Below are positions 1-64,000 of a stretch of DNA of 64,000 nt, one piece after another. Source of the DNA: Pirellulaceae bacterium (GTDB lineage: Bacteria; Planctomycetota; Planctomycetia; Pirellulales; Pirellulaceae). Both the position numbers and the translations under genes were made by a program. The stretch's first letter is position 1. Every line of letters begins with the position of its first letter. Below the pieces are notes generated by a model that was not told the origin of the DNA, made no database searches, and saw only the letters and a list, made by a program, of their open reading frames with translations. The stretch lies in the NCBI GenBank assembly GCA_022446825.1, contig JAKVBY010000034.1, forward strand, positions 25,363-89,362, read 5' to 3'.

Positions 1-12
1 CTCTGACAAACC

Positions 13-699
13 TCACGTGTAGCGCATCATCCCAAACCATTCAATCTGCTTCCGCGGACAAAATCGAAAACCCTTTTCTAGGCAAAATGGTTCCAGCCAC
101 GTCGCCGTTCTCTGAAGTGTTCTGTTATCTGTTCCTTCTGGCATCAGCAATACACAATCACGAGAAATTTCGCACAGTTCAGTTAAATAAACTTCGACTT
201 CTCGACAATCTTCTTGAGAACTGATAACAAATTTGATTTGATAATTGTAATTCTGTACCAAACGACGTATTACTTCCGGAGCATGCCGCGTGCGTTCATG
301 ACGTTGAAACCAGCTTCCCGCCGTTGCTTTTTCTGGAGTCGAGTTAGACAACTTGGGGCTAATCGACATCAAGTCGCATTCCAGCGGCAAATAGAGAGTA
401 CCAGCGGTTTCGATCGTAATATGCATGCCCCGCAATCGCAATTGTCCACAAATCGGCATCAGCTCTGCGAACAACATCGGTTCACCACCTGTGAGTACGA
501 TGTGCTGGCAATTTTCAGCTTCAATCCTCTGTACAATCTCATCGATCGAAAGATCTTCACCGCTTGGGTTCCAAGAGGTATGAGGCGTGTCACAAAACTG
601 ACAACGCAAATTACAACCCGATGCGCGCACAAAAACACTCTCGGTGCCTGTCAGGAAACCTTCACCTTGAATCGACTTGTAGATCTCCGCAACTCTCAT
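13..699 (-). CDS. queE: 7-carboxy-7-deazaguanine synthase QueE (radical SAM)
   Basis: QueE converts 6-carboxytetrahydropterin to 7-carboxy-7-deazaguanine in the queuosine/preQ0 pathway. The 228-residue protein begins MRVAEIYKSIQGEGF, the QueE N-terminus. It has the radical-SAM cysteines C29, C33 and C36 in CNLRCQFC and a TGGEP motif near residues 70-74 for SAM binding. Length fits the family. It is divergent from queF, with 74 bases between the two starts, so they may share a control region. queC and queD are not in the window. The family call is firm from the motifs. Confidence 0.95.
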   Translation of the reverse strand: MRVAEIYKSIQGEGFLTGTESVFVRASGCNLRCQFCDTPHTSWNPSGEDLSIDEIVQRIEAENCQHIVLTGGEPMLFAELMPICGQLRLRGMHITIETAGTLYLPLECDLMSISPKLSNSTPEKATAGSWFQRHERTRHAPEVIRRLVQNYNYQIKFVISSQEDCREVEVYLTELCEISRDCVLLMPEGTDNRTLQRTATWLEPFCLEKGFRFCPRKQIEWFGMMRYT

Positions 700-773
700 A
701 ACATGCCATTTGCCGCTTGTCGTTCACCATGTATCTTGCCAAAATATCGCTACTTACAAAAGGAGCAGTACTG

Positions 774-1145
774 ATGGCGGAAGATCGTCGCGATTTGTTA
801 GAAACCTTTGAAAACCAGTTTCCTGGCCGCAACTACGACATCGAAATCGTCGCGCCAGAATTTACATCCGTTTGCCCCAAAACCGGCCAACCCGATTTTG
901 GCACGTTGACATTCACTTACACACCGGAAGGCAAATGCGTCGAGCTCAAAAGCCTCAAATACTATTTGCAAAGCTTTCGGAATGACGGGATTTTTTATGA
1001 GAACGTAACTAATCGCATTCTCGACGACCTCGTAGCCGTTTTGAAACCCCGCCAAATTCAAGTCGTAGCCGCTTTCACAGCTCGCGGAGGAATCAGTACC
1101 ACGATCACCGCATTACATGAAGCAAAAACACCTCACGCACGTTAA
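774..1145 (+). CDS. queF: NADPH-dependent 7-cyano-7-deazaguanine reductase QueF
   Basis: QueF reduces the nitrile preQ0 to preQ1 for queuosine in tRNA. The protein is the short (123-residue) type I form. It carries the catalytic Cys34 in [13 protein letters not shown], the nearby Asp41, the ELKS loop (Glu57) and FYENVTNRI around Glu76. The ATG at 774 is chosen because AGGAG (761-765) lies 8 bases upstream; an in-frame ATG at 729 has no such site. Divergent partner queE supplies an earlier step. No preQ1 riboswitch was recognisable in the short leader. Confidence 0.95.
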
Positions 1146-1663
1146 TGCCATCCTCGCCTCCAGAAAAGAATCTTTTTTTCGACTGCAACCGAAGACAGCA
1201 CGTAGGATTCCAAGCAGCAGATACGGCCATCAAGACGAGCCTTCTCTAGAGTTGCCTTTAATCCATGACCTCGCAAGGCGCAACCTTATTCCCCATCGCA
1301 ATGCCCTCATAAATTACAAGAACATCTGTCTAATCTCACTTGGCCGAGCAGTTCGCTGACGACTCACCTCTTCTCTCTGTCCTGCGAACGATCCGAGCAG
1401 CACTATCCAAGACCCACTCCACGGAAACGGACTCGACCCTGCCATAGTTCCAGCCAGACATTTTTGCAGAGACTCATCCTGAATGGTGTTTCATTGGGAT
1501 CCTGCACCAGCCCTCGAAAAATTCGGCTCCAAATTTCGCATACCAATATGATATTCACTGCCGCTACTTAGCGGTCGTGACAGAAAACCAATTCAGCGAG
1601 CCTCTTGCAATTCGTTGTTTTTCGCCTCATGCTGTTAACTTCCTCCTATGAAAGGCGAGATAA
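1146..1663. other. gene-poor gap
   Basis: No convincing coding frame, RNA or repeat is seen. An 80-codon open frame starts inside queF and runs into the gap but lacks a ribosome site and recognisable content. The final bases hold the ribosome site AGGCGAG of the next gene. Confidence 0.5.
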
Positions 1664-2410
1664 ATGCAGTCCAAAATATACGCAACCAAGGACGACATGG
1701 GCCAAGCGGCTGCAGCTGCTGGCGCCGGCGTCATTGCCGCAGCACTCGCCGAGCGCGGATCGGCAAATATTATCTTGGCGACCGGCGCCTCGCAGTTCGA
1801 AATGCTGGCAGCGCTCGTTCAAACACCCAATATCGATTGGACCAACGTTACTTGTTTCCATCTCGACGAATATGCGGGGATGGATATTTCCCACCCAGCG
1901 TCATTCCGCAAATACTTGAAAGAACGCTTCGTCGAGCAACTACCGACACCGCCTAAGGCCTTCCACTACATCAATGCCGAAACGGATTGCCTAGCAGAAT
2001 GTGCTCGACTGGCCGATCTGATTCAACCCTCCAACATCGATGTCGCCTTTATTGGAATTGGTGAAAATGGCCATTTGGCCTTCAACGACCCACCCGCAGA
2101 TTTTGATACCGAAGACCCCTATTTGGTAGTCGAGTTAGATGAAGCTTGCCGCCAACAGCAATGGGGCGAGGGTTGGTTTCCAACGCTTGAGGATGTTCCC
2201 CAACAAGCCATCTCGATGTCGGTAAAGCAGATCATGAAATCTCGCGTCATCGTTTGCACCGTACCCGACGAGCGTAAAGCTGACGCGGTGTGTGGAGCGA
2301 TCAAAGACAATGTCTCGCCAGCACTCCCAGCGACTATTTTGCAGCAACATCCACAAACCACGCTCTATTTAGATGAGTCCGCTGCATCAAAACTCACGCG
2401 TGAAGGGTAA
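1664..2410 (+). CDS. NagB-family glucosamine-6-phosphate deaminase/isomerase-like protein
   Basis: This 248-residue protein has the NagB/6-phosphogluconolactonase fold. Visible landmarks are the phosphate loop [11 protein letters not shown] (38-48), HLDEYAG (66-72) containing the NagB Asp, and [13 protein letters not shown] (131-143) with the active-site His137. Where classical NagB has GSDGH and FNEP this copy has GENGH and FNDP, so its exact substrate is uncertain. It lies 90 bases before a TIM-barrel sugar epimerase, suggesting shared sugar metabolism. AGGCGAG sits about 7 bases before the ATG. It is one of three NagB-family proteins in the window. Confidence 0.85.
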
Positions 2411-2500
2411 TGAATTATTTTTGTCATCCTTCCTGCGATTACAATATCGTTGGTTGGTTCCAAAGAAGTTTGGATTGATTCAAGAGGAAATGCTCCCATT

Positions 2501-3514
2501 ATGAAGAATAACCCTGCAGTAATTCTTAGCGGCTTTGCAGACGAAGCAGCCAATCAAAAAACCGCCGTTCAACAATTTTGCGCTTTTGCTGCTTTAGGGC
2601 TGCAGTATTACACCATTCGTTTCATCGATGCCGGCAATGGCGTCAAAAACGTCATGCAGTTAACCAAATCAGAAATTACCAAGGTACGGCATTTGGAAGC
2701 TGAATATGGACTGAACGTCTCCTCACTCGGGTCGCCCATAGGCAAAGTCAAATTACTCGACGTCGATGACGGCACGCATAACAAGTTCATCCCCTTCAAA
2801 AAATACCTGGCAAAAGATGTTCAAAAAGCCTGCCAGCTGGCACATGCGTTTGAAACAAAATTGATCCGAGGTTTTTCATTTTATCATCCACGCGGAACCG
2901 ACCCTCGAGAACACATGTCTTTAGTGGTTGACCAGCTTGGAAAAATTGCAGAAACATGCCATCGCAGCGACTTGACCTTTGGCTTGGAAATCGAAGCCAA
3001 CCTAGTTGGTCAAAGTGGTGATTTGCTAGCTGAAATTCACCGCCAAGTGAATCACCCGGCCTTAGTCACTATTTTCGATGCCGGGAATATTGTTACGCAA
3101 GGCTGTTCGGCTGACGAAGTCCTACGGCAGTATCGTGCGATGAGACCCGGCATGGGCTGGATGCACATTAAGGACTATCGTCATCCACATCCGGTCAAAA
3201 AAACAGACGAAGTCGATGAAGAAGCGTTGAAACATTTTGTGCCCGCAGATATTGGTGATAGTGGTCACGAAGCAATTTTACGTGACTTTCGTGAACACCT
3301 TCCCAAGCTCGAGCGCAAGCTCCGCCGCCGAGGAATTCCTGGCGTCTTTCTAGATTTAGAGCCACATGTGAAAGGTGGCGGACAGTTTGGCGGTTTCAGT
3401 GGTCCGGACGGGCTCGGTGTCTCACTCAGAGGGTTGTGTCGAGTGCTTGACTACCTCGATATTGGTTTTCATTTGCGCGACTTCGAAGATCTGAAGGCAG
3501 CGCGCGGATTTTAG
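2501..3514 (+). CDS. sugar phosphate isomerase/epimerase (AP-endonuclease-2-type TIM barrel)
   Basis: The 337-residue protein begins MKNNPAVILSGFADEAA. It has the features of the xylose-isomerase-like TIM-barrel superfamily: acidic and histidine metal ligands at strand ends such as LTFGLEIEAN, VTIFDAGN, and MGWMHIKDYRHPHP. Members isomerise or epimerise sugars or inositol derivatives, but the substrate cannot be told from sequence. ATG 2501 is preferred over the upstream in-frame codon at 2450 because AAGAGGAAA lies about 10 bases before it and conserved sequence begins just after. It probably forms an operon with the NagB-like gene upstream and the zinc-ribbon gene 12 bases downstream. Confidence 0.85.
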   Translation: MKNNPAVILSGFADEAANQKTAVQQFCAFAALGLQYYTIRFIDAGNGVKNVMQLTKSEITKVRHLEAEYGLNVSSLGSPIGKVKLLDVDDGTHNKFIPFKKYLAKDVQKACQLAHAFETKLIRGFSFYHPRGTDPREHMSLVVDQLGKIAETCHRSDLTFGLEIEANLVGQSGDLLAEIHRQVNHPALVTIFDAGNIVTQGCSADEVLRQYRAMRPGMGWMHIKDYRHPHPVKKTDEVDEEALKHFVPADIGDSGHEAILRDFREHLPKLERKLRRRGIPGVFLDLEPHVKGGGQFGGFSGPDGLGVSLRGLCRVLDYLDIGFHLRDFEDLKAARGF

Positions 3515-3526
3515 GGGGTTGCCATC

Positions 3527-3760
3527 ATGGCTCGGAATGTTGTTCCCGCCGGAGACTGTCGCCACTGCAGCGAGCCAACGTTGGCTTGCTCGCACAATCA
3601 CTTCCAAGCCGACGATCTAATCATCGATACGTGGGAGCACAAATGCGCTAACTGCGGTTTTCGAGAAACAGTCGCCTTTCGTTCAGACGACGAATCATGG
3701 GATCCCGATACGGTCACTCGAGAGACCTGTCCCTATTGTCGCCGCACCGTCCACAGCTAG
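3527..3760 (+). CDS. small triple-CxxC zinc-ribbon-like protein
   Basis: This 77-residue protein is of unknown function. It has three CxxC pairs, CRHC, CANC and CPYC, plus the HNH stretch near residues 23-25, so it probably binds one or two zinc ions. It has no signal peptide or membrane segment. It starts 12 bases after the epimerase stop; a G-run (3514-3518) that begins on the last base of that stop codon may serve as ribosome site, implying translational linkage. Its role is not known. Confidence 0.7.
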   Translation: MARNVVPAGDCRHCSEPTLACSHNHFQADDLIIDTWEHKCANCGFRETVAFRSDDESWDPDTVTRETCPYCRRTVHS

Positions 3761-4250
3761 GGCCCCTGGCCTCCACGTCTCCTCCAAACGTGGTACAACC
3801 GGTGTAATCCGTCGAATCGGAAAAATCGACTGCATCTTCCTGCCTCAATTGACGATGAACCCATTGCGCAGGGGGGACTACAGACAATGCCACGCGAGGC
3901 AGCTTCACTAAAGTGTCTGGTGAAAAAACATTCTGTAACTTCTCTGCACAACCAACGCATTTTCGACTTAGCCAGCAGCACTTAAACTATTGCTGCTAAA
4001 TGGTTAACGACGTAACGGTATGCAATCAACGGTTTCTAAGAGGCAGTTGAATTTCGTTCCGCAGAGGTCCTATTCGCGTACTATATTTTGGTTATCACCA
4101 AGACATCGCACTCAAAAATCAAGCGAAATCAATTGGTGATTTACAGAAGAACAACAATCAGAGGCATTTCAAGAAAGGTTCGTAGCAGCTCGGCTTGAAG
4201 GGGGGCACGCCTTCAAAACACGCTCGCTTCGAATTACGTAGGTGAGACTT
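3761..4250. other. gene-poor gap upstream of dksA-like gene
   Basis: No gene is supported. Short reverse-strand frames (64 and 74 codons) overlap each other in different frames and look random. The stretch presumably holds the promoter of the DksA-type gene; TATATT near 4082 is a possible but unproven -10 element. Confidence 0.4.
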
Positions 4251-4697
4251 ATGGGACGAAAAGACGCCATTCTTCAATTGCGAAACGTGTTAATTCGAAG
4301 GCGCGACGCCTTAAGAAAAGCGTTGGCTGGAGACCTTAGTTCGCTGAAAGAGCTACGTGAGCAAACATCGGGTGATGTACTGGATGCCGCTTTGGATTCG
4401 GCACAAGACGAGATTAGCTCGCAATTAGCCGAAGTTGAAAGCCGAGAGTTGTCAAATATTGAGAACGCATTGGAGCAAATGCGGGATGGAAATTACGGAA
4501 TCTGTCAGGGTTGCGAGAAACCAATTCCGCTCGCTCGCCTCCAAGCGCTTCCCTATGCTGTTTCCTGTATCGAATGTCAACGCGAAATGGAACGAACCGG
4601 TGGAGCCACTGGCAGTTCAGCTGACTGGGGTCGCTTGATTGACACAAGTGCCGCTGACAACGAGATTCTCTTGAGCGACATCGAGATCGACGTTTAA
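4251..4697 (+). CDS. DksA/TraR-type zinc-finger transcriptional regulator
   Basis: Proteins of this family bind the RNA polymerase secondary channel and modulate initiation, often with ppGpp. The 148-residue product has an N-terminal coiled-coil region (about 5-75) rich in Lys, Arg, Glu and Leu, then a four-cysteine finger C85-x2-C88 and C106-x2-C109 in NYGICQGCEKPI and YAVSCIECQ. The GTG at 4242 is in frame, but AGGTGAG (4240-4246) reads better as the ribosome site for ATG 4251. A strong terminator follows immediately, so it is transcribed alone. Confidence 0.88.
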   Translation: MGRKDAILQLRNVLIRRRDALRKALAGDLSSLKELREQTSGDVLDAALDSAQDEISSQLAEVESRELSNIENALEQMRDGNYGICQGCEKPIPLARLQALPYAVSCIECQREMERTGGATGSSADWGRLIDTSAADNEILLSDIEIDV

Positions 4698-4713
4698 GCC
4701 TTTGGATAATCAG

Positions 4714-4743
4714 ATCCGTTGGCGCAACGCCAACGGATTTTTT
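4714..4743 (+). terminator. rho-independent terminator after the DksA-type gene
   Basis: An 11-base perfect inverted repeat (4714-4724 and 4728-4738, arms ATCCGTTGGCG and CGCCAACGGAT) with a 3-base loop is followed by a run of T (4738-4743). It lies 17 bases after the stop codon. Confidence 0.9.
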
Positions 4744-4795
4744 CCAAATCATCGCTCAGAAATCAATGAACGAGCATCCAGGGAGGGATGAATTG

Positions 4796-5938
4796 ATGCC
4801 GTGTTTGCCATTGCGGTCTGCCGTCTGGAATTTAACGGTAATGACCGCGCTGCTCGGAGCCTCGTTCATCAGTGGTGTGCGCGGTACCTATGCGCAATCG
4901 AAATCTGAGTCTGAAGAAATATCGCGAGATCAGCTCTACGAAGAAATCGAGGCCGAAGTCGCTTTCCTTGAGCGTCAGGGAAACCTCCTGAAAAAGGTCG
5001 TTCGAGTAATCCGCCCTACGATTGTTCACATTGAGGCCAAGAAACCGGGTGATGGACGTTCACGTCGCTCTGTCGAAGAAGCCGGGTCGGGCGTGGTCAT
5101 CACCGCCAACGACGCTTTTTACGTACTGACAAATCGCCATGTGGTTCACAACGCACCCTTAAAAGATATTAACCTTGAATTGGCTGACGGTCGCAGCTTT
5201 CATCCCCAACAGGCTTGGACCGACGAGGCTACCGACATCGCTATTCTCCACATCGCGGCTGATGGATTAACTCCCGCCCGACTCGGTGACAGTGATCAAC
5301 TCGAAATCGGAGATTTCGTCTTAGCCGTAGGTAGCCCCTTTGGACTCAGTCACTCCGTAACTCAGGGAATTGTGAGTGCCAAAGGTCGACGCGACCTCCA
5401 ATTAGGTTCTAGCGGAGTGAAATACCAGGACTTTATCCAAACCGACGCAGCCATTAATCCTGGAAATAGTGGCGGCCCCTTGATCAATCTTCGTGGCGAA
5501 GTCGTGGGAATCAACACAGCCATTGCCAGCAACTCGGGTGGCAACGAAGGGATCGGCTTTTCGATTCCAATCAACATGGCCATGTTTGTAGCACAACAGT
5601 TGGTCGAACGTGGCAATGTCATTCGTGCCTTTCTCGGTGTTGTACTCGACTCCCAATTTAATCTATCCCAAGCGCAGAAATTGGGGTTACCACGTCTGGT
5701 GGGAGCACGCGTTAATGGAATTACACCAAATTCGGCAGCCAAAGCAGCCAACGTCAAGATTGGCGACATCATCCTCCAATTTGACGGTGTCAGAATTGAC
5801 GATGACAACCATCTAATCAATCAGGTCAGCGTCACCCCCATCGGAAAACAGGTCGACATACTCGTCTTGCGTGAAGGCGCATCACTCGATCTCACCGTAA
5901 CGGTCGGTACGAGAAAACAAGAACCTATGCCACGCTAG
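4796..5938 (+). CDS. HtrA/DegP-type periplasmic serine protease with one PDZ domain
   Basis: An S1C protease for envelope protein quality control. With the start at 4796 the protein is 380 residues: a signal peptide (about 1-33), then a trypsin-like domain with catalytic His115 (LTNRHVV), Asp147 (TDIAI) and Ser225 (GNSGGPL), then one PDZ domain (about 285-375, containing IGDIILQFDG). The start at 4796 is chosen over 4766 because GGAGGG (4782-4787) lies 8 bases before it and gives a normal signal peptide. All three catalytic residues are intact, unlike the protein at 31728-32852. Its TAG stop overlaps that of the convergent nucleoside hydrolase. Confidence 0.93.
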   Translation: MPCLPLRSAVWNLTVMTALLGASFISGVRGTYAQSKSESEEISRDQLYEEIEAEVAFLERQGNLLKKVVRVIRPTIVHIEAKKPGDGRSRRSVEEAGSGVVITANDAFYVLTNRHVVHNAPLKDINLELADGRSFHPQQAWTDEATDIAILHIAADGLTPARLGDSDQLEIGDFVLAVGSPFGLSHSVTQGIVSAKGRRDLQLGSSGVKYQDFIQTDAAINPGNSGGPLINLRGEVVGINTAIASNSGGNEGIGFSIPINMAMFVAQQLVERGNVIRAFLGVVLDSQFNLSQAQKLGLPRLVGARVNGITPNSAAKAANVKIGDIILQFDGVRIDDDNHLINQVSVTPIGKQVDILVLREGASLDLTVTVGTRKQEPMPR

Positions 5939-6876
5939 TTAACCCGCCCGGCATAGGTCAAACCACGGATCAAGCAATCCATCACTGCCAGCGTATCGAT
6001 TTCCGTGACCACCTCCAAATTGGCTTGAACCGGTGGAAAGACGCGGCGGTCAAAAACGGTCATTCCAGTCGTAAGATCACCCTTTGTTTCGACATCGCCA
6101 AGCATTTCAGTCGTCTCAAACAATTCCGGGTGCAGGGTTGCAATTAAGGCCACCACATCGTGCAAATGAATCCGCTCTTTACCCAGGTGTTGACGGTAAG
6201 CGCGAAACGCAAACGGTAATAATTTACGTAAAAAAGTACCCACCCGTGTAGTATCTCCGGGCAACTCATCCAGCATCTCTAAACTGAGAACGATTTGAGT
6301 GGTAACATCCAGCGGCACCAGTGTCTTTGAACAAAATGATTGAAAAACGTCTCGAGCACTAACGGGCGCAAAGTAAATATTAAACTCGGCACATGCGGTC
6401 ACGTTTCCAATGCCTTCAACGCTGCCCCCCATGATGACCAGACGATCTACTAAACTGGGAAGATCGGGGTCACGCTGAAATGCTCTCGCAATATTTGTGA
6501 GCGGGCCAAGGCACACAATGGTCACTTCATCCGGTGCCATGCGAACTTCATCCACAATTAACTTATCGGAGGGACGCTGATTTTGAAGCGTTGAAACCAC
6601 AAATCCAGCGTTGGCAAGTCCGTCACCACCATGAATCTGACAAGCATCTAGATCCGGCGCAAAGTCCGGTGGAACTGCAGCACCAATACGAGGATACCTA
6701 GGAGGGTCGAGTTGTTCGACAATGGCCTGCACATTACGGCTAGCCTGCTCTGCGGAAACGTTCCCTGGGGTTGCGGTAATCGCCACAACCTCAAGTCGCG
6801 GATCAAACAACGCCAAACACAACGCTACTGCGTCATCAATTCCCGGATCGCAATCAATTATGACCTTCCGTGTCAT
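5935..6876 (-). CDS. inosine/uridine-preferring nucleoside hydrolase family protein
   Basis: It hydrolyses the N-glycosidic bond of nucleosides to ribose and base. The 313-residue protein begins MTRKVIIDCDPGIDDA, the calcium-binding aspartate cluster of the family, and has later segments such as VCLGPLTNIA and FNIYFAPVSA. ATG at 6876 is used because the family starts right at the Asp motif; the 57 codons upstream are low-complexity and include a repeat-like patch. The last codons overlap the HtrA gene tail to tail, the two stops sharing bases 5935-5938. Confidence 0.92.
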   Translation of the reverse strand: MTRKVIIDCDPGIDDAVALCLALFDPRLEVVAITATPGNVSAEQASRNVQAIVEQLDPPRYPRIGAAVPPDFAPDLDACQIHGGDGLANAGFVVSTLQNQRPSDKLIVDEVRMAPDEVTIVCLGPLTNIARAFQRDPDLPSLVDRLVIMGGSVEGIGNVTACAEFNIYFAPVSARDVFQSFCSKTLVPLDVTTQIVLSLEMLDELPGDTTRVGTFLRKLLPFAFRAYRQHLGKERIHLHDVVALIATLHPELFETTEMLGDVETKGDLTTGMTVFDRRVFPPVQANLEVVTEIDTLAVMDCLIRGLTYAGRVN

Positions 6877-7228
6877 GGGGCTAATTTTAGAGTCGAAGAC
6901 TCGAAACAGCAAGGTAAGTCGCGTGCCTCCCCACAGTGGTCCTTTGAGGCGACCTCCACATGGTGGTAGATCGGCGGAAACACAATTCGACCTTCTCTTG
7001 GCTAACGGCCCGCAAAGAGACCTATTGCTTATTGGCGTAAAATTCAAACCAACAGTAGAATTTGTGAGGCTGTGGTCACCTCAGGTCATGCTCACGCCTC
7101 GGAGAGGCTCCAGCGTGCCACGAATCACCACAGCATCCAGGCTATCGGTTGCTTGGGCAGACTGCAGCGCTCAATAAAGATATCTCCAGAAATCGCACAG
7201 ACCTGTTTCTCAGCAAAGGATTACTTTG
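6877..7228. other. divergent intergenic region with an imperfect direct repeat
   Basis: No gene is supported between the nucleoside hydrolase and trpD. Two related 14-base units rich in CCTCC and GTGG occur at 6926-6939 and 6953-6966. AAAGGA at 7215-7220 is the ribosome site of trpD. Confidence 0.5.
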
Positions 7229-8242
7229 ATGTTACAAGACGTCCTGGGCCGCGTGTCGGGAGGTGATGACCTTTCCGTCGAAGACATGGCTGACGCAATC
7301 GATGAAATTATGCAAGGAAATAGTTCCGATGAAGAAATTGGCTTATTTCTGACGGCATTACATTCCAAGGGCGAAACAACCGATGAAATCGCCGGAGCAG
7401 CAACCGCTATGCGACGTCATATGACGCCCATTCGCTCCAGCCGCGCAAACCTAGTCGATACGTGTGGCACCGGGGGCGACGGATCAGGAACGTTTAACAT
7501 CAGTACGGCTGCAGCCATCGTTGCTGCGGCCAGTGGCGTTTCTGTTGCCAAACATGGAAACCGTCGAATTACGAGTAAATCGGGTTCAGCAGACGTACTG
7601 ACAGCCTTAGGAGTCAACGTCGAAGCTCCCGTCACAATCGTTGAAAAATGCCTGGACGAACTAGGGATCTGCTTCTGTTTTGCCCCTCAACTTCATCCGG
7701 CGATGAGACACGTAGCTGGCGTGCGTCGGCAACTCGGCTTTCCTACTATTTTTAACTTATTGGGTCCCTTGTCGAATCCGGCATCGGCTCCTTATCAACT
7801 ACTTGGTGTAGGAAAGCAGGCAGTCTGTGAATTACTTGCTACCTCACTCAGAAAACTGGGAACGCAGCGCGCACTTGTTGTTCGTGGACAGGATGGACTC
7901 GACGAAGTGACGATTGATGGTTCAACAGATGTCATCCTCGTGTCACCAAATTCTTCAGAATCCCTGCAGTGGTCCCCAGAGGACTTTGGTGTCGAGGCCA
8001 GCGACAAGTCCAGCTTACTCGCCGGTGATCCAAGTCAGAGCGCTGCTATGATTCAACGGGTCTTACAAGGCGAGACTGGTCCTCCTCGCAACATCACTGT
8101 GATTAACGCCGCAGCCGCAATCTGGACCGCTGACCAACACACCTCCCTAGAGCATTGCACGAAACTCGCGGAAACTGCCATCGATAGTGGTGCAGCACAT
8201 GCTTTGCTTGTCAAACTGTCTGAGACTTCAAACGCATGTTAA
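7229..8242 (+). CDS. trpD: anthranilate phosphoribosyltransferase TrpD
   Basis: Transfers phosphoribosyl from PRPP to anthranilate in tryptophan synthesis. The 337-residue protein has the PRPP loop DTCGTGGDGSGTFNIST (77-93), KHGNRRITSKSGSADVLTALG, and HPAMRHVAGVRRQLGFPT-type anthranilate-site sequence. Length is normal. ATG at 7229 has AAAGGA 8 bases upstream and is preferred to the TTG just before. No other trp gene is nearby. The MFS gene starts inside its last codons, so the two are co-transcribed. Confidence 0.95.
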   Translation: MLQDVLGRVSGGDDLSVEDMADAIDEIMQGNSSDEEIGLFLTALHSKGETTDEIAGAATAMRRHMTPIRSSRANLVDTCGTGGDGSGTFNISTAAAIVAAASGVSVAKHGNRRITSKSGSADVLTALGVNVEAPVTIVEKCLDELGICFCFAPQLHPAMRHVAGVRRQLGFPTIFNLLGPLSNPASAPYQLLGVGKQAVCELLATSLRKLGTQRALVVRGQDGLDEVTIDGSTDVILVSPNSSESLQWSPEDFGVEASDKSSLLAGDPSQSAAMIQRVLQGETGPPRNITVINAAAAIWTADQHTSLEHCTKLAETAIDSGAAHALLVKLSETSNAC

Positions 8243-9459
8243 GCAGTGCTGCCTTTCGCTTGATTTTGCTAATCTCCTGTGCACACGCACTCGTTCACAT
8301 CTACGAGTTGTCGTTGCCCAGTGTCGAGCAAGAAATTGCCCTAGAATTCCATCCTAACGATCCGTCTGCAGGCAAGGAGTTTACCGGCTTGCTCTCGAAT
8401 AGCTGGCGTCTCATGTGGGGTTTCGGCGCTTTGTTGGCAGGATGGCTTGTCGATCGCATTGGCGGCAAATCCATGCTGGCGATATATTTGCTCGGCTGCA
8501 GCATCACTTGTGGCTCAATTGCAATGTCATCTTCAGTGCCGTCACTGTTTGGCACAATGATTCTCATGGGAAGCTTTGCGAGTATTTATCACCCCGCAGG
8601 ATTGGCTTTAATTTCCCATGAAACTTCCGCAGCCAATCGCACACAAGCCCTGGGACTCCACGGCATCTTAGGATCATTGGGAATCGCATCTGCCCCGTTT
8701 ATCGCTTGGGCAATCGTATCCACAGGATTTAACTGGCGAAACTATTACTGGATCCTGGCTCTTCCGGCGGCGGTCTTCGGAGCCGTATTCTTCTGGTTAG
8801 CGATCAAAGACAAACGTATCGCTCAGAGGACAACCACCGCCACAAGCCAGACCAAAGATCTGCCTGAAGACAATGAAGAAACTTGCTGGCCTTCCTTCGT
8901 GGTTCTGCTGATCATCGCCATGTTGCAAGGGCTGGTTTACGCCGCCATGATGAGTTTTCTGCCGAGGTACCTAAGTGTAGTGGAAATAAGGTTGGGAAAT
9001 GCGAGCGATCCCCATTATGGCAAAGTGCTCGCTGCAGGCGTGCTCGCCATCGGATGTCTTGGGCAATATCTGGCCGGACGATTTGGCCGCTCCTCGGTCC
9101 TTGAACGTCAACTCAGCAGTGTGATGCTGGCAAGTGTGCCGCTCCTGCTCTGGCTGGCGTTCGCCGGTTCGTGGTGGCGAGTTCTCGCCGCCGGAGCCTT
9201 TGCCTTAGTGCATTTCATGAATCAACCTCTCTACAACAGCTTGGTTGCCAAATACACCCCAGCCTCGCGCCGGAGCCTCTGCTATGGCGTCAATTTTGTG
9301 ATGGGTTTTGGAATGGGCAGTTTTGGTGCTGCCTTTGCCGCCTTTGCGAAGACCGAGTGGCTCACCTATGGAAGTTTAGCTGGAGTCTCAACTCTTTCTG
9401 CTGCCTTGGGTTACGTCCTTTGGAGATGGCACCGACCGTCCCCCCTCTACCGCTCCTAG
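8236..9459 (+). CDS. MFS transporter, Fsr-like
   Basis: This 407-residue integral membrane protein has about 12 hydrophobic segments. The first half contains GWLVDRIGGKSML, matching the MFS loop 2-3 signature, and IYHPAGLALISHE resembles the fosmidomycin-resistance (Fsr) subgroup. The substrate is unknown. It overlaps the trpD stop by 7 bases, so translation is probably coupled, though this does not prove a role in tryptophan metabolism. No C-terminal soluble domain is seen. Confidence 0.88.
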   Translation: MLSSAAFRLILLISCAHALVHIYELSLPSVEQEIALEFHPNDPSAGKEFTGLLSNSWRLMWGFGALLAGWLVDRIGGKSMLAIYLLGCSITCGSIAMSSSVPSLFGTMILMGSFASIYHPAGLALISHETSAANRTQALGLHGILGSLGIASAPFIAWAIVSTGFNWRNYYWILALPAAVFGAVFFWLAIKDKRIAQRTTTATSQTKDLPEDNEETCWPSFVVLLIIAMLQGLVYAAMMSFLPRYLSVVEIRLGNASDPHYGKVLAAGVLAIGCLGQYLAGRFGRSSVLERQLSSVMLASVPLLLWLAFAGSWWRVLAAGAFALVHFMNQPLYNSLVAKYTPASRRSLCYGVNFVMGFGMGSFGAAFAAFAKTEWLTYGSLAGVSTLSAALGYVLWRWHRPSPLYRS

Positions 9460-9643
9460 TCATGTCTTATCTGACATTCCCACCGTCTTATTCGACCAGC
9501 AAAAATGGCGACAGAACGGAAATCTGGGATGCTCGCCCTGTTCCACTGCTGGGATTTCTCGATTGACCCTTTCCACATGTTTGATTTGATGCTAGTTTGC
9601 GTGATTCGAATGCAAGAGGATTCTGATACCAAGGACCTGAATC

Positions 9644-9742
9644 ATGGCCAAACCACGACGCAAACTTAAAAAAGCGAACCACGGCCGGCGTCCCGCAAAC
9701 AATCGTGCCCGTAAGGCAAAACGCAAGGCGTTGCGTACTTAA
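9644..9742 (+). CDS. very small, very basic 32-residue protein
   Basis: This ORF is 32 codons long. It opens MAKPRRKLKK and continues with Arg, Lys, Asn and Ala; 15 of 32 residues are Lys or Arg and there is no acidic residue. AAGGA (9631-9635) lies 8 bases before the ATG, which supports translation. It sits 66 bases before the fabZ-like gene on the same strand. Composition resembles small ribosomal proteins or nucleic-acid-binding peptides, but I do not recognise the family. It could be a leader peptide instead. Confidence 0.6.
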   Translation: MAKPRRKLKKANHGRRPANNRARKAKRKALRT

Positions 9743-9808
9743 GAAATCTCCTTTGAGCACGGCGGTTTTGTCATACCGGTCGTTGTTAACTCCAAAAGGA
9801 AAACGTTC

Positions 9809-10327
9809 GTGTCGACCAAGGAATTGATTGTCGATTTGTCGAAAGTCGACTTCGATAACGTCTTAGCTGATATCGAGTATATTCGGCGCGTGAATCCACA
9901 GCGACATGAGATGGAGCAGTTGACGGCAGTCGTTTTCGAAGATCTCGAAAACATGTGCTGCGTCGGTTACAAAGATATTTCAGACGACGAGTTCTGGGTG
10001 CGCGGGCACATGCCGGGTATGCCCTTAATGCCCGGTGTTGTGATGGTGGAAGCAGCCGCACAACTTTGTTGTTTTTTTGCTCAGCATCAGAATCTGTTGG
10101 GCGTTGAAATGATCGGTTTCGGGGGACTCGAAGAAGTCAGATTTCGCGACGCGGTTCTTCCAGGACAACGCCTAATTTTGATTAGTAAGCTGGAAAAACT
10201 GCGACCAAAGCGGATGATTATCAGTCGCTTTCAGGGCGTCGTTGGAGATTCCATGGTCGTTGAAGGAATCATTAAAGGCATTGCCATCCCAGTGAACCGG
10301 CTTTCCAAGGCCGAAGAGCAAGGTTAG
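9809..10327 (+). CDS. FabZ-like 3-hydroxyacyl-ACP dehydratase (hotdog fold)
   Basis: Dehydrates 3-hydroxyacyl-ACP in fatty-acid synthesis. The 172-residue protein contains GHMPGMPLMPGVVMVEAAAQ (66-85), the FabZ active-site helix with His67 and Glu81; FabZ itself usually has HFPGxPxMPG. It lacks the second hotdog domain of FabA-like fusions. The GTG start at 9809 is supported by AAAAGGA (9794-9800). trmB begins 2 bases after the stop, indicating an operon. A role in a specialised lipid pathway rather than bulk synthesis is possible. Confidence 0.88.
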   Translation: MSTKELIVDLSKVDFDNVLADIEYIRRVNPQRHEMEQLTAVVFEDLENMCCVGYKDISDDEFWVRGHMPGMPLMPGVVMVEAAAQLCCFFAQHQNLLGVEMIGFGGLEEVRFRDAVLPGQRLILISKLEKLRPKRMIISRFQGVVGDSMVVEGIIKGIAIPVNRLSKAEEQG

Positions 10328-10329
10328 TT

Positions 10330-10974
10330 ATGGGGCGTCGAGCGCTTCGTAAGATTGATCCCAACCTCGATCTTACACGTCATTTGTTTGCCGTCGAGGA
10401 ACTAGAGGAGTCCTTCGATCCACAATCGTTATTCGAACGTGATGCACCGTTAGAAATCGAAGTTGGTTGTGGTAAAGGACTTTTCTTGGAAAATGTCTCG
10501 ACCACAAGACCTGAACACAACTTCATTGGCGTCGAAATTGCCAAAAAATATGCGCGTTTTGCTGCGGCGCGGTTGGCGAAGACCAATTCGAGTAATGCAG
10601 TGATGTTCCAGGGCGATGCTTGGAGATTTGTTCGTGATTTTATCGCCGATCACACCGTAACTGGCATTCATATCTATTTTCCAGACCCCTGGTGGAAAGA
10701 ACGTCACCGCAAACGACGGATCATGAATGCTGCATTCATAAAAGACATTGAGCGAATTCTGGTATCGACTGGCCGGTTACATTTTCGCACGGATGTCAAA
10801 GAATATTTCGACTCCACAGTCGAATTAATTGCCGCGTCTTCAAAACTCACAGGACCGCAAGCAGTTCCCGAATTGACCGGCACCAACGAACTAGATGCCC
10901 TTACTCACTTTGAACGTCGCATGCGCCTGAACGATCGAGTTGTTTATCGCTCAGAATTCATTCAGCCGACGTGA
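10330..10974 (+). CDS. trmB: tRNA (guanine-N7)-methyltransferase TrmB
   Basis: Methylates G46 of tRNAs using SAM. The 214-residue protein has the SAM motif [10 protein letters not shown] (about 42-51), [13 protein letters not shown], and the diagnostic [16 protein letters not shown] segment (about 115-130). Length is normal. It starts 2 bases after the fabZ-like stop. Its 3' end overlaps the convergent purF by 17 bases. Confidence 0.95.
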
Positions 10975-12562
10975 ACGCTGGATGGCGTTCATACGTGCGC
11001 AACTCCGCTTCCGTTGCTGTTTTGCTTTCTTCACAAGCAATCTGATAGAGACGCTGGCCTACTTCGGTCGGATAATTGCCGGTAATGCAAGCTTGGCATA
11101 AATCTTTTTCCGGAAATCCCACCGCACGTGAAATGGACTCCACCGGCAGGTAACGCAACGAATCACACCCTAACGCCTCGGCCATTTCCGTTTGCACTTG
11201 CTGCGTTAGTGCACCACCTTTTAAGAATTTAGGTGCAAATAACTCTCGCTCCGTGGACATATCAATGCCATAAAAACACGGCGCTACAATCGGTGGACAG
11301 GCCACCCGGACATGGATTTCTTTCGCCCCACCAAGGCCTCGAATCCGATGTAGAAGCGCCTTCATCGTTGTGGAGCGAACAATGGAATCTTCGACCAGAA
11401 AAATGCGTTTTCCATCCAACACTTCAGGCAACGGCGTGTATTTGACTTCTGCTCTTTGCCGGCGTTGTGCGCCGCCCTCGATAAATGTGCGACCACTATA
11501 TCGGTTTCGGATCAACCCCTCGCGAGATGGAATACCAAGTTCAAAAGCCATCGAGTCGGCTGCCGCTTTGCTTGTATCAGGCACAGGCACAACAATGGTA
11601 TTCTCGTCTAAGGGAACGGTTCCCTCAGCAACTTCGAGCTTTGCCAATTCCACGCCCAGTGCAGTCCGAGACAAGTAGACACTACGACTATCGAGAGTAC
11701 TGGCAACATTCGCAAAGTAAATCCATTCAAAAAAGCAGTGTGCACGCCGCTGGATGGGGGCATACTGCTGAATATCAAACTTACCATTTTCAATGGTAAT
11801 AGCGCTACCAGGCGGAAGTGATTTGATATTCTCCGGTTGAAATCCTAGATTCAACAAAGCAACGCTTTCACTTGCTGCTGCGAATAACGGTCCTTCTTTG
11901 GCATAGCAAACCGGTTTTATTCCCAAGGGATCACGCGCTACAAGCATATCACCAAGCGCGTTCAAAAAAACAATGCTATAGGCTCCATCGAACCTCTCAC
12001 TGATCGACCGCATCATCTCTACCAACGGCGGGCGCCGATCACCCGAAAGTTCACGGCTGATCTCGTGCATAATAATTTCTGTATCGGTTTCTCGTGCAAG
12101 ATGGTGATCATCATCGCTCAACAACTTATCTCGTAATTGTTGGTAATTGGCTAATTGGCCATTAAAGCCAAAACTGAACCATTTGTGTTTCTGCAAATGA
12201 TGGCGTTCAAAGGGTTGCGCGTAACTGCGGTCATCGCGCCCGCAGGTTGCATAACGCACATGCCCGATTGCAGCAGCCCCAGAATATTCCCGCATCAACG
12301 CTTCACATTTTTGCCGATGTGAAAGCCGAAATACCTCGGAAACAGATCCAATATCCTTATGCGTATCAATCAATTGATCGCGACTCTGATTGAACGATGT
12401 AATGCCTGCTGCCAACTGGCCTCGATTTTGAATATCTTGCAACATCCTCGGTAACAGTCGCGACGCCTGCTCTGCCCCCAATCCTCCACAAAGTGGGCTC
12501 TCATTCTCACTTGGTAAATGGTAAACCGCAGCAATACCACATTCATGATTGAGCTGACTCAT
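10958..12562 (-). CDS. purF: amidophosphoribosyltransferase PurF
   Basis: First committed enzyme of purine synthesis: PRPP plus glutamine to phosphoribosylamine. With the ATG at 12562 the protein has 534 residues and begins [15 protein letters not shown]; Cys8 after a short propeptide is the expected Ntn nucleophile. The C-terminal PRPP domain has [18 protein letters not shown] and [27 protein letters not shown] resembles the cysteine region that carries the Fe-S cluster in the Bacillus-type enzyme. A TTG at 12601 would add 13 residues and is less likely. Confidence 0.93.
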
Positions 12563-12853
12563 CGAAGCAAAGGCGACATCGTGTCGCCCCCCCTGTTGCA
12601 AGAAAGCGAAAAGAAAAATTAAACGCTAAAAGACTTCGGAACTTGGTTGCCGAAAAACCGACCGTTTCTAACAAGTGACCTAGAGGCCACAGCAGCACAT
12701 TTCTAGTTATTCTAGAAGTGGACCCTACTTTTCTCAAGCGACCGTGTTGTGATTTACAGATTCAGCGGCTAATTTCAAACACAGGCGTATTGCCTCTCGG
12801 GGCCACGCTAATGTATCCCCGACAGCACCTCAACGCAGCGCAATCCGAGAACG

Positions 12854-14002
12854 ATGGCCGATCTTTTACGACAGGAAATTGCGACTACGGCGAAAACAAT
12901 CGTGGTGAAAGTGGGTACGCGCGTCCTTTCCTGCCAGGATGGAACGCTGAATGAAACTCGAATCCACGAATTAGCCGGCGAATTAAGCCGTGTGAGCGAA
13001 TTGGGTCGGCGCGTCGTGTTGGTGAGTTCCGGAGCCGTCGGCGCAGGAATGAGCCGGTTAGGACTAGCTAAAAGGCCAACGGATCTCGCTGTACTACAAG
13101 CAGTGGCTGCAATTGGGCAGACAAATCTTGTCGAAGCTTATGACCGCACCTTCAAAAAGCATGGTCGACACGCCGCTCAGGTTTTATTGACCACCGACGA
13201 CCTCGACGATCGCGCACGTTATCTGAATGTACGCCATACGTTACTTCGATTGCTGAATTTTGGAGCAATTCCCGTTATTAATGAGAACGACACTGTGGCC
13301 GTCGACGAATTAATGACGACCTTCGGTGACAACGATCGTCTGGCGGCCATGGTTGCCAATCTCCTGGGGGCCGAATTATTGGTAATCCTTTCAGACGTGG
13401 ATGGTGTCTATGACGGACACCCTCAAGACGGAGGGACTAGGTTGATTTCGACAGTCACTAAGTTAGATACAACGATTCAGACTTATGTCCGTGACGAACA
13501 AAACGGTGTCAGTAAAGGAGGCATGGCAAGCAAATTGGAGGCTGCCAGAATTGTCACGACTGCTGGAGAAAATGTGGTTATCGCCAGTGGTCGCGAACCT
13601 GGCGTTCTTGAACAAATCCTCGACGGTGCTGTGATTGGCACCTTGGTTGTCGCTCAGGGAAAGTCGGTTAGTTCACGAAAACGTTGGTTAGGATTTTCTG
13701 CTCTGCCACGGGGCCGCATTACACTTGACGATGGCGCACGCGATGCGATTCTCGGTCAAGGCAGCAGCCTGCTAGCGATTGGCATTGTTCGCACCGAAGG
13801 AGAGTTCAAAAAGGGAGACGTGGTTTCACTATTCGATAGAGATGATACGGAAATCGCGCGTGGCCTGACGAATTATGACAATCAGGAAATCCGACAAATT
13901 AAAGGCCTTCGTTCTAACGAAATCGCAAATATCTTAGGGCATCTGCCGTACGAAGAAGTTATCCATCGCGACAACCTATTCGATCTCTCCGGCGGAGCCT
14001 AA
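12854..14002 (+). CDS. proB: glutamate 5-kinase ProB with PUA domain
   Basis: Phosphorylates glutamate in proline synthesis. The 382-residue protein has an amino-acid-kinase domain (about 1-260) with IVVKVGTRVLS, SSGAVGAGMSRLGL and ENDTVAVDE, followed by a PUA domain (about 285-365) with LPRGRITLDDGARDAI. proA is not adjacent. The upstream 290 bases to purF hold no gene. Length and motifs match the two-domain form. Confidence 0.95.
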   Translation: MADLLRQEIATTAKTIVVKVGTRVLSCQDGTLNETRIHELAGELSRVSELGRRVVLVSSGAVGAGMSRLGLAKRPTDLAVLQAVAAIGQTNLVEAYDRTFKKHGRHAAQVLLTTDDLDDRARYLNVRHTLLRLLNFGAIPVINENDTVAVDELMTTFGDNDRLAAMVANLLGAELLVILSDVDGVYDGHPQDGGTRLISTVTKLDTTIQTYVRDEQNGVSKGGMASKLEAARIVTTAGENVVIASGREPGVLEQILDGAVIGTLVVAQGKSVSSRKRWLGFSALPRGRITLDDGARDAILGQGSSLLAIGIVRTEGEFKKGDVVSLFDRDDTEIARGLTNYDNQEIRQIKGLRSNEIANILGHLPYEEVIHRDNLFDLSGGA

Positions 14003-14476
14003 ATCGAACCTCAAACTTATGTTCATCACCAGCAAAACAGAGGCTTTCGCATCAATGCCGCCTGTCCAGGACTACATACCACACGTCCGAGAGCCCTCCA
14101 TATCCTACAAATCACCGGGCGCAGCACAGCATGGCGATTTCTAACAAGAGGGCAGGCTTACCTCCCACTTTCCTCTGCAATGACCATAGGGCAAGTCCAT
14201 TCCTTTACACTACGGCCACAGTGACCTAGCGAAATGACGGCAAGCAGCGTCCCGGTTCCACAAACGGCAGCGACAATCCAGATCACGAGACAATCTGCGA
14301 ACCATCAAGCAATCTGACGGGCGATAGAAATTCCTCCCAAGTGACTTTGCCTAAGTCACACCCTGCAGTCCAGAAACCCCTCTGTCTTTCACTGAATCAA
14401 CAGCCTGATCGCGATTTCTTACAATAATTCTCAGCCGAAGTAAGCACCGAGACAGCAAAAACAATCCTGCTCAGCA
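14003..14476. other. gene-poor gap
   Basis: Between convergent proB and nagB. I see no coding frame, RNA or clear terminator in it. Confidence 0.5.
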
Positions 14477-15262
14477 TCAAGCTGTAGACGGTGCATGGGA
14501 TCGCTTCTGTTGCACCCACTCGTAATAAGCGACCTGCTCAAGTTGACTGGCCGCCGCTCGATCCACAATCATCAACACATGTTCGTGCATCTGTAACGCA
14601 CTGGCGCTACACATGCTCGTGATCGGTCCCTCAATGGCCTGAGCAATTGGCCCAGCTTTCTGTTCACCTGTCGCCAGCAAGATGACCTTTCGTGCCTCGA
14701 GAATCGTCCCCACACCCATCGTAATCGCGAACTCCGGCACTTGCTCCGGTCGATCAAAAAAACGCGAGTTATCTTCAATCGTCGAACGTGCCAGTGTCTT
14801 GACACGAGTCCGAGACGCTAAAGAACTACCCGGCTCATTGAACGCAATATGACCGTCACTGCCAATACCCAAGATTTGTAGATCAATGCCTCCGGAGGCA
14901 GCAATTTTTTGCTCATACTCACGACAAAAGGCTCGGCAGTCGTTGGGGATTCCAGCAGGCAGATGAATATTTTCTGGTGCGACATTGATGTGATCGAAAA
15001 GATTCTGTCGCATAAAGAAATGGTAACTTTGGGGATGCGCTGCGGGCAGTCCCACATATTCATCGAGGTTGAAGGTAGTAACTGAGGAAAAATCAAGTTC
15101 CTTTTGCTCGTACCTGCGAATTAATTCAGCATACAGCCCTAACGGTGTGGAACCGGTCGCCAGCCCAAGTACTGCCGACGGTTTCTCTGCGATCACACGC
15201 GCTACTTCATCTGCTGCGGCTTGGCTCACCTCAGCGTACGATTCTTTAACAATAACTTCCAT
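14477..15262 (-). CDS. nagB: glucosamine-6-phosphate deaminase NagB
   Basis: Converts glucosamine-6-phosphate to fructose-6-phosphate and ammonia. The 261-residue protein has GLATGSTPLGLY, FNLDEYVGLP and GIGSDGHIAFNEPGSS with the classical Asp, His and Glu of NagB, so it is the best candidate for a standard deaminase among the three paralogues here. ATG 15262 is preferred over an in-frame GTG at 15271. It is divergent from the NagB/PIG-L fusion with about 235 bases between, suggesting co-regulation. Confidence 0.92.
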   Translation of the reverse strand: MEVIVKESYAEVSQAAADEVARVIAEKPSAVLGLATGSTPLGLYAELIRRYEQKELDFSSVTTFNLDEYVGLPAAHPQSYHFFMRQNLFDHINVAPENIHLPAGIPNDCRAFCREYEQKIAASGGIDLQILGIGSDGHIAFNEPGSSLASRTRVKTLARSTIEDNSRFFDRPEQVPEFAITMGVGTILEARKVILLATGEQKAGPIAQAIEGPITSMCSASALQMHEHVLMIVDRAAASQLEQVAYYEWVQQKRSHAPSTA

Positions 15263-15496
15263 GAGCTTCACTCAAAAATACAAACCTGGATTTGAAGGCG
15301 TGGGAAAGTCTCCCGTGACTCGCTCATGGTGTCAACCATCCACCCTGCCAAACCATCAGAGTCAGGTGACCAGCGCAATCCGGTACCGTCCTCAAGATTT
15401 CACCATCACACCGTCGCGGCATAGCAAGCTATTTGCAATAATACAGCGAATGCACTGTTTAAAGCCCTGCACCGCACGCACACCAGCTTACGAATC

Positions 15497-17383
15497 ATGA
15501 TCAACGAAACATCTCACTCGGCATGGCAACCTCCGGGCACACGAATGCCTTGCCATGTCTTCGACAACAGTACGGATCTTTCCAGCCATGTGGCACAGAT
15601 CATTGCGAGTACGATTCGAGAGCAGAATACGATAGGGGAGTACGCGGTCCTGGCGTTACCCACAGGCTCTACGCCGGTTGGTGTTTATCGCGAACTAATC
15701 CGCATGCACCAGGAGGAACAACTTGACTTTTCGCAAGTCAAATCGTTTAACCTGGATGAATACTATGCAGTCGATCGCAACACACTACAAAGTTATTTCC
15801 GCTGGATGCACGAACACTTTTTCAACCACATCAACATATCTAAAGACAACATTTTCGTCCCCGACGGAATGATTTCCTCGGACCGTGTTGATGACCATTG
15901 CCGCGATTACGAAAGTGAAATTAAATCTGCTGGAGGAATTGATGTCGCCTTGTTGGGAATTGGTGGCAACGGCCATATCGGGTTCAACGAACCATTTAGT
16001 ATTCCCCATAGCCGAACACGTCTCTGCATGCTTGATCCAATCACCCGTCGTGCTGCGGCGAGCGATTTCTTTGGTGAAGAAAACGTCCCGACACAAGCGA
16101 TCACAATGGGCGTCGGGACGATTCTCGAAGCTCGGAAAATTCTACTGCTCGCATTCGGAGAGCACAAAGCGCGGATTGTTTGCGAAACGGCAGAAGGCCC
16201 CGTGACTAATCGTGTTCCCGCAAGTCTCCTGCAGGAACACGATGACGCAATGATTCTTCTGGATGGAGCTGCCGCAAGCGACTTAACAGGATGCTCAACC
16301 CCCTGGGTCACTTCCGACATTCAATGGAACACAGAATTGATTAAACGCGCCGTTTTATGGCTGTCGGAACAAACTGGAAAGGCCTTGCTTAAACTCGACG
16401 ATGACGATTTCCGAAATCACAACCTCCACCGCCTCGTGCGTCATGAAGGACCAGCATCTCGCTTTGCGCACCGGGTATTTCGCTGGATGATGGAAACCAT
16501 TGAATACCATCCTGGGGGAAAAGAACCGAAAAAGACGCTCTGCTTCAGTCCACACCCGGACGATGATGTCATCAGCATGGGTGGCACACTGATACGATTG
16601 TGCGAAGACGGCCACGAAGCACACGTGGCTTATATGACCAGTGGGAATATCGCAGTCTTTGATCATGACGCATTGCGAATCGCCGATTTAGTAACAGAAT
16701 ACAACCGCTTGTTCGGAATTGATGAGGAGCGGTCAAATGCAGTCGAAGCATCTGTTGCTGACTCCCTGGACCACAAAACCACTGGGCAAATGGACACCAA
16801 CGCCGTCCTGAAGATCAAGGGACTGATTCGCTGGAGCGAAGCGAAAGCAGCGGCTGTCAAAGTCGGTTGTTGTGAAGAAAACCTGCATTTCTTAGATTTG
16901 CCGTTCTATCGAACCGGAACCATCGCCAAGCATCCTATAGGAGTCGAGGACATCCGGATTGTGCGCGAGTTAATTGAACAAGTTAATCCGCAACAGGTTT
17001 ACGTCGCCGGCGATCTATCGGACCCGCACGGCACGCATCGCATGTGCGCTGAGGCAATCTTCCGAGCCTTGCAAGAAATCGAACGCGACACGGGTTCTCG
17101 ACCGGAGGTACTGCTTTACCGTGGCGCCTGGCAAGAGTATGCCCTACATGAAATTGAAATTGCTGTACCGTTAAGTCCAAGTGATCTAGAACGGAAGAAA
17201 AAAGCCATTTTCATGCATGAGAGCCAAAAAGACGAAGCTCTCTTTCCCGGCACTGATCCGCGCGAGTTCTGGGAACGCGCTGAAGATCGCAACAAAGGTA
17301 CGGCCGACAAATACAACCAACTAGGCTTGCCTGAGTATTACGCTATGGAGGCGTTCGTGCGCTGGAACGGCCTTCCCATCTAA
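15497..17383 (+). CDS. NagB-like deaminase fused to a PIG-L/LmbE deacetylase domain
   Basis: This 628-residue protein has two enzymes in one chain. Residues about 20-290 are NagB-like: LPTGSTPVGVY (54-64), FNLDEYY (84-90) and GIGGNGHIGFNEP (154-166), where Asp of the classical GSDGH is Asn. Residues about 340-625 are a PIG-L/LmbE deacetylase with SPHPDDDV (351-358; family consensus PHPDDE) and later HGTHRMCAEAI, which supplies a zinc histidine. PIG-L enzymes remove N-acetyl groups from GlcNAc derivatives, so the chain could deacetylate and then deaminate amino sugars. Similar fusions are known in other bacteria. It is divergent from nagB. Confidence 0.9.
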   Translation: MINETSHSAWQPPGTRMPCHVFDNSTDLSSHVAQIIASTIREQNTIGEYAVLALPTGSTPVGVYRELIRMHQEEQLDFSQVKSFNLDEYYAVDRNTLQSYFRWMHEHFFNHINISKDNIFVPDGMISSDRVDDHCRDYESEIKSAGGIDVALLGIGGNGHIGFNEPFSIPHSRTRLCMLDPITRRAAASDFFGEENVPTQAITMGVGTILEARKILLLAFGEHKARIVCETAEGPVTNRVPASLLQEHDDAMILLDGAAASDLTGCSTPWVTSDIQWNTELIKRAVLWLSEQTGKALLKLDDDDFRNHNLHRLVRHEGPASRFAHRVFRWMMETIEYHPGGKEPKKTLCFSPHPDDDVISMGGTLIRLCEDGHEAHVAYMTSGNIAVFDHDALRIADLVTEYNRLFGIDEERSNAVEASVADSLDHKTTGQMDTNAVLKIKGLIRWSEAKAAAVKVGCCEENLHFLDLPFYRTGTIAKHPIGVEDIRIVRELIEQVNPQQVYVAGDLSDPHGTHRMCAEAIFRALQEIERDTGSRPEVLLYRGAWQEYALHEIEIAVPLSPSDLERKKKAIFMHESQKDEALFPGTDPREFWERAEDRNKGTADKYNQLGLPEYYAMEAFVRWNGLPI

Positions 17384-17798
17384 AACGACAAATTTCTACT
17401 ACTCAGTGGGCATCTTGCCTAGCACAAATCAAGCCGTAGCTTTCGAGCAGATGAGCGTCGCAGTTCACACAACGGTACACGACAGCCATTACTCTGCAGC
17501 TGACCTGCCGTTACCAGCGCAACGCAGGCCGAACATTATTTGCAGCCTTTCAAATGATGGGGATCCCTTGATCCGTGGCCTGCATCTTTTCCGTAGTGTA
17601 CAAACGCTATTAATGCTGTACAATTGTATATGGTTCAATAGTCAAGCTAAAGCAGCTGCTAGAGACTGTGTCCTCGTGTCACACTGTGTCCTCGGTTATT
17701 CGCCACGTTATTCGCCACGCACAGCGTCCGCGTCTCACACAGGCCGGCGTTTCCAGTTGCTCGACGCCCCTATGCACCCTTAAAAGAGAACCGTGAAC
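17384..17798. other. lexA upstream region with palindromes and tandem repeats
   Basis: No gene is supported. It contains GTACA at 17598-17602 and TGTAC at 17617-17621 as inverted arms, the palindrome TACAATTGTA at 17619-17628, a 12-base direct repeat ACTGTGTCCTCG at 17665-17676 and 17683-17694, and a tandem 12-base repeat GTTATTCGCCAC at 17695-17706 and 17707-17718. Confidence 0.6.
17619..17628. promoter_or_regulatory. candidate LexA operator (palindrome TACAATTGTA)
   Basis: A perfect 10-base palindrome 170 bases before lexA, next to inverted GTACA/TGTAC arms. LexA usually represses its own gene, so this is a reasonable candidate. It matches neither the E. coli nor the Bacillus consensus, so the assignment is only inferred. 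Confidence 0.3.
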
Positions 17799-18404
17799 AT
17801 GTCGAGTCTCGACCGCCTAACAAAAAGACAACGCGACGTATACGACTTAATACGGGACAAAATCACAAATCGTGGCTATGGACCTACAGTGCGAGAGATT
17901 GGTGCACACTTTGAAATTAGTTCCCCCAATGGTGTGATGTGCCACTTAAAAGCGTTAGAAAAAAAAGGGCTGATTCGTCGAAGTCCGAACAAGTCGCGAG
18001 CCATTGAATTGACACAGCCATGGACCGAAGACGAAAAAGGCTTGCCTTACGTTGGCACCGTCGCCGCAGGAATGACTAATTTAGCGTTTGAGCAATCGGA
18101 TCAGATCGATTTTGGTGACCTCTTTTCGAAGCCCGATACTTTCGTACTACGCGTTAGCGGCGACTCGATGATCGAAGCTCAGATTGCCGATGGCGACTAT
18201 GTGGTGATTAATCGACAACAAAATGCTCAGGCCGGCGATATTGTCGTTGCTCAGACGGAGGCAGGTGAAGCCACTTTAAAATTCTGGTTTCCAGAAAAAA
18301 ATCGTATTCGCCTTCAACCAGCAAACTCCACAATGCAACCTATCTACGTTAACGAGGCTGCTGTACTAGGTGTCCTGACAGGAGTTGTACGAAATTTAGG
18401 CTGA
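17799..18404 (+). CDS. lexA: LexA SOS repressor
   Basis: Represses DNA-damage genes and self-cleaves with RecA. The 201-residue protein has an N-terminal winged helix (LTKRQRDVYDLI, YGPTVREIGAHFEISSPNGV), the cleavage site Ala90-Gly91 in TVAAGM, the catalytic Ser123 in SGDSMIE and Lys161 in ATLKFW. All key residues are present. ATG 17799 with AAAAGAGA about 9 bases upstream is preferred to GTG 17793. The stop lies in a palindrome shared with the convergent response-regulator gene. Confidence 0.96.
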   Translation: MSSLDRLTKRQRDVYDLIRDKITNRGYGPTVREIGAHFEISSPNGVMCHLKALEKKGLIRRSPNKSRAIELTQPWTEDEKGLPYVGTVAAGMTNLAFEQSDQIDFGDLFSKPDTFVLRVSGDSMIEAQIADGDYVVINRQQNAQAGDIVVAQTEAGEATLKFWFPEKNRIRLQPANSTMQPIYVNEAAVLGVLTGVVRNLG

Positions 18405-18408
18405 AGCT

Positions 18409-19806
18409 TCAGGCAGACTTTTGCAAGTCCGCCGACTGATTCAACTTGTTGTAAAGCGTCTTGAGACTGATCCCAAGCTCTTCAGCAACGGATGGCTTGT
18501 TACTGTCATTACGCTCGAGCGACTCATAAATCGCTTGCATCTCGAGCTCGCGCAGCGTCATTGGTCCGATCGACTTAACTTGAGGGTGCAATTGCCGCGA
18601 AGAGAAATGCCGTGGCAAATGTTCGTCAGAAACAGGTAATTCGTCGCACAGAATGGATGCGTGTTCAACCACGTTGGCTAGTTCACGAACATTGCCTGGC
18701 CATTTGTGCGACTGCAAGGCGGACAGAGCCGTCGGGGAAAATAGTTTCGCAGCTGGCAAAGCATCCGGACGCAAGCGACGAAACAAATGTTCTGCCAGTC
18801 GTGGGATATCATCGACTCGTTCACGTAAAGACGGCAAATAAATCTCGAACGTATTCACACGAAACATTAAATCTTCTCGAAACTCATTCTCAGCAACCAT
18901 CGCTTCGAGATCACGATGTGTCGCACAGACAACGCGGACATCAACCGTAAACGAATCGTTGTCACCAACTCGACGGATTTCACCGCTTTCTAAAACGCGC
19001 AACAACTTAGCCTGCATCGCTCTGGGTAACTCACCAATTTCGTCAAGAAATATTGTTCCCCCATGGGCAACCTCAAAAAGCCCCACGCGTTGTTCCTCCG
19101 CACCAGTAAACGCGCCTTTCCGATGCCCAAACAACTCGCTTTCGATCAAATTTTCGGGCAATGCTCCGCAATTGATCGCTACGAACGGCATCTCGGCACG
19201 TAGGCTTTGATCGTGAATTGCCCGGGCCACCAACTCTTTGCCAGAACCCGTTTCACCGCGAATCAGAATAGTCGACGTCGTTGGTGCGACTCTTTCAATC
19301 AAACGACGGACCTGTTGCATGCCGCTACTCTCACCAATCAATTTTGGATCGCCTTCCACTCGATCGAGTTGGCGTCGCAGGGCTCGGTATTTGTTTGTCA
19401 GTTCCCGTTTTTCCGCGACGCGTTTTAACAACGATTGAAGTTCAACGAGTTTGCACGGTTTCGTAAGATACTCAAAAGCGCCTTGCCGCAGCGCCGCAAC
19501 TGCGGAGTCGAGAGATGATTTGCCCGTTAGTACAATCGCGTCCGTTGCAGGTGATAATTCTTTCGCACGCATGATTACTTCGATGCCGTTCAACCCCGGC
19601 ATATCGAGATCAACCAGAATGCAATCATACCTATTTCTTTCCAGTGCCGCCGCAGCTGTCAAACCATCCGGACAGACGGTCACTTGATGCCCCATACGTG
19701 GCAATTCCAAGTGCATTAATTCCTGCAGCGTCGGCTCGTCATCAGCAAACAATATTTTGAGGCCGCTAGGCGGCTTGGTTTTGGTCTTCATATTTTTTTG
19801 AGACAT
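18409..19806 (-). CDS. NtrC-type sigma-54-dependent response regulator
   Basis: The protein has about 465 residues. It has a receiver domain (about 15-130) with phospho-acceptor Asp66 in ILVDLDMPG and Lys in YLTKP. An AAA+ domain (about 155-380) follows, with Walker A GETGSGKE, sigma-54 loop GAFTGA (about 231-236) and Walker B FLDEIGELP. A Fis-type helix-turn-helix closes the chain (KPSVAEELGISLKTLYNKL). It should activate sigma-54 promoters in response to the kinase whose gene it overlaps by about 40 bases. Start at 19806 or 19791 is undecided, as neither has a clear ribosome site. Confidence 0.93.
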   Translation of the reverse strand: MSQKNMKTKTKPPSGLKILFADDEPTLQELMHLELPRMGHQVTVCPDGLTAAAALERNRYDCILVDLDMPGLNGIEVIMRAKELSPATDAIVLTGKSSLDSAVAALRQGAFEYLTKPCKLVELQSLLKRVAEKRELTNKYRALRRQLDRVEGDPKLIGESSGMQQVRRLIERVAPTTSTILIRGETGSGKELVARAIHDQSLRAEMPFVAINCGALPENLIESELFGHRKGAFTGAEEQRVGLFEVAHGGTIFLDEIGELPRAMQAKLLRVLESGEIRRVGDNDSFTVDVRVVCATHRDLEAMVAENEFREDLMFRVNTFEIYLPSLRERVDDIPRLAEHLFRRLRPDALPAAKLFSPTALSALQSHKWPGNVRELANVVEHASILCDELPVSDEHLPRHFSSRQLHPQVKSIGPMTLRELEMQAIYESLERNDSNKPSVAEELGISLKTLYNKLNQSADLQKSA

Positions 19807-21376
19807 CAACTAGAGGCAAAGTGACAAGAAATCGCGAACCATGGCCGGGGCCGTCGCTAAAAGGTTGAATGGTGCCGCCATGTTCAGAAACAATACGATA
19901 GGTAATTGACAAACCGAGCCCCGTTCCCTGACCGTCAGGACGATTGGTGAAAAAGGGTTCGAACAGGTGTTCCAGAGTTTCTTCGCTCATCCCACAACCG
20001 TTATCAAGAAACGTCAGTTCAGCCCGTCGATGTGTCACCGCCAGTCGGATGGACACAGTCCCACCGGAATCGAGACAGTCCAGTGCGTTGGTAATCAGGT
20101 TGAGTACGACTTGTTTGATCTCTTGGGAATTAACTGGCACGATCACGGATCGAGGTGCATCCAACTCGATCTTTTTGTTGCGATACTTGCCCAAATGTTG
20201 CACCATCTCCATGACACCTTGGACAAGGCCGCGCAGATCGGTGGGGTGCTTTTCGACGTCACCCATGCGTGAATAGTCCAGCAACCGCTCGGTGATACCC
20301 TTGCAACGAAATGCTTCGTCTTGAATTTTCCTTAGATAGTTTTGCATAACCGAAAAATTCTCCTCCGACTCCTCGGAAGCAACACGCGAAAAACCTGTGG
20401 GCGTCATTTCTTCCAATCGCGACTCTAACGCCTCAGCACACCAGGCAACGGAAGCCAATGGGTTGTTGATTTCATGGGCCACACCCGCCGCCAAAAAACC
20501 AACACTCGCCAACTGCTCACTGCGAACGACTTCACGGGTGCGTTGCTTTACTTGCTGATCTAAATCGTCCCGGATTTCCTGAAAACGCGCAGTCATGTCG
20601 TTCATAGCTCCGGCAAGCTCTGCAACTTCATCTTCTGAATCGAGCCGTACACGATGTGAGAAATCACCGTTTGCAACATATCGCGATCCATGAATCAATA
20701 CTCGCAAAGGCCGAAATAACCACACGTAGAAAAGCCATACCGAAGCAACTAACAAAAGAAAAGCAGAAATGCTCGTCAGCCAGGTTAGAACGATCCACGT
20801 TCGGTAACGCGCGCGAACATCGTCAGACAAGGTATACATTTTTGTTTGTAAGTGACTCGGTAGTTCACTACTTAGCATGATCAAAGTCGACAATTCGTCG
20901 CGAACTTCCTGCACCGGTATCTGCTCTTGAACCCAATCCTCTCCAGGAGTTAATTCCTCCAGACGATGCAAAGAACCCTCAATTTTCCACACCGTCTGCC
21001 ATTCTAAACCTCGGTCCCCAATATTCGGGTCTTCGGGATCGGTCAGACTTAATTGTTCCCGATAACGCCGTAAGGATTCATTCACCAACAGCCACGCATT
21101 GCGAAATTCGCTACGAATGCTATCTGCTGTGAAAGTCGCTGATTGGGGAAATCCTTTGGACTCGGTAGGATCTTGAAAAGCGAGTCCCAAATCACTGACT
21201 CGACTTGTTAAATCGGCGGCCAGGGGCAGTTCTGCGGAACGGCGACTAATGCTACGTGCGAGCGCACGGTAAGAATAGGCACCTCGAAAGCCGCTGAAAG
21301 AGAGGATAGCAACGATCAGCAGCAGCATCGTAATGCCGAAAAGCAATTTGTTCCGAATTGGCCAACGAGACAGCAC
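19766..21376 (-). CDS. membrane sensor histidine kinase with HAMP domain
   Basis: The partner of the NtrC-type regulator, 536 residues. There is a membrane segment at about 10-29, an extracytoplasmic sensor region (about 30-190), and a second membrane segment at about 193-220. Next come a HAMP domain (about 221-273), a coiled coil, the HisKA domain with phospho-His301 in GVAHEINNPLAS, and a HATPase domain with GCGMSE and GQGTGLGLSI. The ligand is unknown. Same-strand gene order with the upstream LptF/G permease, 188 bases away, may reflect envelope sensing, but that is only inference. Confidence 0.93.
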   Translation of the reverse strand: MLSRWPIRNKLLFGITMLLLIVAILSFSGFRGAYSYRALARSISRRSAELPLAADLTSRVSDLGLAFQDPTESKGFPQSATFTADSIRSEFRNAWLLVNESLRRYREQLSLTDPEDPNIGDRGLEWQTVWKIEGSLHRLEELTPGEDWVQEQIPVQEVRDELSTLIMLSSELPSHLQTKMYTLSDDVRARYRTWIVLTWLTSISAFLLLVASVWLFYVWLFRPLRVLIHGSRYVANGDFSHRVRLDSEDEVAELAGAMNDMTARFQEIRDDLDQQVKQRTREVVRSEQLASVGFLAAGVAHEINNPLASVAWCAEALESRLEEMTPTGFSRVASEESEENFSVMQNYLRKIQDEAFRCKGITERLLDYSRMGDVEKHPTDLRGLVQGVMEMVQHLGKYRNKKIELDAPRSVIVPVNSQEIKQVVLNLITNALDCLDSGGTVSIRLAVTHRRAELTFLDNGCGMSEETLEHLFEPFFTNRPDGQGTGLGLSITYRIVSEHGGTIQPFSDGPGHGSRFLVTLPLVDVSKKYEDQNQAA

Positions 21377-21564
21377 CGGCGACCTCCTTGTCGCATGGCA
21401 ACCGCTTCGAAAAATTGTCCCGTACGTAAGATTCGCCGCACCCTCTTGGCACCTCGAAAATCGTGGAGCAGAGTGTAGCAGCAGAATTCAACAAGCGACA
21501 AGGCGAAACTTCGTCTGGGAACGTGCTAGCGTCTTTCAAAAAGATCGCTCTCATAATCAGATCC

Positions 21565-22749
21565 CTAATACCGTTTAACGCCGCGGTATAGCCACCAACC
21601 CACTATTGCGAGCACGCAATTTCCAATCCAAACACAATAGGGTGGTAAATCACCACTTTTTGCTGCGCTTGTGCCGTACACAAGCAAGGGGTAATAAACA
21701 ATCAGAGTCGGCAGAAAACAGAGCCCAAAAGTGACCCAAAAATCAGCCGTGCGTAAACGGATTGCGAGCGGAGCTCCAACCAAAACAAAAAAGAAACAGC
21801 TAAATCCGTTTGCACACCGTCGCCATGGTTCGGTTTCAAGCCGATGCAATCTACCCTGTGCACTCTGCAGTGAACTGACGCGACGCCTCCAAGAATCCCA
21901 AGTCAACCTATCAAACTCACCCGTTAACAAATGCAGGGCTGTCTCTCCCGCTAATTGCCGTTTCGTCTCTAACAAAAAGTCCTCTGTTTTAACAAGTTCT
22001 GCAGGGATCTGTCGGATGGCCAAATTGGAAGGCGAAATAAACCGTCCATCCGACTGGGGATCAAGCGGCACGGAGTGCAAATATTTTCCCGGATAATGAA
22101 ACTCGATGTCATCGTCCGACTCGCCCAGAACATTCACCATTTGAAACCAAAGCGTATTTTTCTCCGGGTCAAAGCCGAGTTCTGCAGTGTCCGCATTGAC
22201 AGTAATGCTCCGGCTAGCATCGTTACCATAAAATTCAACCGACGGTTCAATCAAGATCTTCCCATCAACTCGCCGGACTGAAATTTCAAAATCATTCCTC
22301 TGAAATGAAAGGTGCGTCCGCAGCATGCCGTAAGCAATTTCTTCAATCGATTGCAAAACCACTCGGCGCACGCCGAGTTCCCCCCAGGAAACCGCAACAT
22401 CATTGAGGCAAACTGCAACGCCACTAATGAGGATTGCCGTCACATAAGCAGGTCGCAGAACCGCCATCGGTGAAACTCCGGCGGATTTCAACGCAACAAT
22501 TTCATTCGCCGCCGACATGCGGCCATAAACAATACAAACCGTGAGTAAAATGGTTCCTGGTAATGCAAACTGCAACGCCATCGGAAAAACAAAGGGCAAA
22601 ATCCGCACAATGGGGCCAATGCCGAGATTATGGCGGACAGCTTCTTGCCCTACGAACGCTAACATGATCAGCATGGTCAGCGTCGTAACAGTAAGAAAAA
22701 AGACGGCAAAAAGATCGAATCCAAGATATCTAGTAATACGTCGCAACAT
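21565..22749 (-). CDS. LptF/LptG-family permease (YjgP/YjgQ)
   Basis: A transmembrane component of the lipopolysaccharide exporter. The 394-residue protein has the family pattern: three membrane segments at the N-terminus (about 10-115), a beta-rich periplasmic region (about 125-290), and three segments at the C-terminus. RMSAANEIVALKSAGVS is the typical cytoplasmic coupling loop. Only one such gene is here, so its partner and LptB must lie elsewhere. lpxB at 52.5 kb supports LPS synthesis in this organism. Confidence 0.87.
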   Translation of the reverse strand: MLRRITRYLGFDLFAVFFLTVTTLTMLIMLAFVGQEAVRHNLGIGPIVRILPFVFPMALQFALPGTILLTVCIVYGRMSAANEIVALKSAGVSPMAVLRPAYVTAILISGVAVCLNDVAVSWGELGVRRVVLQSIEEIAYGMLRTHLSFQRNDFEISVRRVDGKILIEPSVEFYGNDASRSITVNADTAELGFDPEKNTLWFQMVNVLGESDDDIEFHYPGKYLHSVPLDPQSDGRFISPSNLAIRQIPAELVKTEDFLLETKRQLAGETALHLLTGEFDRLTWDSWRRRVSSLQSAQGRLHRLETEPWRRCANGFSCFFFVLVGAPLAIRLRTADFWVTFGLCFLPTLIVYYPLLVYGTSAAKSGDLPPYCVWIGNCVLAIVGWWLYRGVKRY

Positions 22750-23621
22750 TTGCCGACCGACTCAGAAACTAGTCTTTGCGAACAGCGGAATTTGGGGGTC
22801 ATTCCAGCGGTTTGTTATCGGTTCACACCGAACTAAGCTCAACGCAGGGACAATTCCCATGACACTACCTGAACTCCAGCAAGGATCATTGTCCGTCGGT
22901 GCGTTCACGGCATGAGCAACGACTGTACCAGTTTTTAAACCGGGACAAAACGACAATTAAGCTGCTAGCACCTCGGCTGTCAGCAATAGTCGCAGAAGGT
23001 TTTGGGCCGAGTCACTAAATGGTCTTCACGATGCGGGTAAATTCTCGCTAGTCTTGTCACTGATGCGATAGGACTTTACCGTAGCGCATCCAGGTGGCGT
23101 GTTCAAACCACGCTCGCCTGCAGACCAGCGACTCCTGAACTCGCTCATCTCTTCGTATGGGACAGAATTCAGTGCTGCTCCGCGGTGACTTGTCGTTCAC
23201 TTTAGTTTCGTCCTCAGGGGCCCGCAGAGGAACCCGCACAATGTATTTTTATCAGCCGTCTGCTATTACCAGAAACTTGGATCCTGAATGAGCTGGACTC
23301 TGCATTACCTGCCATTTGAAATCGGAGAGGCACTCCAGCGCATGCATTAAAACAGACGTCGACTGCCACGTTGAAACCGCGCTGAACAGCGAAAATAGTC
23401 ACCAGAAGAATGCGATACTCCGCTCCCTCAATACCTCACAAACAATCACATAGCCCGGAAAAAACAAACATAGCCCTAGAACGGTGAACGACTCTCGAGC
23501 AGAGTCAAGGTCAATGACAAGATCAACGCCGGCAGGAATGCAGACTGACAGTGCTTTTCTGTTGAGCTCTCCCCTTCATTTTTACCAAGAAACGATTCCT
23601 CCTTAAATTCGACACTCACCT
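22750..23621. other. gene-poor gap
   Basis: About 870 bases between the divergent LptF/G permease and lipase genes. Open frames of 60-64 codons on the reverse strand look random. I see no RNA gene or clear repeat. Confidence 0.5.
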
Positions 23622-24626
23622 ATGCGTTACTTCTCTGGCATTACCTGTTTGTTTTTGATTGTGGGCATATCCGCTGGTGGGTTTGCCGATCCCCCTCCCG
23701 GCGAAGATGAAGCCAATAAGTCCTTTAGCTTATCAAAGCTTTCACGTGTAACACTTGGTAGTAAGCAATTTTGGACAGACGAAACTCATTATGCCGGATG
23801 GCGGATTCAACGAAACGTCCTTACTAGTAGTTACCGCTTGCTCGATGACAACAATTCGCGGCTAACCCATGGAACATTTGAAACATGCCGAGATGCATTG
23901 CAAACAATCAAAGCAAACCTGGTGGAACCTGAACGCAATCGCACCGTTGTTCTATTGCTACATGGACTGGTACGTTCTCGTAATTCAATGAAGCCGTTGG
24001 CTACTTTTCTCAAAGCGACGGGTCAATTCGAGGTAATCAATATTTCCTACGCAAGTTCTCAGGAAACGATCGACCAGCATGCGCAATCGTTGGGAACACT
24101 CATTAATCGACTGGAAGGGGTCTCCCAAATTCATTTCGTCGCCCACAGTATGGGAAACCTTGTCATTCGACGTTATCTGCGAGACTGTCAGGATGGCAAG
24201 TGGAAGGATCGTAAGCATCCCAAAGTATCCCGCATGGTCATGCTGGGACCGCCTAACCAAGGCTCCCAAATTGCCAAACGATTCAAGGACTATTCGATCT
24301 TTAAATATGTCTGGGGCATTAGCGCGCAACAATTGGCAGAAGACTGGGATGAGTTGAACAAACGGCTGGCAATTCCTCCTTGCGAATTCGGAATCATCGC
24401 CGGAGGTCGAGGGCAAGCATCCGGACGCAATCCACTCCTCCAAGGTGACAACGATTTTATCGTGTCCGTCGAAGAAACCAAACTTCCGGGAGCACATGAC
24501 TTCCTGATCCTGCCAGTTCTCCATTCTTTTATGATGGAAGATGCGAAAATAATGGCACATACTCTACAATTCTTGCGAAACGGCTATTTCGTATCTGAAC
24601 CAAGAAGGCAACCGATCAAAAGATAG
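23622..24626 (+). CDS. secreted lipase-like alpha/beta hydrolase
   Basis: The 334-residue protein has a signal peptide (about 1-22) and the alpha/beta hydrolase elements LLLHG (111-115, oxyanion turn) and VAHSMGN (173-179) with nucleophile Ser176. The pattern resembles bacterial triacylglycerol lipases and lipase-like esterases; substrate is unknown. Its TAG stop overlaps the GTG codon at 24626, but ruvX more likely begins 21 bases later. Co-transcription with ruvX is likely. Confidence 0.85.
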   Translation: MRYFSGITCLFLIVGISAGGFADPPPGEDEANKSFSLSKLSRVTLGSKQFWTDETHYAGWRIQRNVLTSSYRLLDDNNSRLTHGTFETCRDALQTIKANLVEPERNRTVVLLLHGLVRSRNSMKPLATFLKATGQFEVINISYASSQETIDQHAQSLGTLINRLEGVSQIHFVAHSMGNLVIRRYLRDCQDGKWKDRKHPKVSRMVMLGPPNQGSQIAKRFKDYSIFKYVWGISAQQLAEDWDELNKRLAIPPCEFGIIAGGRGQASGRNPLLQGDNDFIVSVEETKLPGAHDFLILPVLHSFMMEDAKIMAHTLQFLRNGYFVSEPRRQPIKR

Positions 24627-24646
24627 TGGAGTTCGCTCCTCAAACG

Positions 24647-25147
24647 ATGACAAACACACTTCCCACAACCGGCCGTCTTGCCGGAATTGATTTCGGTACG
24701 GTGCGTATCGGTATCGCGATTTGTGATCCTACACAATGTCTCGCCAGTCCCTTCGAAAACTACGTCCGCCAGGACTTGGCTGCGGACGAACAGCGATTTG
24801 TCCGCTTAGTGTCCGAAGAAAAAATCGTAGGCTTTGTCGTCGGTCTTCCAATTCATACCACAGGTGAAGAAAGCGAAAAATCACGTGAAGCACGTGATTT
24901 CGCTGACTGGCTACAACGCGTTACTGGCGTCCAGGTCGGATTCTGCGACGAACGTTACACAACCAAAGAAGCAATGTCGCATTTAAGATTCACAGGAATG
25001 TCGTCAAGAAAGCAAAAGCAACGCCTCGACATGATTGCGGCACAAATTCTGTTGGCAAGTTACTTGGAATCGTCTCGGCAAGGAAACCCCACCAATGAAC
25101 CTCTGGACGACAACCCTCTGGGCGATGAAGCCAAAGAGATTCGTTGA
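24647..25147 (+). CDS. ruvX: RuvX/YqgF-type Holliday junction resolvase
   Basis: An RNase-H-fold nuclease implicated in rRNA maturation and recombination. The 166-residue protein has GIDFGTVRIGIA (Asp15), VVGLPIHTTGEE, FCDERYTTKEA and the C-terminal RLDMIAAQILLASYL with acidic Asp. ATG 24647 is preferred over GTG 24626 because the family begins just before the GIDFG strand, although the ribosome site is weak. It has a short acidic C-terminal tail beyond the usual end. Confidence 0.9.
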   Translation: MTNTLPTTGRLAGIDFGTVRIGIAICDPTQCLASPFENYVRQDLAADEQRFVRLVSEEKIVGFVVGLPIHTTGEESEKSREARDFADWLQRVTGVQVGFCDERYTTKEAMSHLRFTGMSSRKQKQRLDMIAAQILLASYLESSRQGNPTNEPLDDNPLGDEAKEIR

Positions 25148-25177
25148 CAGCATCATCTGTATCGTTTGCTTGCTCAA

Positions 25178-25747
25178 TTATCGAAATCTTATTTGAGCCT
25201 GAGGTACCGACGCTTTGAGGTCTGCGACACCTTCTGCAGTCACATTACTATCTTTGGCAAAAACCCACACCAACTGAGGCATAGAACTTAATTTTCGTAA
25301 ACCCTTATTCGTAATCTGCGTGCCCTCAATGTGCAAAAACTTGGCATAAGGAAAGCCGTCTAATTGTCCCAAGTCCTCATCGGTTACTGCCGTGCCATGT
25401 AATTCGACGACTTCCACATTAGAAAAATACTCCTCACCGATTACTGCGCGCAGCCATTGCGGACCCGGGGCTTCTCGATTGCGCTGAAGTTCATAATCAA
25501 AAGCAATGTTGCCGTCTAACCGCCGTACTGCTTCGATCGACTTACTCTGAGCATAGCCATGCAATCCCTGCTTGGTCAGCCAAATGCCAGAAAAAACGAT
25601 AGCTCCCAACCCCGCAAGCAGCAACGCGGGCCTCATCTGCCACCAACGCCGTCGACGCCGAACGGCTTGTGGCAAAGCGATCTGATCTTCCGAACGTCGA
25701 AAAAAATCAATGCCCGGGATCTCCGTTTTATTCGGGGTTTCACTCAT
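25178..25747 (-). CDS. membrane-anchored LRR-like protein
   Basis: The 189-residue protein has a basic stretch (RRRRRWW) before one membrane segment (about 40-60), then a region with leucine-rich-repeat-like lines: VEVVELHGTAVTDEDLGQL, AKFLHIEGTQITNKGLRKL and LVWVFAKDSNVTAEGVADL. Such ITDEGL-type repeats are common in planctomycete proteins. Function is unknown. It is convergent with ruvX. Confidence 0.7.
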   Translation of the reverse strand: MSETPNKTEIPGIDFFRRSEDQIALPQAVRRRRRWWQMRPALLLAGLGAIVFSGIWLTKQGLHGYAQSKSIEAVRRLDGNIAFDYELQRNREAPGPQWLRAVIGEEYFSNVEVVELHGTAVTDEDLGQLDGFPYAKFLHIEGTQITNKGLRKLSSMPQLVWVFAKDSNVTAEGVADLKASVPQAQIRFR

Positions 25748-26595
25748 AACAATGACTCGGGTCCTGTCGTCAATTGAAATGCACTAGAAACAAACTGCCT
25801 GATTAGTAGAGACACCAAAACAGGATGCGTTTTGGAAAAATCAAATAGGGCCCTTACTCGAAAGCACAAAACCACAGTCCCGCTTCATTTGTTTCGCATT
25901 TGTAGCATATCACTCCTGAAAACTAAATATTTTTCTCCGCGGGTAGGGAATATCACAGAAGGTCAGATCGACCGCAAAGATTTTCGATACCGGTCTCTTC
26001 GTGCTGTACCACAAGGTACGATCAGACGAGTGGAGATCCATGCCGCAGGCAGACCAAAGCAACTCCGGAGCCACAACCAAAGCACCATTCCAACCAAAAT
26101 GATGGCGAGTTGAACTGAGACGCATAAAAGAAAGCCCCGAGGCCACTTCTGCTCTGCCAGCGAAAATCCCGAAGTCGCCAATGTTGATTTGGCTTCTGTG
26201 TTGGTCGGCAGTAAATTGGCAAGCATCATCAATACATCTTGCACGGGAATTGCAAAACTTGTCACGCGTTTAGCGCTTGCAACGTTAATACCGACGGTCT
26301 TAGTGTCTCCGTGAACAAGAAGACCATCAACAATACGAAATGCTCAGGCCAAAAATCACTACCTTGCCTCAAGCTCACCAAAGAATCGCTAAAATCTGAG
26401 TCCCACTAAAGCCATGCACTTCGTGAGTCCTGTTTAGTAACACTTAGAGGAGCAACACCACCGCAAATTCACTGAGCTGTAGCCATGCAAAAACTTAAAG
26501 TAATTTAGCCCAACGCGCTCTTGCGAAGCGCCATGAAGTCCACGAACATAGTGCGATAAAGTACTGGGAATTACGATTGATCTTGAGCATGGAAC
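25748..26595. other. gap holding a decayed protease fragment
   Basis: Nothing else is seen except the remnant listed separately at about 26148-26335. It ends at the ATG of the secreted hydrolase. Confidence 0.5.
26148..26335 (-). pseudogene. C-terminal remnant of an S1C protease paralogue
   Basis: The reverse-strand frame reads GINVASAKRVTSFAIP, VQDVLMMLANLLPTN and FSLAEQ. It matches the C-terminus of the intact gene at 31728-32852 (GINIASADRVASFAIP, AQEVLMILGDLLPKN, FSLTEQ), and the DNA is visibly related (shared CAGGAATTGCAAAACTTG-like run). Upstream the catalytic loop is degraded (VDGLLVHGD instead of SDCGGPLVNLDG) and no protease or PDZ domain follows. The stop after the FSLAEQ end is lost. 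It is best read as a decayed duplicate. Confidence 0.75.
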
Positions 26596-28878
26596 ATGAC
26601 CGCAAATTCTCTCAAGAACTTTTTCAACTTATTCGGTAGTACGCTTCTTTTTATTGGCGGATTGGCGTTTTACCCAGTTGCTCCAATGGCAGCTGGCGCA
26701 CAGCGTTCCAGTGACCAAGACGACGCGTATTTCAGACTCTATCCGGATGAGAAAAACGAGGTTCTGTCAGCGGCTGCCCTCAGAGGTAGAGCACAACAAC
26801 CGGCCCTCAACAATACTGAAGTGGAGACCGAAGCTGAATTACGCCGTCTGCTAGGTACCTGGGGACTACCGCCCAACACAACACGGAGTGAGTTGGACAA
26901 ATTCCTGTTGAGCCGACTCCCTCCGCTGAAGGTTCCTGCCACCGCCCAAAACTGGACTCAGCAAGGACAGGCCTTGCGACATCGCGTGCTCGAAGAAGTC
27001 GTCATGAAAGGTCACGACCCAGCGATCTTTCGCCAAAGTCCAGCCGTTCAGTGGCAAGGCATTATTGAAACCGGGCATGGATATCGCATACGCAAACTCT
27101 GCTACGAAATGTGGCCAGGATTTTGGGGGCCGGCGCTCATCTACGAACCCGTAGACCTTCAAGGCCCGGCGCCAGTAGTTCTCAATACCATGGGTCACGG
27201 AGGAGTGTTAAGTAACGATTTCCGCCAAACTCGTGTGATCAATCTGGTCAAACGCGGCATGATTTGCATGGTCGTGGAGTGGATTGGATCGGGCGGTGAA
27301 CTGAGTACTTCACGCGAGGTTCATGGTTACTTGCACGATGCTTGGATTGAATGCTTCGATCTATGTGGTCGAAACGGTATTGCGCCGTTTCATACCACGT
27401 TGACACGCGCCTTAGACATTCTACTCGAACAACCCCATGCAGATGCTTCCCGAGTTGCGGTTACCGGCTACTCCAGCGGAGGGACCCAGGCACTATGGCT
27501 GGGTGCTCTGGACGACCGTGTCACCGTATGTGTTCCCGTCGCCGGGCACGCCGGCAACGAAGCCTTCATACGGCATTATTCGTTTGGATGTCCCACCATG
27601 GTCCCCTGTGACTTGTGGGCACGGGCCGGATTTTCACAACTGACCGCCCTGCTCGCCCCGCGTCCCACGCTGCTCATTTACAACAAATTTGATGACTGCT
27701 GCTGGCAATCGGACTGGGTCCGGCCCTCCCTTGTCGATCCGATTAAACCGTTCTACAGCCTGTTCGGCAGAACAGACCATTTCGCCTATTTCGAGGGTAC
27801 CGAAAAGGATCCGGGCCACAATTATGGACGGATGAATCGGCAAGCTCTTTACCAATTCCTCAATCGACATTTCTTCGACCAATCGGACGGGGGAGAAGAA
27901 ATCCCTTGCGACGACGAACTATTGTTCCACGAACTCCGGGTCGACCTACCTGCCGACAACATGAACGTTCACCGATATTTCGAAAAGTATGCGACTGGGT
28001 TACCCGCCAAGCCGCTTCATCAAGCTGTTCAATCAAGTGGCCTGGGAGCATGGCAAACCGGACGCCGCCAGGCGCTTCGTGACAATTTAAAACTGCCAAC
28101 CTACAACGTTACGAAAGTCACGGAATCCCAAGACATTCCTTCTGATCGCTATAACGCACAACAGATCAATCTCCAACTCGGTAACGACTGGCACATTCCG
28201 GCGGTGGACATTTCGCTTCCAAATACAACACCGACACGCGTCGCTATTGTGCTTGCGGACGGTGGTCGTTCAGAAGGAGCATTGTTGGTGGACAAACTGC
28301 TCCGAGATGGTCACCGGTGTGTCGCTATCGATGTGCTGTTCGTCGGAGAATGTTTCCCGACTGGCTGGACCTTTCCCAATGCAGAGTTTGCGGTACACAG
28401 CTTCGGCGCCAGGAATCTCGGAATCAAAGTCGCACAACTCAGCGCAGTGACGGCATTCGTCGCCAAAAAATATCCCGACCTACCTATCACCATCGCTGGT
28501 GTGGGCCTCAATTCATCAGTCACCACGGCCATTGCAGTGGCCGTGGCCAATGACATTCACCCTGCAATGCTCATTACCGTTGGTCTACCCGCAACCTTGA
28601 AAGTACTCGTAGAGAGGAGTATGTTTCGAGCGTATTCACTTTTCAACTTCGGACTGCTCAAGGAAGTTGACATCAGTGAGATATTGGCGCTCTGCCTCCC
28701 GACGCAGGTACAGTTGATCAACGTCGAAAGTAGCGATTACCAGTGGAAATACCCTAAATGGCGAGCCGAACGGGCGCTGCGTAGTTTCGTTAACCGTGCC
28801 GCGACATTCCGCCAGAAAATCGATATCCATCAGAAAGAGTACAAACCAGGAACACCCTTGAAAGCAGTGTCAAACTGA
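26596..28878 (+). CDS. secreted two-domain alpha/beta hydrolase
   Basis: The 760-residue protein has a hydrophobic N-terminal signal region (about 10-35). Domain one (about 150-430) is an alpha/beta hydrolase related to acetylxylan-esterase-like enzymes: VVLNTMGHGG, then VTGYSSGGTQ with nucleophile Ser293, and DHFAYFEG with a candidate His. Domain two (about 520-750) looks like a second hydrolase fold but has GVGLNSS at the nucleophile position, so it is probably inactive. It sits before another large secreted carbohydrate-type enzyme, suggesting polysaccharide degradation. Confidence 0.75.
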   Translation: MTANSLKNFFNLFGSTLLFIGGLAFYPVAPMAAGAQRSSDQDDAYFRLYPDEKNEVLSAAALRGRAQQPALNNTEVETEAELRRLLGTWGLPPNTTRSELDKFLLSRLPPLKVPATAQNWTQQGQALRHRVLEEVVMKGHDPAIFRQSPAVQWQGIIETGHGYRIRKLCYEMWPGFWGPALIYEPVDLQGPAPVVLNTMGHGGVLSNDFRQTRVINLVKRGMICMVVEWIGSGGELSTSREVHGYLHDAWIECFDLCGRNGIAPFHTTLTRALDILLEQPHADASRVAVTGYSSGGTQALWLGALDDRVTVCVPVAGHAGNEAFIRHYSFGCPTMVPCDLWARAGFSQLTALLAPRPTLLIYNKFDDCCWQSDWVRPSLVDPIKPFYSLFGRTDHFAYFEGTEKDPGHNYGRMNRQALYQFLNRHFFDQSDGGEEIPCDDELLFHELRVDLPADNMNVHRYFEKYATGLPAKPLHQAVQSSGLGAWQTGRRQALRDNLKLPTYNVTKVTESQDIPSDRYNAQQINLQLGNDWHIPAVDISLPNTTPTRVAIVLADGGRSEGALLVDKLLRDGHRCVAIDVLFVGECFPTGWTFPNAEFAVHSFGARNLGIKVAQLSAVTAFVAKKYPDLPITIAGVGLNSSVTTAIAVAVANDIHPAMLITVGLPATLKVLVERSMFRAYSLFNFGLLKEVDISEILALCLPTQVQLINVESSDYQWKYPKWRAERALRSFVNRAATFRQKIDIHQKEYKPGTPLKAVSN

Positions 28879-28994
28879 GCCTGGCACACCGGACACCATA
28901 AAGGCGATCTAGAACTCATAACTTGCGTTTCGGCGATACTGGCTACCACACTTGTCATTTTTGTAGGCAACTTTATCTTATCGCAGGTCCCACC

Positions 28995-31700
28995 ATGCAA
29001 CGCGTCACGAATAACAGATACTCTTTTCTATGGGCCGCTCTAATAACTCTGATTTTGTCTACAACAGGGAGTGCTGATCCGGTTGAGCAGCGCGTTGCGG
29101 TCGTCGTTCCAGCGCGAGAAGTACCACGCATTACATATGGTGTGAATCAACTCAAAAATGCTTTACAAGAAGTGGGCCTGGCAATCGCGGAACCGTCACT
29201 TCCCAGGAATCCCCAGTCTGAAACGACCATTACCGTGGGTGTCATTGACAATGATCCTACGACGGCACTCGGCGCCACCCCCCCCGCTCGCGCGGAGTCG
29301 TTCACGATCTTATCCCCACGTCCAAAACAGTATGTGATTACTGGCAGGGACGAATCCGGAGCGATGTATGGCTGCCTAGAATTGGGAGAACGAATCAGAC
29401 GCGGTAAGAAACTACCCGCATTGCCCAACCCGATATCTCAAGGGCCCGCCTTGCGGCTTCGTCAGAGCTGTGTCTACATGTGCCTGCCAAAAGGCTCACG
29501 AGATGGTGGATTCTACGATTTCCTCTGGACGCCAGAAAATTTCCCTTGGTTCTACGATAAAGAGCATTGGCAAGAACACTTAGACCTGTTGGCAAGATCG
29601 CGTTTCAACGCCTTAGTGTTATGGGCAGGTCACCCTTTCACTTCGATACTACAACTGCCGAACTACCCCGAGGCGCAAGAACTCAGTGACGCAGACCTGC
29701 AACGAAATATCGAAATGTTCCGCTGGGTGACACAAGAAGCAGAGCGTCGAGGCATCTGGACCGTGGTCCATTTCTACAACATCCGCATCTCGCATAGTCT
29801 AGCCAAGGCTCACAACATCAGTATCGGGCAATCAAAACCGACCGAGCTGAACCGGAACTATACGCGCCACTGCGTCAGTGAATTCATCCGCAACTATCCG
29901 CATGTCGGCCTAATGGTTTGTTTGGGCGAATACCTATTGAGTGAATACGATGCGGAATGGCTAGCTGACGTCATCATTGACGGAGTGAAAGACAGCCTCC
30001 GTCCCGGTCAGGAAGAACCACCCCTGATCATACGCTCGCACGATTGCCCCATGAGTGAGGTACTGGAACGGGCATCCTATTCGAATCTATTCACGACCTC
30101 CAAATACTCAAGTGAAGCATTGATCTCCCATGTGGTCGGCGGTGGGCCGGGAAACAAAGACATTATGAGCTGGAAGTTCAGTAAGGATCTTTCAGAACAA
30201 AATCCACACATTTTGGAATTGATGTTTATCAGCAACCTGCAGCCTTGCCAGTACGGATCTCCTCGGTTTGCCCGTGGAGCGTTAAGCTCCTGTGTGGACA
30301 TCGGGAGCCAAGGAGTGCTCCATTTCCCCTTGGCCTACCTCAACTGGCCGTATACGACGCACGCCACATCGTCCCCTATTCGTCAGATCGATCGTGACTG
30401 GATGTGGTACGAGAGTTGGGGGCGAGCGGCTTGGAACCCTCATGTTCCGGATGACGAGGCGCGTTCCTACTGGCACTGGCGCCTCGGTGAAATCTACGGA
30501 GTTCCACCAAACGCCTCTGCCGTCATTCTCGAGGCCAGCGAGGCCGTTGCCGAAGTCATGCCCCATGTGACACGCGCGTTAAGTAACCAACCTTGGAATA
30601 TTCAGACGCACATGCTGGGGCAGACGATGGAACAAACACTGACAATTTCGGGGCGGTGGTATGCTCCACTCGGTGAAACGCTCATCCAATACGCACAAAA
30701 AGAACTAGCGGGCGCAGAGCATCAAGGGGAGACCCCGCTCGAAGCAGCGGAGCAAATCCAATCGAACGCCGCCACCGCCCTCCTCAAAGCCAAACAAACG
30801 CGTTCGCTGGTGACTCGCAATCAGGAAGCTTACGACCTTTGGGTGAAGGATATTAAAATCACCCAGCTAGTCGGTGACTTTTACGCACAAAAGGCGCGCG
30901 CGGCTATCTCCACACATATCTATTTTCAGACCCGGGACAACGCCCAGTTGGAGTCCATCGAACAGGATCTGGAAAGTTCGTTGAGCACCTATCGACAGCT
31001 CGCAGAGTTCACGGACGGTTTGTACGCCACCGTCGGCGGATGGGATGCGGCTCAGCAGATCCCGTTCCGCCCACCAATCACGCATTGGAAACAGGCACTA
31101 CCTCGCTTCGAACAAGAACTAAAAAGGTTTCAAACGAATGCCCGCGATCTGCGTCGAGACCCTTTAACATCAGGACAAATAAAGCCTTATTCCAGTGTGG
31201 ACGTCGAGATCCACACCGATGGCTGTGAGTCATTCGAGATGAAACTGAATGCCCGTCCCTACACGACGAACACTCCCTGGGTTCACCAACTACTACCGGA
31301 ATTACGAGGCTTGACTGGCATACGCTTTTCCAGCGAGGCCGCCGAAGCGAACGAACTTTCCATCGAGTTCGAGTTGAAAGAACCCGCTCGTGTCTTTGTC
31401 GGTTTTGCTGGCCAACCTGAATACCGGGTCCCAGGCCGCTGGGCAAAGCCAACTGAGGACTGGAAATTGTACGCGAACGAATCTGCCTATTTATACAAAT
31501 GGCACGAGTACTATATGGCTCGATGTGATGTCTACGTCAAAGAATTTCCCGCGGGGCGCTCGGTCCTGTCATTCGGCCAAGGAGCGTTTACTGTCCTGGG
31601 CTGCGCTGCCATGGACAGCCCACTGGTCCCCCGCGCACATCGCGTCGTACAACCTGGATTGTGGTTTAGTCACAACCAAAGCGGTGAAGAGAAGAACTGA
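28995..31700 (+). CDS. secreted putative glycoside hydrolase, GH20/GH67-like architecture
   Basis: About 901 residues from the ATG at 28995, giving a signal peptide (about 1-28). An N-terminal alpha/beta domain (about 30-155, with ESFTILSPRPKQYVITGRDESGAMYG) resembles the GH20/GH67 accessory domain. A TIM-barrel-like region follows (LRQSCVYMCLPKGSRD, HLDLLARSRFNALVLWAGHP), then a helical region and a beta-rich C-terminus. Exact family and substrate are unknown. The longer start at 28923 adds a stretch without signal character. It is 116 bases after the secreted hydrolase on the same strand. Confidence 0.68.
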   Translation: MQRVTNNRYSFLWAALITLILSTTGSADPVEQRVAVVVPAREVPRITYGVNQLKNALQEVGLAIAEPSLPRNPQSETTITVGVIDNDPTTALGATPPARAESFTILSPRPKQYVITGRDESGAMYGCLELGERIRRGKKLPALPNPISQGPALRLRQSCVYMCLPKGSRDGGFYDFLWTPENFPWFYDKEHWQEHLDLLARSRFNALVLWAGHPFTSILQLPNYPEAQELSDADLQRNIEMFRWVTQEAERRGIWTVVHFYNIRISHSLAKAHNISIGQSKPTELNRNYTRHCVSEFIRNYPHVGLMVCLGEYLLSEYDAEWLADVIIDGVKDSLRPGQEEPPLIIRSHDCPMSEVLERASYSNLFTTSKYSSEALISHVVGGGPGNKDIMSWKFSKDLSEQNPHILELMFISNLQPCQYGSPRFARGALSSCVDIGSQGVLHFPLAYLNWPYTTHATSSPIRQIDRDWMWYESWGRAAWNPHVPDDEARSYWHWRLGEIYGVPPNASAVILEASEAVAEVMPHVTRALSNQPWNIQTHMLGQTMEQTLTISGRWYAPLGETLIQYAQKELAGAEHQGETPLEAAEQIQSNAATALLKAKQTRSLVTRNQEAYDLWVKDIKITQLVGDFYAQKARAAISTHIYFQTRDNAQLESIEQDLESSLSTYRQLAEFTDGLYATVGGWDAAQQIPFRPPITHWKQALPRFEQELKRFQTNARDLRRDPLTSGQIKPYSSVDVEIHTDGCESFEMKLNARPYTTNTPWVHQLLPELRGLTGIRFSSEAAEANELSIEFELKEPARVFVGFAGQPEYRVPGRWAKPTEDWKLYANESAYLYKWHEYYMARCDVYVKEFPAGRSVLSFGQGAFTVLGCAAMDSPLVPRAHRVVQPGLWFSHNQSGEEKN

Positions 31701-31727
31701 CGCCCACAGAACAACGAGCAGGCGAAG

Positions 31728-32852
31728 TCATTGCTCTGTCAGCGAAAAGCTTGGTGCAACCGGGGTTGATACCGCTTCGATGCTGCTGGGAATTTCGATG
31801 TTCTTGGGCAGTAGATCGCCCAGTATCATCAACACTTCCTGCGCAGGAATTGCAAAACTTGCCACGCGGTCAGCGCTCGCAATGTTAATACCGATGGCCT
31901 TGCCGTCAAGATTGACAAGAGGACCACCACAATCACTGGGACGCAAAACAGAATCATGCTGCAGTGCTCGGGGAAATCCTCCGCTACGGTCACTTACCTG
32001 CCGCCCCAAAGTACGCTGCATTTCCGCGCGACGTTGTTCGGCCGTGCGCAATGTTGTAAGTCGAGTCATCACCTTGAGGTCCTGGCCATTGCGGCGCACG
32101 ACAAGGTGGACCACATCTCCAGAACGCATTTCCCGAATTTTGGCAATGAGCCGATCGACTTTGCTTACTGCTTCGCCATTAAAGCTGACAACCATGTCGC
32201 CCACTCCTACCCCGGCTTTTTCGGCAGCTCCACCAGCAACAACCTCGGTGACCTTGGCGCCTGCGGGACTCTCACGCAACAAGATTCCCAGTACACCCCG
32301 CGAGCCGTTAATTCGATGTGGTGATGCGCTCATCACTCCAATCGCAACAGGACGGTCCGAAGTCCCAGAGGTGGCCAGCCAACTTCCCAGATCCGGTACT
32401 TGAAAATCCCAACGAACCACTTGAAGCTCCGTAACCTCCACCTTCAACAAGGCGATGTCATAGTCGCTGCGGACGCCAATAACCTGCGCTGGAATGGTCG
32501 ACCCACCAGATAATTCGCAAGTAATCGTTCCTTTAAGTTCACTGGCTTTCGTGACAATATAGCCGCGTTGATCGACGACTGCTCCCAGAGATTTATGGAC
32601 GCCATCACAGTAAACCCGCACCGTACTTTTACTGGAAGTCTTCACAACTGCACGAAAGGCATTCGTAACGGTCGCATTACTTCTTTCATTTCTGCGTGCC
32701 AAACGCTGCAACCAAGCCGGAATCGTCCTCGTTGTTGGAGACACCGAATCCAAGTCCTTTAACCTCGCGTTGTCTTCCGCAGAGGTTAGCCCGGCCCCAC
32801 CGATCAGAGTAATTATCAAGAACACTAAACGACGCACACTCATTTCCTTCAT
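31728..32852 (-). CDS. S1C-type pseudoprotease with PDZ inserted in the protease domain
   Basis: The protein has 374 residues from ATG 32852 (GAGAAG 5 bases upstream). A signal peptide (1-24) precedes a trypsin-like fold. The catalytic His position is Ser104 (YIVTKASEL), Asp132 remains (SDYDIALLKV) and the nucleophile Ser is Cys308 (PSDCGGPLV). A PDZ domain (about 184-265) lies between the Asp and the Cys, not after the protease domain as in HtrA. It cannot be a normal serine protease; a chaperone, peptide-binding or regulatory role is possible. The active protease gene lies just upstream on the same strand. Confidence 0.82.
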   Translation of the reverse strand: MKEMSVRRLVFLIITLIGGAGLTSAEDNARLKDLDSVSPTTRTIPAWLQRLARRNERSNATVTNAFRAVVKTSSKSTVRVYCDGVHKSLGAVVDQRGYIVTKASELKGTITCELSGGSTIPAQVIGVRSDYDIALLKVEVTELQVVRWDFQVPDLGSWLATSGTSDRPVAIGVMSASPHRINGSRGVLGILLRESPAGAKVTEVVAGGAAEKAGVGVGDMVVSFNGEAVSKVDRLIAKIREMRSGDVVHLVVRRNGQDLKVMTRLTTLRTAEQRRAEMQRTLGRQVSDRSGGFPRALQHDSVLRPSDCGGPLVNLDGKAIGINIASADRVASFAIPAQEVLMILGDLLPKNIEIPSSIEAVSTPVAPSFSLTEQ

Positions 32853-32931
32853 AATGCTTCTCGATGTCAAGTTGTCATTCTCAGAACTTTTTTCCTCAGC
32901 TGCCATCTGACGCTCAAAAACAATCATCTCG

Positions 32932-34011
32932 CTACGATCCCAGATCGCCAATTATGACGCCGAGATCGATCAATGCCTGATTGCGTCGAAGTCGAACGGT
33001 TACTTCATCACCCGGGTGGGTCTTTTCAACGAGTTGTTTTAGTGAATCAAAATCGCTGATGCGATGACTGCCAAACCGAACAACCACATCACCGACTTTG
33101 ATGCCCGCATCCGCCGCAGGGGTTCCAGGAAACACCTGGACAACAATTGCATTCTCCGCCTGAGCATCCCCTCGAATTCCGATGAAAGGGCTCACTCCTG
33201 GCAAATTCCCCCAAACATTACCATCAACTAAGCGTTCCCAAGTATTCAGGAAATTGTCAACAGGAACGTGCAAATTATTGGCAAGTGAATTACCAATGCG
33301 GCTATGAATTCCGACGACGCAGCCATTCATATCAAACAGCGGACCACCGGAATCACCACCGACAAGCTTGCAATCGGTTTGAATATATTCATCTTGATTT
33401 TCCAGAACACGACCGACTCGTACCACCGCACCACGGTCAGCCTGAAAACCTCCTGGATGACCAAGACTCATCAGCCATTGCCCAACTTCGACAGATTCTG
33501 AGCGTCCCATCTTCGCGACACCCCAATGCCGCGCTGCTTCGACGGTCTCGGAGGCATTTACTTTGATCAGGCCAGCATCTCGGTTTCGATTCAAACCAAG
33601 CGTCGTGCCGCGGACTTTCGCACCGTCAAAGAAAGTAATGATCGCCTCTTGATCTCTGTGGCTGGCAACATGCGCAGCCGTCAAGAGATATCCGCTTTCC
33701 GAAATAATGACACCGCTACCATGCACCACTCCAACCTGTACTGCCACCGTGCTACGTTGCAACGAATTCGCCAGCTGCTGCTGATGCGATTCCATTGCCT
33801 TGAGATCCTCGACGCTGGTGGGGACTCCCCCTGCAAAAATACTCTGCAAGGCCGTCTCTGTAACACGCAGATCATCTTGGTCTACAGCAGTCGCTCGGAC
33901 GGCACCAACCAACAAGAGAACAATCGACAAGGCGACGAGCTTAGTAGAACGCGCATGACCACCACAAAAAATCTTGCCGTAACCTCGCGACATATTGTGT
34001 TTAAGATTCAT
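32932..34011 (-). CDS. S1C/HtrA-type serine protease with PDZ domain
   Basis: The protein has about 359 residues from ATG 34011. After a signal segment (about 25-43) it has catalytic His114 (TAAHVAS), Asp145 (NRDAGLI) and Ser221 (GGDSGGPL), then a PDZ domain (about 270-355, ADAGIKVGDVVVRFG). All catalytic residues are present. It is followed on the same strand by the pseudoprotease 80 bases on, so the pair probably acts together in the envelope. An alternative ATG at 33993 exists. It is divergent from an SDR gene. Confidence 0.9.
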   Translation of the reverse strand: MNLKHNMSRGYGKIFCGGHARSTKLVALSIVLLLVGAVRATAVDQDDLRVTETALQSIFAGGVPTSVEDLKAMESHQQQLANSLQRSTVAVQVGVVHGSGVIISESGYLLTAAHVASHRDQEAIITFFDGAKVRGTTLGLNRNRDAGLIKVNASETVEAARHWGVAKMGRSESVEVGQWLMSLGHPGGFQADRGAVVRVGRVLENQDEYIQTDCKLVGGDSGGPLFDMNGCVVGIHSRIGNSLANNLHVPVDNFLNTWERLVDGNVWGNLPGVSPFIGIRGDAQAENAIVVQVFPGTPAADAGIKVGDVVVRFGSHRISDFDSLKQLVEKTHPGDEVTVRLRRNQALIDLGVIIGDLGS

Positions 34012-34170
34012 TGGCACCAAGTCCGAGTGACTTCAAAACAAACAACAGGACGTCTACTCGATCTTAGCGTATTTATCACGCGCGTTCTCGACTTTTACCT
34101 AACAAGCCTTAAGATTTGACAATCGTACCGGTTGTTTTGTTTATGGTGATGGAAAGGCTTGAAGGTCTTC

Positions 34171-35028
34171 ATGTCAAAACTTGTCTTTGGCTGCGGCTAT
34201 TTGGGGAAGCGTGTTGCTGCGCAGTGGCGGCAAGCTGGACACTCGGTCCACGTCGTCACCAGAAGTTCTGAGCGCGCTGTGGAATTGCAAACAGAGGGTT
34301 TTCATCCAATCGTCGCCGATGTTTGCCAACCCGACACGCTCACTGGCCTGCCCGAGGCGGAAACGATCCTTTATGCCGTAGGATTTGATCGCAATTCAAA
34401 CCATTCCATCGAAGAGGTCTACGTAGACGGATTCGAGAATGTACTGGCGGCAATTTCCCGTCGTACCCAACGATTGATCTATGTCAGTTCGACGGGTGTC
34501 TACGGCTACGATGACGGCTGCTGGATCGATGAAACATCTCGCTGCAATCCGACCCGTGCCGGCGGCCTGGCCTGTTTAGCAGCAGAACAACGTTTACAAC
34601 AACACCCACTCGCTGAATGCTCTATTATTCTGAGAATGGCTGGGATTTACGGGCCGAATCGCATTCCTCGTCGACAGGATATCGCCCGAGGAATCCCTTT
34701 GAATGTAGCCTCTGCCGGCTATTTGAACTTGATCCATGTGGAGGATGCGGTTCAAGTGATCCTGCGTGCGGAGGCCGCCTCCGCCACCCCGGAACTCTAC
34801 CTTGTTTCCGACGGCCAGCCCGTTTTACGGCGAGATTATTTTTGGGAGCTAGCGCGACTTTTAGGCCTGGAGAAGCCCTCTTTTGAGTCGTCACCTGCGA
34901 ATTCCAGCCGCGAGGCTCGCGCCAGCGGTAGTAAACGAATCAAGAACAATCGAATGCTTGAGAAATTAGAGATTTCACTACGGTTTCCCTCTTATCGTGA
35001 GGGACTAGCCGACGGAATCATTGGTTGA
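34171..35028 (+). CDS. NAD-dependent epimerase/dehydratase (YeeZ-like SDR)
   Basis: The 285-residue protein has the nucleotide-binding motif GCGYLGKRVA (6-15), the strand motif IYVSSTGVYGY with the Ser-Thr-Tyr part of the active site, and LNLIHVEDAVQVI. It belongs to the atypical extended SDR group that includes YeeZ; substrate is unknown. Start 34171 is chosen because GAAGG (34161-34165) lies just upstream; TTG at 34159 is also in frame. It is not clearly linked to the MBL gene that follows 100 bases on. Confidence 0.85.
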   Translation: MSKLVFGCGYLGKRVAAQWRQAGHSVHVVTRSSERAVELQTEGFHPIVADVCQPDTLTGLPEAETILYAVGFDRNSNHSIEEVYVDGFENVLAAISRRTQRLIYVSSTGVYGYDDGCWIDETSRCNPTRAGGLACLAAEQRLQQHPLAECSIILRMAGIYGPNRIPRRQDIARGIPLNVASAGYLNLIHVEDAVQVILRAEAASATPELYLVSDGQPVLRRDYFWELARLLGLEKPSFESSPANSSREARASGSKRIKNNRMLEKLEISLRFPSYREGLADGIIG

Positions 35029-35128
35029 AGCAACACGAACAGACAATTAGAATCAGCGTTCTGCAATTCTCCTATTGCACTATGACTCGGACACCTCACG
35101 ACTTGCCTTTTTCTTCAAGGACTTCGTA

Positions 35129-35911
35129 ATGCTGGAACGGAAACCAATCTTTCCGAACATCATTGAAATGAACTATCAAGCTGGTCACATGATCGGCTGC
35201 AATGTTTATCTCGTCTTTGACAATGACGAATGGTTGCTTATCGACGTTGGCTACAATGAAGCCGTCGATGAAATTCTCGAATTGATCCGTCAATTAGATT
35301 TCCCCCTCTCGCGCTGTAAAACACTCATCGCTACACATGCGGATGTAGATCACATTCAGGGTTTGGCCAAAGCTAAACAACAGCTGCAAACGACGGTAAC
35401 AGCACACACTCGCTCTGCCCAATCAATTCGCGAAGGTGACAAAGTGCGTACGTTCGCAGAGATTGAGGCCCAAAATATCCATATGGAAATGCCGCCAGTC
35501 GAAGTGGAAGTCCTCGTAGAAGATGGCGACACTATTTCTGTTGGTGATGTTGAACTTGAAGTGTGGCTCACACCTGGGCACACGGACGGACAATTGTCTT
35601 TTCGCAAAGACAATCTGCTATTCAGCGGTGATAATATTTATCGAGATGGCTGTGTCGGCGCAATCGACGCACATCACGGCAGCGACATTCAGGATTTTAT
35701 CGGTTCGCTATGTCGCATTCGGGACAGCAACGTTGAGTGGTTGCTCCCCAGTCACGGCCCCGTCTTTCGCAAAGACAATGCCCTGCTGGATAGTACCATC
35801 AAACGGCTGGAAGGTTACTTGCATATGGCCGACTTTGGCACTTGTGCGATCGACTGGCCGTTAATGGACGAATTTGAACGGGAAATCGCCCAAGGGATCA
35901 TGCCGAAGTAG
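35129..35911 (+). CDS. metallo-beta-lactamase-fold hydrolase
   Basis: The 260-residue protein has the MBL metal motif THADVDH (His70, Asp72, Asp74, His75; the first His-x-His position is replaced by Asp) and the downstream TPGHTDGQLSF and PSHGPVF histidines. Family members hydrolyse thioesters, glyoxalase-type substrates or nucleic acids; the specificity here is unknown. ATG 35129 follows AAGGA (35116-35120) by 8 bases and is preferred to 35075. No signal peptide is seen. Confidence 0.87.
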   Translation: MLERKPIFPNIIEMNYQAGHMIGCNVYLVFDNDEWLLIDVGYNEAVDEILELIRQLDFPLSRCKTLIATHADVDHIQGLAKAKQQLQTTVTAHTRSAQSIREGDKVRTFAEIEAQNIHMEMPPVEVEVLVEDGDTISVGDVELEVWLTPGHTDGQLSFRKDNLLFSGDNIYRDGCVGAIDAHHGSDIQDFIGSLCRIRDSNVEWLLPSHGPVFRKDNALLDSTIKRLEGYLHMADFGTCAIDWPLMDEFEREIAQGIMPK

Positions 35912-36085
35912 CGGCAATGCCTGCGGGCCGCGTGGCGGCCTAGCGCATGTTCCGATTTTGCCGGATATTCCCTTGATTCCGATGATGCTGCGTGCCGATG
36001 CTCTAAGGTAGAGCTACGTGGCGTCGTACCCGCTCTGTACGCGACGCTCCGTATTATATGTCTCATTTACCCAGAGGGGGTTGTC

Positions 36086-36415
36086 ATGATCTGGCGCACC
36101 GGGCTTAGTTTTATCTGCTTGCTAACGCTCGCATCTTTCTTTTCACCGTCTGAAACGGCTGCGGAGCAGCGTTCCTTCGGTCGGGTCTGGGGTGGCCATT
36201 ATGGGAGCCACGACTGGGAACGGTTTTACCACTATCCCTATGTATACTACCCACAAAACTATTGGGGAAACGAATACTACCGTAGTGCCGAAAGCCTCTA
36301 TTATCGATATCCGCAAGAAATGCGAATTCCGGTCTACAACAAGAAGTGGCACAACTACTACCCCGCCGGGCGACGCTATCACCAAGGAAATCACTTCTTC
36401 ACTGATATCTTCTAG
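36086..36415 (+). CDS. small secreted tyrosine-rich protein
   Basis: The 109-residue protein has a signal peptide (about 1-25) and a mature part very rich in Tyr, His, Trp and Arg, for example YHYPYVYYPQNYWGNEYY. It lacks cysteines in the mature part. A strong ribosome site GAGGGGG (36073-36079) precedes the ATG. No family is recognised; composition suggests an exported, possibly matrix or surface, protein. It is alone on its strand, convergent with the next gene. Confidence 0.7.
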   Translation: MIWRTGLSFICLLTLASFFSPSETAAEQRSFGRVWGGHYGSHDWERFYHYPYVYYPQNYWGNEYYRSAESLYYRYPQEMRIPVYNKKWHNYYPAGRRYHQGNHFFTDIF

Positions 36416-36571
36416 AGACTCCAGTCGACACAACCGAGAAAACCGCACGAAGGTTGGTCGCTGATTACGCAAGCTCAGAGCAACTCAGGGGTCTAAGAGC
36501 CCAGGACAAAGCTCTGTCGCGCGACCAGCCCATCGTGACGGCGGTTCGACTCAGGTTCAGACGACTTCGTG

Positions 36572-37126
36572 TCATCCCACAGACGTATTTGGGTCCTGGT
36601 TCAGATGATCCACGTATGTGTCGAGTTGGGTAGCAGCCTGGCGGTTGCTCCAGACAATCCAGGCAAAACACGTCGCCATTGCAATCGCTGCGCCCGTCAT
36701 CACTGCAGCACGGAACAGCCCGTTCATGCCCGTTTTCAGCGGACTCGAATAGAGGCAGAGCACCATTCCCAAAAAAAGTGGTCCGCAATACCAAACGGGC
36801 ACCAGTCGCAGCAGTCGTGATTGCTTTTGGATTGTCTCAATCCAAAAACTCTGCTCGGCAATGGGGTGGGCATCGAGAAGTTTGTCTCGAAGTGTGAACG
36901 ACCAGACGACACTGACAATAAATGCCACGGCCATGAGGACCACAAGACAACCGTAGAATTCAAGTGAACCAGAGTCACTCTGTAGAATAATTGCCGTAAA
37001 TGCAATCGCCACACAGCTGCACCCCATAGTTTCCGTCCGAGCCCGCTGGATGGTACCGCGAATCAATTCACGAATCGATTTTTCGAACGTAAGTTCAGAC
37101 TCAGCTCTCTTATTAGATGCGCTCAC
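36572..37126 (-). CDS. small multi-pass membrane protein of unknown function
   Basis: The protein has about 184 residues with four hydrophobic segments (about 35-55, 57-78, 110-132, 142-162) between polar N- and C-termini. The GTG at 37126 is preferred over TTG at 37132 because GGAAGAG lies 6 bases upstream. I recognise no domain. It is convergent with the tyrosine-rich gene. Confidence 0.6.
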   Translation of the reverse strand: MSASNKRAESELTFEKSIRELIRGTIQRARTETMGCSCVAIAFTAIILQSDSGSLEFYGCLVVLMAVAFIVSVVWSFTLRDKLLDAHPIAEQSFWIETIQKQSRLLRLVPVWYCGPLFLGMVLCLYSSPLKTGMNGLFRAAVMTGAAIAMATCFAWIVWSNRQAATQLDTYVDHLNQDPNTSVG

Positions 37127-37284
37127 CAGCAACTCTTCCCCTGGAAGAAATTTGTGTTACCTGAACTAACGTGGCTTCACACTATCTTCACATACGAGTG
37201 CCCGCCAAACCACACCCAGACCATTTCCCGTGGACCAAGATGGGTTACTCCTCCACCTGGGCCGCGCCGACTCCAAACAACACT

Positions 37285-38481
37285 TCAAACAAACACCTGG
37301 CGTGAAAAATCAACGAGGATCTCAGCAGCGGCGTCAACCTGACTAACCAAAATCCACTCATCTTTGGTGTGGGCTTGGTCAATCGATCCTGGACCAAACA
37401 CAACTGCGGGAACGCCATGACTCGCATATCGCGCTGCGTTGGTTCCAAAAGCGACACCGATACAATTGCTACGGTGCCCCGCTTGGATCGCAGCTGCGGC
37501 AAGTCGTTCGGCAAGGTCACCATTCCGATCGTCGTTCAATCCTACTGACTTGGTAAAGGGATCTTCGTGCGTCAATCGGATATCCTGAGGCAACTCTGCC
37601 GTAATGAAATCAACCGCATGACGAAAGGCATCCAATGGATTTTCGGATGGCAGTAATCGACGGTCAACTTCGATCGTGCAACGATCCGGCACAATATTGA
37701 CACTACTGCCACCCTCAATCACACCGACACTCAAGCTAGGTCGTCCTACCAGCGGATGGCTCCCTAACGCCGGAATGATTTCTTTCGCATAGCGTTCAAG
37801 CACAGCAATGACTTTTTGCATCTGGTAGATGGCATTGTCACCCTTATTCGGCGCTGAACTATGTGCTGCCTTGCCCGCAGTATGGAGCCGCCATCGCAAA
37901 GTTCCTTTGTGGGCCACAACAACATTGAGTGAAGTAGGTTCTGCAATGACGGCAACGTCTGGTTTTCTGTCAGGAACGTGAGGTGCACCTTCGCGCCAAC
38001 GATCACGCATATGAATCGCCCCGCCGCCTCCAAACTCTTCATCCACGGTTGCCGCCAACAATACAGTCGGCATGTCGGGTCGCGGCTCCGCAGCTAGACG
38101 CAAAAAAGCAGTGACCATGGCTGCCAATCCACCCTTCACATCACACGCCCCCCGTCCAAATAACTTGCCCTCTCGGATTTCCGGGTCGAAGGGGGATATC
38201 GTCATTCCTTCTACGGGCACCGTGTCTTGATGAGCCTCCAGCATCAATAACTTTTCAGCCGCTTTGCCGTGAGGATCCGCAGGCGTCCACGCCAAGATAT
38301 TTTCTCGCCCCTCGGTATAAACTTGTCGTTCATAAGAAACACCGGCAGAAGCGATAACTTCTTCCAATACGTCAGTCAAACGCGTTTCCAGGAAATCATC
38401 TCCGTCAGCCGGCCTTCCCATAGGGTTTACGCTCGGAATACTCACCAGTTTTGACAACAATTCGACCGTGTCTGATTTCAC
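37285..38481 (-). CDS. M20-family metallopeptidase (ArgE/DapE-like)
   Basis: The 398-residue protein has the M20 zinc-enzyme motifs LEAHQDTVP (His84, Asp86), GRGACDVKGG (Asp114) and VDEEFGGGG (Glu148-Glu149), with a central dimerisation domain. Such enzymes deacylate N-acyl amino acids: acetylornithine, succinyl-diaminopimelate or related substrates. The specific substrate is not visible. GTG 38481 has GGGAG 7 bases upstream. No arginine or lysine synthesis gene is adjacent. Confidence 0.88.
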   Translation of the reverse strand: MKSDTVELLSKLVSIPSVNPMGRPADGDDFLETRLTDVLEEVIASAGVSYERQVYTEGRENILAWTPADPHGKAAEKLLMLEAHQDTVPVEGMTISPFDPEIREGKLFGRGACDVKGGLAAMVTAFLRLAAEPRPDMPTVLLAATVDEEFGGGGAIHMRDRWREGAPHVPDRKPDVAVIAEPTSLNVVVAHKGTLRWRLHTAGKAAHSSAPNKGDNAIYQMQKVIAVLERYAKEIIPALGSHPLVGRPSLSVGVIEGGSSVNIVPDRCTIEVDRRLLPSENPLDAFRHAVDFITAELPQDIRLTHEDPFTKSVGLNDDRNGDLAERLAAAAIQAGHRSNCIGVAFGTNAARYASHGVPAVVFGPGSIDQAHTKDEWILVSQVDAAAEILVDFSRQVFV

Positions 38482-39322
38482 TTCGTGGCTCCCTCGCGCG
38501 TTGACCTTACCGGAGATCGATGTCCAGCGCGGATTCTAAGACAATTTTGGCTTGATCTCGACCTCCCTTCCCCAAGTAACAACACACGACCGTAACGGTA
38601 ACAATCTGACCTCTCGTCGTTTGGCGAGCGAAGAATTGCAAGCGCTCGAGAAAAATAAGCAAAGTCCGCTACCTGCTTAGAAGGACACATTGCCCCCAGT
38701 TTCTGCCTGCACATCATCTTTCCACAGCATACGATTCACTTGAAATCCCTGCAGAGACTTGGTTCTCTGCGCCACATGGGGTTTGCTCAATGCGCGTTTG
38801 CCCACTTTCTGAGACCTGCGGCTGCTGTTTAAAAAACACTACGATTGACGACCACACTGCAGAATACTGGGAATCTCCGCAGATTCTGCGACCGACTCTC
38901 CTTAACGACCCGATATTTCTTGGCGTTTCCCATAGATTTGCCGATTCCTACTTGTGCAATCGCCGACATTGTGAAAAATTTCACAGAGTGAGTTTTGGCG
39001 AAGTATCAACCTTGAAGCAATTCGAGCCCATCACGTCATCACACGCGATCCTTGGGCGGGGTTTTAGCTGTTGTTCTGGGAACTGATGTCCTGGGCACCT
39101 GTGCCTGGGAACTCGAGTGTTTTGGAACCGTGGTGTCTTGGAACAGTGGGTCCAACATATAAAGACCCATCCCAAGGATGTGGTCTCTGACAAAGGTTTC
39201 GAAGGTTGTTCGTATCACCGGATACTTTGTTAATCCTCTTCTCAGCACCTGAGGTCGAGGAATACCTTCACACCTGACCCCGCTGAGGATCACCGAGAAA
39301 CGTTCGGCGGCTAAAGATCACC
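38482..39322. other. gene-poor gap with degenerate 15-base repeats before nqrA
   Basis: No gene is supported. Five diverged copies of a 14-16-base unit around CTGGGAACT occur at about 39075-39150. The rest shows no recognisable structure. The nqr promoter presumably lies downstream of the repeats. Confidence 0.5.
39075..39150. repeat. degenerate tandem repeat, unit about 15 bases
   Basis: CTGGG or TTGG cores recur at 39076, 39091, 39105, 39122 and 39138, each followed by AACTG/ACCTG-like sequence. The copies are imperfect and lie 170 bases before nqrA. Confidence 0.5.
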
Positions 39323-40687
39323 ATGACTGTTTCCGTACAACGCATTGTTAAGGGACTCGACCTTCCCATCGGAGGCGCGCCCCAAAATTCCATCTCTGCC
39401 GGACCAACGTTAAATTCCGTTGCCTTACTGGGGGATGATTATCTGGGCATGAAGCCTACGATGCTCGTCCGCGAAGGGGATCAAGTAAAACTAGGGCAGG
39501 CTCTCTTTGAAGACAAAAAAAATCCGGGCGTGATGTTCACTTCACCCGCTGCGGGCACTGTAATTGAGGTCCGCCGTGGTGCTAAACGCAAATTTGAAGC
39601 ACTCGTGATCCAATTAGAGGGTGATGACGAAGAAACTTTTCCAATCTATGACGACCATCATTTAAACAACCTTCCACGAGAGCAAGTTCAAGAACATTTG
39701 CTCCGTTCCGGGCTTTGGACTGCACTGAGAACTAGGCCCTATAGCAAAATTCCCACACCGCACACCACGCCGCATTCCTTGTTCGTCACCGCCATAGAGA
39801 CAGCACCTCTCGCACCCAATCCGGTGACCGTGCTGAGTGAACCGTCCTACGATCGATATTTTGCGCACGGCTTGCGAGCACTCAGTGCCCTTACCGACGG
39901 AACGACGTATCTGTGTAAAGCGGCGAATGCAGAATTGCCTGGAACACAACTCGACTGCGTGACGGTGGCTTCATTCCACGGTAGCCATCCTGCAGGTCTT
40001 GCGGGAACACACATTCACCGCTTGGATCCAGTAAATGAAGCCAAAACTGTATGGCATATCGGTTATCAAGATGTCGTTGCCATTGGTTGCCTTTTTCTAA
40101 CTGGACGCCTCATGCCGCAACGTATCATCTCCTTAGCAGGACCAGCGGTCAAGAATCCACGCCTTATTCGCAGCCGCATCGGTGCTTCCATCGTTGATTC
40201 GATTCAGGAGGTCAGATCTACAACCAACGTACGGGTCATTTCTGGCTCGGTTCTCTCGGGACGGCAAGCCGTTCATCCTCTGGAATTTCTCGGACGTTTT
40301 CATCAGCAGATTTCCCTCATCAGCGAGGGTAGCCAACGCGATTTTCTCGGTTGGGCTATGCCCGGTTTTCGCAAGTTTTCTGTGACACGTGCTTTTGCAG
40401 CTGGTTTTTTTAAGAAACTCACTAATCTTCCTTTGACCTCCTCGCAAGAAGGCAGTCTCCGTGCCATTGTGCCTGTGGATGCCTACGAACAAGTCATGCC
40501 TTTGGACATTGTTGTCACGGCTTTACTAAAGGCCTTGATCGTGCAAGACACCGAGACAGCGAAGTCTCTTGGCTGTCTCGAATTGGATGAAGAAGATCTT
40601 GCCCTCTGCACGTTTGTTTGTCCTGGAAAAAATGCTTACGGTCCGCTGCTTCGTACGACTCTCGAACACATTGAACGTGAAGGATGA
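39323..40687 (+). CDS. nqrA: Na+-translocating NADH:quinone reductase subunit A
   Basis: NqrA is the peripheral, quinone-interacting subunit of the sodium-pumping respiratory NADH dehydrogenase. The 454-residue protein has the family N-terminus (VKGLDLPIGGAP), the biotinyl-lipoyl-like fold with MFTSPAAGTV, and the SRIGASIVDSIQEV and GAMPGF-like segments further on. It begins the operon; nqrB starts 24 bases after it. Confidence 0.95.
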   Translation: MTVSVQRIVKGLDLPIGGAPQNSISAGPTLNSVALLGDDYLGMKPTMLVREGDQVKLGQALFEDKKNPGVMFTSPAAGTVIEVRRGAKRKFEALVIQLEGDDEETFPIYDDHHLNNLPREQVQEHLLRSGLWTALRTRPYSKIPTPHTTPHSLFVTAIETAPLAPNPVTVLSEPSYDRYFAHGLRALSALTDGTTYLCKAANAELPGTQLDCVTVASFHGSHPAGLAGTHIHRLDPVNEAKTVWHIGYQDVVAIGCLFLTGRLMPQRIISLAGPAVKNPRLIRSRIGASIVDSIQEVRSTTNVRVISGSVLSGRQAVHPLEFLGRFHQQISLISEGSQRDFLGWAMPGFRKFSVTRAFAAGFFKKLTNLPLTSSQEGSLRAIVPVDAYEQVMPLDIVVTALLKALIVQDTETAKSLGCLELDEEDLALCTFVCPGKNAYGPLLRTTLEHIEREG

Positions 40688-40711
40688 TTCCGGAACGCCG
40701 GAAGGGCAGGC

Positions 40712-41929
40712 ATGAAGTTAATCCGAAAAATGCTTGATCGAGTTGAGCCTACCTTTAAGGAAGGTGGCAAGCTGCAGCGGTTCTATCCGTTGTACGAAGC
40801 ACTCGATACCTTCCTGTACACGCCAGGGGAAGTCACCCAAGAGCCCACCCATGTACGCGACTCCTTGGATTTAAAGCGTTTAATGGTCTTGGTCGTGTTG
40901 TCTCTCCTACCTTGCATTTTCATGGCATTCTACAACACCGGACGTCAAGCCAATCTGGCCATCCTCGCCAGCGACCAAGTGCAAGCCATTGACTCCTGGC
41001 GCGTTGACGCGCTGAACCTTGCTGGTCTGGGATTTGATCCAGACAGTTTCCTCGACAATATCGGTCACGGAGCACTTTATTTTCTACCCGTTTATCTGGT
41101 TTGCATGACCGTCGGAGGTCTCTGGGAAGTACTGTTCAGCATTGTACGGAAACACGAAGTCAACGAAGGATTTCTGGTCACTGGCATGCTGTTTCCACTC
41201 ACACTTCCTCCCACCATCCCCTTATGGCAAGTTGCGATTGGGATCAGTTTTGGTGTGGTAATTGGAAAAGAAATTTTTGGCGGTACAGGTAAGAATTTTT
41301 TAAATCCCGCCTTAACCGCGCGGGCATTTCTTTACTTTGCCTATCCCAGCTATATGACCGGCGACACTATCTGGCGAGCTGTCGATGGGTTGAGCGGTGC
41401 GACACCCTTAGGCGCCTTAGCCGCAGCGCCAATCGAACAAGGGATGAGCGCCGTCAACACCAGTTGGCTGGCGGCCTTTCTCGGTGACATGCCAGGATCG
41501 ATGGGGGAAACCTCGACGCTCGCCTGCCTGCTCGGGGCTACCATGCTGATCGCCACACGTATCGGGTCGTGGCAAATCATGGCTGGCGTCGTCGTCGGTG
41601 CAGGGGCCCTATCGACTCTGTTTTGGCAAATCGGAAGTTCCAATTCCATGTTTGCGATGGGACCCCATTGGCATCTCGTCGTAGGTGGTTTTGCTTTCGG
41701 CACGGTTTTCATGGCCACCGATCCAGTCTCCGCAGCCATGACGAACACCGGCAAATGGATTTATGGGGTTCTGATTGGATTGATGACCATCCTCATTCGC
41801 GTCATCAACCCGGCGTATCCAGAGGGCATTATGTTGGCCATTCTCTTCGGTAATGTGATGGCCCCCTTGATCGACTATTACGTGATTCAACGGAATATCA
41901 AACGAAGGCAGGCACGCTATGCGTCGTGA
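40712..41929 (+). CDS. nqrB: Na+-NQR subunit B
   Basis: An integral membrane subunit carrying covalent FMN and riboflavin. The 405-residue protein has about 10 membrane segments. The flavinylation motif [10 protein letters not shown] places FMN on Thr231. [23 protein letters not shown] and [14 protein letters not shown] are family signatures. The ribosome site GGAAGG precedes the ATG. nqrC overlaps its end by 11 bases. Confidence 0.96.
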
Positions 41930-42713
41930 CTCAGTGGGTTACACAATGATGGTGGCAGCAGTTCTGTGCATTGTCTGTTCCGTACTGGTTTCTGGCGCAG
42001 CGGTGGGACTGCGCTCGCGTCAGCAGGCAAATAAAGACGCTTTCCGAAAAGAAAATATTTTGATCGCAGCGGGCATGCTGGAAAAAAATCAGTCCGTGGA
42101 AGAATTATTTGAGGCACGGATTCAAGAGCAACTTATTGATCTGGCCACGGGAACACCAGCCTCCCCCGACGCGGTCCCGGCCCCTTATGACCAACGCTCT
42201 GCAGCCCGGGATCCCGACCTGAGTGTTGGCATCGACGCTGCTCAGGACGTCGCCGGTATCAAACGCCGAGAAAAGTACAGCCAGGTCTACTTGGTACGAC
42301 AGGAAAATGGTGAGCTGGAAAAAATCGTTTTGCCCGTGTATGGCAAAGGCCTTTGGTCCACCTTGCGGGGGTTCCTCGCCTTAGAAGCAGATCTCAATAC
42401 AGTCGCCGGTCTCACGTTTTATGAACACAAAGAGACACCTGGATTGGGTGGAGAGATTGATAACCCACTCTGGAAAGCCAAATGGCCCGGCAAGCTGCTC
42501 CGCGACAGTGAGGGTGCCATTCAGCTTGAAGTCATCAAAGGCCAGGTCCAGGCAGGCACCCCGCGTGCGCAACACCAAATTGACGGACTCTCCGGGGCAA
42601 CCATTACCAGTCGAGGTGTTTCAAACCTGATTCGTTATTGGCTCTCTGACAATGCCTTCGGACCTTTTTTGGATCAGATCGCCAAGGGTAATTTAGGAGA
42701 AAGCGATGGCTGA
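41919..42713 (+). CDS. nqrC: Na+-NQR subunit C
   Basis: A membrane-anchored periplasmic flavin subunit. The 264-residue protein has one membrane segment (about 9-30) and an FMN-binding domain whose acceptor Thr228 is in [18 protein letters not shown]-like [11 protein letters not shown] is also present. It overlaps nqrB and nqrD (8 bases), indicating translational coupling. The ApbE domain downstream should add the FMN. Confidence 0.95.
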
Positions 42714-43335
42714 TCAGCAAGCCAAAGATGTCGTGGTGGGACCGATTTTTAGCAACAACCCCATCGCCTTACAGGTGCTGGGAATTTGTTCTGCCTTGGC
42801 CGTAACTACCAAACTCGAAACATCGGTAGTGATGTGTCTGGCCGTGATTGTCGTCTTAGTCTTGTCGAATCTCTTTGTAAGTCTCATCCGCAAATTCATC
42901 CCAGGTAGTATCCGCATCATCGTGCAAATGACCATCATTGCATCTTTGGTGATTTGCGTAGAACAAATACTGCAAGCGTTCGCCTACGAAATCAGCACGA
43001 CCATGTCTGTTTTCGTGGGACTGATTATCACCAATTGCATCGTGATGGGACGAGCCGAAGCCTATGCCATGAAAAATCCGCCTACCTGGAGCATGCTGGA
43101 TGGTTTAGGAAACGGCTTGGGCTATAGCCTGATCTTGATCGTCGTGGGAATTTTTCGTGAGCTACTCGGTTCCGGAAAACTTTGGGGATACCAGGTACTT
43201 TCGCTGAGTAGCGAAGGGGGCTGGTACGTCCCCAATGGACTCATGTTGCTTTCGCCAAGCGCGTTTTTCATTATTGGCCTGACGATTTGGGCCATCCGTA
43301 CCTGGAAACCTGACCAAGTGGAAACGGAGAGCTAG
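42706..43335 (+). CDS. nqrD: Na+-NQR subunit D
   Basis: The 209-residue protein has six membrane segments. It carries one cysteine in each half of the NqrD pattern, GICSALA and [12 protein letters not shown]; together with NqrE they hold the iron centre inside the membrane. NPALVQLLGLCPLLA-like [16 protein letters not shown] is the family N-terminus. One base separates it from nqrE. Confidence 0.95.
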
Positions 43336-43336
43336 T

Positions 43337-43948
43337 ATGTTGGAGCACTACGCAAGTATCGCTCTGAAGTCGATCTTTGTGGAAAATCTTGCGCTTTCGT
43401 TTTTTCTTGGCATGTGTACTTTTCTGGCCATTTCCAAGAATGTCAAAACGGCCACTGGCCTGGGTGGTGCGGTCATCGTCATCATGGGAATCACCATTCC
43501 GGCAAACAATTTGATTTACACGTATTTGCTTCGCCCCGGTGCACTTGCTTGGATCAGTGACAATTATGCCGCCTTTGATTTAACGTTTCTTGGCCTGATT
43601 AGCTACATCGGCGTCATTGCTGCCATGGTGCAAATTCTGGAAATGACATTGGATCGCTACTTCCCGGCACTCTACCATTCGCTGGGTATCTTCCTGCCCC
43701 TGATTACCGTCAATTGCGCTATCCTGGGCGGCTCCCTGTTCATGGTCGAGCGAGATTACAATTTTCCCGAAAGCGTTGTTTATGGTCTGGGAGCCGGATT
43801 CGGCTGGGCGCTGGCAATCATGGCGTTGGCGGGCATTCGAGAAAAGATGAAATACAGTGATGTGCCTGATGGGCTCAAAGGTCTGGGTATCACTTTTATC
43901 GTCGTGGGCTTAATGGCCTTAGCGTTCATGTCTTTTGGTGGCATCTGA
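43337..43948 (+). CDS. nqrE: Na+-NQR subunit E
   Basis: The 203-residue protein has six membrane segments, homologous to NqrD in inverted topology. [10 protein letters not shown] and [13 protein letters not shown] hold the two conserved cysteines for the shared iron centre. Its [10 protein letters not shown] and LVQMV-like segments fit the family. It is followed by nqrF after 38 bases. Confidence 0.95.
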
Positions 43949-43986
43949 CCCAGAAGACCGTTTTTTGACAATGCTGCAATCAAACA

Positions 43987-45222
43987 ATGTTGGAATCAAT
44001 GACTGAGATTTTACTCGGCGTCGGAATGTTCACGGCGGTTGTTCTCGCGCTCGTCTTGGTCATTTTGCTTGCCAAATGGCAACTCGTTGCTGCAGGCAGT
44101 GTTGCCATTACCGTCAATGAGCAAAAAACAATCGAAGTTCCCGCCGGTGGCAAGTTACTTGAAGCTCTCGCCAACGAGGGAATTTTTGTTTCCTCGGCCT
44201 GTGGTGGTGGTGGTACCTGCGCCCAGTGTCTTGTCAAAGTTTTCGAAGGTGGGGGTGACATCCTGCCGACCGAACGGTCTCACATTAACCGCCGAGAAGC
44301 CAGCGAAGGCTGTCGTCTGTCCTGTCAAGTTGCAGTCAAACAAGACATGGCTATTGAAGTTCCCGCCGAAGCCTTCGAAACAAAAAAATGGCTTTGCAAA
44401 GTAAAATCTAACCACAACGTGGCCACGTTTATCAAAGAATTCGTACTCGAGCTTCCCGCTGGAGAAGACGTGGGATTCAAACCTGGCGGCTACATTCAGA
44501 TCGAAGTGCCACCACACGTTCAAGCCTACCAAGAGTTCGACATCGAAAAGGAATATCACGACGACTGGGACCAATTTAACGTTTGGCGTTATGTCTCCAA
44601 AGTCGACGAACCAGTCATTCGGGCCTATTCCATGGCAAACTATCCCGATGAAAAGGGAATCATCATGTTGAATGTGCGCGTCGCATCACCGCACCCGCGC
44701 GCACCGGAAGGGACACCACCAGGCAAGGTTTCGTCTTACATCTTCGGCCGCAAACCAGGAGATGAAGTCACGATTTCTGGACCGTATGGCGAGTTCTTCA
44801 TCAAAGATACAGAAGCAGAAATGGTTTACATCGGCGGCGGTGCTGGCATGGCTCCACTGCGCAGTCACGTCTTCGAACTCTTCAAAAGCCGTCAGACAAA
44901 CCGAAAGGTGTCCTACTGGTACGGCGGGCGTAGCCTGCGGGAGTTGTTTTATCAGGAAGAGTTTGAAACTCTCGCCAAAGAGCACTCCAATTTCAGCTTT
45001 CATGTCGCCCTATCGGACGCGTTGCCCGAAGACAATTGGACGGGCTACACTGGATTTATTCACCAAGTTTTGCTCGACAACTATTTGAAGAATCACCCCG
45101 CACCAGAAGACATCGAGTACTATATCTGTGGGCCGCCCATGATGAACCAAGCGGTGTTCAAAATGCTCGACGATCTCGGTGTTGAGCCAGAGAATATCTC
45201 CTACGACGATTTCGGCGGTTGA
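43987..45222 (+). CDS. nqrF: Na+-NQR subunit F, NADH-oxidising flavoprotein
   Basis: Takes electrons from NADH. The 411-residue protein has one membrane segment (about 8-30), then a 2Fe-2S domain with Cys72, Cys78, Cys81 and Cys113 ([12 protein letters not shown]). An FAD domain with RAYSMANYP and an NADH domain with [12 protein letters not shown] follow. It ends YDDFGG, the usual family end. ATG 43987 is used; ATG 43999 is also possible. Confidence 0.96.
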
Positions 45223-45240
45223 TTCCAGGGAGTGGTTACC

Positions 45241-46542
45241 ATGCCCCGCGGTCGATTGGCACTGCGCTCCGTTTTTATCGTTTCTGTCACAATTCCTTTC
45301 CTGGGCTGTGAAAGCATCGTCGGAGTCTGCGCGGCTGAACCAATCGTCGTGCTGACGGGTAACACCATGGGGACGACCTATACTATCAAAATCAATCCAC
45401 CTTCGGTCACCCCCACCCACAATCCTTTAGAGACCGCGATTGCGCAACGCTTGGACGACATCAATCAGCTCATGTCAACCTATATCGAGTCGTCGGAGAT
45501 CTCACAATTCAACCAAAGTCCGGCCGACCAATGGTTTCCGATCTCAGCCGATACGGCAACGGTGGTTTCCGTCGCGCAAGAGATTGCCAAGGAAACGGAG
45601 GGCGCTTTTGACATCTCGGTCGGTCCACTCGTCGGCCTGTGGAATTTTGGCTCGGGGAGCGACTCCTCGGTGGCGTTTGCACCACCGACTCGCCAGCACA
45701 TCGACTCTGTGCTGGAGCAGATTGGCCATGCAAAATTGCAATGCCGGCTAGACCCGCCCGCGCTGCGGAAAACCGTCGGCCAGCTACAAATTGATCTTTC
45801 TGGCATTGCCAAAGGTTTTGCCGTGGACGAAATATGCCAACTACTGCTGGCCCACAACCTACACGATTTTATGGTCGAAATTGGGGGAGAAGTACGCCTG
45901 AGTGGAACTCGGGCAGATGGACAGCCTTGGAACATCGGCATCGAAGCGCCGGACAAGGCCTCGCGACAATTAAACCTCGTGATCGCCCCCCGCGCGACGG
46001 CCATCGCCACCTCCGGTGACTATCGAGATTTCCATGAATACGAAGGGATCTACTATTCCCATACCATCGATCCGCGCACCGGTCGTCCCATCCTTCACAA
46101 TCTTGCGGGTGTCACGGTTCTCGCAGAGGATTGCATGCGTGCCGATGCTTTGGCAACAGCTCTCCTCGTTATGGGTCCGGAAGACGGAAACAACTGGGCA
46201 GAAAAACACGATGTCGCTGCCTTGTTTGTCACACGCACCAGTAAAGGCCTGGCGAGTTCGGCAACCCGTCGATTCGAAGTCCTACAATCCACAACGGGCA
46301 AAACACAGGAGGACGGTAGCTTTCCCAAAGTCTTGTTTCTATCTTTCCTGATCATCAGCATCGCTCTGCTGGGAATGTCCATCGGTGTCATTATTAGCAA
46401 ACGCAGGATTCAAGGCAGTTGCGGTGGACTCGCTGGTTTTACCGACGACCAAGGCCGCACGGTGTGTGACGCATGCCAGCACCCCTCCCCAGAATGCGAG
46501 GGGATGCAGGCCACCACATCGACGTCGAAAGCGACAGACTAA
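45241..46542 (+). CDS. ApbE FMN transferase fused to an NqrM-like domain
   Basis: The 433-residue protein has two maturation factors in one chain. Residues 1-23 form a signal with a possible lipobox (FLGC). Residues about 35-345 are ApbE: TMGTTYTIKI, IDLSGIAKGFAVDE, IGGEVRLSG and HTIDPRTGRP. Residues about 364-386 form a membrane helix followed by RRIQGSCGGLAGF and cysteines 394, 409, 412 and 419, the NqrM pattern. ApbE attaches FMN to NqrB and NqrC; NqrM is needed to mature the NqrD/E iron centre. ATG 45241 follows AGGGAG by 8 bases. Confidence 0.88.
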   Translation: MPRGRLALRSVFIVSVTIPFLGCESIVGVCAAEPIVVLTGNTMGTTYTIKINPPSVTPTHNPLETAIAQRLDDINQLMSTYIESSEISQFNQSPADQWFPISADTATVVSVAQEIAKETEGAFDISVGPLVGLWNFGSGSDSSVAFAPPTRQHIDSVLEQIGHAKLQCRLDPPALRKTVGQLQIDLSGIAKGFAVDEICQLLLAHNLHDFMVEIGGEVRLSGTRADGQPWNIGIEAPDKASRQLNLVIAPRATAIATSGDYRDFHEYEGIYYSHTIDPRTGRPILHNLAGVTVLAEDCMRADALATALLVMGPEDGNNWAEKHDVAALFVTRTSKGLASSATRRFEVLQSTTGKTQEDGSFPKVLFLSFLIISIALLGMSIGVIISKRRIQGSCGGLAGFTDDQGRTVCDACQHPSPECEGMQATTSTSKATD

Positions 46543-47046
46543 ACGCTGAACGTGCGAAGCGTCCACTCGAGCGAACGCGGCACATTCTGGCAGCTCGAGA
46601 CCACCCGCGACAATGGTTCCTCGCTTTTTGTGCTAATTTTCTTGATGGCAAGATCGCTGACCTCTTCGAATTCACTTCTACAGTGAGTCCGTTGCAGCAA
46701 ACCCTGCGGTTTTCGCATGAGTCTCCCAGCAACATAAATACAAACATCTCGCATCTCAGAATTTGGGTCTTAACATCGATTCTACCCTTAAAGACTACAC
46801 AGCGGCCTTGCCCAGAAAAACTACAAAGAACACTTGCCTGACCGATACAGAGGCTAACGATAGACGCCTGCGGTATTTTTCGACCAGCCGGTTCCTGAGT
46901 CCAAAGGACCGTTTATCGACGTTTTCCGCTCGATCATCTAGACGCGCTCCCCGCCCACCCCTGCATTTCCAGGTGGGCGGTTCGGTATAATAAGTATGTA
47001 TCTTCCCCCCTTCACATCGGGCAACCGACAGGCTTGAGTTCAACTG
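46543..47046. other. gap with a hairpin and a TATAAT element
   Basis: No gene is supported. A GC-rich inverted repeat (46951-46959 and 46972-46980) is followed at once by TATAAT (46986-46991), 55 bases before the next gene. The rest looks unstructured. Confidence 0.5.
46951..46991 (+). promoter_or_regulatory. hairpin plus candidate -10 box
   Basis: Arms CCGCCCACC and GGTGGGCGG flank a 12-base loop, then TATAAT follows 5 bases later. The hairpin could end nqr transcription or control the next gene; no T-run follows, and no good -35 is seen, so both readings are tentative. Confidence 0.35.
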
Positions 47047-48405
47047 ATGGCACGAATTCGCTCGACTGCCAATGCCTTGCGACAACTCTTCTTCGAGAGT
47101 CGCCATCCCATCTATGCTCTGGATGCTGAGCGACGCATTATTTTCTGTAATTCGGCCTGTGCAAATTGGGTCGGCAGGGAAGAAAACGAGCTCATTGGTC
47201 AACAGTGTGGTTATCACTCAGCAGATCTCTCCAGTGAACACCAAACGCAAGTGAATGGCCTTTGCCCCACTCCAGAAAGTTTTTCTGGTCAACAGGGAAG
47301 CGGAGATATTTTCCGTATCACGTCGCTGGGCCAAGTAGAGCGTATCCGCGCTGATTTTTTTCCTCTCGCCAATGTCAATGGTGAGATCGCCGGTGTCTTA
47401 ACGTTAGTTGGCCCAAAACCCACCTCCGAAAATAATCTTGCCACAGAGCTCACCCCAGCAGGGCTTCACCGGCAATTGAGATCCTTGCGCAATGACCTTG
47501 GTAGTCAATATCGTTTGAGTGAATTAATCGGAGAAAGTCCCGCCGTACAGCGGGTGCGAAGACAGGTTCAACTGGCCAGCCGTAGTTCTGCCTGCACCGT
47601 CATTACAGGACCCCAAGGCAGTGGTCGTGAACACATTGCCCGCACGATCCATTATGGTGAAGATGCTCAACAGGCGCCGCCCCTGCTGCCTATCGCTTGT
47701 GAACTTTTCGATCCCGAATTGCTTCAAGTCACCATCACGTCATTCGTAAGGCAATTCCATAAATCAACAGATCACTCCGCAGCAACGCTTCTGTTGCTCA
47801 ACGTGGATCGCTTGCGTCACAATAGTCAAGAAGAATTACTTGGTCTGATGTCGTTACCGCGTTTTGCAATGCGCACCATCGCAACCTCTCTTCGTCCTCT
47901 GAAAGAACTCGTCGAAAATAACGAGTTTTCCGCACACCTCGCCTTCACTCTGAGCACATTGGTCGTCGAAATGCCCGCCTTGAAAGATCGACCAGAAGAC
48001 ATTCCCCTGCTGACGCAGTTTTTTCTAGAAAAATACAACGCTCTTCAGACGCGTCAATTGAGCGGATTTTCTGCCGAGGCCCTCGACCGCCTCGTTGAGC
48101 ATCCAGAAACTTTTGGCATCGACGAACTAAGGATGCTTGTGGAGGAAGCTTGTCAGAGCGCAGAGGGACCATTTGTCGAAACAAACGATTTACCACCCCG
48201 CCTCCAATGGACTGCAGAAGCCGTCGCTCAAGCGGCTCCCATAGTCGAAACCTGTGAACTTGACCAATTCCTGACAGACGTCGAACGGGAAGTCATCCAA
48301 CGCATGCTCGACCGTGCCAAGGGAAACCGTGCCAAAACTGCCCGGTCGCTAGGAATATCTCGGGCACGTCTCCTCCGACGCATTGAAGCATTGGGAATTG
48401 AATGA
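47047..48405 (+). CDS. degenerate sigma-54-activator-like regulator with PAS domain
   Basis: The 452-residue protein has a PAS domain (about 10-125, FFESRHPIYALDAERRIIFC). An AAA+ domain follows (about 160-385) with an altered Walker A GPQGSGRE (Lys replaced by Arg) and an altered Walker B LLLLNVDRL. A Fis-type helix-turn-helix closes the chain (GNRAKTARSLGISRARLLRR). The GAFTGA sigma-54 loop is absent where it should occur (about 220-240). It probably binds DNA but cannot activate sigma-54 in the usual way. It overlaps the next gene by 4 bases. Confidence 0.85.
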   Translation: MARIRSTANALRQLFFESRHPIYALDAERRIIFCNSACANWVGREENELIGQQCGYHSADLSSEHQTQVNGLCPTPESFSGQQGSGDIFRITSLGQVERIRADFFPLANVNGEIAGVLTLVGPKPTSENNLATELTPAGLHRQLRSLRNDLGSQYRLSELIGESPAVQRVRRQVQLASRSSACTVITGPQGSGREHIARTIHYGEDAQQAPPLLPIACELFDPELLQVTITSFVRQFHKSTDHSAATLLLLNVDRLRHNSQEELLGLMSLPRFAMRTIATSLRPLKELVENNEFSAHLAFTLSTLVVEMPALKDRPEDIPLLTQFFLEKYNALQTRQLSGFSAEALDRLVEHPETFGIDELRMLVEEACQSAEGPFVETNDLPPRLQWTAEAVAQAAPIVETCELDQFLTDVEREVIQRMLDRAKGNRAKTARSLGISRARLLRRIEALGIE

Positions 48406-48872
48406 ACCAATCACCAGAAAAACCGCTCGAGGATCTGTCATCGCCGACTCACACTCCGATTGCCAGTTTGCTGATTTGCGAAAAGTCGGGTCGCTGGGCC
48501 GAACGCCTGGAAACATCGCTTCTCGATAGGGTTTTTGAGTGTTCCCACAGTCGGAGTCTGGCTCAATGTGAAGATCAACTTAGACAGCGACCCCACAGTT
48601 TTATGGTTTTGGAGGTAACATCCCTGAACTTAGACGGTGCCGTCCATTGCCTTGCCCAATGGTCAAGGCGATTCCCAAATGCGCCCAAAGCGGTCGTGGG
48701 AGATCGCTCCATGCAGCCTGCAGAAGCTCTGATACGAGAAGCGGGCGCCATTCATACAGCCTTTTCCCCCAGAAACTGTACCCCTTTGTCCAAACTCATA
48801 GCACGTCATCTGGAAAATTTTGCTGCGCCTCCCCGGTCACTGCAGGAAGAATTTTTCGCTAGAATTCGATGA
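48402..48872 (+). CDS. receiver-like hypothetical protein
   Basis: The 156-residue protein shows alternating hydrophobic strands and helices (SLLICEKSGRW, SFMVLEVTSLN, KAVVGDRSM) that resemble a receiver fold, but it lacks the Asp and Lys pattern of active receivers. Function is unknown. It overlaps the degenerate regulator by 4 bases (ATGA) and is followed closely by the Mrp gene, so the three genes form an operon. Confidence 0.6.
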   Translation: MNQSPEKPLEDLSSPTHTPIASLLICEKSGRWAERLETSLLDRVFECSHSRSLAQCEDQLRQRPHSFMVLEVTSLNLDGAVHCLAQWSRRFPNAPKAVVGDRSMQPAEALIREAGAIHTAFSPRNCTPLSKLIARHLENFAAPPRSLQEEFFARIR

Positions 48873-48934
48873 ATCGCTCGGCAATCAACCCCGCTGCGAT
48901 CCATCAACATGGCACACTCACTCTGGAGCACAGA

Positions 48935-50017
48935 ATGTCCAATACCCCGGTCGACATCAAGACTGTCGAACAAGCGATTTCCGATTTCAAAGATCCCGAA
49001 ACTGGTCGTAGCGCCTTGCGCTTCGAACAAATTCGTGATATCGCCATCTCACCTGATGGTCTCAGCATGACTCTGGCCTTAACCTCGTGGGCTGCTCCAA
49101 TTGCAAATGACATCAAGGGCAGCCTGGAAGAATGTTTACGATCAAAGTTCCCAGCGCTCGCAAACATTTCTGTTAGCTTGGCCACACATGATCGTCCTGC
49201 CGAACAGCTTGGAGAAATCGGCTTAACGGCCAAGAGTGTCATCGCTGTCGGTTCTGGCAAAGGCGGCGTGGGAAAAAGTACCATCGCTGCCTGCCTTGCC
49301 TTCGGGCTTCGTCGCCAAGGATGCAAAGTGGGTTTAATGGACGCCGATGTTTATGGACCGAGCGTGCCGCATCTTCTGGGGGTCAGTGGACGACCAGCTG
49401 CCACCGACAACAAAATTGAACCGATCGATGCCAATGGCATGCCCGTAATGTCCATGGGGTTTCTCGTCCCACCCGACGAAGCTGTCGTCTGGCGAGGCCC
49501 CATGCTCCACGGAGCCATCACCCAATTTCTGCGTGACACGCGCTGGGGTGATTTGGATTATCTGATTATTGACATGCCTCCGGGAACAGGTGATATCGCT
49601 CTCACCCTTTCTCAACTAATTCCTTTGACAGGTGCGGTTGTCGTTTGCACACCGCAAGACGTTGCTTTGTTAGATGCAGTCAAAGCGATTGCCATGTTCG
49701 GCAAAGTAAATATTCCTATCCTGGGTGTCGTCGAAAACATGAGTGGTTTCGTGTGCCCTGACTGTGAAAAACGTCATGATATTTTTGGCAGCGGGGGCGC
49801 TCGATCAAAAGCCGAAGAGTTACAAGTACCATTTCTCGGAGAGGTTCCTATCAATATTCAAATTCGATCTGAAGGAGATCAAGGAACCTTGGAAACAGTC
49901 TTTGACAATCCAACCTTGGCGCCCTATCTCGAGCAAGTCGCCTATTCGGTCGTTCGTGACTTAGCACGCAAAGCAGCCGCAACGCCGCCGACGCCTTCGC
50001 TACCTGTGCTTGGCTAA
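48935..50017 (+). CDS. Mrp/ApbC-type Fe-S cluster carrier ATPase
   Basis: The protein has 360 residues: an N-terminal DUF59/MIP18-like domain (about 10-90), then a P-loop domain with the deviant Walker A GSGKGGVGKST (106-116) and DADVYGPSVPHLLG. The CPDCEKRHDIFG segment has the paired cysteines that hold a bridging cluster. It loads Fe-S clusters onto target proteins. Start 48935 is preferred to 48869 because GGAG lies 6 bases upstream. It belongs to the operon starting at 47047. Confidence 0.88.
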   Translation: MSNTPVDIKTVEQAISDFKDPETGRSALRFEQIRDIAISPDGLSMTLALTSWAAPIANDIKGSLEECLRSKFPALANISVSLATHDRPAEQLGEIGLTAKSVIAVGSGKGGVGKSTIAACLAFGLRRQGCKVGLMDADVYGPSVPHLLGVSGRPAATDNKIEPIDANGMPVMSMGFLVPPDEAVVWRGPMLHGAITQFLRDTRWGDLDYLIIDMPPGTGDIALTLSQLIPLTGAVVVCTPQDVALLDAVKAIAMFGKVNIPILGVVENMSGFVCPDCEKRHDIFGSGGARSKAEELQVPFLGEVPINIQIRSEGDQGTLETVFDNPTLAPYLEQVAYSVVRDLARKAAATPPTPSLPVLG

Positions 50018-50099
50018 AACCACCAGTAGAAAACACTATTCTTACCCCAGGCAGAGTGACAACCCCGCTACGAGTAAACCGCCAACAGCGCACAAATTA

Positions 50100-50138
50100 G
50101 GGTCGCGTGGAATTTCTCCACACGACCCTTTCTCGTTG
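50100..50138 (+). terminator. candidate terminator after the mrp gene
   Basis: Arms at 50100-50110 and 50118-50128 (GGGTCG/CGACCC with one mismatch) are followed by a T-rich tract (50129-50138). It lies 82 bases past the mrp stop and may serve the convergent repeat-protein gene too. Confidence 0.55.
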
Positions 50139-50182
50139 TTGTCTTGTTGTCACTCCCAAAATGGCAGCAACGAAGTAAAAGG

Positions 50183-50437
50183 CTACTTTTTCTTCTTCTT
50201 AGCGGCTTTCTTCTTAGGAGCAGCTTTCTTCTTCTTAGGAGCGGCTTTCTTTTTAGCGGCTTTCTTCTTAGCTGGCTTCTTCTTAGGAGCAGCTTTCTTC
50301 TTAGCAGCTTTCTTCTTAGCCGGCTTCTTCTTAGCAGCCTTCTTCTTAGGGGCAGCCTTCTTCTTAGGGGCAGCCTTCTTCTTGGCAGCCTTCTTCTTAG
50401 GGGCAGCCTTCTTCTTAGCAGCTTTCTTCTTGGCCAC
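50183..50437 (-). CDS. lysine/alanine-repeat, histone H1-like DNA-binding protein
   Basis: The 84-residue protein is built almost only from Lys, Ala and Pro in units such as AAKKKAAPKKK. It resembles the C-terminal tail of histone H1 and bacterial H1-like nucleoid proteins, so it probably binds DNA. A GTG start at 50437 is backed by GGAGG (complement of 50446-50450) 8 bases upstream, which argues against a chance open frame. The opposite strand of this repeat gives a false Phe/Leu-rich frame. Repeat number may vary between strains. Confidence 0.78.
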   Translation of the reverse strand: MAKKKAAKKKAAPKKKAAKKKAAPKKKAAPKKKAAKKKPAKKKAAKKKAAPKKKPAKKKAAKKKAAPKKKKAAPKKKAAKKKKK

Positions 50438-50824
50438 TACAACGTCCTCCGATTAAAAAGGTTTCGGTAAGGTCCATCTCATAGACATCCAGTTGCCCAG
50501 AGCCGACGAATCGTCCTCACCATCAACTCAAAAAACCACTTCTCGTTTCTTCGTGAACGAGGTGTTTGTTTCAAGTCACGATCCAATCGTTTTCAAAAAC
50601 AAACGTGGCTAACTACTTATACGATGTGTATTTGTACGAATGCTAGAAATTAACGCAACACCTTTTTCGCAAAAAATGCTTTTTCCTCTTGCACTTTTTG
50701 TGCGCCACGTTTCATCTCGAACGTCTTAAACGAACTAAAGATCCGCCCACGCATCGTTGTTCAGACTTCACTGAAACATCATTTCTTGTTGTCTGATAAA
50801 CAAATTAATGGCGAGCTTCGTGAT
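50438..50824. other. AT-rich promoter-side gap of the repeat protein
   Basis: About 390 bases between the repeat-protein start and the SGNH-like gene end. No gene or clear repeat is seen; it presumably holds the promoter of the repeat-protein gene. Confidence 0.4.
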
Positions 50825-51628
50825 CTAAAAAAAAGATAACGTTGATCCATCAGACCAATTTAAACAAGGTTGTTGGCGCTGTTGTTTCCACCCCCAAAGA
50901 CGCCGCTTTTGCGGAGTACAAAAACGTATGGTAGCGAGCTGACGAAATCTAAAAAAAGTAGTGAAATTAACGGGAATATCGCCCTTTGACGGTATGTAAC
51001 AACGCCAAGCCTGTTCGAAATACCGGCGCTTTATGTGGATCGGATCGAAGCCGAACCATGACTCCGCTGGTTGCACCAATTGGAGGCCATGGCGCTCGGC
51101 AATCACGCTCATCTGTTGATTCACTTTTTCCGCTTTGCGCAAGGCGTCGTTCAGGTCCAACCGCGAGCGCGGGAAAAGAAGTGACCGCAACAAAACAAAT
51201 CGCTTTGGGCCAAGTTTACGTAGGCTTGCTAAAGGCAACTCCGTCAACACAATTTTTTTGCAAATCGGTTCCAGACGCACCACACATCGTTCAACCCATT
51301 CCACTAGGAGCGTTGGATCAACACCGTAAACGATATCATTTCCCACATCGGTAATGGTCGCCACCGAGTCTATTTTTCGACGAGACGACAATTGGTCCCA
51401 AATGCCACAACCATGAATAGAAGGTAACCAACGACCCAGCACACGTGTATCCAGTCCGTAAGAACGTCCGTGCCCAATGGCCGCAACAAATTCCAAAGGC
51501 CCGCCCAACGACTGCCAGGCAGTTTGGACCACGGTCGGTAAAGCACGCACGACGTTGCTGGCGCCCAATAGGATAAAGCGTCGCTTGGGCAAGTCGATCT
51601 GAGGGCACTCTTTCCCCACGTTTACCAA
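50825..51628 (-). CDS. SGNH-like hydrolase or acyltransferase domain protein
   Basis: The protein has about 267 residues. FILLGASNVVRA at the N-terminus is like SGNH block I (GDS becomes GAS) and TITDVGNDIVYG fits block III (GxND). There is a possible His in FDPIHIKRR. Substrate is unknown. The start is uncertain: TTG 51628 (GGGAG 6 bases upstream) or GTG 51619. The M50 gene stop overlaps this start. The open frame extends to 51802, but that part is antisense noise inside the M50 gene's coding strand frame. Confidence 0.65.
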   Translation of the reverse strand: MVNVGKECPQIDLPKRRFILLGASNVVRALPTVVQTAWQSLGGPLEFVAAIGHGRSYGLDTRVLGRWLPSIHGCGIWDQLSSRRKIDSVATITDVGNDIVYGVDPTLLVEWVERCVVRLEPICKKIVLTELPLASLRKLGPKRFVLLRSLLFPRSRLDLNDALRKAEKVNQQMSVIAERHGLQLVQPAESWFGFDPIHIKRRYFEQAWRCYIPSKGDIPVNFTTFFRFRQLATIRFCTPQKRRLWGWKQQRQQPCLNWSDGSTLSFF

Positions 51629-52425
51629 GGCCGTCTCCCGCCTCTCCAGGGTCCTCCACGAAACCCCCCGCCTCCCGAATATTGCTGCAAAGTCTGATAA
51701 CTCGAATAGGCCAGCATGCCGAACATGAGGGGGATAAAAATACTCTGCATTCGTGTCAAACCATAAAAGGCAACCGCCGCACCAGCCCAGACCGAGATCC
51801 ACAAAGACTTCACCACACCATCAGGAAATTGTGCCATGCAGAGCTCACGAGAAATCTGGCCACCGTCGAGGGGATAGACGGGTAACAGGTTCACCAACCC
51901 CCAGAAAATGTTGATATAGAGCAAACTCTGCACCAGTGCGTACCAGTACAAGGTATCGCTCGTCACGGGTTGGGCGAGCTCAAAGTTCCAAAAGAACGGA
52001 AATGCTGCTCCGCTGAACTCAACCACACCACCGGTCGCCCCGATCAGCAACAAAATGAGCGCGGCAAATATAAAGCCTGCCGCCGGACCCGCTGCAGAAA
52101 TCATAATCTGTTTGGTGGACGAGCGGGCGGCTTTTGAACTGCCAATGTTCCAAGCGTTCGAATCTGCGATGGCCAACCCTCCCATCATGTACAGCACGAT
52201 CCGCGGCGTTTCCCCAAACCGCCGCATCATCAGGGCATGGCCAAGTTCGTGGATCAAAATCGAAACAAAAAGGGCGACTACCCAAATGACCATGATGAAT
52301 CCATTGGAATCACCCATTCCAAGAAACACACCGGCCAACCAAAAATAGGGATGCACGCGCACCGGAACCCCGAGCACGTTAAAGGAAAAGTCATAGGGAG
52401 TTCGTGGGGGTTCAGCGAGAAACAC
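51622..52425 (-). CDS. M50-family site-2-type intramembrane metalloprotease
   Basis: The 267-residue protein has HELGHALMMRRFG, the HExxH zinc motif inside a membrane helix, and NLLPVYPLDGG, the second zinc-ligand Asp region. It has about six membrane segments and no PDZ domain. Such proteases cut membrane proteins in signalling. GTG 52425 is used as start. It overlaps the SGNH-like gene and lies 78 bases after lpxB on the same strand. Confidence 0.87.
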   Translation of the reverse strand: MFLAEPPRTPYDFSFNVLGVPVRVHPYFWLAGVFLGMGDSNGFIMVIWVVALFVSILIHELGHALMMRRFGETPRIVLYMMGGLAIADSNAWNIGSSKAARSSTKQIMISAAGPAAGFIFAALILLLIGATGGVVEFSGAAFPFFWNFELAQPVTSDTLYWYALVQSLLYINIFWGLVNLLPVYPLDGGQISRELCMAQFPDGVVKSLWISVWAGAAVAFYGLTRMQSIFIPLMFGMLAYSSYQTLQQYSGGGGFRGGPWRGGRRPW

Positions 52426-52503
52426 GTGGCAACACTTTCTTTGTCAAAACGGCTAACCAAATATGACCTTGCTGACCACGGATCATAGCATAGGCCTGAC
52501 ACG

Positions 52504-53727
52504 TTACGCGGCACAAGGTTGCCCCACCGCCTGTGCAGCATCCCGCAGGCAATCCAAGATGTACTTCGCCGCAGTGGCGGAAGCCCCTTGATTGCAAACC
52601 TGGGTCTTCAATGCCGCTAAGCGTTGTTGGCGCCGCTTCAACTCAACTTCATCCGTCAACCAATGCACCAGATGTCGGACAAGATCAGCGGTCTCAATTT
52701 GACAGTGGGTAAATTCCGGCATCGGCAGTTCGTCGACATTGTTGACGCGGCCACCAAGCCGCTCCTGCCATGTCGTTTTAAAGCGGTCTTCACAGGCAAG
52801 CAAGTTCGTCAACGTAATATAGCGCACCTTCAACACCAACCAACGGCCAATAGTGTAAACGAAACGGCTGGGACGATAATAAATGACCGTCGGTTTTTCG
52901 TGATACAACAGCTCCAAAGAGACCGAACCCGAGCAAGCCATGCAGCAGCTGGCACTTTCAATCAATTCGGGCGTGCGACCAACATGGACATCGATGTACG
53001 AGTGCTTCTCTGACAAGCTGGAACGAACCATCGTGGCGTGCTGCTCGTTAAAACTGGCCACTGCAAAACGCACCTCAGGGACTGAGGCTTGAATCTGCTC
53101 GGCAGCCTCGAGGAACACGCCAAAATGTTTTTCAACCTCTTGCGTCCGAGAACCGGGCAGGATGGTCACCAACGGTTGCGTCTGCCTTGCCTGTTCGGCC
53201 AGAAAGCGGGCATCCAGAACTCGCGCCGCCATTTCGTCAAAATAGGGGTGCCCGACAAACTTGGCCTCACAGCCACGTTCACAATACCAGTCTGCCTCGA
53301 AGGGTAATTTACAGAGGACGTGGTCCACCAAGCGGCGCATCTTCCGAATTCGCCAACCGGCCCAGGCCCACATCTGAGGCGCACCGTAGTAAAACACGGG
53401 AATCTGATATTTCTTGGCTTTGCGGGCGATCCACCAATTGAATCCCGGATAATCGATCAAGATCACCGCATCGGTTTGCCCCCGAGCCAGAAATCGATCC
53501 GCTTGAGCGAGTAACCGGAGGAAGTAAAGAATATTTCGAAAGACGTGCAAGAACCACATGACCGACAGCTTGGTGAGATCTTCGTGCAATTCACAGCCAG
53601 CTTCGGCCATACGGGGCCCGCCATATCCCACACACGTAAGTGATGGGTCACGAGCTTTGAGTTCCCGAATCAAATTGCTCCCGTGCAAATCGCCACTCGG
53701 CTCTCCCACGGAGAAAAAGATATTCAT
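52504..53727 (-). CDS. lpxB: lipid-A-disaccharide synthase LpxB
   Basis: Joins UDP-2,3-diacylglucosamine to lipid X in lipid A synthesis. The protein has 407 residues from ATG 53727 and begins MNIFFSVGEPSGDLHGSNLI, the family N-terminus. VFYYGAPQMWAWAGWRIRKMRR, KLPFEADWY and PGSRTQEVEKH are typical GT19 signatures. Presence of this enzyme implies an LPS-bearing outer membrane. Confidence 0.95.
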   Translation of the reverse strand: MNIFFSVGEPSGDLHGSNLIRELKARDPSLTCVGYGGPRMAEAGCELHEDLTKLSVMWFLHVFRNILYFLRLLAQADRFLARGQTDAVILIDYPGFNWWIARKAKKYQIPVFYYGAPQMWAWAGWRIRKMRRLVDHVLCKLPFEADWYCERGCEAKFVGHPYFDEMAARVLDARFLAEQARQTQPLVTILPGSRTQEVEKHFGVFLEAAEQIQASVPEVRFAVASFNEQHATMVRSSLSEKHSYIDVHVGRTPELIESASCCMACSGSVSLELLYHEKPTVIYYRPSRFVYTIGRWLVLKVRYITLTNLLACEDRFKTTWQERLGGRVNNVDELPMPEFTHCQIETADLVRHLVHWLTDEVELKRRQQRLAALKTQVCNQGASATAAKYILDCLRDAAQAVGQPCAA

Positions 53728-53900
53728 CACACGCCACAAGCTGATCTAAGAAAAGAAAATTTCCATACTGCACAGATTCAGACTGCACAGACCGGGCTCA
53801 CTCGACACACCGGGCGGGAAAGTATCGCAAATCACCTGAATTAACAGAAGTTCAATTCATCAGTCCACCCGCTCACGCGCGCCAACAGAGCGCCAGCGCA

Positions 53901-53940
53901 TAAAAAAGCACCGCGGCAGAATCGCGGTGCTTTCGTTTTT
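53901..53940. terminator. bidirectional-looking terminator
   Basis: An 11-base perfect stem (53905-53915 and 53923-53933) with a 7-base loop. Read on the minus strand it is followed by a T-run, ending the YHS-like gene; on the plus strand a TTTCGTTTTT tract follows. Confidence 0.85.
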
Positions 53941-53965
53941 CGTTTCGCCAACAGACGGCGAAAGA

Positions 53966-54424
53966 CTACTTTTCCTTCTTGGCTAGTTTATAGCCCTTAT
54001 CAAATGTCTTGTTCGCAAACAAAAAGGAGACCTGATCTTCAGCCTTTTCCGCTTTTCCCTTGCAATTATTACAGCAGAAGCAAATTGCCACCTCTGCGTC
54101 ACCAACGGCGATCTTCGTGGCTGGATTAAGTTTTCCACCTGTCAGCACGCACTTTTCGAGCTTGTACTGACCAGTTGCTGCCAATTGATAATTTCCCTTG
54201 GCGGCATGCTCTTCGTTGCTCGCATCAAACTGTCCAGGACAACCCGGGCAACAAAAGTAAACTTGACCATCCTTGTAAGCCTTGGTTTTGTCTGCGACCA
54301 CTTTTTTTCCAGAAATTGGGCACTTCAGACCTTTCAAAGGATCTTTTTCCTTGTCGTCAGCGTTCAAACCAACCACACAAAGCACCGCGATCACAGCCAT
54401 TCCTAACAACGCACGAGTCTTCAT
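53966..54424 (-). CDS. secreted protein with two YHS-like metal-binding modules
   Basis: The 152-residue protein has a signal peptide (about 1-22) and two related cysteine modules: KCPISGKKV ... VYFCCPGCPGQF (about 34-65) and KCVLTGGKL ... ICFCCNNCKGKAEK (about 90-126). The pattern is like YHS/TRASH domains, which bind copper or other metals. It may handle metals in the periplasm; this is inference. A strong terminator follows and a 12-base palindrome lies upstream. Confidence 0.72.
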   Translation of the reverse strand: MKTRALLGMAVIAVLCVVGLNADDKEKDPLKGLKCPISGKKVVADKTKAYKDGQVYFCCPGCPGQFDASNEEHAAKGNYQLAATGQYKLEKCVLTGGKLNPATKIAVGDAEVAICFCCNNCKGKAEKAEDQVSFLFANKTFDKGYKLAKKEK

Positions 54425-54480
54425 TTGTCACTTCCTTATTTAAAACTGCTTTCAGACCCAGCAAACTCAGCCATTATCTC

Positions 54481-54492
54481 TAGCTATAGCTA
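54481..54492. promoter_or_regulatory. 12-base perfect palindrome upstream of the YHS-like gene
   Basis: TAGCTATAGCTA lies 57 bases before the YHS-like start. It could be an operator for a dimeric regulator; no experimental or consensus support is available. Confidence 0.3.
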
Positions 54493-54753
54493 AACCTGAC
54501 GGACATGCAAAATTTTAACCTGCCTAAGTGCAGACATTATCGGCACAACAAATCGGCAAAGTCAACCAATTAGGTAAAATAATAGGGCGACTTGTCGCTC
54601 GAATCTACACCAAACCAAGAAATCTACGATTTTCCCTGTGGGAAACTCTCTCCTAGGGCGAAAAGGCTGTTATCGCCAAGTAACTGGGACACCGGTAAAC
54701 CGCTCAGCTGGCCCCAGAAGGCCCCAAAACTACCCCTCGGACGCTTAAGAGCC

Positions 54754-55707
54754 ATGCTGCAGAGATACTTACTTCTTTGGCTTGTCGCCAGCGCACCCCT
54801 GGCGATTTATTGGTCGCATGCGGCGCCCGCTTCCTTTGCTTGGTTTGCAGATCGCTGGACGTTGCGAGCTTTGATCATTACCACCATGTTTGCCATCGGC
54901 ATGTTGCTTCCACGCGAAGAGATTCGGCAGGTTGGCCGGCGCTGGCCAACGGTCCTGGGTGGCACTGCCATTCAATACATCAGCATGCCCCTCCTCGCCA
55001 TTGCCGCTGGGAAGCTCTTCGGATTCTCGGGTGATTATTTCGTGGGCCTGGTAATGGTCGGCTGCGTGCCAGGCGCTATGGCATCGAACATCCTCACTTT
55101 AAATGCCCACGGAAATACCAGTTATTCCGTCAGTCTCACCACGTCGGCGACACTCCTCTCACCCTTTGCGGTTCCGGTCGTGATGGGCTTGGCTTTAGCT
55201 AGCGATCACGCCGTAGACCGCCTGGTATTGCTCCGCGCCGCAGCCTGGCTCTTAGGTATCGTCGTGGTCCCGGTTATGGCAGGACATTGGCTCGGCAGGT
55301 CTCTGCCAAACCATGCCGTGTCGATTCGCAAGATCTGCCCCGTGGTGGCCAACCTCGTGATTCTCTGGATCATCGCCGCGGTCGTGGGCAAAACCTCCGA
55401 GTCCTTGCTCTCGATGCCCGCTTTGATGTTGGCAGCGCTGCTGATGATCAACCTCGGAGGTTATCTCTGCGGTTATGGGGGTGGCCTCCTGCTCCAACTC
55501 GATGTCCCAATGCGACGCGCCTTAACGCTGGAAGTGGGGATGCAAAACGCCGGCTTAGGGGCCGCCTTAGCCAGTACATTGTTCACGGCCAAAGAAGCTG
55601 CCATCGCCCCCGCAATCTATGCTTTTGGCTGCATGTTAACGGGTACCATCTTGTCTCGTGTTTGGGCCACGCGGTCGCTGACTGCCTCAGCAAGCAAAGA
55701 AACTTAA
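54754..55707 (+). CDS. BASS-family (bile acid:sodium symporter-like) transporter
   Basis: The protein has 317 residues with about nine membrane segments. It shows family sequence such as GCVPGAMASNILTLNAHGN and EVGMQNAGLGAALA (the crossing-helix region with conserved Glu and Asn). The substrate is an organic anion of unknown identity. ATG 54754 matches family length; the open frame reaches back to 54592, but that part is hydrophilic and has no ribosome site. Confidence 0.82.
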   Translation: MLQRYLLLWLVASAPLAIYWSHAAPASFAWFADRWTLRALIITTMFAIGMLLPREEIRQVGRRWPTVLGGTAIQYISMPLLAIAAGKLFGFSGDYFVGLVMVGCVPGAMASNILTLNAHGNTSYSVSLTTSATLLSPFAVPVVMGLALASDHAVDRLVLLRAAAWLLGIVVVPVMAGHWLGRSLPNHAVSIRKICPVVANLVILWIIAAVVGKTSESLLSMPALMLAALLMINLGGYLCGYGGGLLLQLDVPMRRALTLEVGMQNAGLGAALASTLFTAKEAAIAPAIYAFGCMLTGTILSRVWATRSLTASASKET

Positions 55708-55810
55708 AGCGAGCGTTCCCCAGCTGCTACTCTGCTCCAACACATTTTGGCCACAAACGGATGTTAATAAGTAACCAAATGACTGTTGTCGTTTCCAACG
55801 CCACCCGACA

Positions 55811-57139
55811 CTAGCAATGCCGTGGTTCGTGGATCGTGAACGTCAGCAGCCAACCGACGATCAACAGCACTGCGATCCCTCCAAATACCACAGAAAATCC
55901 CCACCAATCTACTGACCAGCCAAGCAACGGCGAGGTTAAGACCGGAGCTGCACAACAAAGGTTGAGAGCGCTTAGATAACGTGGGTGATCTGCCGGCTTC
56001 GCCAACTCCAAGGTGTAATTCTGCAGTGTCTTAATACCGAGGGGGGTCAGACCAACAAACAGAAAGACCAACGCAAACCAGCCACTCGAATCCGTTCCCC
56101 ACCGAGCTAAGATCAACGATAACAGTGGTGCCACACAAATCGTTGGCATGAGAAAACGCAACACCAAACGATTGCCGCGCCAATCCGCAATCGGACCCAA
56201 CAGCATACTGAACAAGGCCGTGCCGGCATTTTGCACGATCACCCAACCAATCAGGACACTCAAATCAAGGGAATCCTGACCAGCTCGTCCCAATGCCTGG
56301 TAATGAGGAAATAGCATCATCGAGCAATTAAATAAGGCTGCCACCACCGCCAGCCGAGCAAAGTTCCGATCCTTGCGGAGAGTAATCCAAGCGACTTGAA
56401 ACAGACGCGGAAAACTGCTCCGCGGTTCTTGAAAACTGTCAGGCGGTTCGGAGGCCATCGCCGCCACAACGGCCGCCATGGCAAATACCACTCCGGTAAA
56501 TCCAAAAATCATGGCAAAATTGCTACCATCCACTTGCAACCAAAGTGGCAACAACTTCCAGGCCGCCAGAATGGCGGTGGCGGCACCGAACAAACTCGCT
56601 ACCAGCAATAAACGGCCGCGACGGGTTACTCCGATCAACTTCCCTTGCAAGGTACTGAAGGAAAGTTGATTGACGCCGGTGCTGATGAAAAACAACGCAT
56701 ACAAAGCCATGAAGGCAGGGGACATCCACCCATAAGATGCGTTTCCCGTGGCCAACCAAATAGTCGACAATAAGAGGAACACGACCGACATCATCGTCGT
56801 ACAAATGGTCAGCGCCCATTTTTTCCGTCGGGTGATCTTGATCCGACGTGAGAGCATGAGTGGTGGGATACTCTGTCCAAATCGATTCAAGAGGGGCAAG
56901 CAACCCCGCATCCATGCCGAGCCGCCCAAGGAATCAAGCACCGCCGGCATGATGATGCTCTCGGTCTTGAAAATCCATCCCGTGCGCATCAACACTTGAT
57001 ACGCGGACAGAATGTTGAAATTCCAAGGTTCTCGCCGCTTGATATCAGCAGCCCAAGTCTCGGACTCGTCCACAGGAGTTGCCGGGGCGATCAGACATGT
57101 TGGCTCAACAGGTGTGGCAAAATCAGAGGAGGGTGGCAT
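55811..57139 (-). CDS. MFS transporter
   Basis: The 442-residue protein has about 12 membrane segments in two halves, with basic loops such as SRRIKITRRKKW after segment 2. GPIADWRGNRLVLR is the repeated MFS loop in the second half. The substrate is unknown. The polar 60-residue N-terminus before the first helix is longer than usual. It is convergent with the BASS gene. Confidence 0.85.
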   Translation of the reverse strand: MPPSSDFATPVEPTCLIAPATPVDESETWAADIKRREPWNFNILSAYQVLMRTGWIFKTESIIMPAVLDSLGGSAWMRGCLPLLNRFGQSIPPLMLSRRIKITRRKKWALTICTTMMSVVFLLLSTIWLATGNASYGWMSPAFMALYALFFISTGVNQLSFSTLQGKLIGVTRRGRLLLVASLFGAATAILAAWKLLPLWLQVDGSNFAMIFGFTGVVFAMAAVVAAMASEPPDSFQEPRSSFPRLFQVAWITLRKDRNFARLAVVAALFNCSMMLFPHYQALGRAGQDSLDLSVLIGWVIVQNAGTALFSMLLGPIADWRGNRLVLRFLMPTICVAPLLSLILARWGTDSSGWFALVFLFVGLTPLGIKTLQNYTLELAKPADHPRYLSALNLCCAAPVLTSPLLGWSVDWWGFSVVFGGIAVLLIVGWLLTFTIHEPRHC

Positions 57140-57890
57140 CTACCGAGTATAGTTGGCGCTCTAGCTCTGAGCGAGGTGACTCAAAACGCCTACTGGCTGC
57201 GAGTTTTCGATGCGTGCCGTTTCCATTCCTGGATAGCCGATGCTGGGAAAACAGGTCTCCTGAAAACAATGTGCCAAAAATCAGGATTCCAGAGACCGGT
57301 GTTGATAAACCAGCCTTGGCCAATTCTGCAGCGGTTTAGTTCGCGACAGACAACTGTGACGGACCTTACTATTTGAATGAGACAGGTTTGGCAATTGCTG
57401 CCGCGAAAGACCACTGGTCAGTTGAGAGAAAACGAGTATTTCATCCATCCAGAGCGCCCGGCACAAACTGTTCATGGCAAACTTTGAGGTCCAACCGCAC
57501 AACTCATAAAACGTCTTTACGAAGAGACGGTCTATGGCAGCTAGACGTCTCTCTCACCTCACCAACATTGCCATGTTTACCCAGTTCGCTGACGAAAATC
57601 TAACTGCCCGCATCAGAAATCTTCGCTGCTCAAACAAAAGGTGTCTGCCGGGATCTGCCAGGCGCCAAACATACGCCCCAAAGGAACATACGTGCGCAAG
57701 CCAAACAGACAAAACCTCGATCCAAGCATCTGAACGACTCTGGGTGACTTTTAAATTCTTTGGAGAAAGTTATCCGTTTATTCTGACAAAACGTTGGAAT
57801 TAGTAACTCTGGCACTGCTTTGGCCGCCTTCGGCGGTTTTCGACTTGCCCACTTTTGAGTAAAATTTTCCCTTTCGCAAATTAGTTACCT
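57140..57890. other. gene-poor gap before tRNA-Lys
   Basis: Several overlapping 60-90-codon frames occur on both strands with no recognisable content. A short hairpin CCGCC/GGCGG (57824-57828, 57832-57836) with a TTTT tail lies 55 bases before the tRNA. Confidence 0.5.
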
Positions 57891-57963
<73 letters not shown>

Positions 57964-59682
57964 CTTTTCAAGATTCAACTGCGGTAACCACTGACCGCAG
58001 GGCCTCTCTTCAGATAAATTGCAGTCTTCTGGACAGTTCGCAATCTTCGGCAGCTGCACCGAAAACGGCACCCAATCTTCCGAAATGGCTTTCAGCCCGG
58101 CGCTGCTGCTCTTTTTGAGCAAACATCACGCGAAAATGCTGTTCATCCTGTCGGTCACCTGGCGGGACAATCGTCCTACCTTTTTCAAGCGGCTCTCCGC
58201 AACCCGCCACGGACCATGTCAGCCAACTGAGCGAACGTTATGTAGACGTCTTATCGAGCAAGCCAGCAGAGGACCATTTACAAAGATCCGGAATGCCAAG
58301 CAAGCTGGAAAACCTTGGATGGCATTTGCCCCAGAGCCTCTTCGGGACAAACAACGCTTTAGGCAAAGAAGACCTTGCCGGAAACCCGCCAGAATTCCTT
58401 GAGAATCAAATCACCGTACCTTGCCGCTCAGCGCAGAAACTCAGCGCAGAAACTCTGTAGAGAAACTCTGGCGCGACGGCGGACACCGCAGAACAGACAA
58501 GATCATTTGTCACGACTTTCCACTTGCCGCCCGCGCACGCTCAGTGACCTTGATCTCCTTCCAGCCTAGCACCTCACATGATCCAGAACTTTACGCTCTA
58601 CGTCCCAGAAGAAATTAAACCTCTGCGATAAGTTCCCAACCGTAACGATACCCTTGCGCGTCGTCTTCCGTACAACCAAAAAATGTTGCCAAGCCGTGTT
58701 TATTTTTGCCTGCCAACGAAGCGTCAAACATTGCAGGTACATTTCGGCGTACGGTCTCGTTTGGCGAGCGTCACTTCCGTTGACAATAGTTCGTCCAGCG
58801 GTAAGCCGATATTCTCCTGGAAAGATGCGAGGCGACCTGCTTAGTTGAAACTCGACCTCGAAAGGTAGACAATATCTCGTAAAAACGAGCCCTCGGGTCT
58901 CTTGTGAAAGCGGCCTTGCCTGGCAACACGTAACAAAGAAACTACCCAGAAAAGAAATACAAAAATTCCTAAAACAGACCACACAGAACCATAGGGCATG
59001 TCGACGAAAGAGGGAATGAACAAACCCGCTGGATACATCAGGCGCACGAGCCAGAAATCTTCCGTCGTCCGCCGCGCTCGGTCGGCATTGTCGCAGAATC
59101 AGGCCTGGCAAATCTGGTCGTGCAAGATCCACAAACTGAAGGTGTAGATGATGGCATAACATTCGAGGTAAGCATAATATTACAATGCGGAAGAGAGCGG
59201 AAAAGAACTGCCACACTCCAGATTGTTTTCTAGCAACAACCCTATCCCTCAGAGCCCGGAAAATTCCAAAGTTACCATCGCGACAAGTTGCCGGAAAAAT
59301 TCTCGCGTGAGGGGATTCTCAACTTAAAAACGGGCGCAACGCCTCCGAAAACTGTACCGTGAATGGCCTCTGAGTCATTTTGCAGCACCTGATCTTCCCG
59401 CACCTGATCGAAAGAATGCCTCATCACCAATGCACAAACTTGCCGGCACTTTTTCTCCTGCTGCCAAATTGTCTGTTTTAATCGTCGGCGCAAAGCAATT
59501 CCGAGGATTTCCGGCAATTCTCCTACAAAAATAGCGGTTTCCATCGCTGCAGTCAGGGTTCCCGTTTACCGATGATGAAACGAGAGGTATTCTAACAATA
59601 GGGTCCTGGGACTTTGTGATACCAACTTGATGATGCCACAGAGCCGAGAAAATCTAGCTGCTCGATTTCGACAGACACGCCC
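57964..59682. other. 1.7-kb gene-poor region, possibly decayed
   Basis: No frame here is convincing. The longest, 216 codons at 58566-59216 on the minus strand, is Cys/Arg-rich with no recognised domain or ribosome site, and a competing minus-strand frame (58841-59047) shows one hydrophobic helix. A 90-codon minus frame lies at 59272-59544. Their mixture suggests remnants of older genes or chance frames. A 13-base perfect tandem repeat (CTCAGCGCAGAAA) is at 58427-58452. Confidence 0.45.
58427..58452. repeat. 13-base tandem repeat (two copies)
   Basis: CTCAGCGCAGAAA occurs twice back to back; a third, diverged copy follows to about 58467. Confidence 0.7.
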
Positions 59683-61059
59683 ATGATTACACTTTTAGGC
59701 AGCCGCAACCGTTCCTTCTGTGATGGCGTATCGCGCCGCAGTTTTCTACGTTTGGGAAGTCTCGGCTTCGGGGGTATCTGCCTCAGCGACCTATTGCAGG
59801 CCGAGGCTCAGACGGAACGCAAGTCCGAAAAGTCGGTCATCATGGTCTACCTCCCTGGGGGTCCGACCCAGCACGAAACCTTCGATCCCAAACCCCACGC
59901 GCCCCAAGAAATTCGCGGATCGTTCGATCCGATCGCCACCCGCTTGCCCGGCGTGCAATTCTGTGAATTGCTACCCAAGTTGGCCAACCTAAACGATCGG
60001 TTTTCCATCGTGCGATCTCTGGTGGGGATGAAAAATCGCCATGAATCTTTCCAGTGCTACACCGGCCGACCCGGCGGTCGCAATGAAGATTCCGAGCCGC
60101 CCGGTTTTTGGCCAACGTTAGGATCCGTCGCCTCCAAGGTACTGGGCCCCTCCCAAGGCATGGTACCCTATGTCGATGCCTCACCGGCCATGAGCTACAC
60201 ACCTTATCGTAATCGTGGCTCGCACGATGCTTCCGGCATCGTTTCTTGGCCCGGACATACGGGGCAAGCACACATCCCCTTCACTCTGGAAGGCGACGTA
60301 AAGTCCGACCTGGTACTCAACGGTGTCAACCTGGATCGACTCAACCAACGCCGGAACCTGCTCAAAACGTTCGGCGGCATCCAACAACAACTCGACATCG
60401 ATGGCGTCGATGAGTTCCAGCAGCAAGCATTTGGCCTCTTGACCGCCAGTCGGCTGGCCGATGCTTTGGATTTAGAAAAGGAAGACCCCAAAGTTCGCGA
60501 ACGTTATGGCGAACCCAGGAAAACCGATCCGAGTTTCGGTGGGGCGCCCCAAAGTCCACAACATCTCTTACTGGCGCGACGGTTAGTCGAAGCGGGAGTC
60601 CGTGTAGTCACCGTGGCCTTCGGCGCTTGGGACTGGCATGCCAATCGCGAGGGGACGATTGAGTATCTTTCGAACAAATATCTGCCGTTTTACGATCATG
60701 TCCTCTCGACATTCCTCGAGGATCTGGAGAGCCGCGGCCTGCTGGAAACAACCTCTGTCGTAGTCTGGGGAGAGTTCGGTCGCACTCCACGCATTAACGC
60801 CAAAGGGGGCCGCGATCATTGGGATCGCACCCAATCCATTTTGCTGGCGGGTGGGGGCATTCAGCCTGGCCAAGTCATCGGCCAAACGGAAAAGACCGGC
60901 GGAGTCCCCGATTCGCGTCCGGTCCATGTCCAGGAAGTTTTCGCCACGCTCTACCGCACACTCGGAATCGATGTAAACACGATCAAAATTCCAGATCTGA
61001 CCGGTCGACCGAGATATCTCGTGGAAGCAAATCGGCAACCGATTGCCGAATTGATTTGA
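59683..61059 (+). CDS. DUF1501 secreted protein with Tat signal
   Basis: The 458-residue protein has a twin-arginine signal SRRSFLRLG (17-25) followed by a hydrophobic stretch. The body has the DUF1501/alkaline-phosphatase-like segments VIMVYLPGGPTQHETFDPKP, DWHANREGTIEYL, VVVWGEFGRTPRINAKGGRDHW and GDHWPAT-like features. These proteins are abundant in planctomycetes and usually accompany DUF1553 proteins; enzymatic role is not established. It is convergent with another DUF1501 gene. Confidence 0.9.
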   Translation: MITLLGSRNRSFCDGVSRRSFLRLGSLGFGGICLSDLLQAEAQTERKSEKSVIMVYLPGGPTQHETFDPKPHAPQEIRGSFDPIATRLPGVQFCELLPKLANLNDRFSIVRSLVGMKNRHESFQCYTGRPGGRNEDSEPPGFWPTLGSVASKVLGPSQGMVPYVDASPAMSYTPYRNRGSHDASGIVSWPGHTGQAHIPFTLEGDVKSDLVLNGVNLDRLNQRRNLLKTFGGIQQQLDIDGVDEFQQQAFGLLTASRLADALDLEKEDPKVRERYGEPRKTDPSFGGAPQSPQHLLLARRLVEAGVRVVTVAFGAWDWHANREGTIEYLSNKYLPFYDHVLSTFLEDLESRGLLETTSVVVWGEFGRTPRINAKGGRDHWDRTQSILLAGGGIQPGQVIGQTEKTGGVPDSRPVHVQEVFATLYRTLGIDVNTIKIPDLTGRPRYLVEANRQPIAELI

Positions 61060-61122
61060 CCACCTCGGTTTGGCCCACAAGAAACTTTCCCCCGCGCACC
61101 GCAGCCAGAAGCCACCCGCCTG

Positions 61123-62523
61123 CTACGCCAGGATGTCTTGGATCACTTTACCGTGCACATCCGTGAGACGAAAATCGCGACCCGCATAGCGATAGGTGAG
61201 ACGTTCGTGATCAAATCCGAGTAAATGGAGAATGGTCGCATGCAAATCGTACATCGTCACGATATCCTGGACGGCGTGATAACCAAATTCATCGGTGGCA
61301 CCATAGGCATGCCCCCCCTTCACACCGCCACCAGCCAACCACATGGTGAAACCATACGGGTTGTGGTCACGTCCATCTTTCCCTTCGGCCATGGGTGTAC
61401 GACCGAATTCCGTCCCAAAGACAACTAAGGTTTCGTCCAACAACCCGCGCTGTTTGAGATCCGCCAGGAGGGCGGCGATCGGCTGATCCACTTCCTTGGC
61501 ATTGGTCGTATGACCAGCAAAGAGTCCGCCGTGTTGATCCCATTTGTACGAGTGCGAACATTGGACAAAGCGCACACCGCGTTCCACCAACCGTCGCGCC
61601 AGTAAACATTGCCTGCCAAAATTATCGGCGGGCCCCTGCTCGATGCCATAAGACTCGCGCATCGTGGCCGATTCCTGTGAGAGATCGACCGCTTCTGGTG
61701 CAGACATCTGCATGCGGAAGGCTAACTCAAAAGATTCAATCCGGGCATCGAGTCGGGTATCGCGGTCGGCGCGATCCCGATGGCGCCGATTCGCCTGCTG
61801 AATCAAATCTAACTGCCGACGTTGAATCTCGGGGGAACGCTGTGCCGGTTTCAAATCGCGAATCTGGGCCCGATACATGGGTACCAACGCATTGCCCACC
61901 GGCGTTCCTTGATACGCTGCGGGTAAAAAGCCAGCGGCTGCGTTTTGATCGGCGCCATGAATTGTCGGCGGCAAGAGCGTCACAAAACCTGGCAAATCTT
62001 GATTTTCCGATCCCAGTCCGTAGACCACCCAAGACCCCAGACTGGGACGGGGGAAGACGGCCGAGCCCGTATGAAGTTGGAGAATTGCACCCCCATGATC
62101 GACCTGCTCGACCTTCATTGAACGGACGAGACAAATATCATCAATCTGCTGGGCAATGTGCGGGAACAAATCGCTGACGGGCAGACCACTTTTTCCATAC
62201 TGCTGAAAATTCCAAGGCGACTTGAGCAGATTTCGCAAGTCGGAACTAAACTGTAGCGGCTGTTTAAAGGGCAGAGGCTGGCCATGCATTTCGTCCAGCT
62301 TTGGCTTCGGATCAAAGGTATCCACATGTGAGACACCACCATGCATGAAGAGAAAGATCACCTGTTTTGCGCGCGGTTTAAAATGCGGTGCTTTCACCGC
62401 TAAGGGGGATTCCGTTGCCGCCGATTCCCCCGCTCGGACAGTCTCTTGCAGCATGGCCATCAAGGCCGTGTGGCCAAAGCCGCAAGCGCTTGCCTGTAAC
62501 ATCGACCGTCGCGAAAAAACCAT
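61123..62523 (-). CDS. DUF1501 secreted protein with Tat signal
   Basis: The 466-residue protein has a Tat-type start SRRSMLQASACGFG and the DUF1501 body: VIFLFMHGGVSHVDTFDPKP, WDQHGGLFAGHTTNA, VVFGTEFGRTPMAEGKDGRDH and FGYHAV. GAGGGAG lies about 7 bases before the ATG. It follows the DUF1553 gene after 17 bases on the same strand, the common paired arrangement. Confidence 0.92.
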   Translation of the reverse strand: MVFSRRSMLQASACGFGHTALMAMLQETVRAGESAATESPLAVKAPHFKPRAKQVIFLFMHGGVSHVDTFDPKPKLDEMHGQPLPFKQPLQFSSDLRNLLKSPWNFQQYGKSGLPVSDLFPHIAQQIDDICLVRSMKVEQVDHGGAILQLHTGSAVFPRPSLGSWVVYGLGSENQDLPGFVTLLPPTIHGADQNAAAGFLPAAYQGTPVGNALVPMYRAQIRDLKPAQRSPEIQRRQLDLIQQANRRHRDRADRDTRLDARIESFELAFRMQMSAPEAVDLSQESATMRESYGIEQGPADNFGRQCLLARRLVERGVRFVQCSHSYKWDQHGGLFAGHTTNAKEVDQPIAALLADLKQRGLLDETLVVFGTEFGRTPMAEGKDGRDHNPYGFTMWLAGGGVKGGHAYGATDEFGYHAVQDIVTMYDLHATILHLLGFDHERLTYRYAGRDFRLTDVHGKVIQDILA

Positions 62524-62540
62524 CTTTCGACTCCCTCAAA

Positions 62541-64000
62541 CTATTCCACAAACAGAAACTCATTCATACAGAACAAAGCCTGGCAATAACTCTGCCAGAC
62601 GACCAAATCAGGTTCCACCGCCTCCGCCGAGCGATTTTTGCCAACCATGAAATGATTCCGGACCGTCCGCTCGTCCAAAACTGAGCCATAGATCGCCACC
62701 TCATCAATACCACCCGCCAGCCATTCGCTATCATCGGCTCGCGATCCAAACGTCAAGGAGGAGGTACCGAAGGTAGGCTGCGCCGCAGTCGCCATCTCGT
62801 CCACCAACTCACCATTCACGAACAGCTGACGGTGTCCCTCACCCAAAGTGAACACAACGTGCGACCAGGTGTCCAATTCCACCAAGGCGTTCTCCGTGGT
62901 GGCAAATCGATATCCACCGTGACCAAAAACCTCATGAAAAATGGTCAGACGGCTGACCCCGTTGACGTCGACCACATGGGTTCCACTTTTCCAATAACGT
63001 TGACCGGCCGCCAGATCATCCAATCCGATTGCATAATTTAAACGAGTCATCGCGTTCGGTTTGATCCAATACTCGACGCTGATCGCTGCGCGCGCCGCGT
63101 CTAAAAAACTCACATCATCAATTTGGATGCGTTGATTGGTGCCATTGAGTTGAATGCCCGGATCCTGCCCATCCTGATTCAATTCATGAGCGACCGCTCC
63201 GTCCAAGTCGAACGTGGCTCCGTTCACAAAACGCCCGGCATGTGCTTGCGGCTGGACCGCGTTGGTAGTTTCCGCCACGCCCTCCACGGTGCGCAAATCA
63301 TGGAGCGGATAATAGACCAGCAAGCCAGGGGTTGCTTGAATCATGTTGGCATAAGAGGTCGGTAACGCTGCCACCGACTTCTCATTGTCCGTAATGCCTA
63401 GATCAGCGCGATAACGGTTGATGTAGGCCAGCCCCTCCGCGAATTCAACTGTGTTCGGCTCCCGGCTCAAAAGACGCAGGAAAATCTCGCGAATCCTTTG
63501 CTCAGCAGGCTTTTTGCGGGTCACCAAGGCCAGCTGCCAAGCGGCCGTGCGGGAAAAGCGGCTATTCATTAAAAATAGTGCTTGGGGAGCGACCGTACCT
63601 TCAGCGCGTTTGGTGACGGGAATATGCTCGTTCGCCGTATTAAACAAGGTCAGCATCGGGTTCATTTGGTTACGGATGACCGGCAAATAAATACTCCGCC
63701 GCAATTCCTTGAACGGCTGGTAATCGTCTGCAATCCCAATGTCGACCACCGAGAGCCCGACTTCCGGTCGGTTAAAGTTATAACCCGACGTAAACAACGT
63801 CCCTCCCATGCTTCGATCGAGCGTGTCACTGGTAAACAGAATCGCATCACGAATTTCCTCGGCAGCCAGACGACGCCGTGGCATATGCCAGAGGAGTTGA
63901 TTCTCGGGATCGATCTTTGGACCTGAAGAGTCCCCTGTGGAAACGGCTTGCGCGTAACTCGCCGATTGGACCAAGATGCGGTGCAGCGCTTTGATCGACC
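62541..64000 (-). CDS. DUF1553 protein with internal LamG domain (partial, 5' end beyond window)
   Basis: The reading frame stays open to the window edge (SIKALHRILVQSASYAQA at the start), so the 5' part with DUF1549 and any cytochrome domain is missing. The visible 480 residues have DUF1553 sequence (RRRLAAEEIRDAILFTSDTLD and FLMNSRFSRTAAWQLA). A LamG/concanavalin-like domain (about 220-450; ISVEYWIKPN, VFTLGEGHRQLFVNGELV, GGIDEVAIYG) follows, and the chain ends with the DUF1553 C-terminus WQSYCQALFCMNEFLFVE. The LamG is thus inserted before the last helix. The downstream DUF1501 gene is co-transcribed. Confidence 0.88.
   Translation of the reverse strand, partial: SIKALHRILVQSASYAQAVSTGDSSGPKIDPENQLLWHMPRRRLAAEEIRDAILFTSDTLDRSMGGTLFTSGYNFNRPEVGLSVVDIGIADDYQPFKELRRSIYLPVIRNQMNPMLTLFNTANEHIPVTKRAEGTVAPQALFLMNSRFSRTAAWQLALVTRKKPAEQRIREIFLRLLSREPNTVEFAEGLAYINRYRADLGITDNEKSVAALPTSYANMIQATPGLLVYYPLHDLRTVEGVAETTNAVQPQAHAGRFVNGATFDLDGAVAHELNQDGQDPGIQLNGTNQRIQIDDVSFLDAARAAISVEYWIKPNAMTRLNYAIGLDDLAAGQRYWKSGTHVVDVNGVSRLTIFHEVFGHGGYRFATTENALVELDTWSHVVFTLGEGHRQLFVNGELVDEMATAAQPTFGTSSLTFGSRADDSEWLAGGIDEVAIYGSVLDERTVRNHFMVGKNRSAEAVEPDLVVWQSYCQALFCMNEFLFVE

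Follow-up and report, generated by a model that had tools for sequence, protein, structure and literature searches.

A catalytically degenerate HtrA-like protein with a PDZ domain inside its protease fold, encoded with an active protease in Planctomycetota, as a probable regulatory subunit

Results

Organization of the locus

The window, i.e. the whole stretch of 64,000 nucleotides that was analysed, contained a gene for a trypsin-like protein without a catalytic triad (the pseudoprotease) directly downstream of a gene for an active protease. The following features were assigned:

31728..32852, minus strand: pseudoprotease with an S1/HtrA-like fold and an internal PDZ domain; S104 at the His position, D132, and C308 at the Ser position
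32778..32852, minus strand: likely signal peptide, MKEMSVRRLVFLIITLIGGAGLTSA, judged from the sequence, an AlphaFold2 helix at residues 6-17 and a simple N-terminal scan of relatives
32541..32552, minus strand: TKAS motif, residues 101-104, with invariant K102 and with S104 replacing the catalytic His
32064..32297, minus strand: PDZ_2 domain, residues 186-263, inserted at loop L3 of barrel 2; its peptide-carboxylate loop of the xLGI type (L188-G189) is conserved
31923..31961, minus strand: motif QHDSVLRPSDCGG, residues 298-310, with H299, D300 and C308, the last replacing the catalytic Ser
32932..34020, minus strand: active partner protease with a likely signal peptide, an S1 domain with intact His-Asp-Ser (GGDSGGPL), a short L3 and a C-terminal PDZ domain
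26149..26325, minus strand: relic of a second pseudoprotease C-terminus, truncated and diverged, with 55% identity over residues 310-374

The open reading frame of the pseudoprotease extended over positions 31728-32951 on the minus strand. Translation from the ATG at 32852 gave a protein of 374 amino acids, and the alternative TTG at 32951 one of 407 amino acids; residues are numbered here from the ATG. The likely signal peptide is followed by the first part of a trypsin-like domain, the PDZ domain and then the end of the trypsin-like fold. The partner at 32932-34020 carried the motif AHV, the catalytic Asp and GGDSGGPL, and it matched the Trypsin_2 model over its full length (1-144/144), so that the intact PDZ protease expected just upstream on the same strand by an earlier, sequence-only reading was indeed present. 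The stop codon of the partner and the ATG of the pseudoprotease were separated by 79 bases, and a search of this gap revealed no terminator-like site.

An epimerase-like gene (34159-35028, plus strand) adjoined the pair in divergent orientation, and a related gene lay divergently upstream at 16 of 60 family loci; beyond it, clustering of the flanking genes of these 60 loci gave no functional clue. The gene at 28923-31700 (plus strand), which also adjoined the pair, encoded a protein of 925 amino acids that had no Pfam match at E<=0.001. Two genes on the plus strand separated the relic from the intact gene, at a distance of about 5.4 kb, which would fit the loss of a second copy. PADLOC matched the partner to RT-Protease_XI and LmuA; these were read as generic trypsin-domain matches, and membership in a defence system was rejected. 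No match was found in plasmid records.

Altered active site and position of the PDZ domain

When the pseudoprotease was aligned by profile with the active protease upstream, the catalytic His corresponded to S104 (in TKASE), the Asp to D132 and the Ser to C308 (in SDCGGPL), the same residues that the sequence-only reading had named. HtrA proteases (MEROPS S1C) are defined by a His-Asp-Ser triad, in place of which the pseudoprotease has S104/D132/C308. The chymotrypsin fold is kept and the active site is remodelled, with His replaced by Ser, Ser replaced by Cys, and Lys102 and Asp132 invariant.

With the intact pseudoprotease, Pfam detected PDZ_2 at residues 186-263 (E=2.6e-13), while Trypsin_2 matched only the first half (residues 90-180). 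After excision of the PDZ domain in silico the Trypsin_2 match became continuous (3-144/144). Aligned with hhalign to the S1 domain of the partner, the excised protein gave an E value of 9.3e-22 over 180 columns, and the separate halves gave weaker values of 7.8e-16 and 3.5e-10. As the Trypsin_2 match is continuous after excision and the joined protein aligns better than either half, the segments flanking the PDZ domain form one protease fold, of the trypsin-like (S1), HtrA-related type. An AlphaFold2 model calculated with 60 relatives had a mean pLDDT of 85 and a pTM of 0.77, and the pLDDT was mostly above 90 across both protease parts and the PDZ domain. A Foldseek search against the PDB gave E values of about 1e-16 to DegS, DegQ and MucD but TM scores of only about 0.28; since this alignment is sequence-ordered and the PDZ domain of these proteins sits elsewhere, the low score neither proves nor refutes the fold, which was therefore judged by PDZ excision and profile alignment.

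The model and the profile alignment showed two strands of barrel 2 before the PDZ domain (at about residues 158-161 and 170-181) and four after it. The PDZ domain is therefore located within barrel 2, and not between the barrels. The GV(M/V)S and LQHD strands flank the insertion site, which corresponds to the sensor loop L3 of HtrA proteases. Thus, the PDZ domain does lie inside the protease fold and between the Asp and Cys positions, as had been proposed, but the second barrel does not come wholly after it. The PDZ domain of S1C proteases is C-terminal to the protease domain, unlike that of the pseudoprotease at residues 186-263. The internal order was found in all of 110 non-redundant relatives and is for this reason not a product of chance.

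Distribution and conservation of the family

The pseudoprotease family was present in 241 of 398 genomes and 109 of 187 genera of a class-wide sample, and among the matches listed essentially the whole domain was matched. A sample of the phylum yielded more relatives in other classes. Scanning about 85,000 species yielded 462 relatives; the best 80 of these were almost all named Planctomycetota, with a few under other names. Two of these few, public metagenome-assembled genomes titled 'Candidatus Nealsonbacteria' (L091, 9.1 Mb) and 'Akkermansia muciniphila' (L107, 7.3 Mb), contained typical planctomycete pairs; they are too large for these names and are likely misnamed.

Neither the catalytic His nor the catalytic Ser was found in any of the 110 non-redundant members. 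Lys102 and Asp132 were present in all 110, Asp300 in 109, Arg329 in 108, His299 in 106, and Ser104 and Cys308 in 105 each; position 104 was never His. Position 326 was basic (R326) in most members and is Ser in the pseudoprotease of the window. The peptide loop of the PDZ domain (L188/G189) was kept in nearly all. Homologues with a normal triad and a terminal PDZ domain, which would have spoken against the sequence-only reading, were searched for and not found; all 110 members keep the altered order and lack both His and Ser. Conservation across the 110 members ruled out that the changes to Cys and Ser had arisen by chance or through sequencing errors.

The presence of Cys308, His299, Asp300, Lys102 and Asp132 in at least 95% of the members each might suggest that the site was repurposed, with Cys308 and either His299, Asp132, Lys102 or the ARAGR motif, which is basic, forming a new catalytic, redox or metal-binding centre (cf. 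the metal site in MamO). We regard this as quite improbable. In some members Cys308 is replaced by Ile, Met or Thr (never by Ser), and since these residues are tolerated position 308 is not an essential nucleophile. In addition, the classical base is lost, and the pseudoprotease of the window deviates at the usually basic position 326.

In a tree of the protease domains the pseudoproteases formed one clade of 108 tips with a support of 1.0. The median pairwise distance was 1.52 for the pseudoprotease as against 1.43 for the active partner, and the distances of the two proteins were correlated (r=0.74, uncorrected for species phylogeny). As its divergence resembles that of the active partner, the constraint on the pseudoprotease is not relaxed. 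It is scarcely credible, then, that the gene is a decaying, functionless duplicate of the neighbouring protease. The loss of the triad would fit such an origin, and the window does contain a fragment of this gene, at 26149-26325, that has truly decayed, but family-wide conservation, monophyly and the partner-like divergence all stand against it, as do the open reading frames, which were kept in nearly all copies among the matches listed.

Pairing with the active protease

The 110 loci were gathered by searches that made no use of the partner. An active S1-PDZ protease was nevertheless found at every one of them, directly upstream on the same strand at 89 loci and fused N-terminally at 21. The same 4-base spacing of the open reading frames recurred at 13 of the 89 loci with an upstream partner. 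All separate partners that could be aligned (88 of 88) had an intact His-Asp-Ser triad. The inactive S1-fold protein is thus genetically linked or fused to an active HtrA at 110 of 110 loci, a linkage of the MamO type. When the tables for the two proteins in the same 398 genomes were compared by eye, the pseudoprotease occurred in 241, the partner in 236 and both in 235, so that the pairing is near-obligate. One protein stood alone in 7 genomes: a weak pseudoprotease match occurred without a partner in G153, G173, G190, G199, G218 and G392, and a partner alone in G295. The L3 loop of the partner was uniformly short: in 82 of 85 matched partners, 9-10 residues separated the GRV strand from the TD motif, compared with about 17 residues in an ordinary HtrA from the genome of the window.

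The genome of the window also carried a second, fused copy of 723 amino acids (L002, contig C35, 226-2397). It consisted of an intact protease with a PDZ domain, an acidic linker and then KASE, the Asp, a PDZ domain and QCGSPL. In eleven fusions the active half had no detected PDZ domain and ran straight into the pseudoprotease; the inserted PDZ domain is consequently the only one in these proteins. Four fusions of about 920-1060 amino acids from elsewhere in the phylum (L129, L130, L131 and L144) had two to four PDZ domains inserted at this same site, two in L129 and L144 and four in L131, and L129 has Met in place of Cys308. Another three fusions, L101 (5179-7521), L098 and L112, had a C-terminal extension of about 210-240 amino acids past the pseudoprotease, which was coiled-coil-like in L101. 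The AlphaFold2 model of a natural fusion had a pTM of 0.57; it did not fix how the two protease domains are placed with respect to each other, and no interface was predicted.

These data must also be weighed with respect to a substrate adaptor or holdase, in which the PDZ domain and the blocked cleft would bind unfolded or tagged proteins and pass them to the active protease, with no allostery through L3. The peptide loop L188/G189 conserved in nearly all members and the additional PDZ domains that distant members have at the same site are in accordance with such a role, and pairing and fusions suit tethering equally well. Tethering, however, does not require a complete conserved S1 fold, invariant residues where the active site used to be, or a PDZ domain placed at L3, and we therefore consider an adaptor unlikely.

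Discussion

The pseudoprotease is probably a dead, dedicated regulatory subunit of the secreted HtrA-type protease encoded at 32932-34020, the two genes being a module of the Planctomycetota; complex formation, sensing and the direction of control are what we infer. The sequence-only reading had favoured a specialised role in binding or regulation over a broken protease, and it gains support from the conservation in over half of the genera sampled from the class, the loss of the triad, the single clade, the rate of divergence and the linkage at 110 of 110 loci. Direct binding and regulation are predictions from sequence, and genomic pairing falls short of proof of physical contact.

In HtrA proteases L3 senses a ligand bound to the PDZ domain or the active site and then touches loop LD of the adjacent protomer, which orders the active site there (PMC11252331). 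Signalling from L3 to LD is documented for DegP and HtrA2 (PMC6172425). HTRA1 monomers are inactive, as no L3 of a neighbour reaches in; an HTRA1 mutant was functionally corrected by a compensatory subunit in trans, and mixed trimers included the dead S328A subunit (PMC11252331). A working precedent is MamO, an inactive HtrA-like protein that is required for proteolysis by MamE (PMC4794232).

The pseudoprotease might accordingly oligomerize with the active subunit, and its internal PDZ domain would capture exposed C-termini of client or stress-signal peptides. Movement of its L3 would then control, and most likely activate, the neighbouring catalytic subunit, which has a short L3 of its own. 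The simplest reading is a split machine in which the dead subunit senses and the live subunit cuts, the sign of control being presumed. We propose only tentatively that the pair is a two-subunit HtrA, in which the catalytic subunit has a reduced L3 and the PDZ-type L3 of the dead subunit supplies the activating contact in trans. Control by the pseudoprotease could instead consist of inhibition or substrate tethering. Since most active partners carry their own PDZ domain, the inserted one is not the sole sensor in most pairs.

A particular form of inhibition would be a decoy that silences the active enzyme in inactive mixed oligomers until a ligand binds. The pairing data fit this as well, and a dead subunit can poison an oligomer. 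Nevertheless it appears very improbable, because the two described examples of inactive HtrA-type subunits considered here, MamO and the HTRA1 mixed trimers, promote activity (PMC4794232, PMC11252331).

No published description of this architecture or of the pair was found in literature searches, which covered open-licence papers only, so that absence is not proof. A survey of microbial PDZ proteins reported an expansion of PDZ domains in planctomycetes, and the passages considered made no mention of this architecture or pair (PMC6411480). The known signalling from PDZ to L3 to LD in HtrA proteases links identical subunits, whereas here the sensor, the PDZ domain, has apparently been placed in the L3 loop of a dedicated dead subunit. 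Envelope protein quality control has been little studied in this phylum. If the proposed mechanism is true, sensing and catalysis would be naturally separated in the pair, which would offer a model of allosteric activation in trans that is open to direct testing. The mechanism, if true, would also explain a widespread family that matches generic trypsin-like and PDZ models only. If the split reading holds, a PDZ-gated protease switch would exist in over half of the genera sampled from one bacterial class.

Comparison with known systems

Human azurocidin and haptoglobin are S1-fold proteins that lack catalytic residues and act as binding proteins, and in azurocidin the His is likewise changed to Ser. 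Unlike the pseudoprotease they have no PDZ domain, and their lineage and role are unrelated. PDZ domains embedded within or between catalytic parts occur in Tsp/CtpB (S41), S2P and tricorn proteases, but these differ from the pseudoprotease in fold and are catalytically active.

DegS, DegP, DegQ and HTRA1 also combine the S1 fold with a PDZ domain, and in both sequence and Foldseek searches the pseudoprotease matched this group best. In contrast, their His-Asp-Ser triad is intact, their PDZ domain follows the complete protease domain, and their L3 is a plain loop. All curated NCBIfam HtrA/Deg models remained below their cut-offs; the best was degP_htrA_DO with 96 bits (cut-off 416), and the partner was also below with 142 bits. 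The pseudoprotease is thus related to HtrA in fold but lacks two features that define the protease family, the triad and the terminal PDZ domain.

In the MamO/MamE system a degenerate trypsin-fold protein with an altered triad and a Thr as predicted nucleophile is needed together with an active HtrA for proteolysis (PMC4794232). MamO differs in that His and Asp of the triad are kept (H116, D149), in its TauE domain and in the binding of metal at a surface di-histidine site, and the passages considered describe no PDZ domain inside its protease fold (PMC4794232). The pseudoprotease scored 36.4 bits with the NCBIfam model for MamO, which has a cut-off of 800. Among the known systems the pseudoprotease may work most like MamO, yet it is not a MamO.
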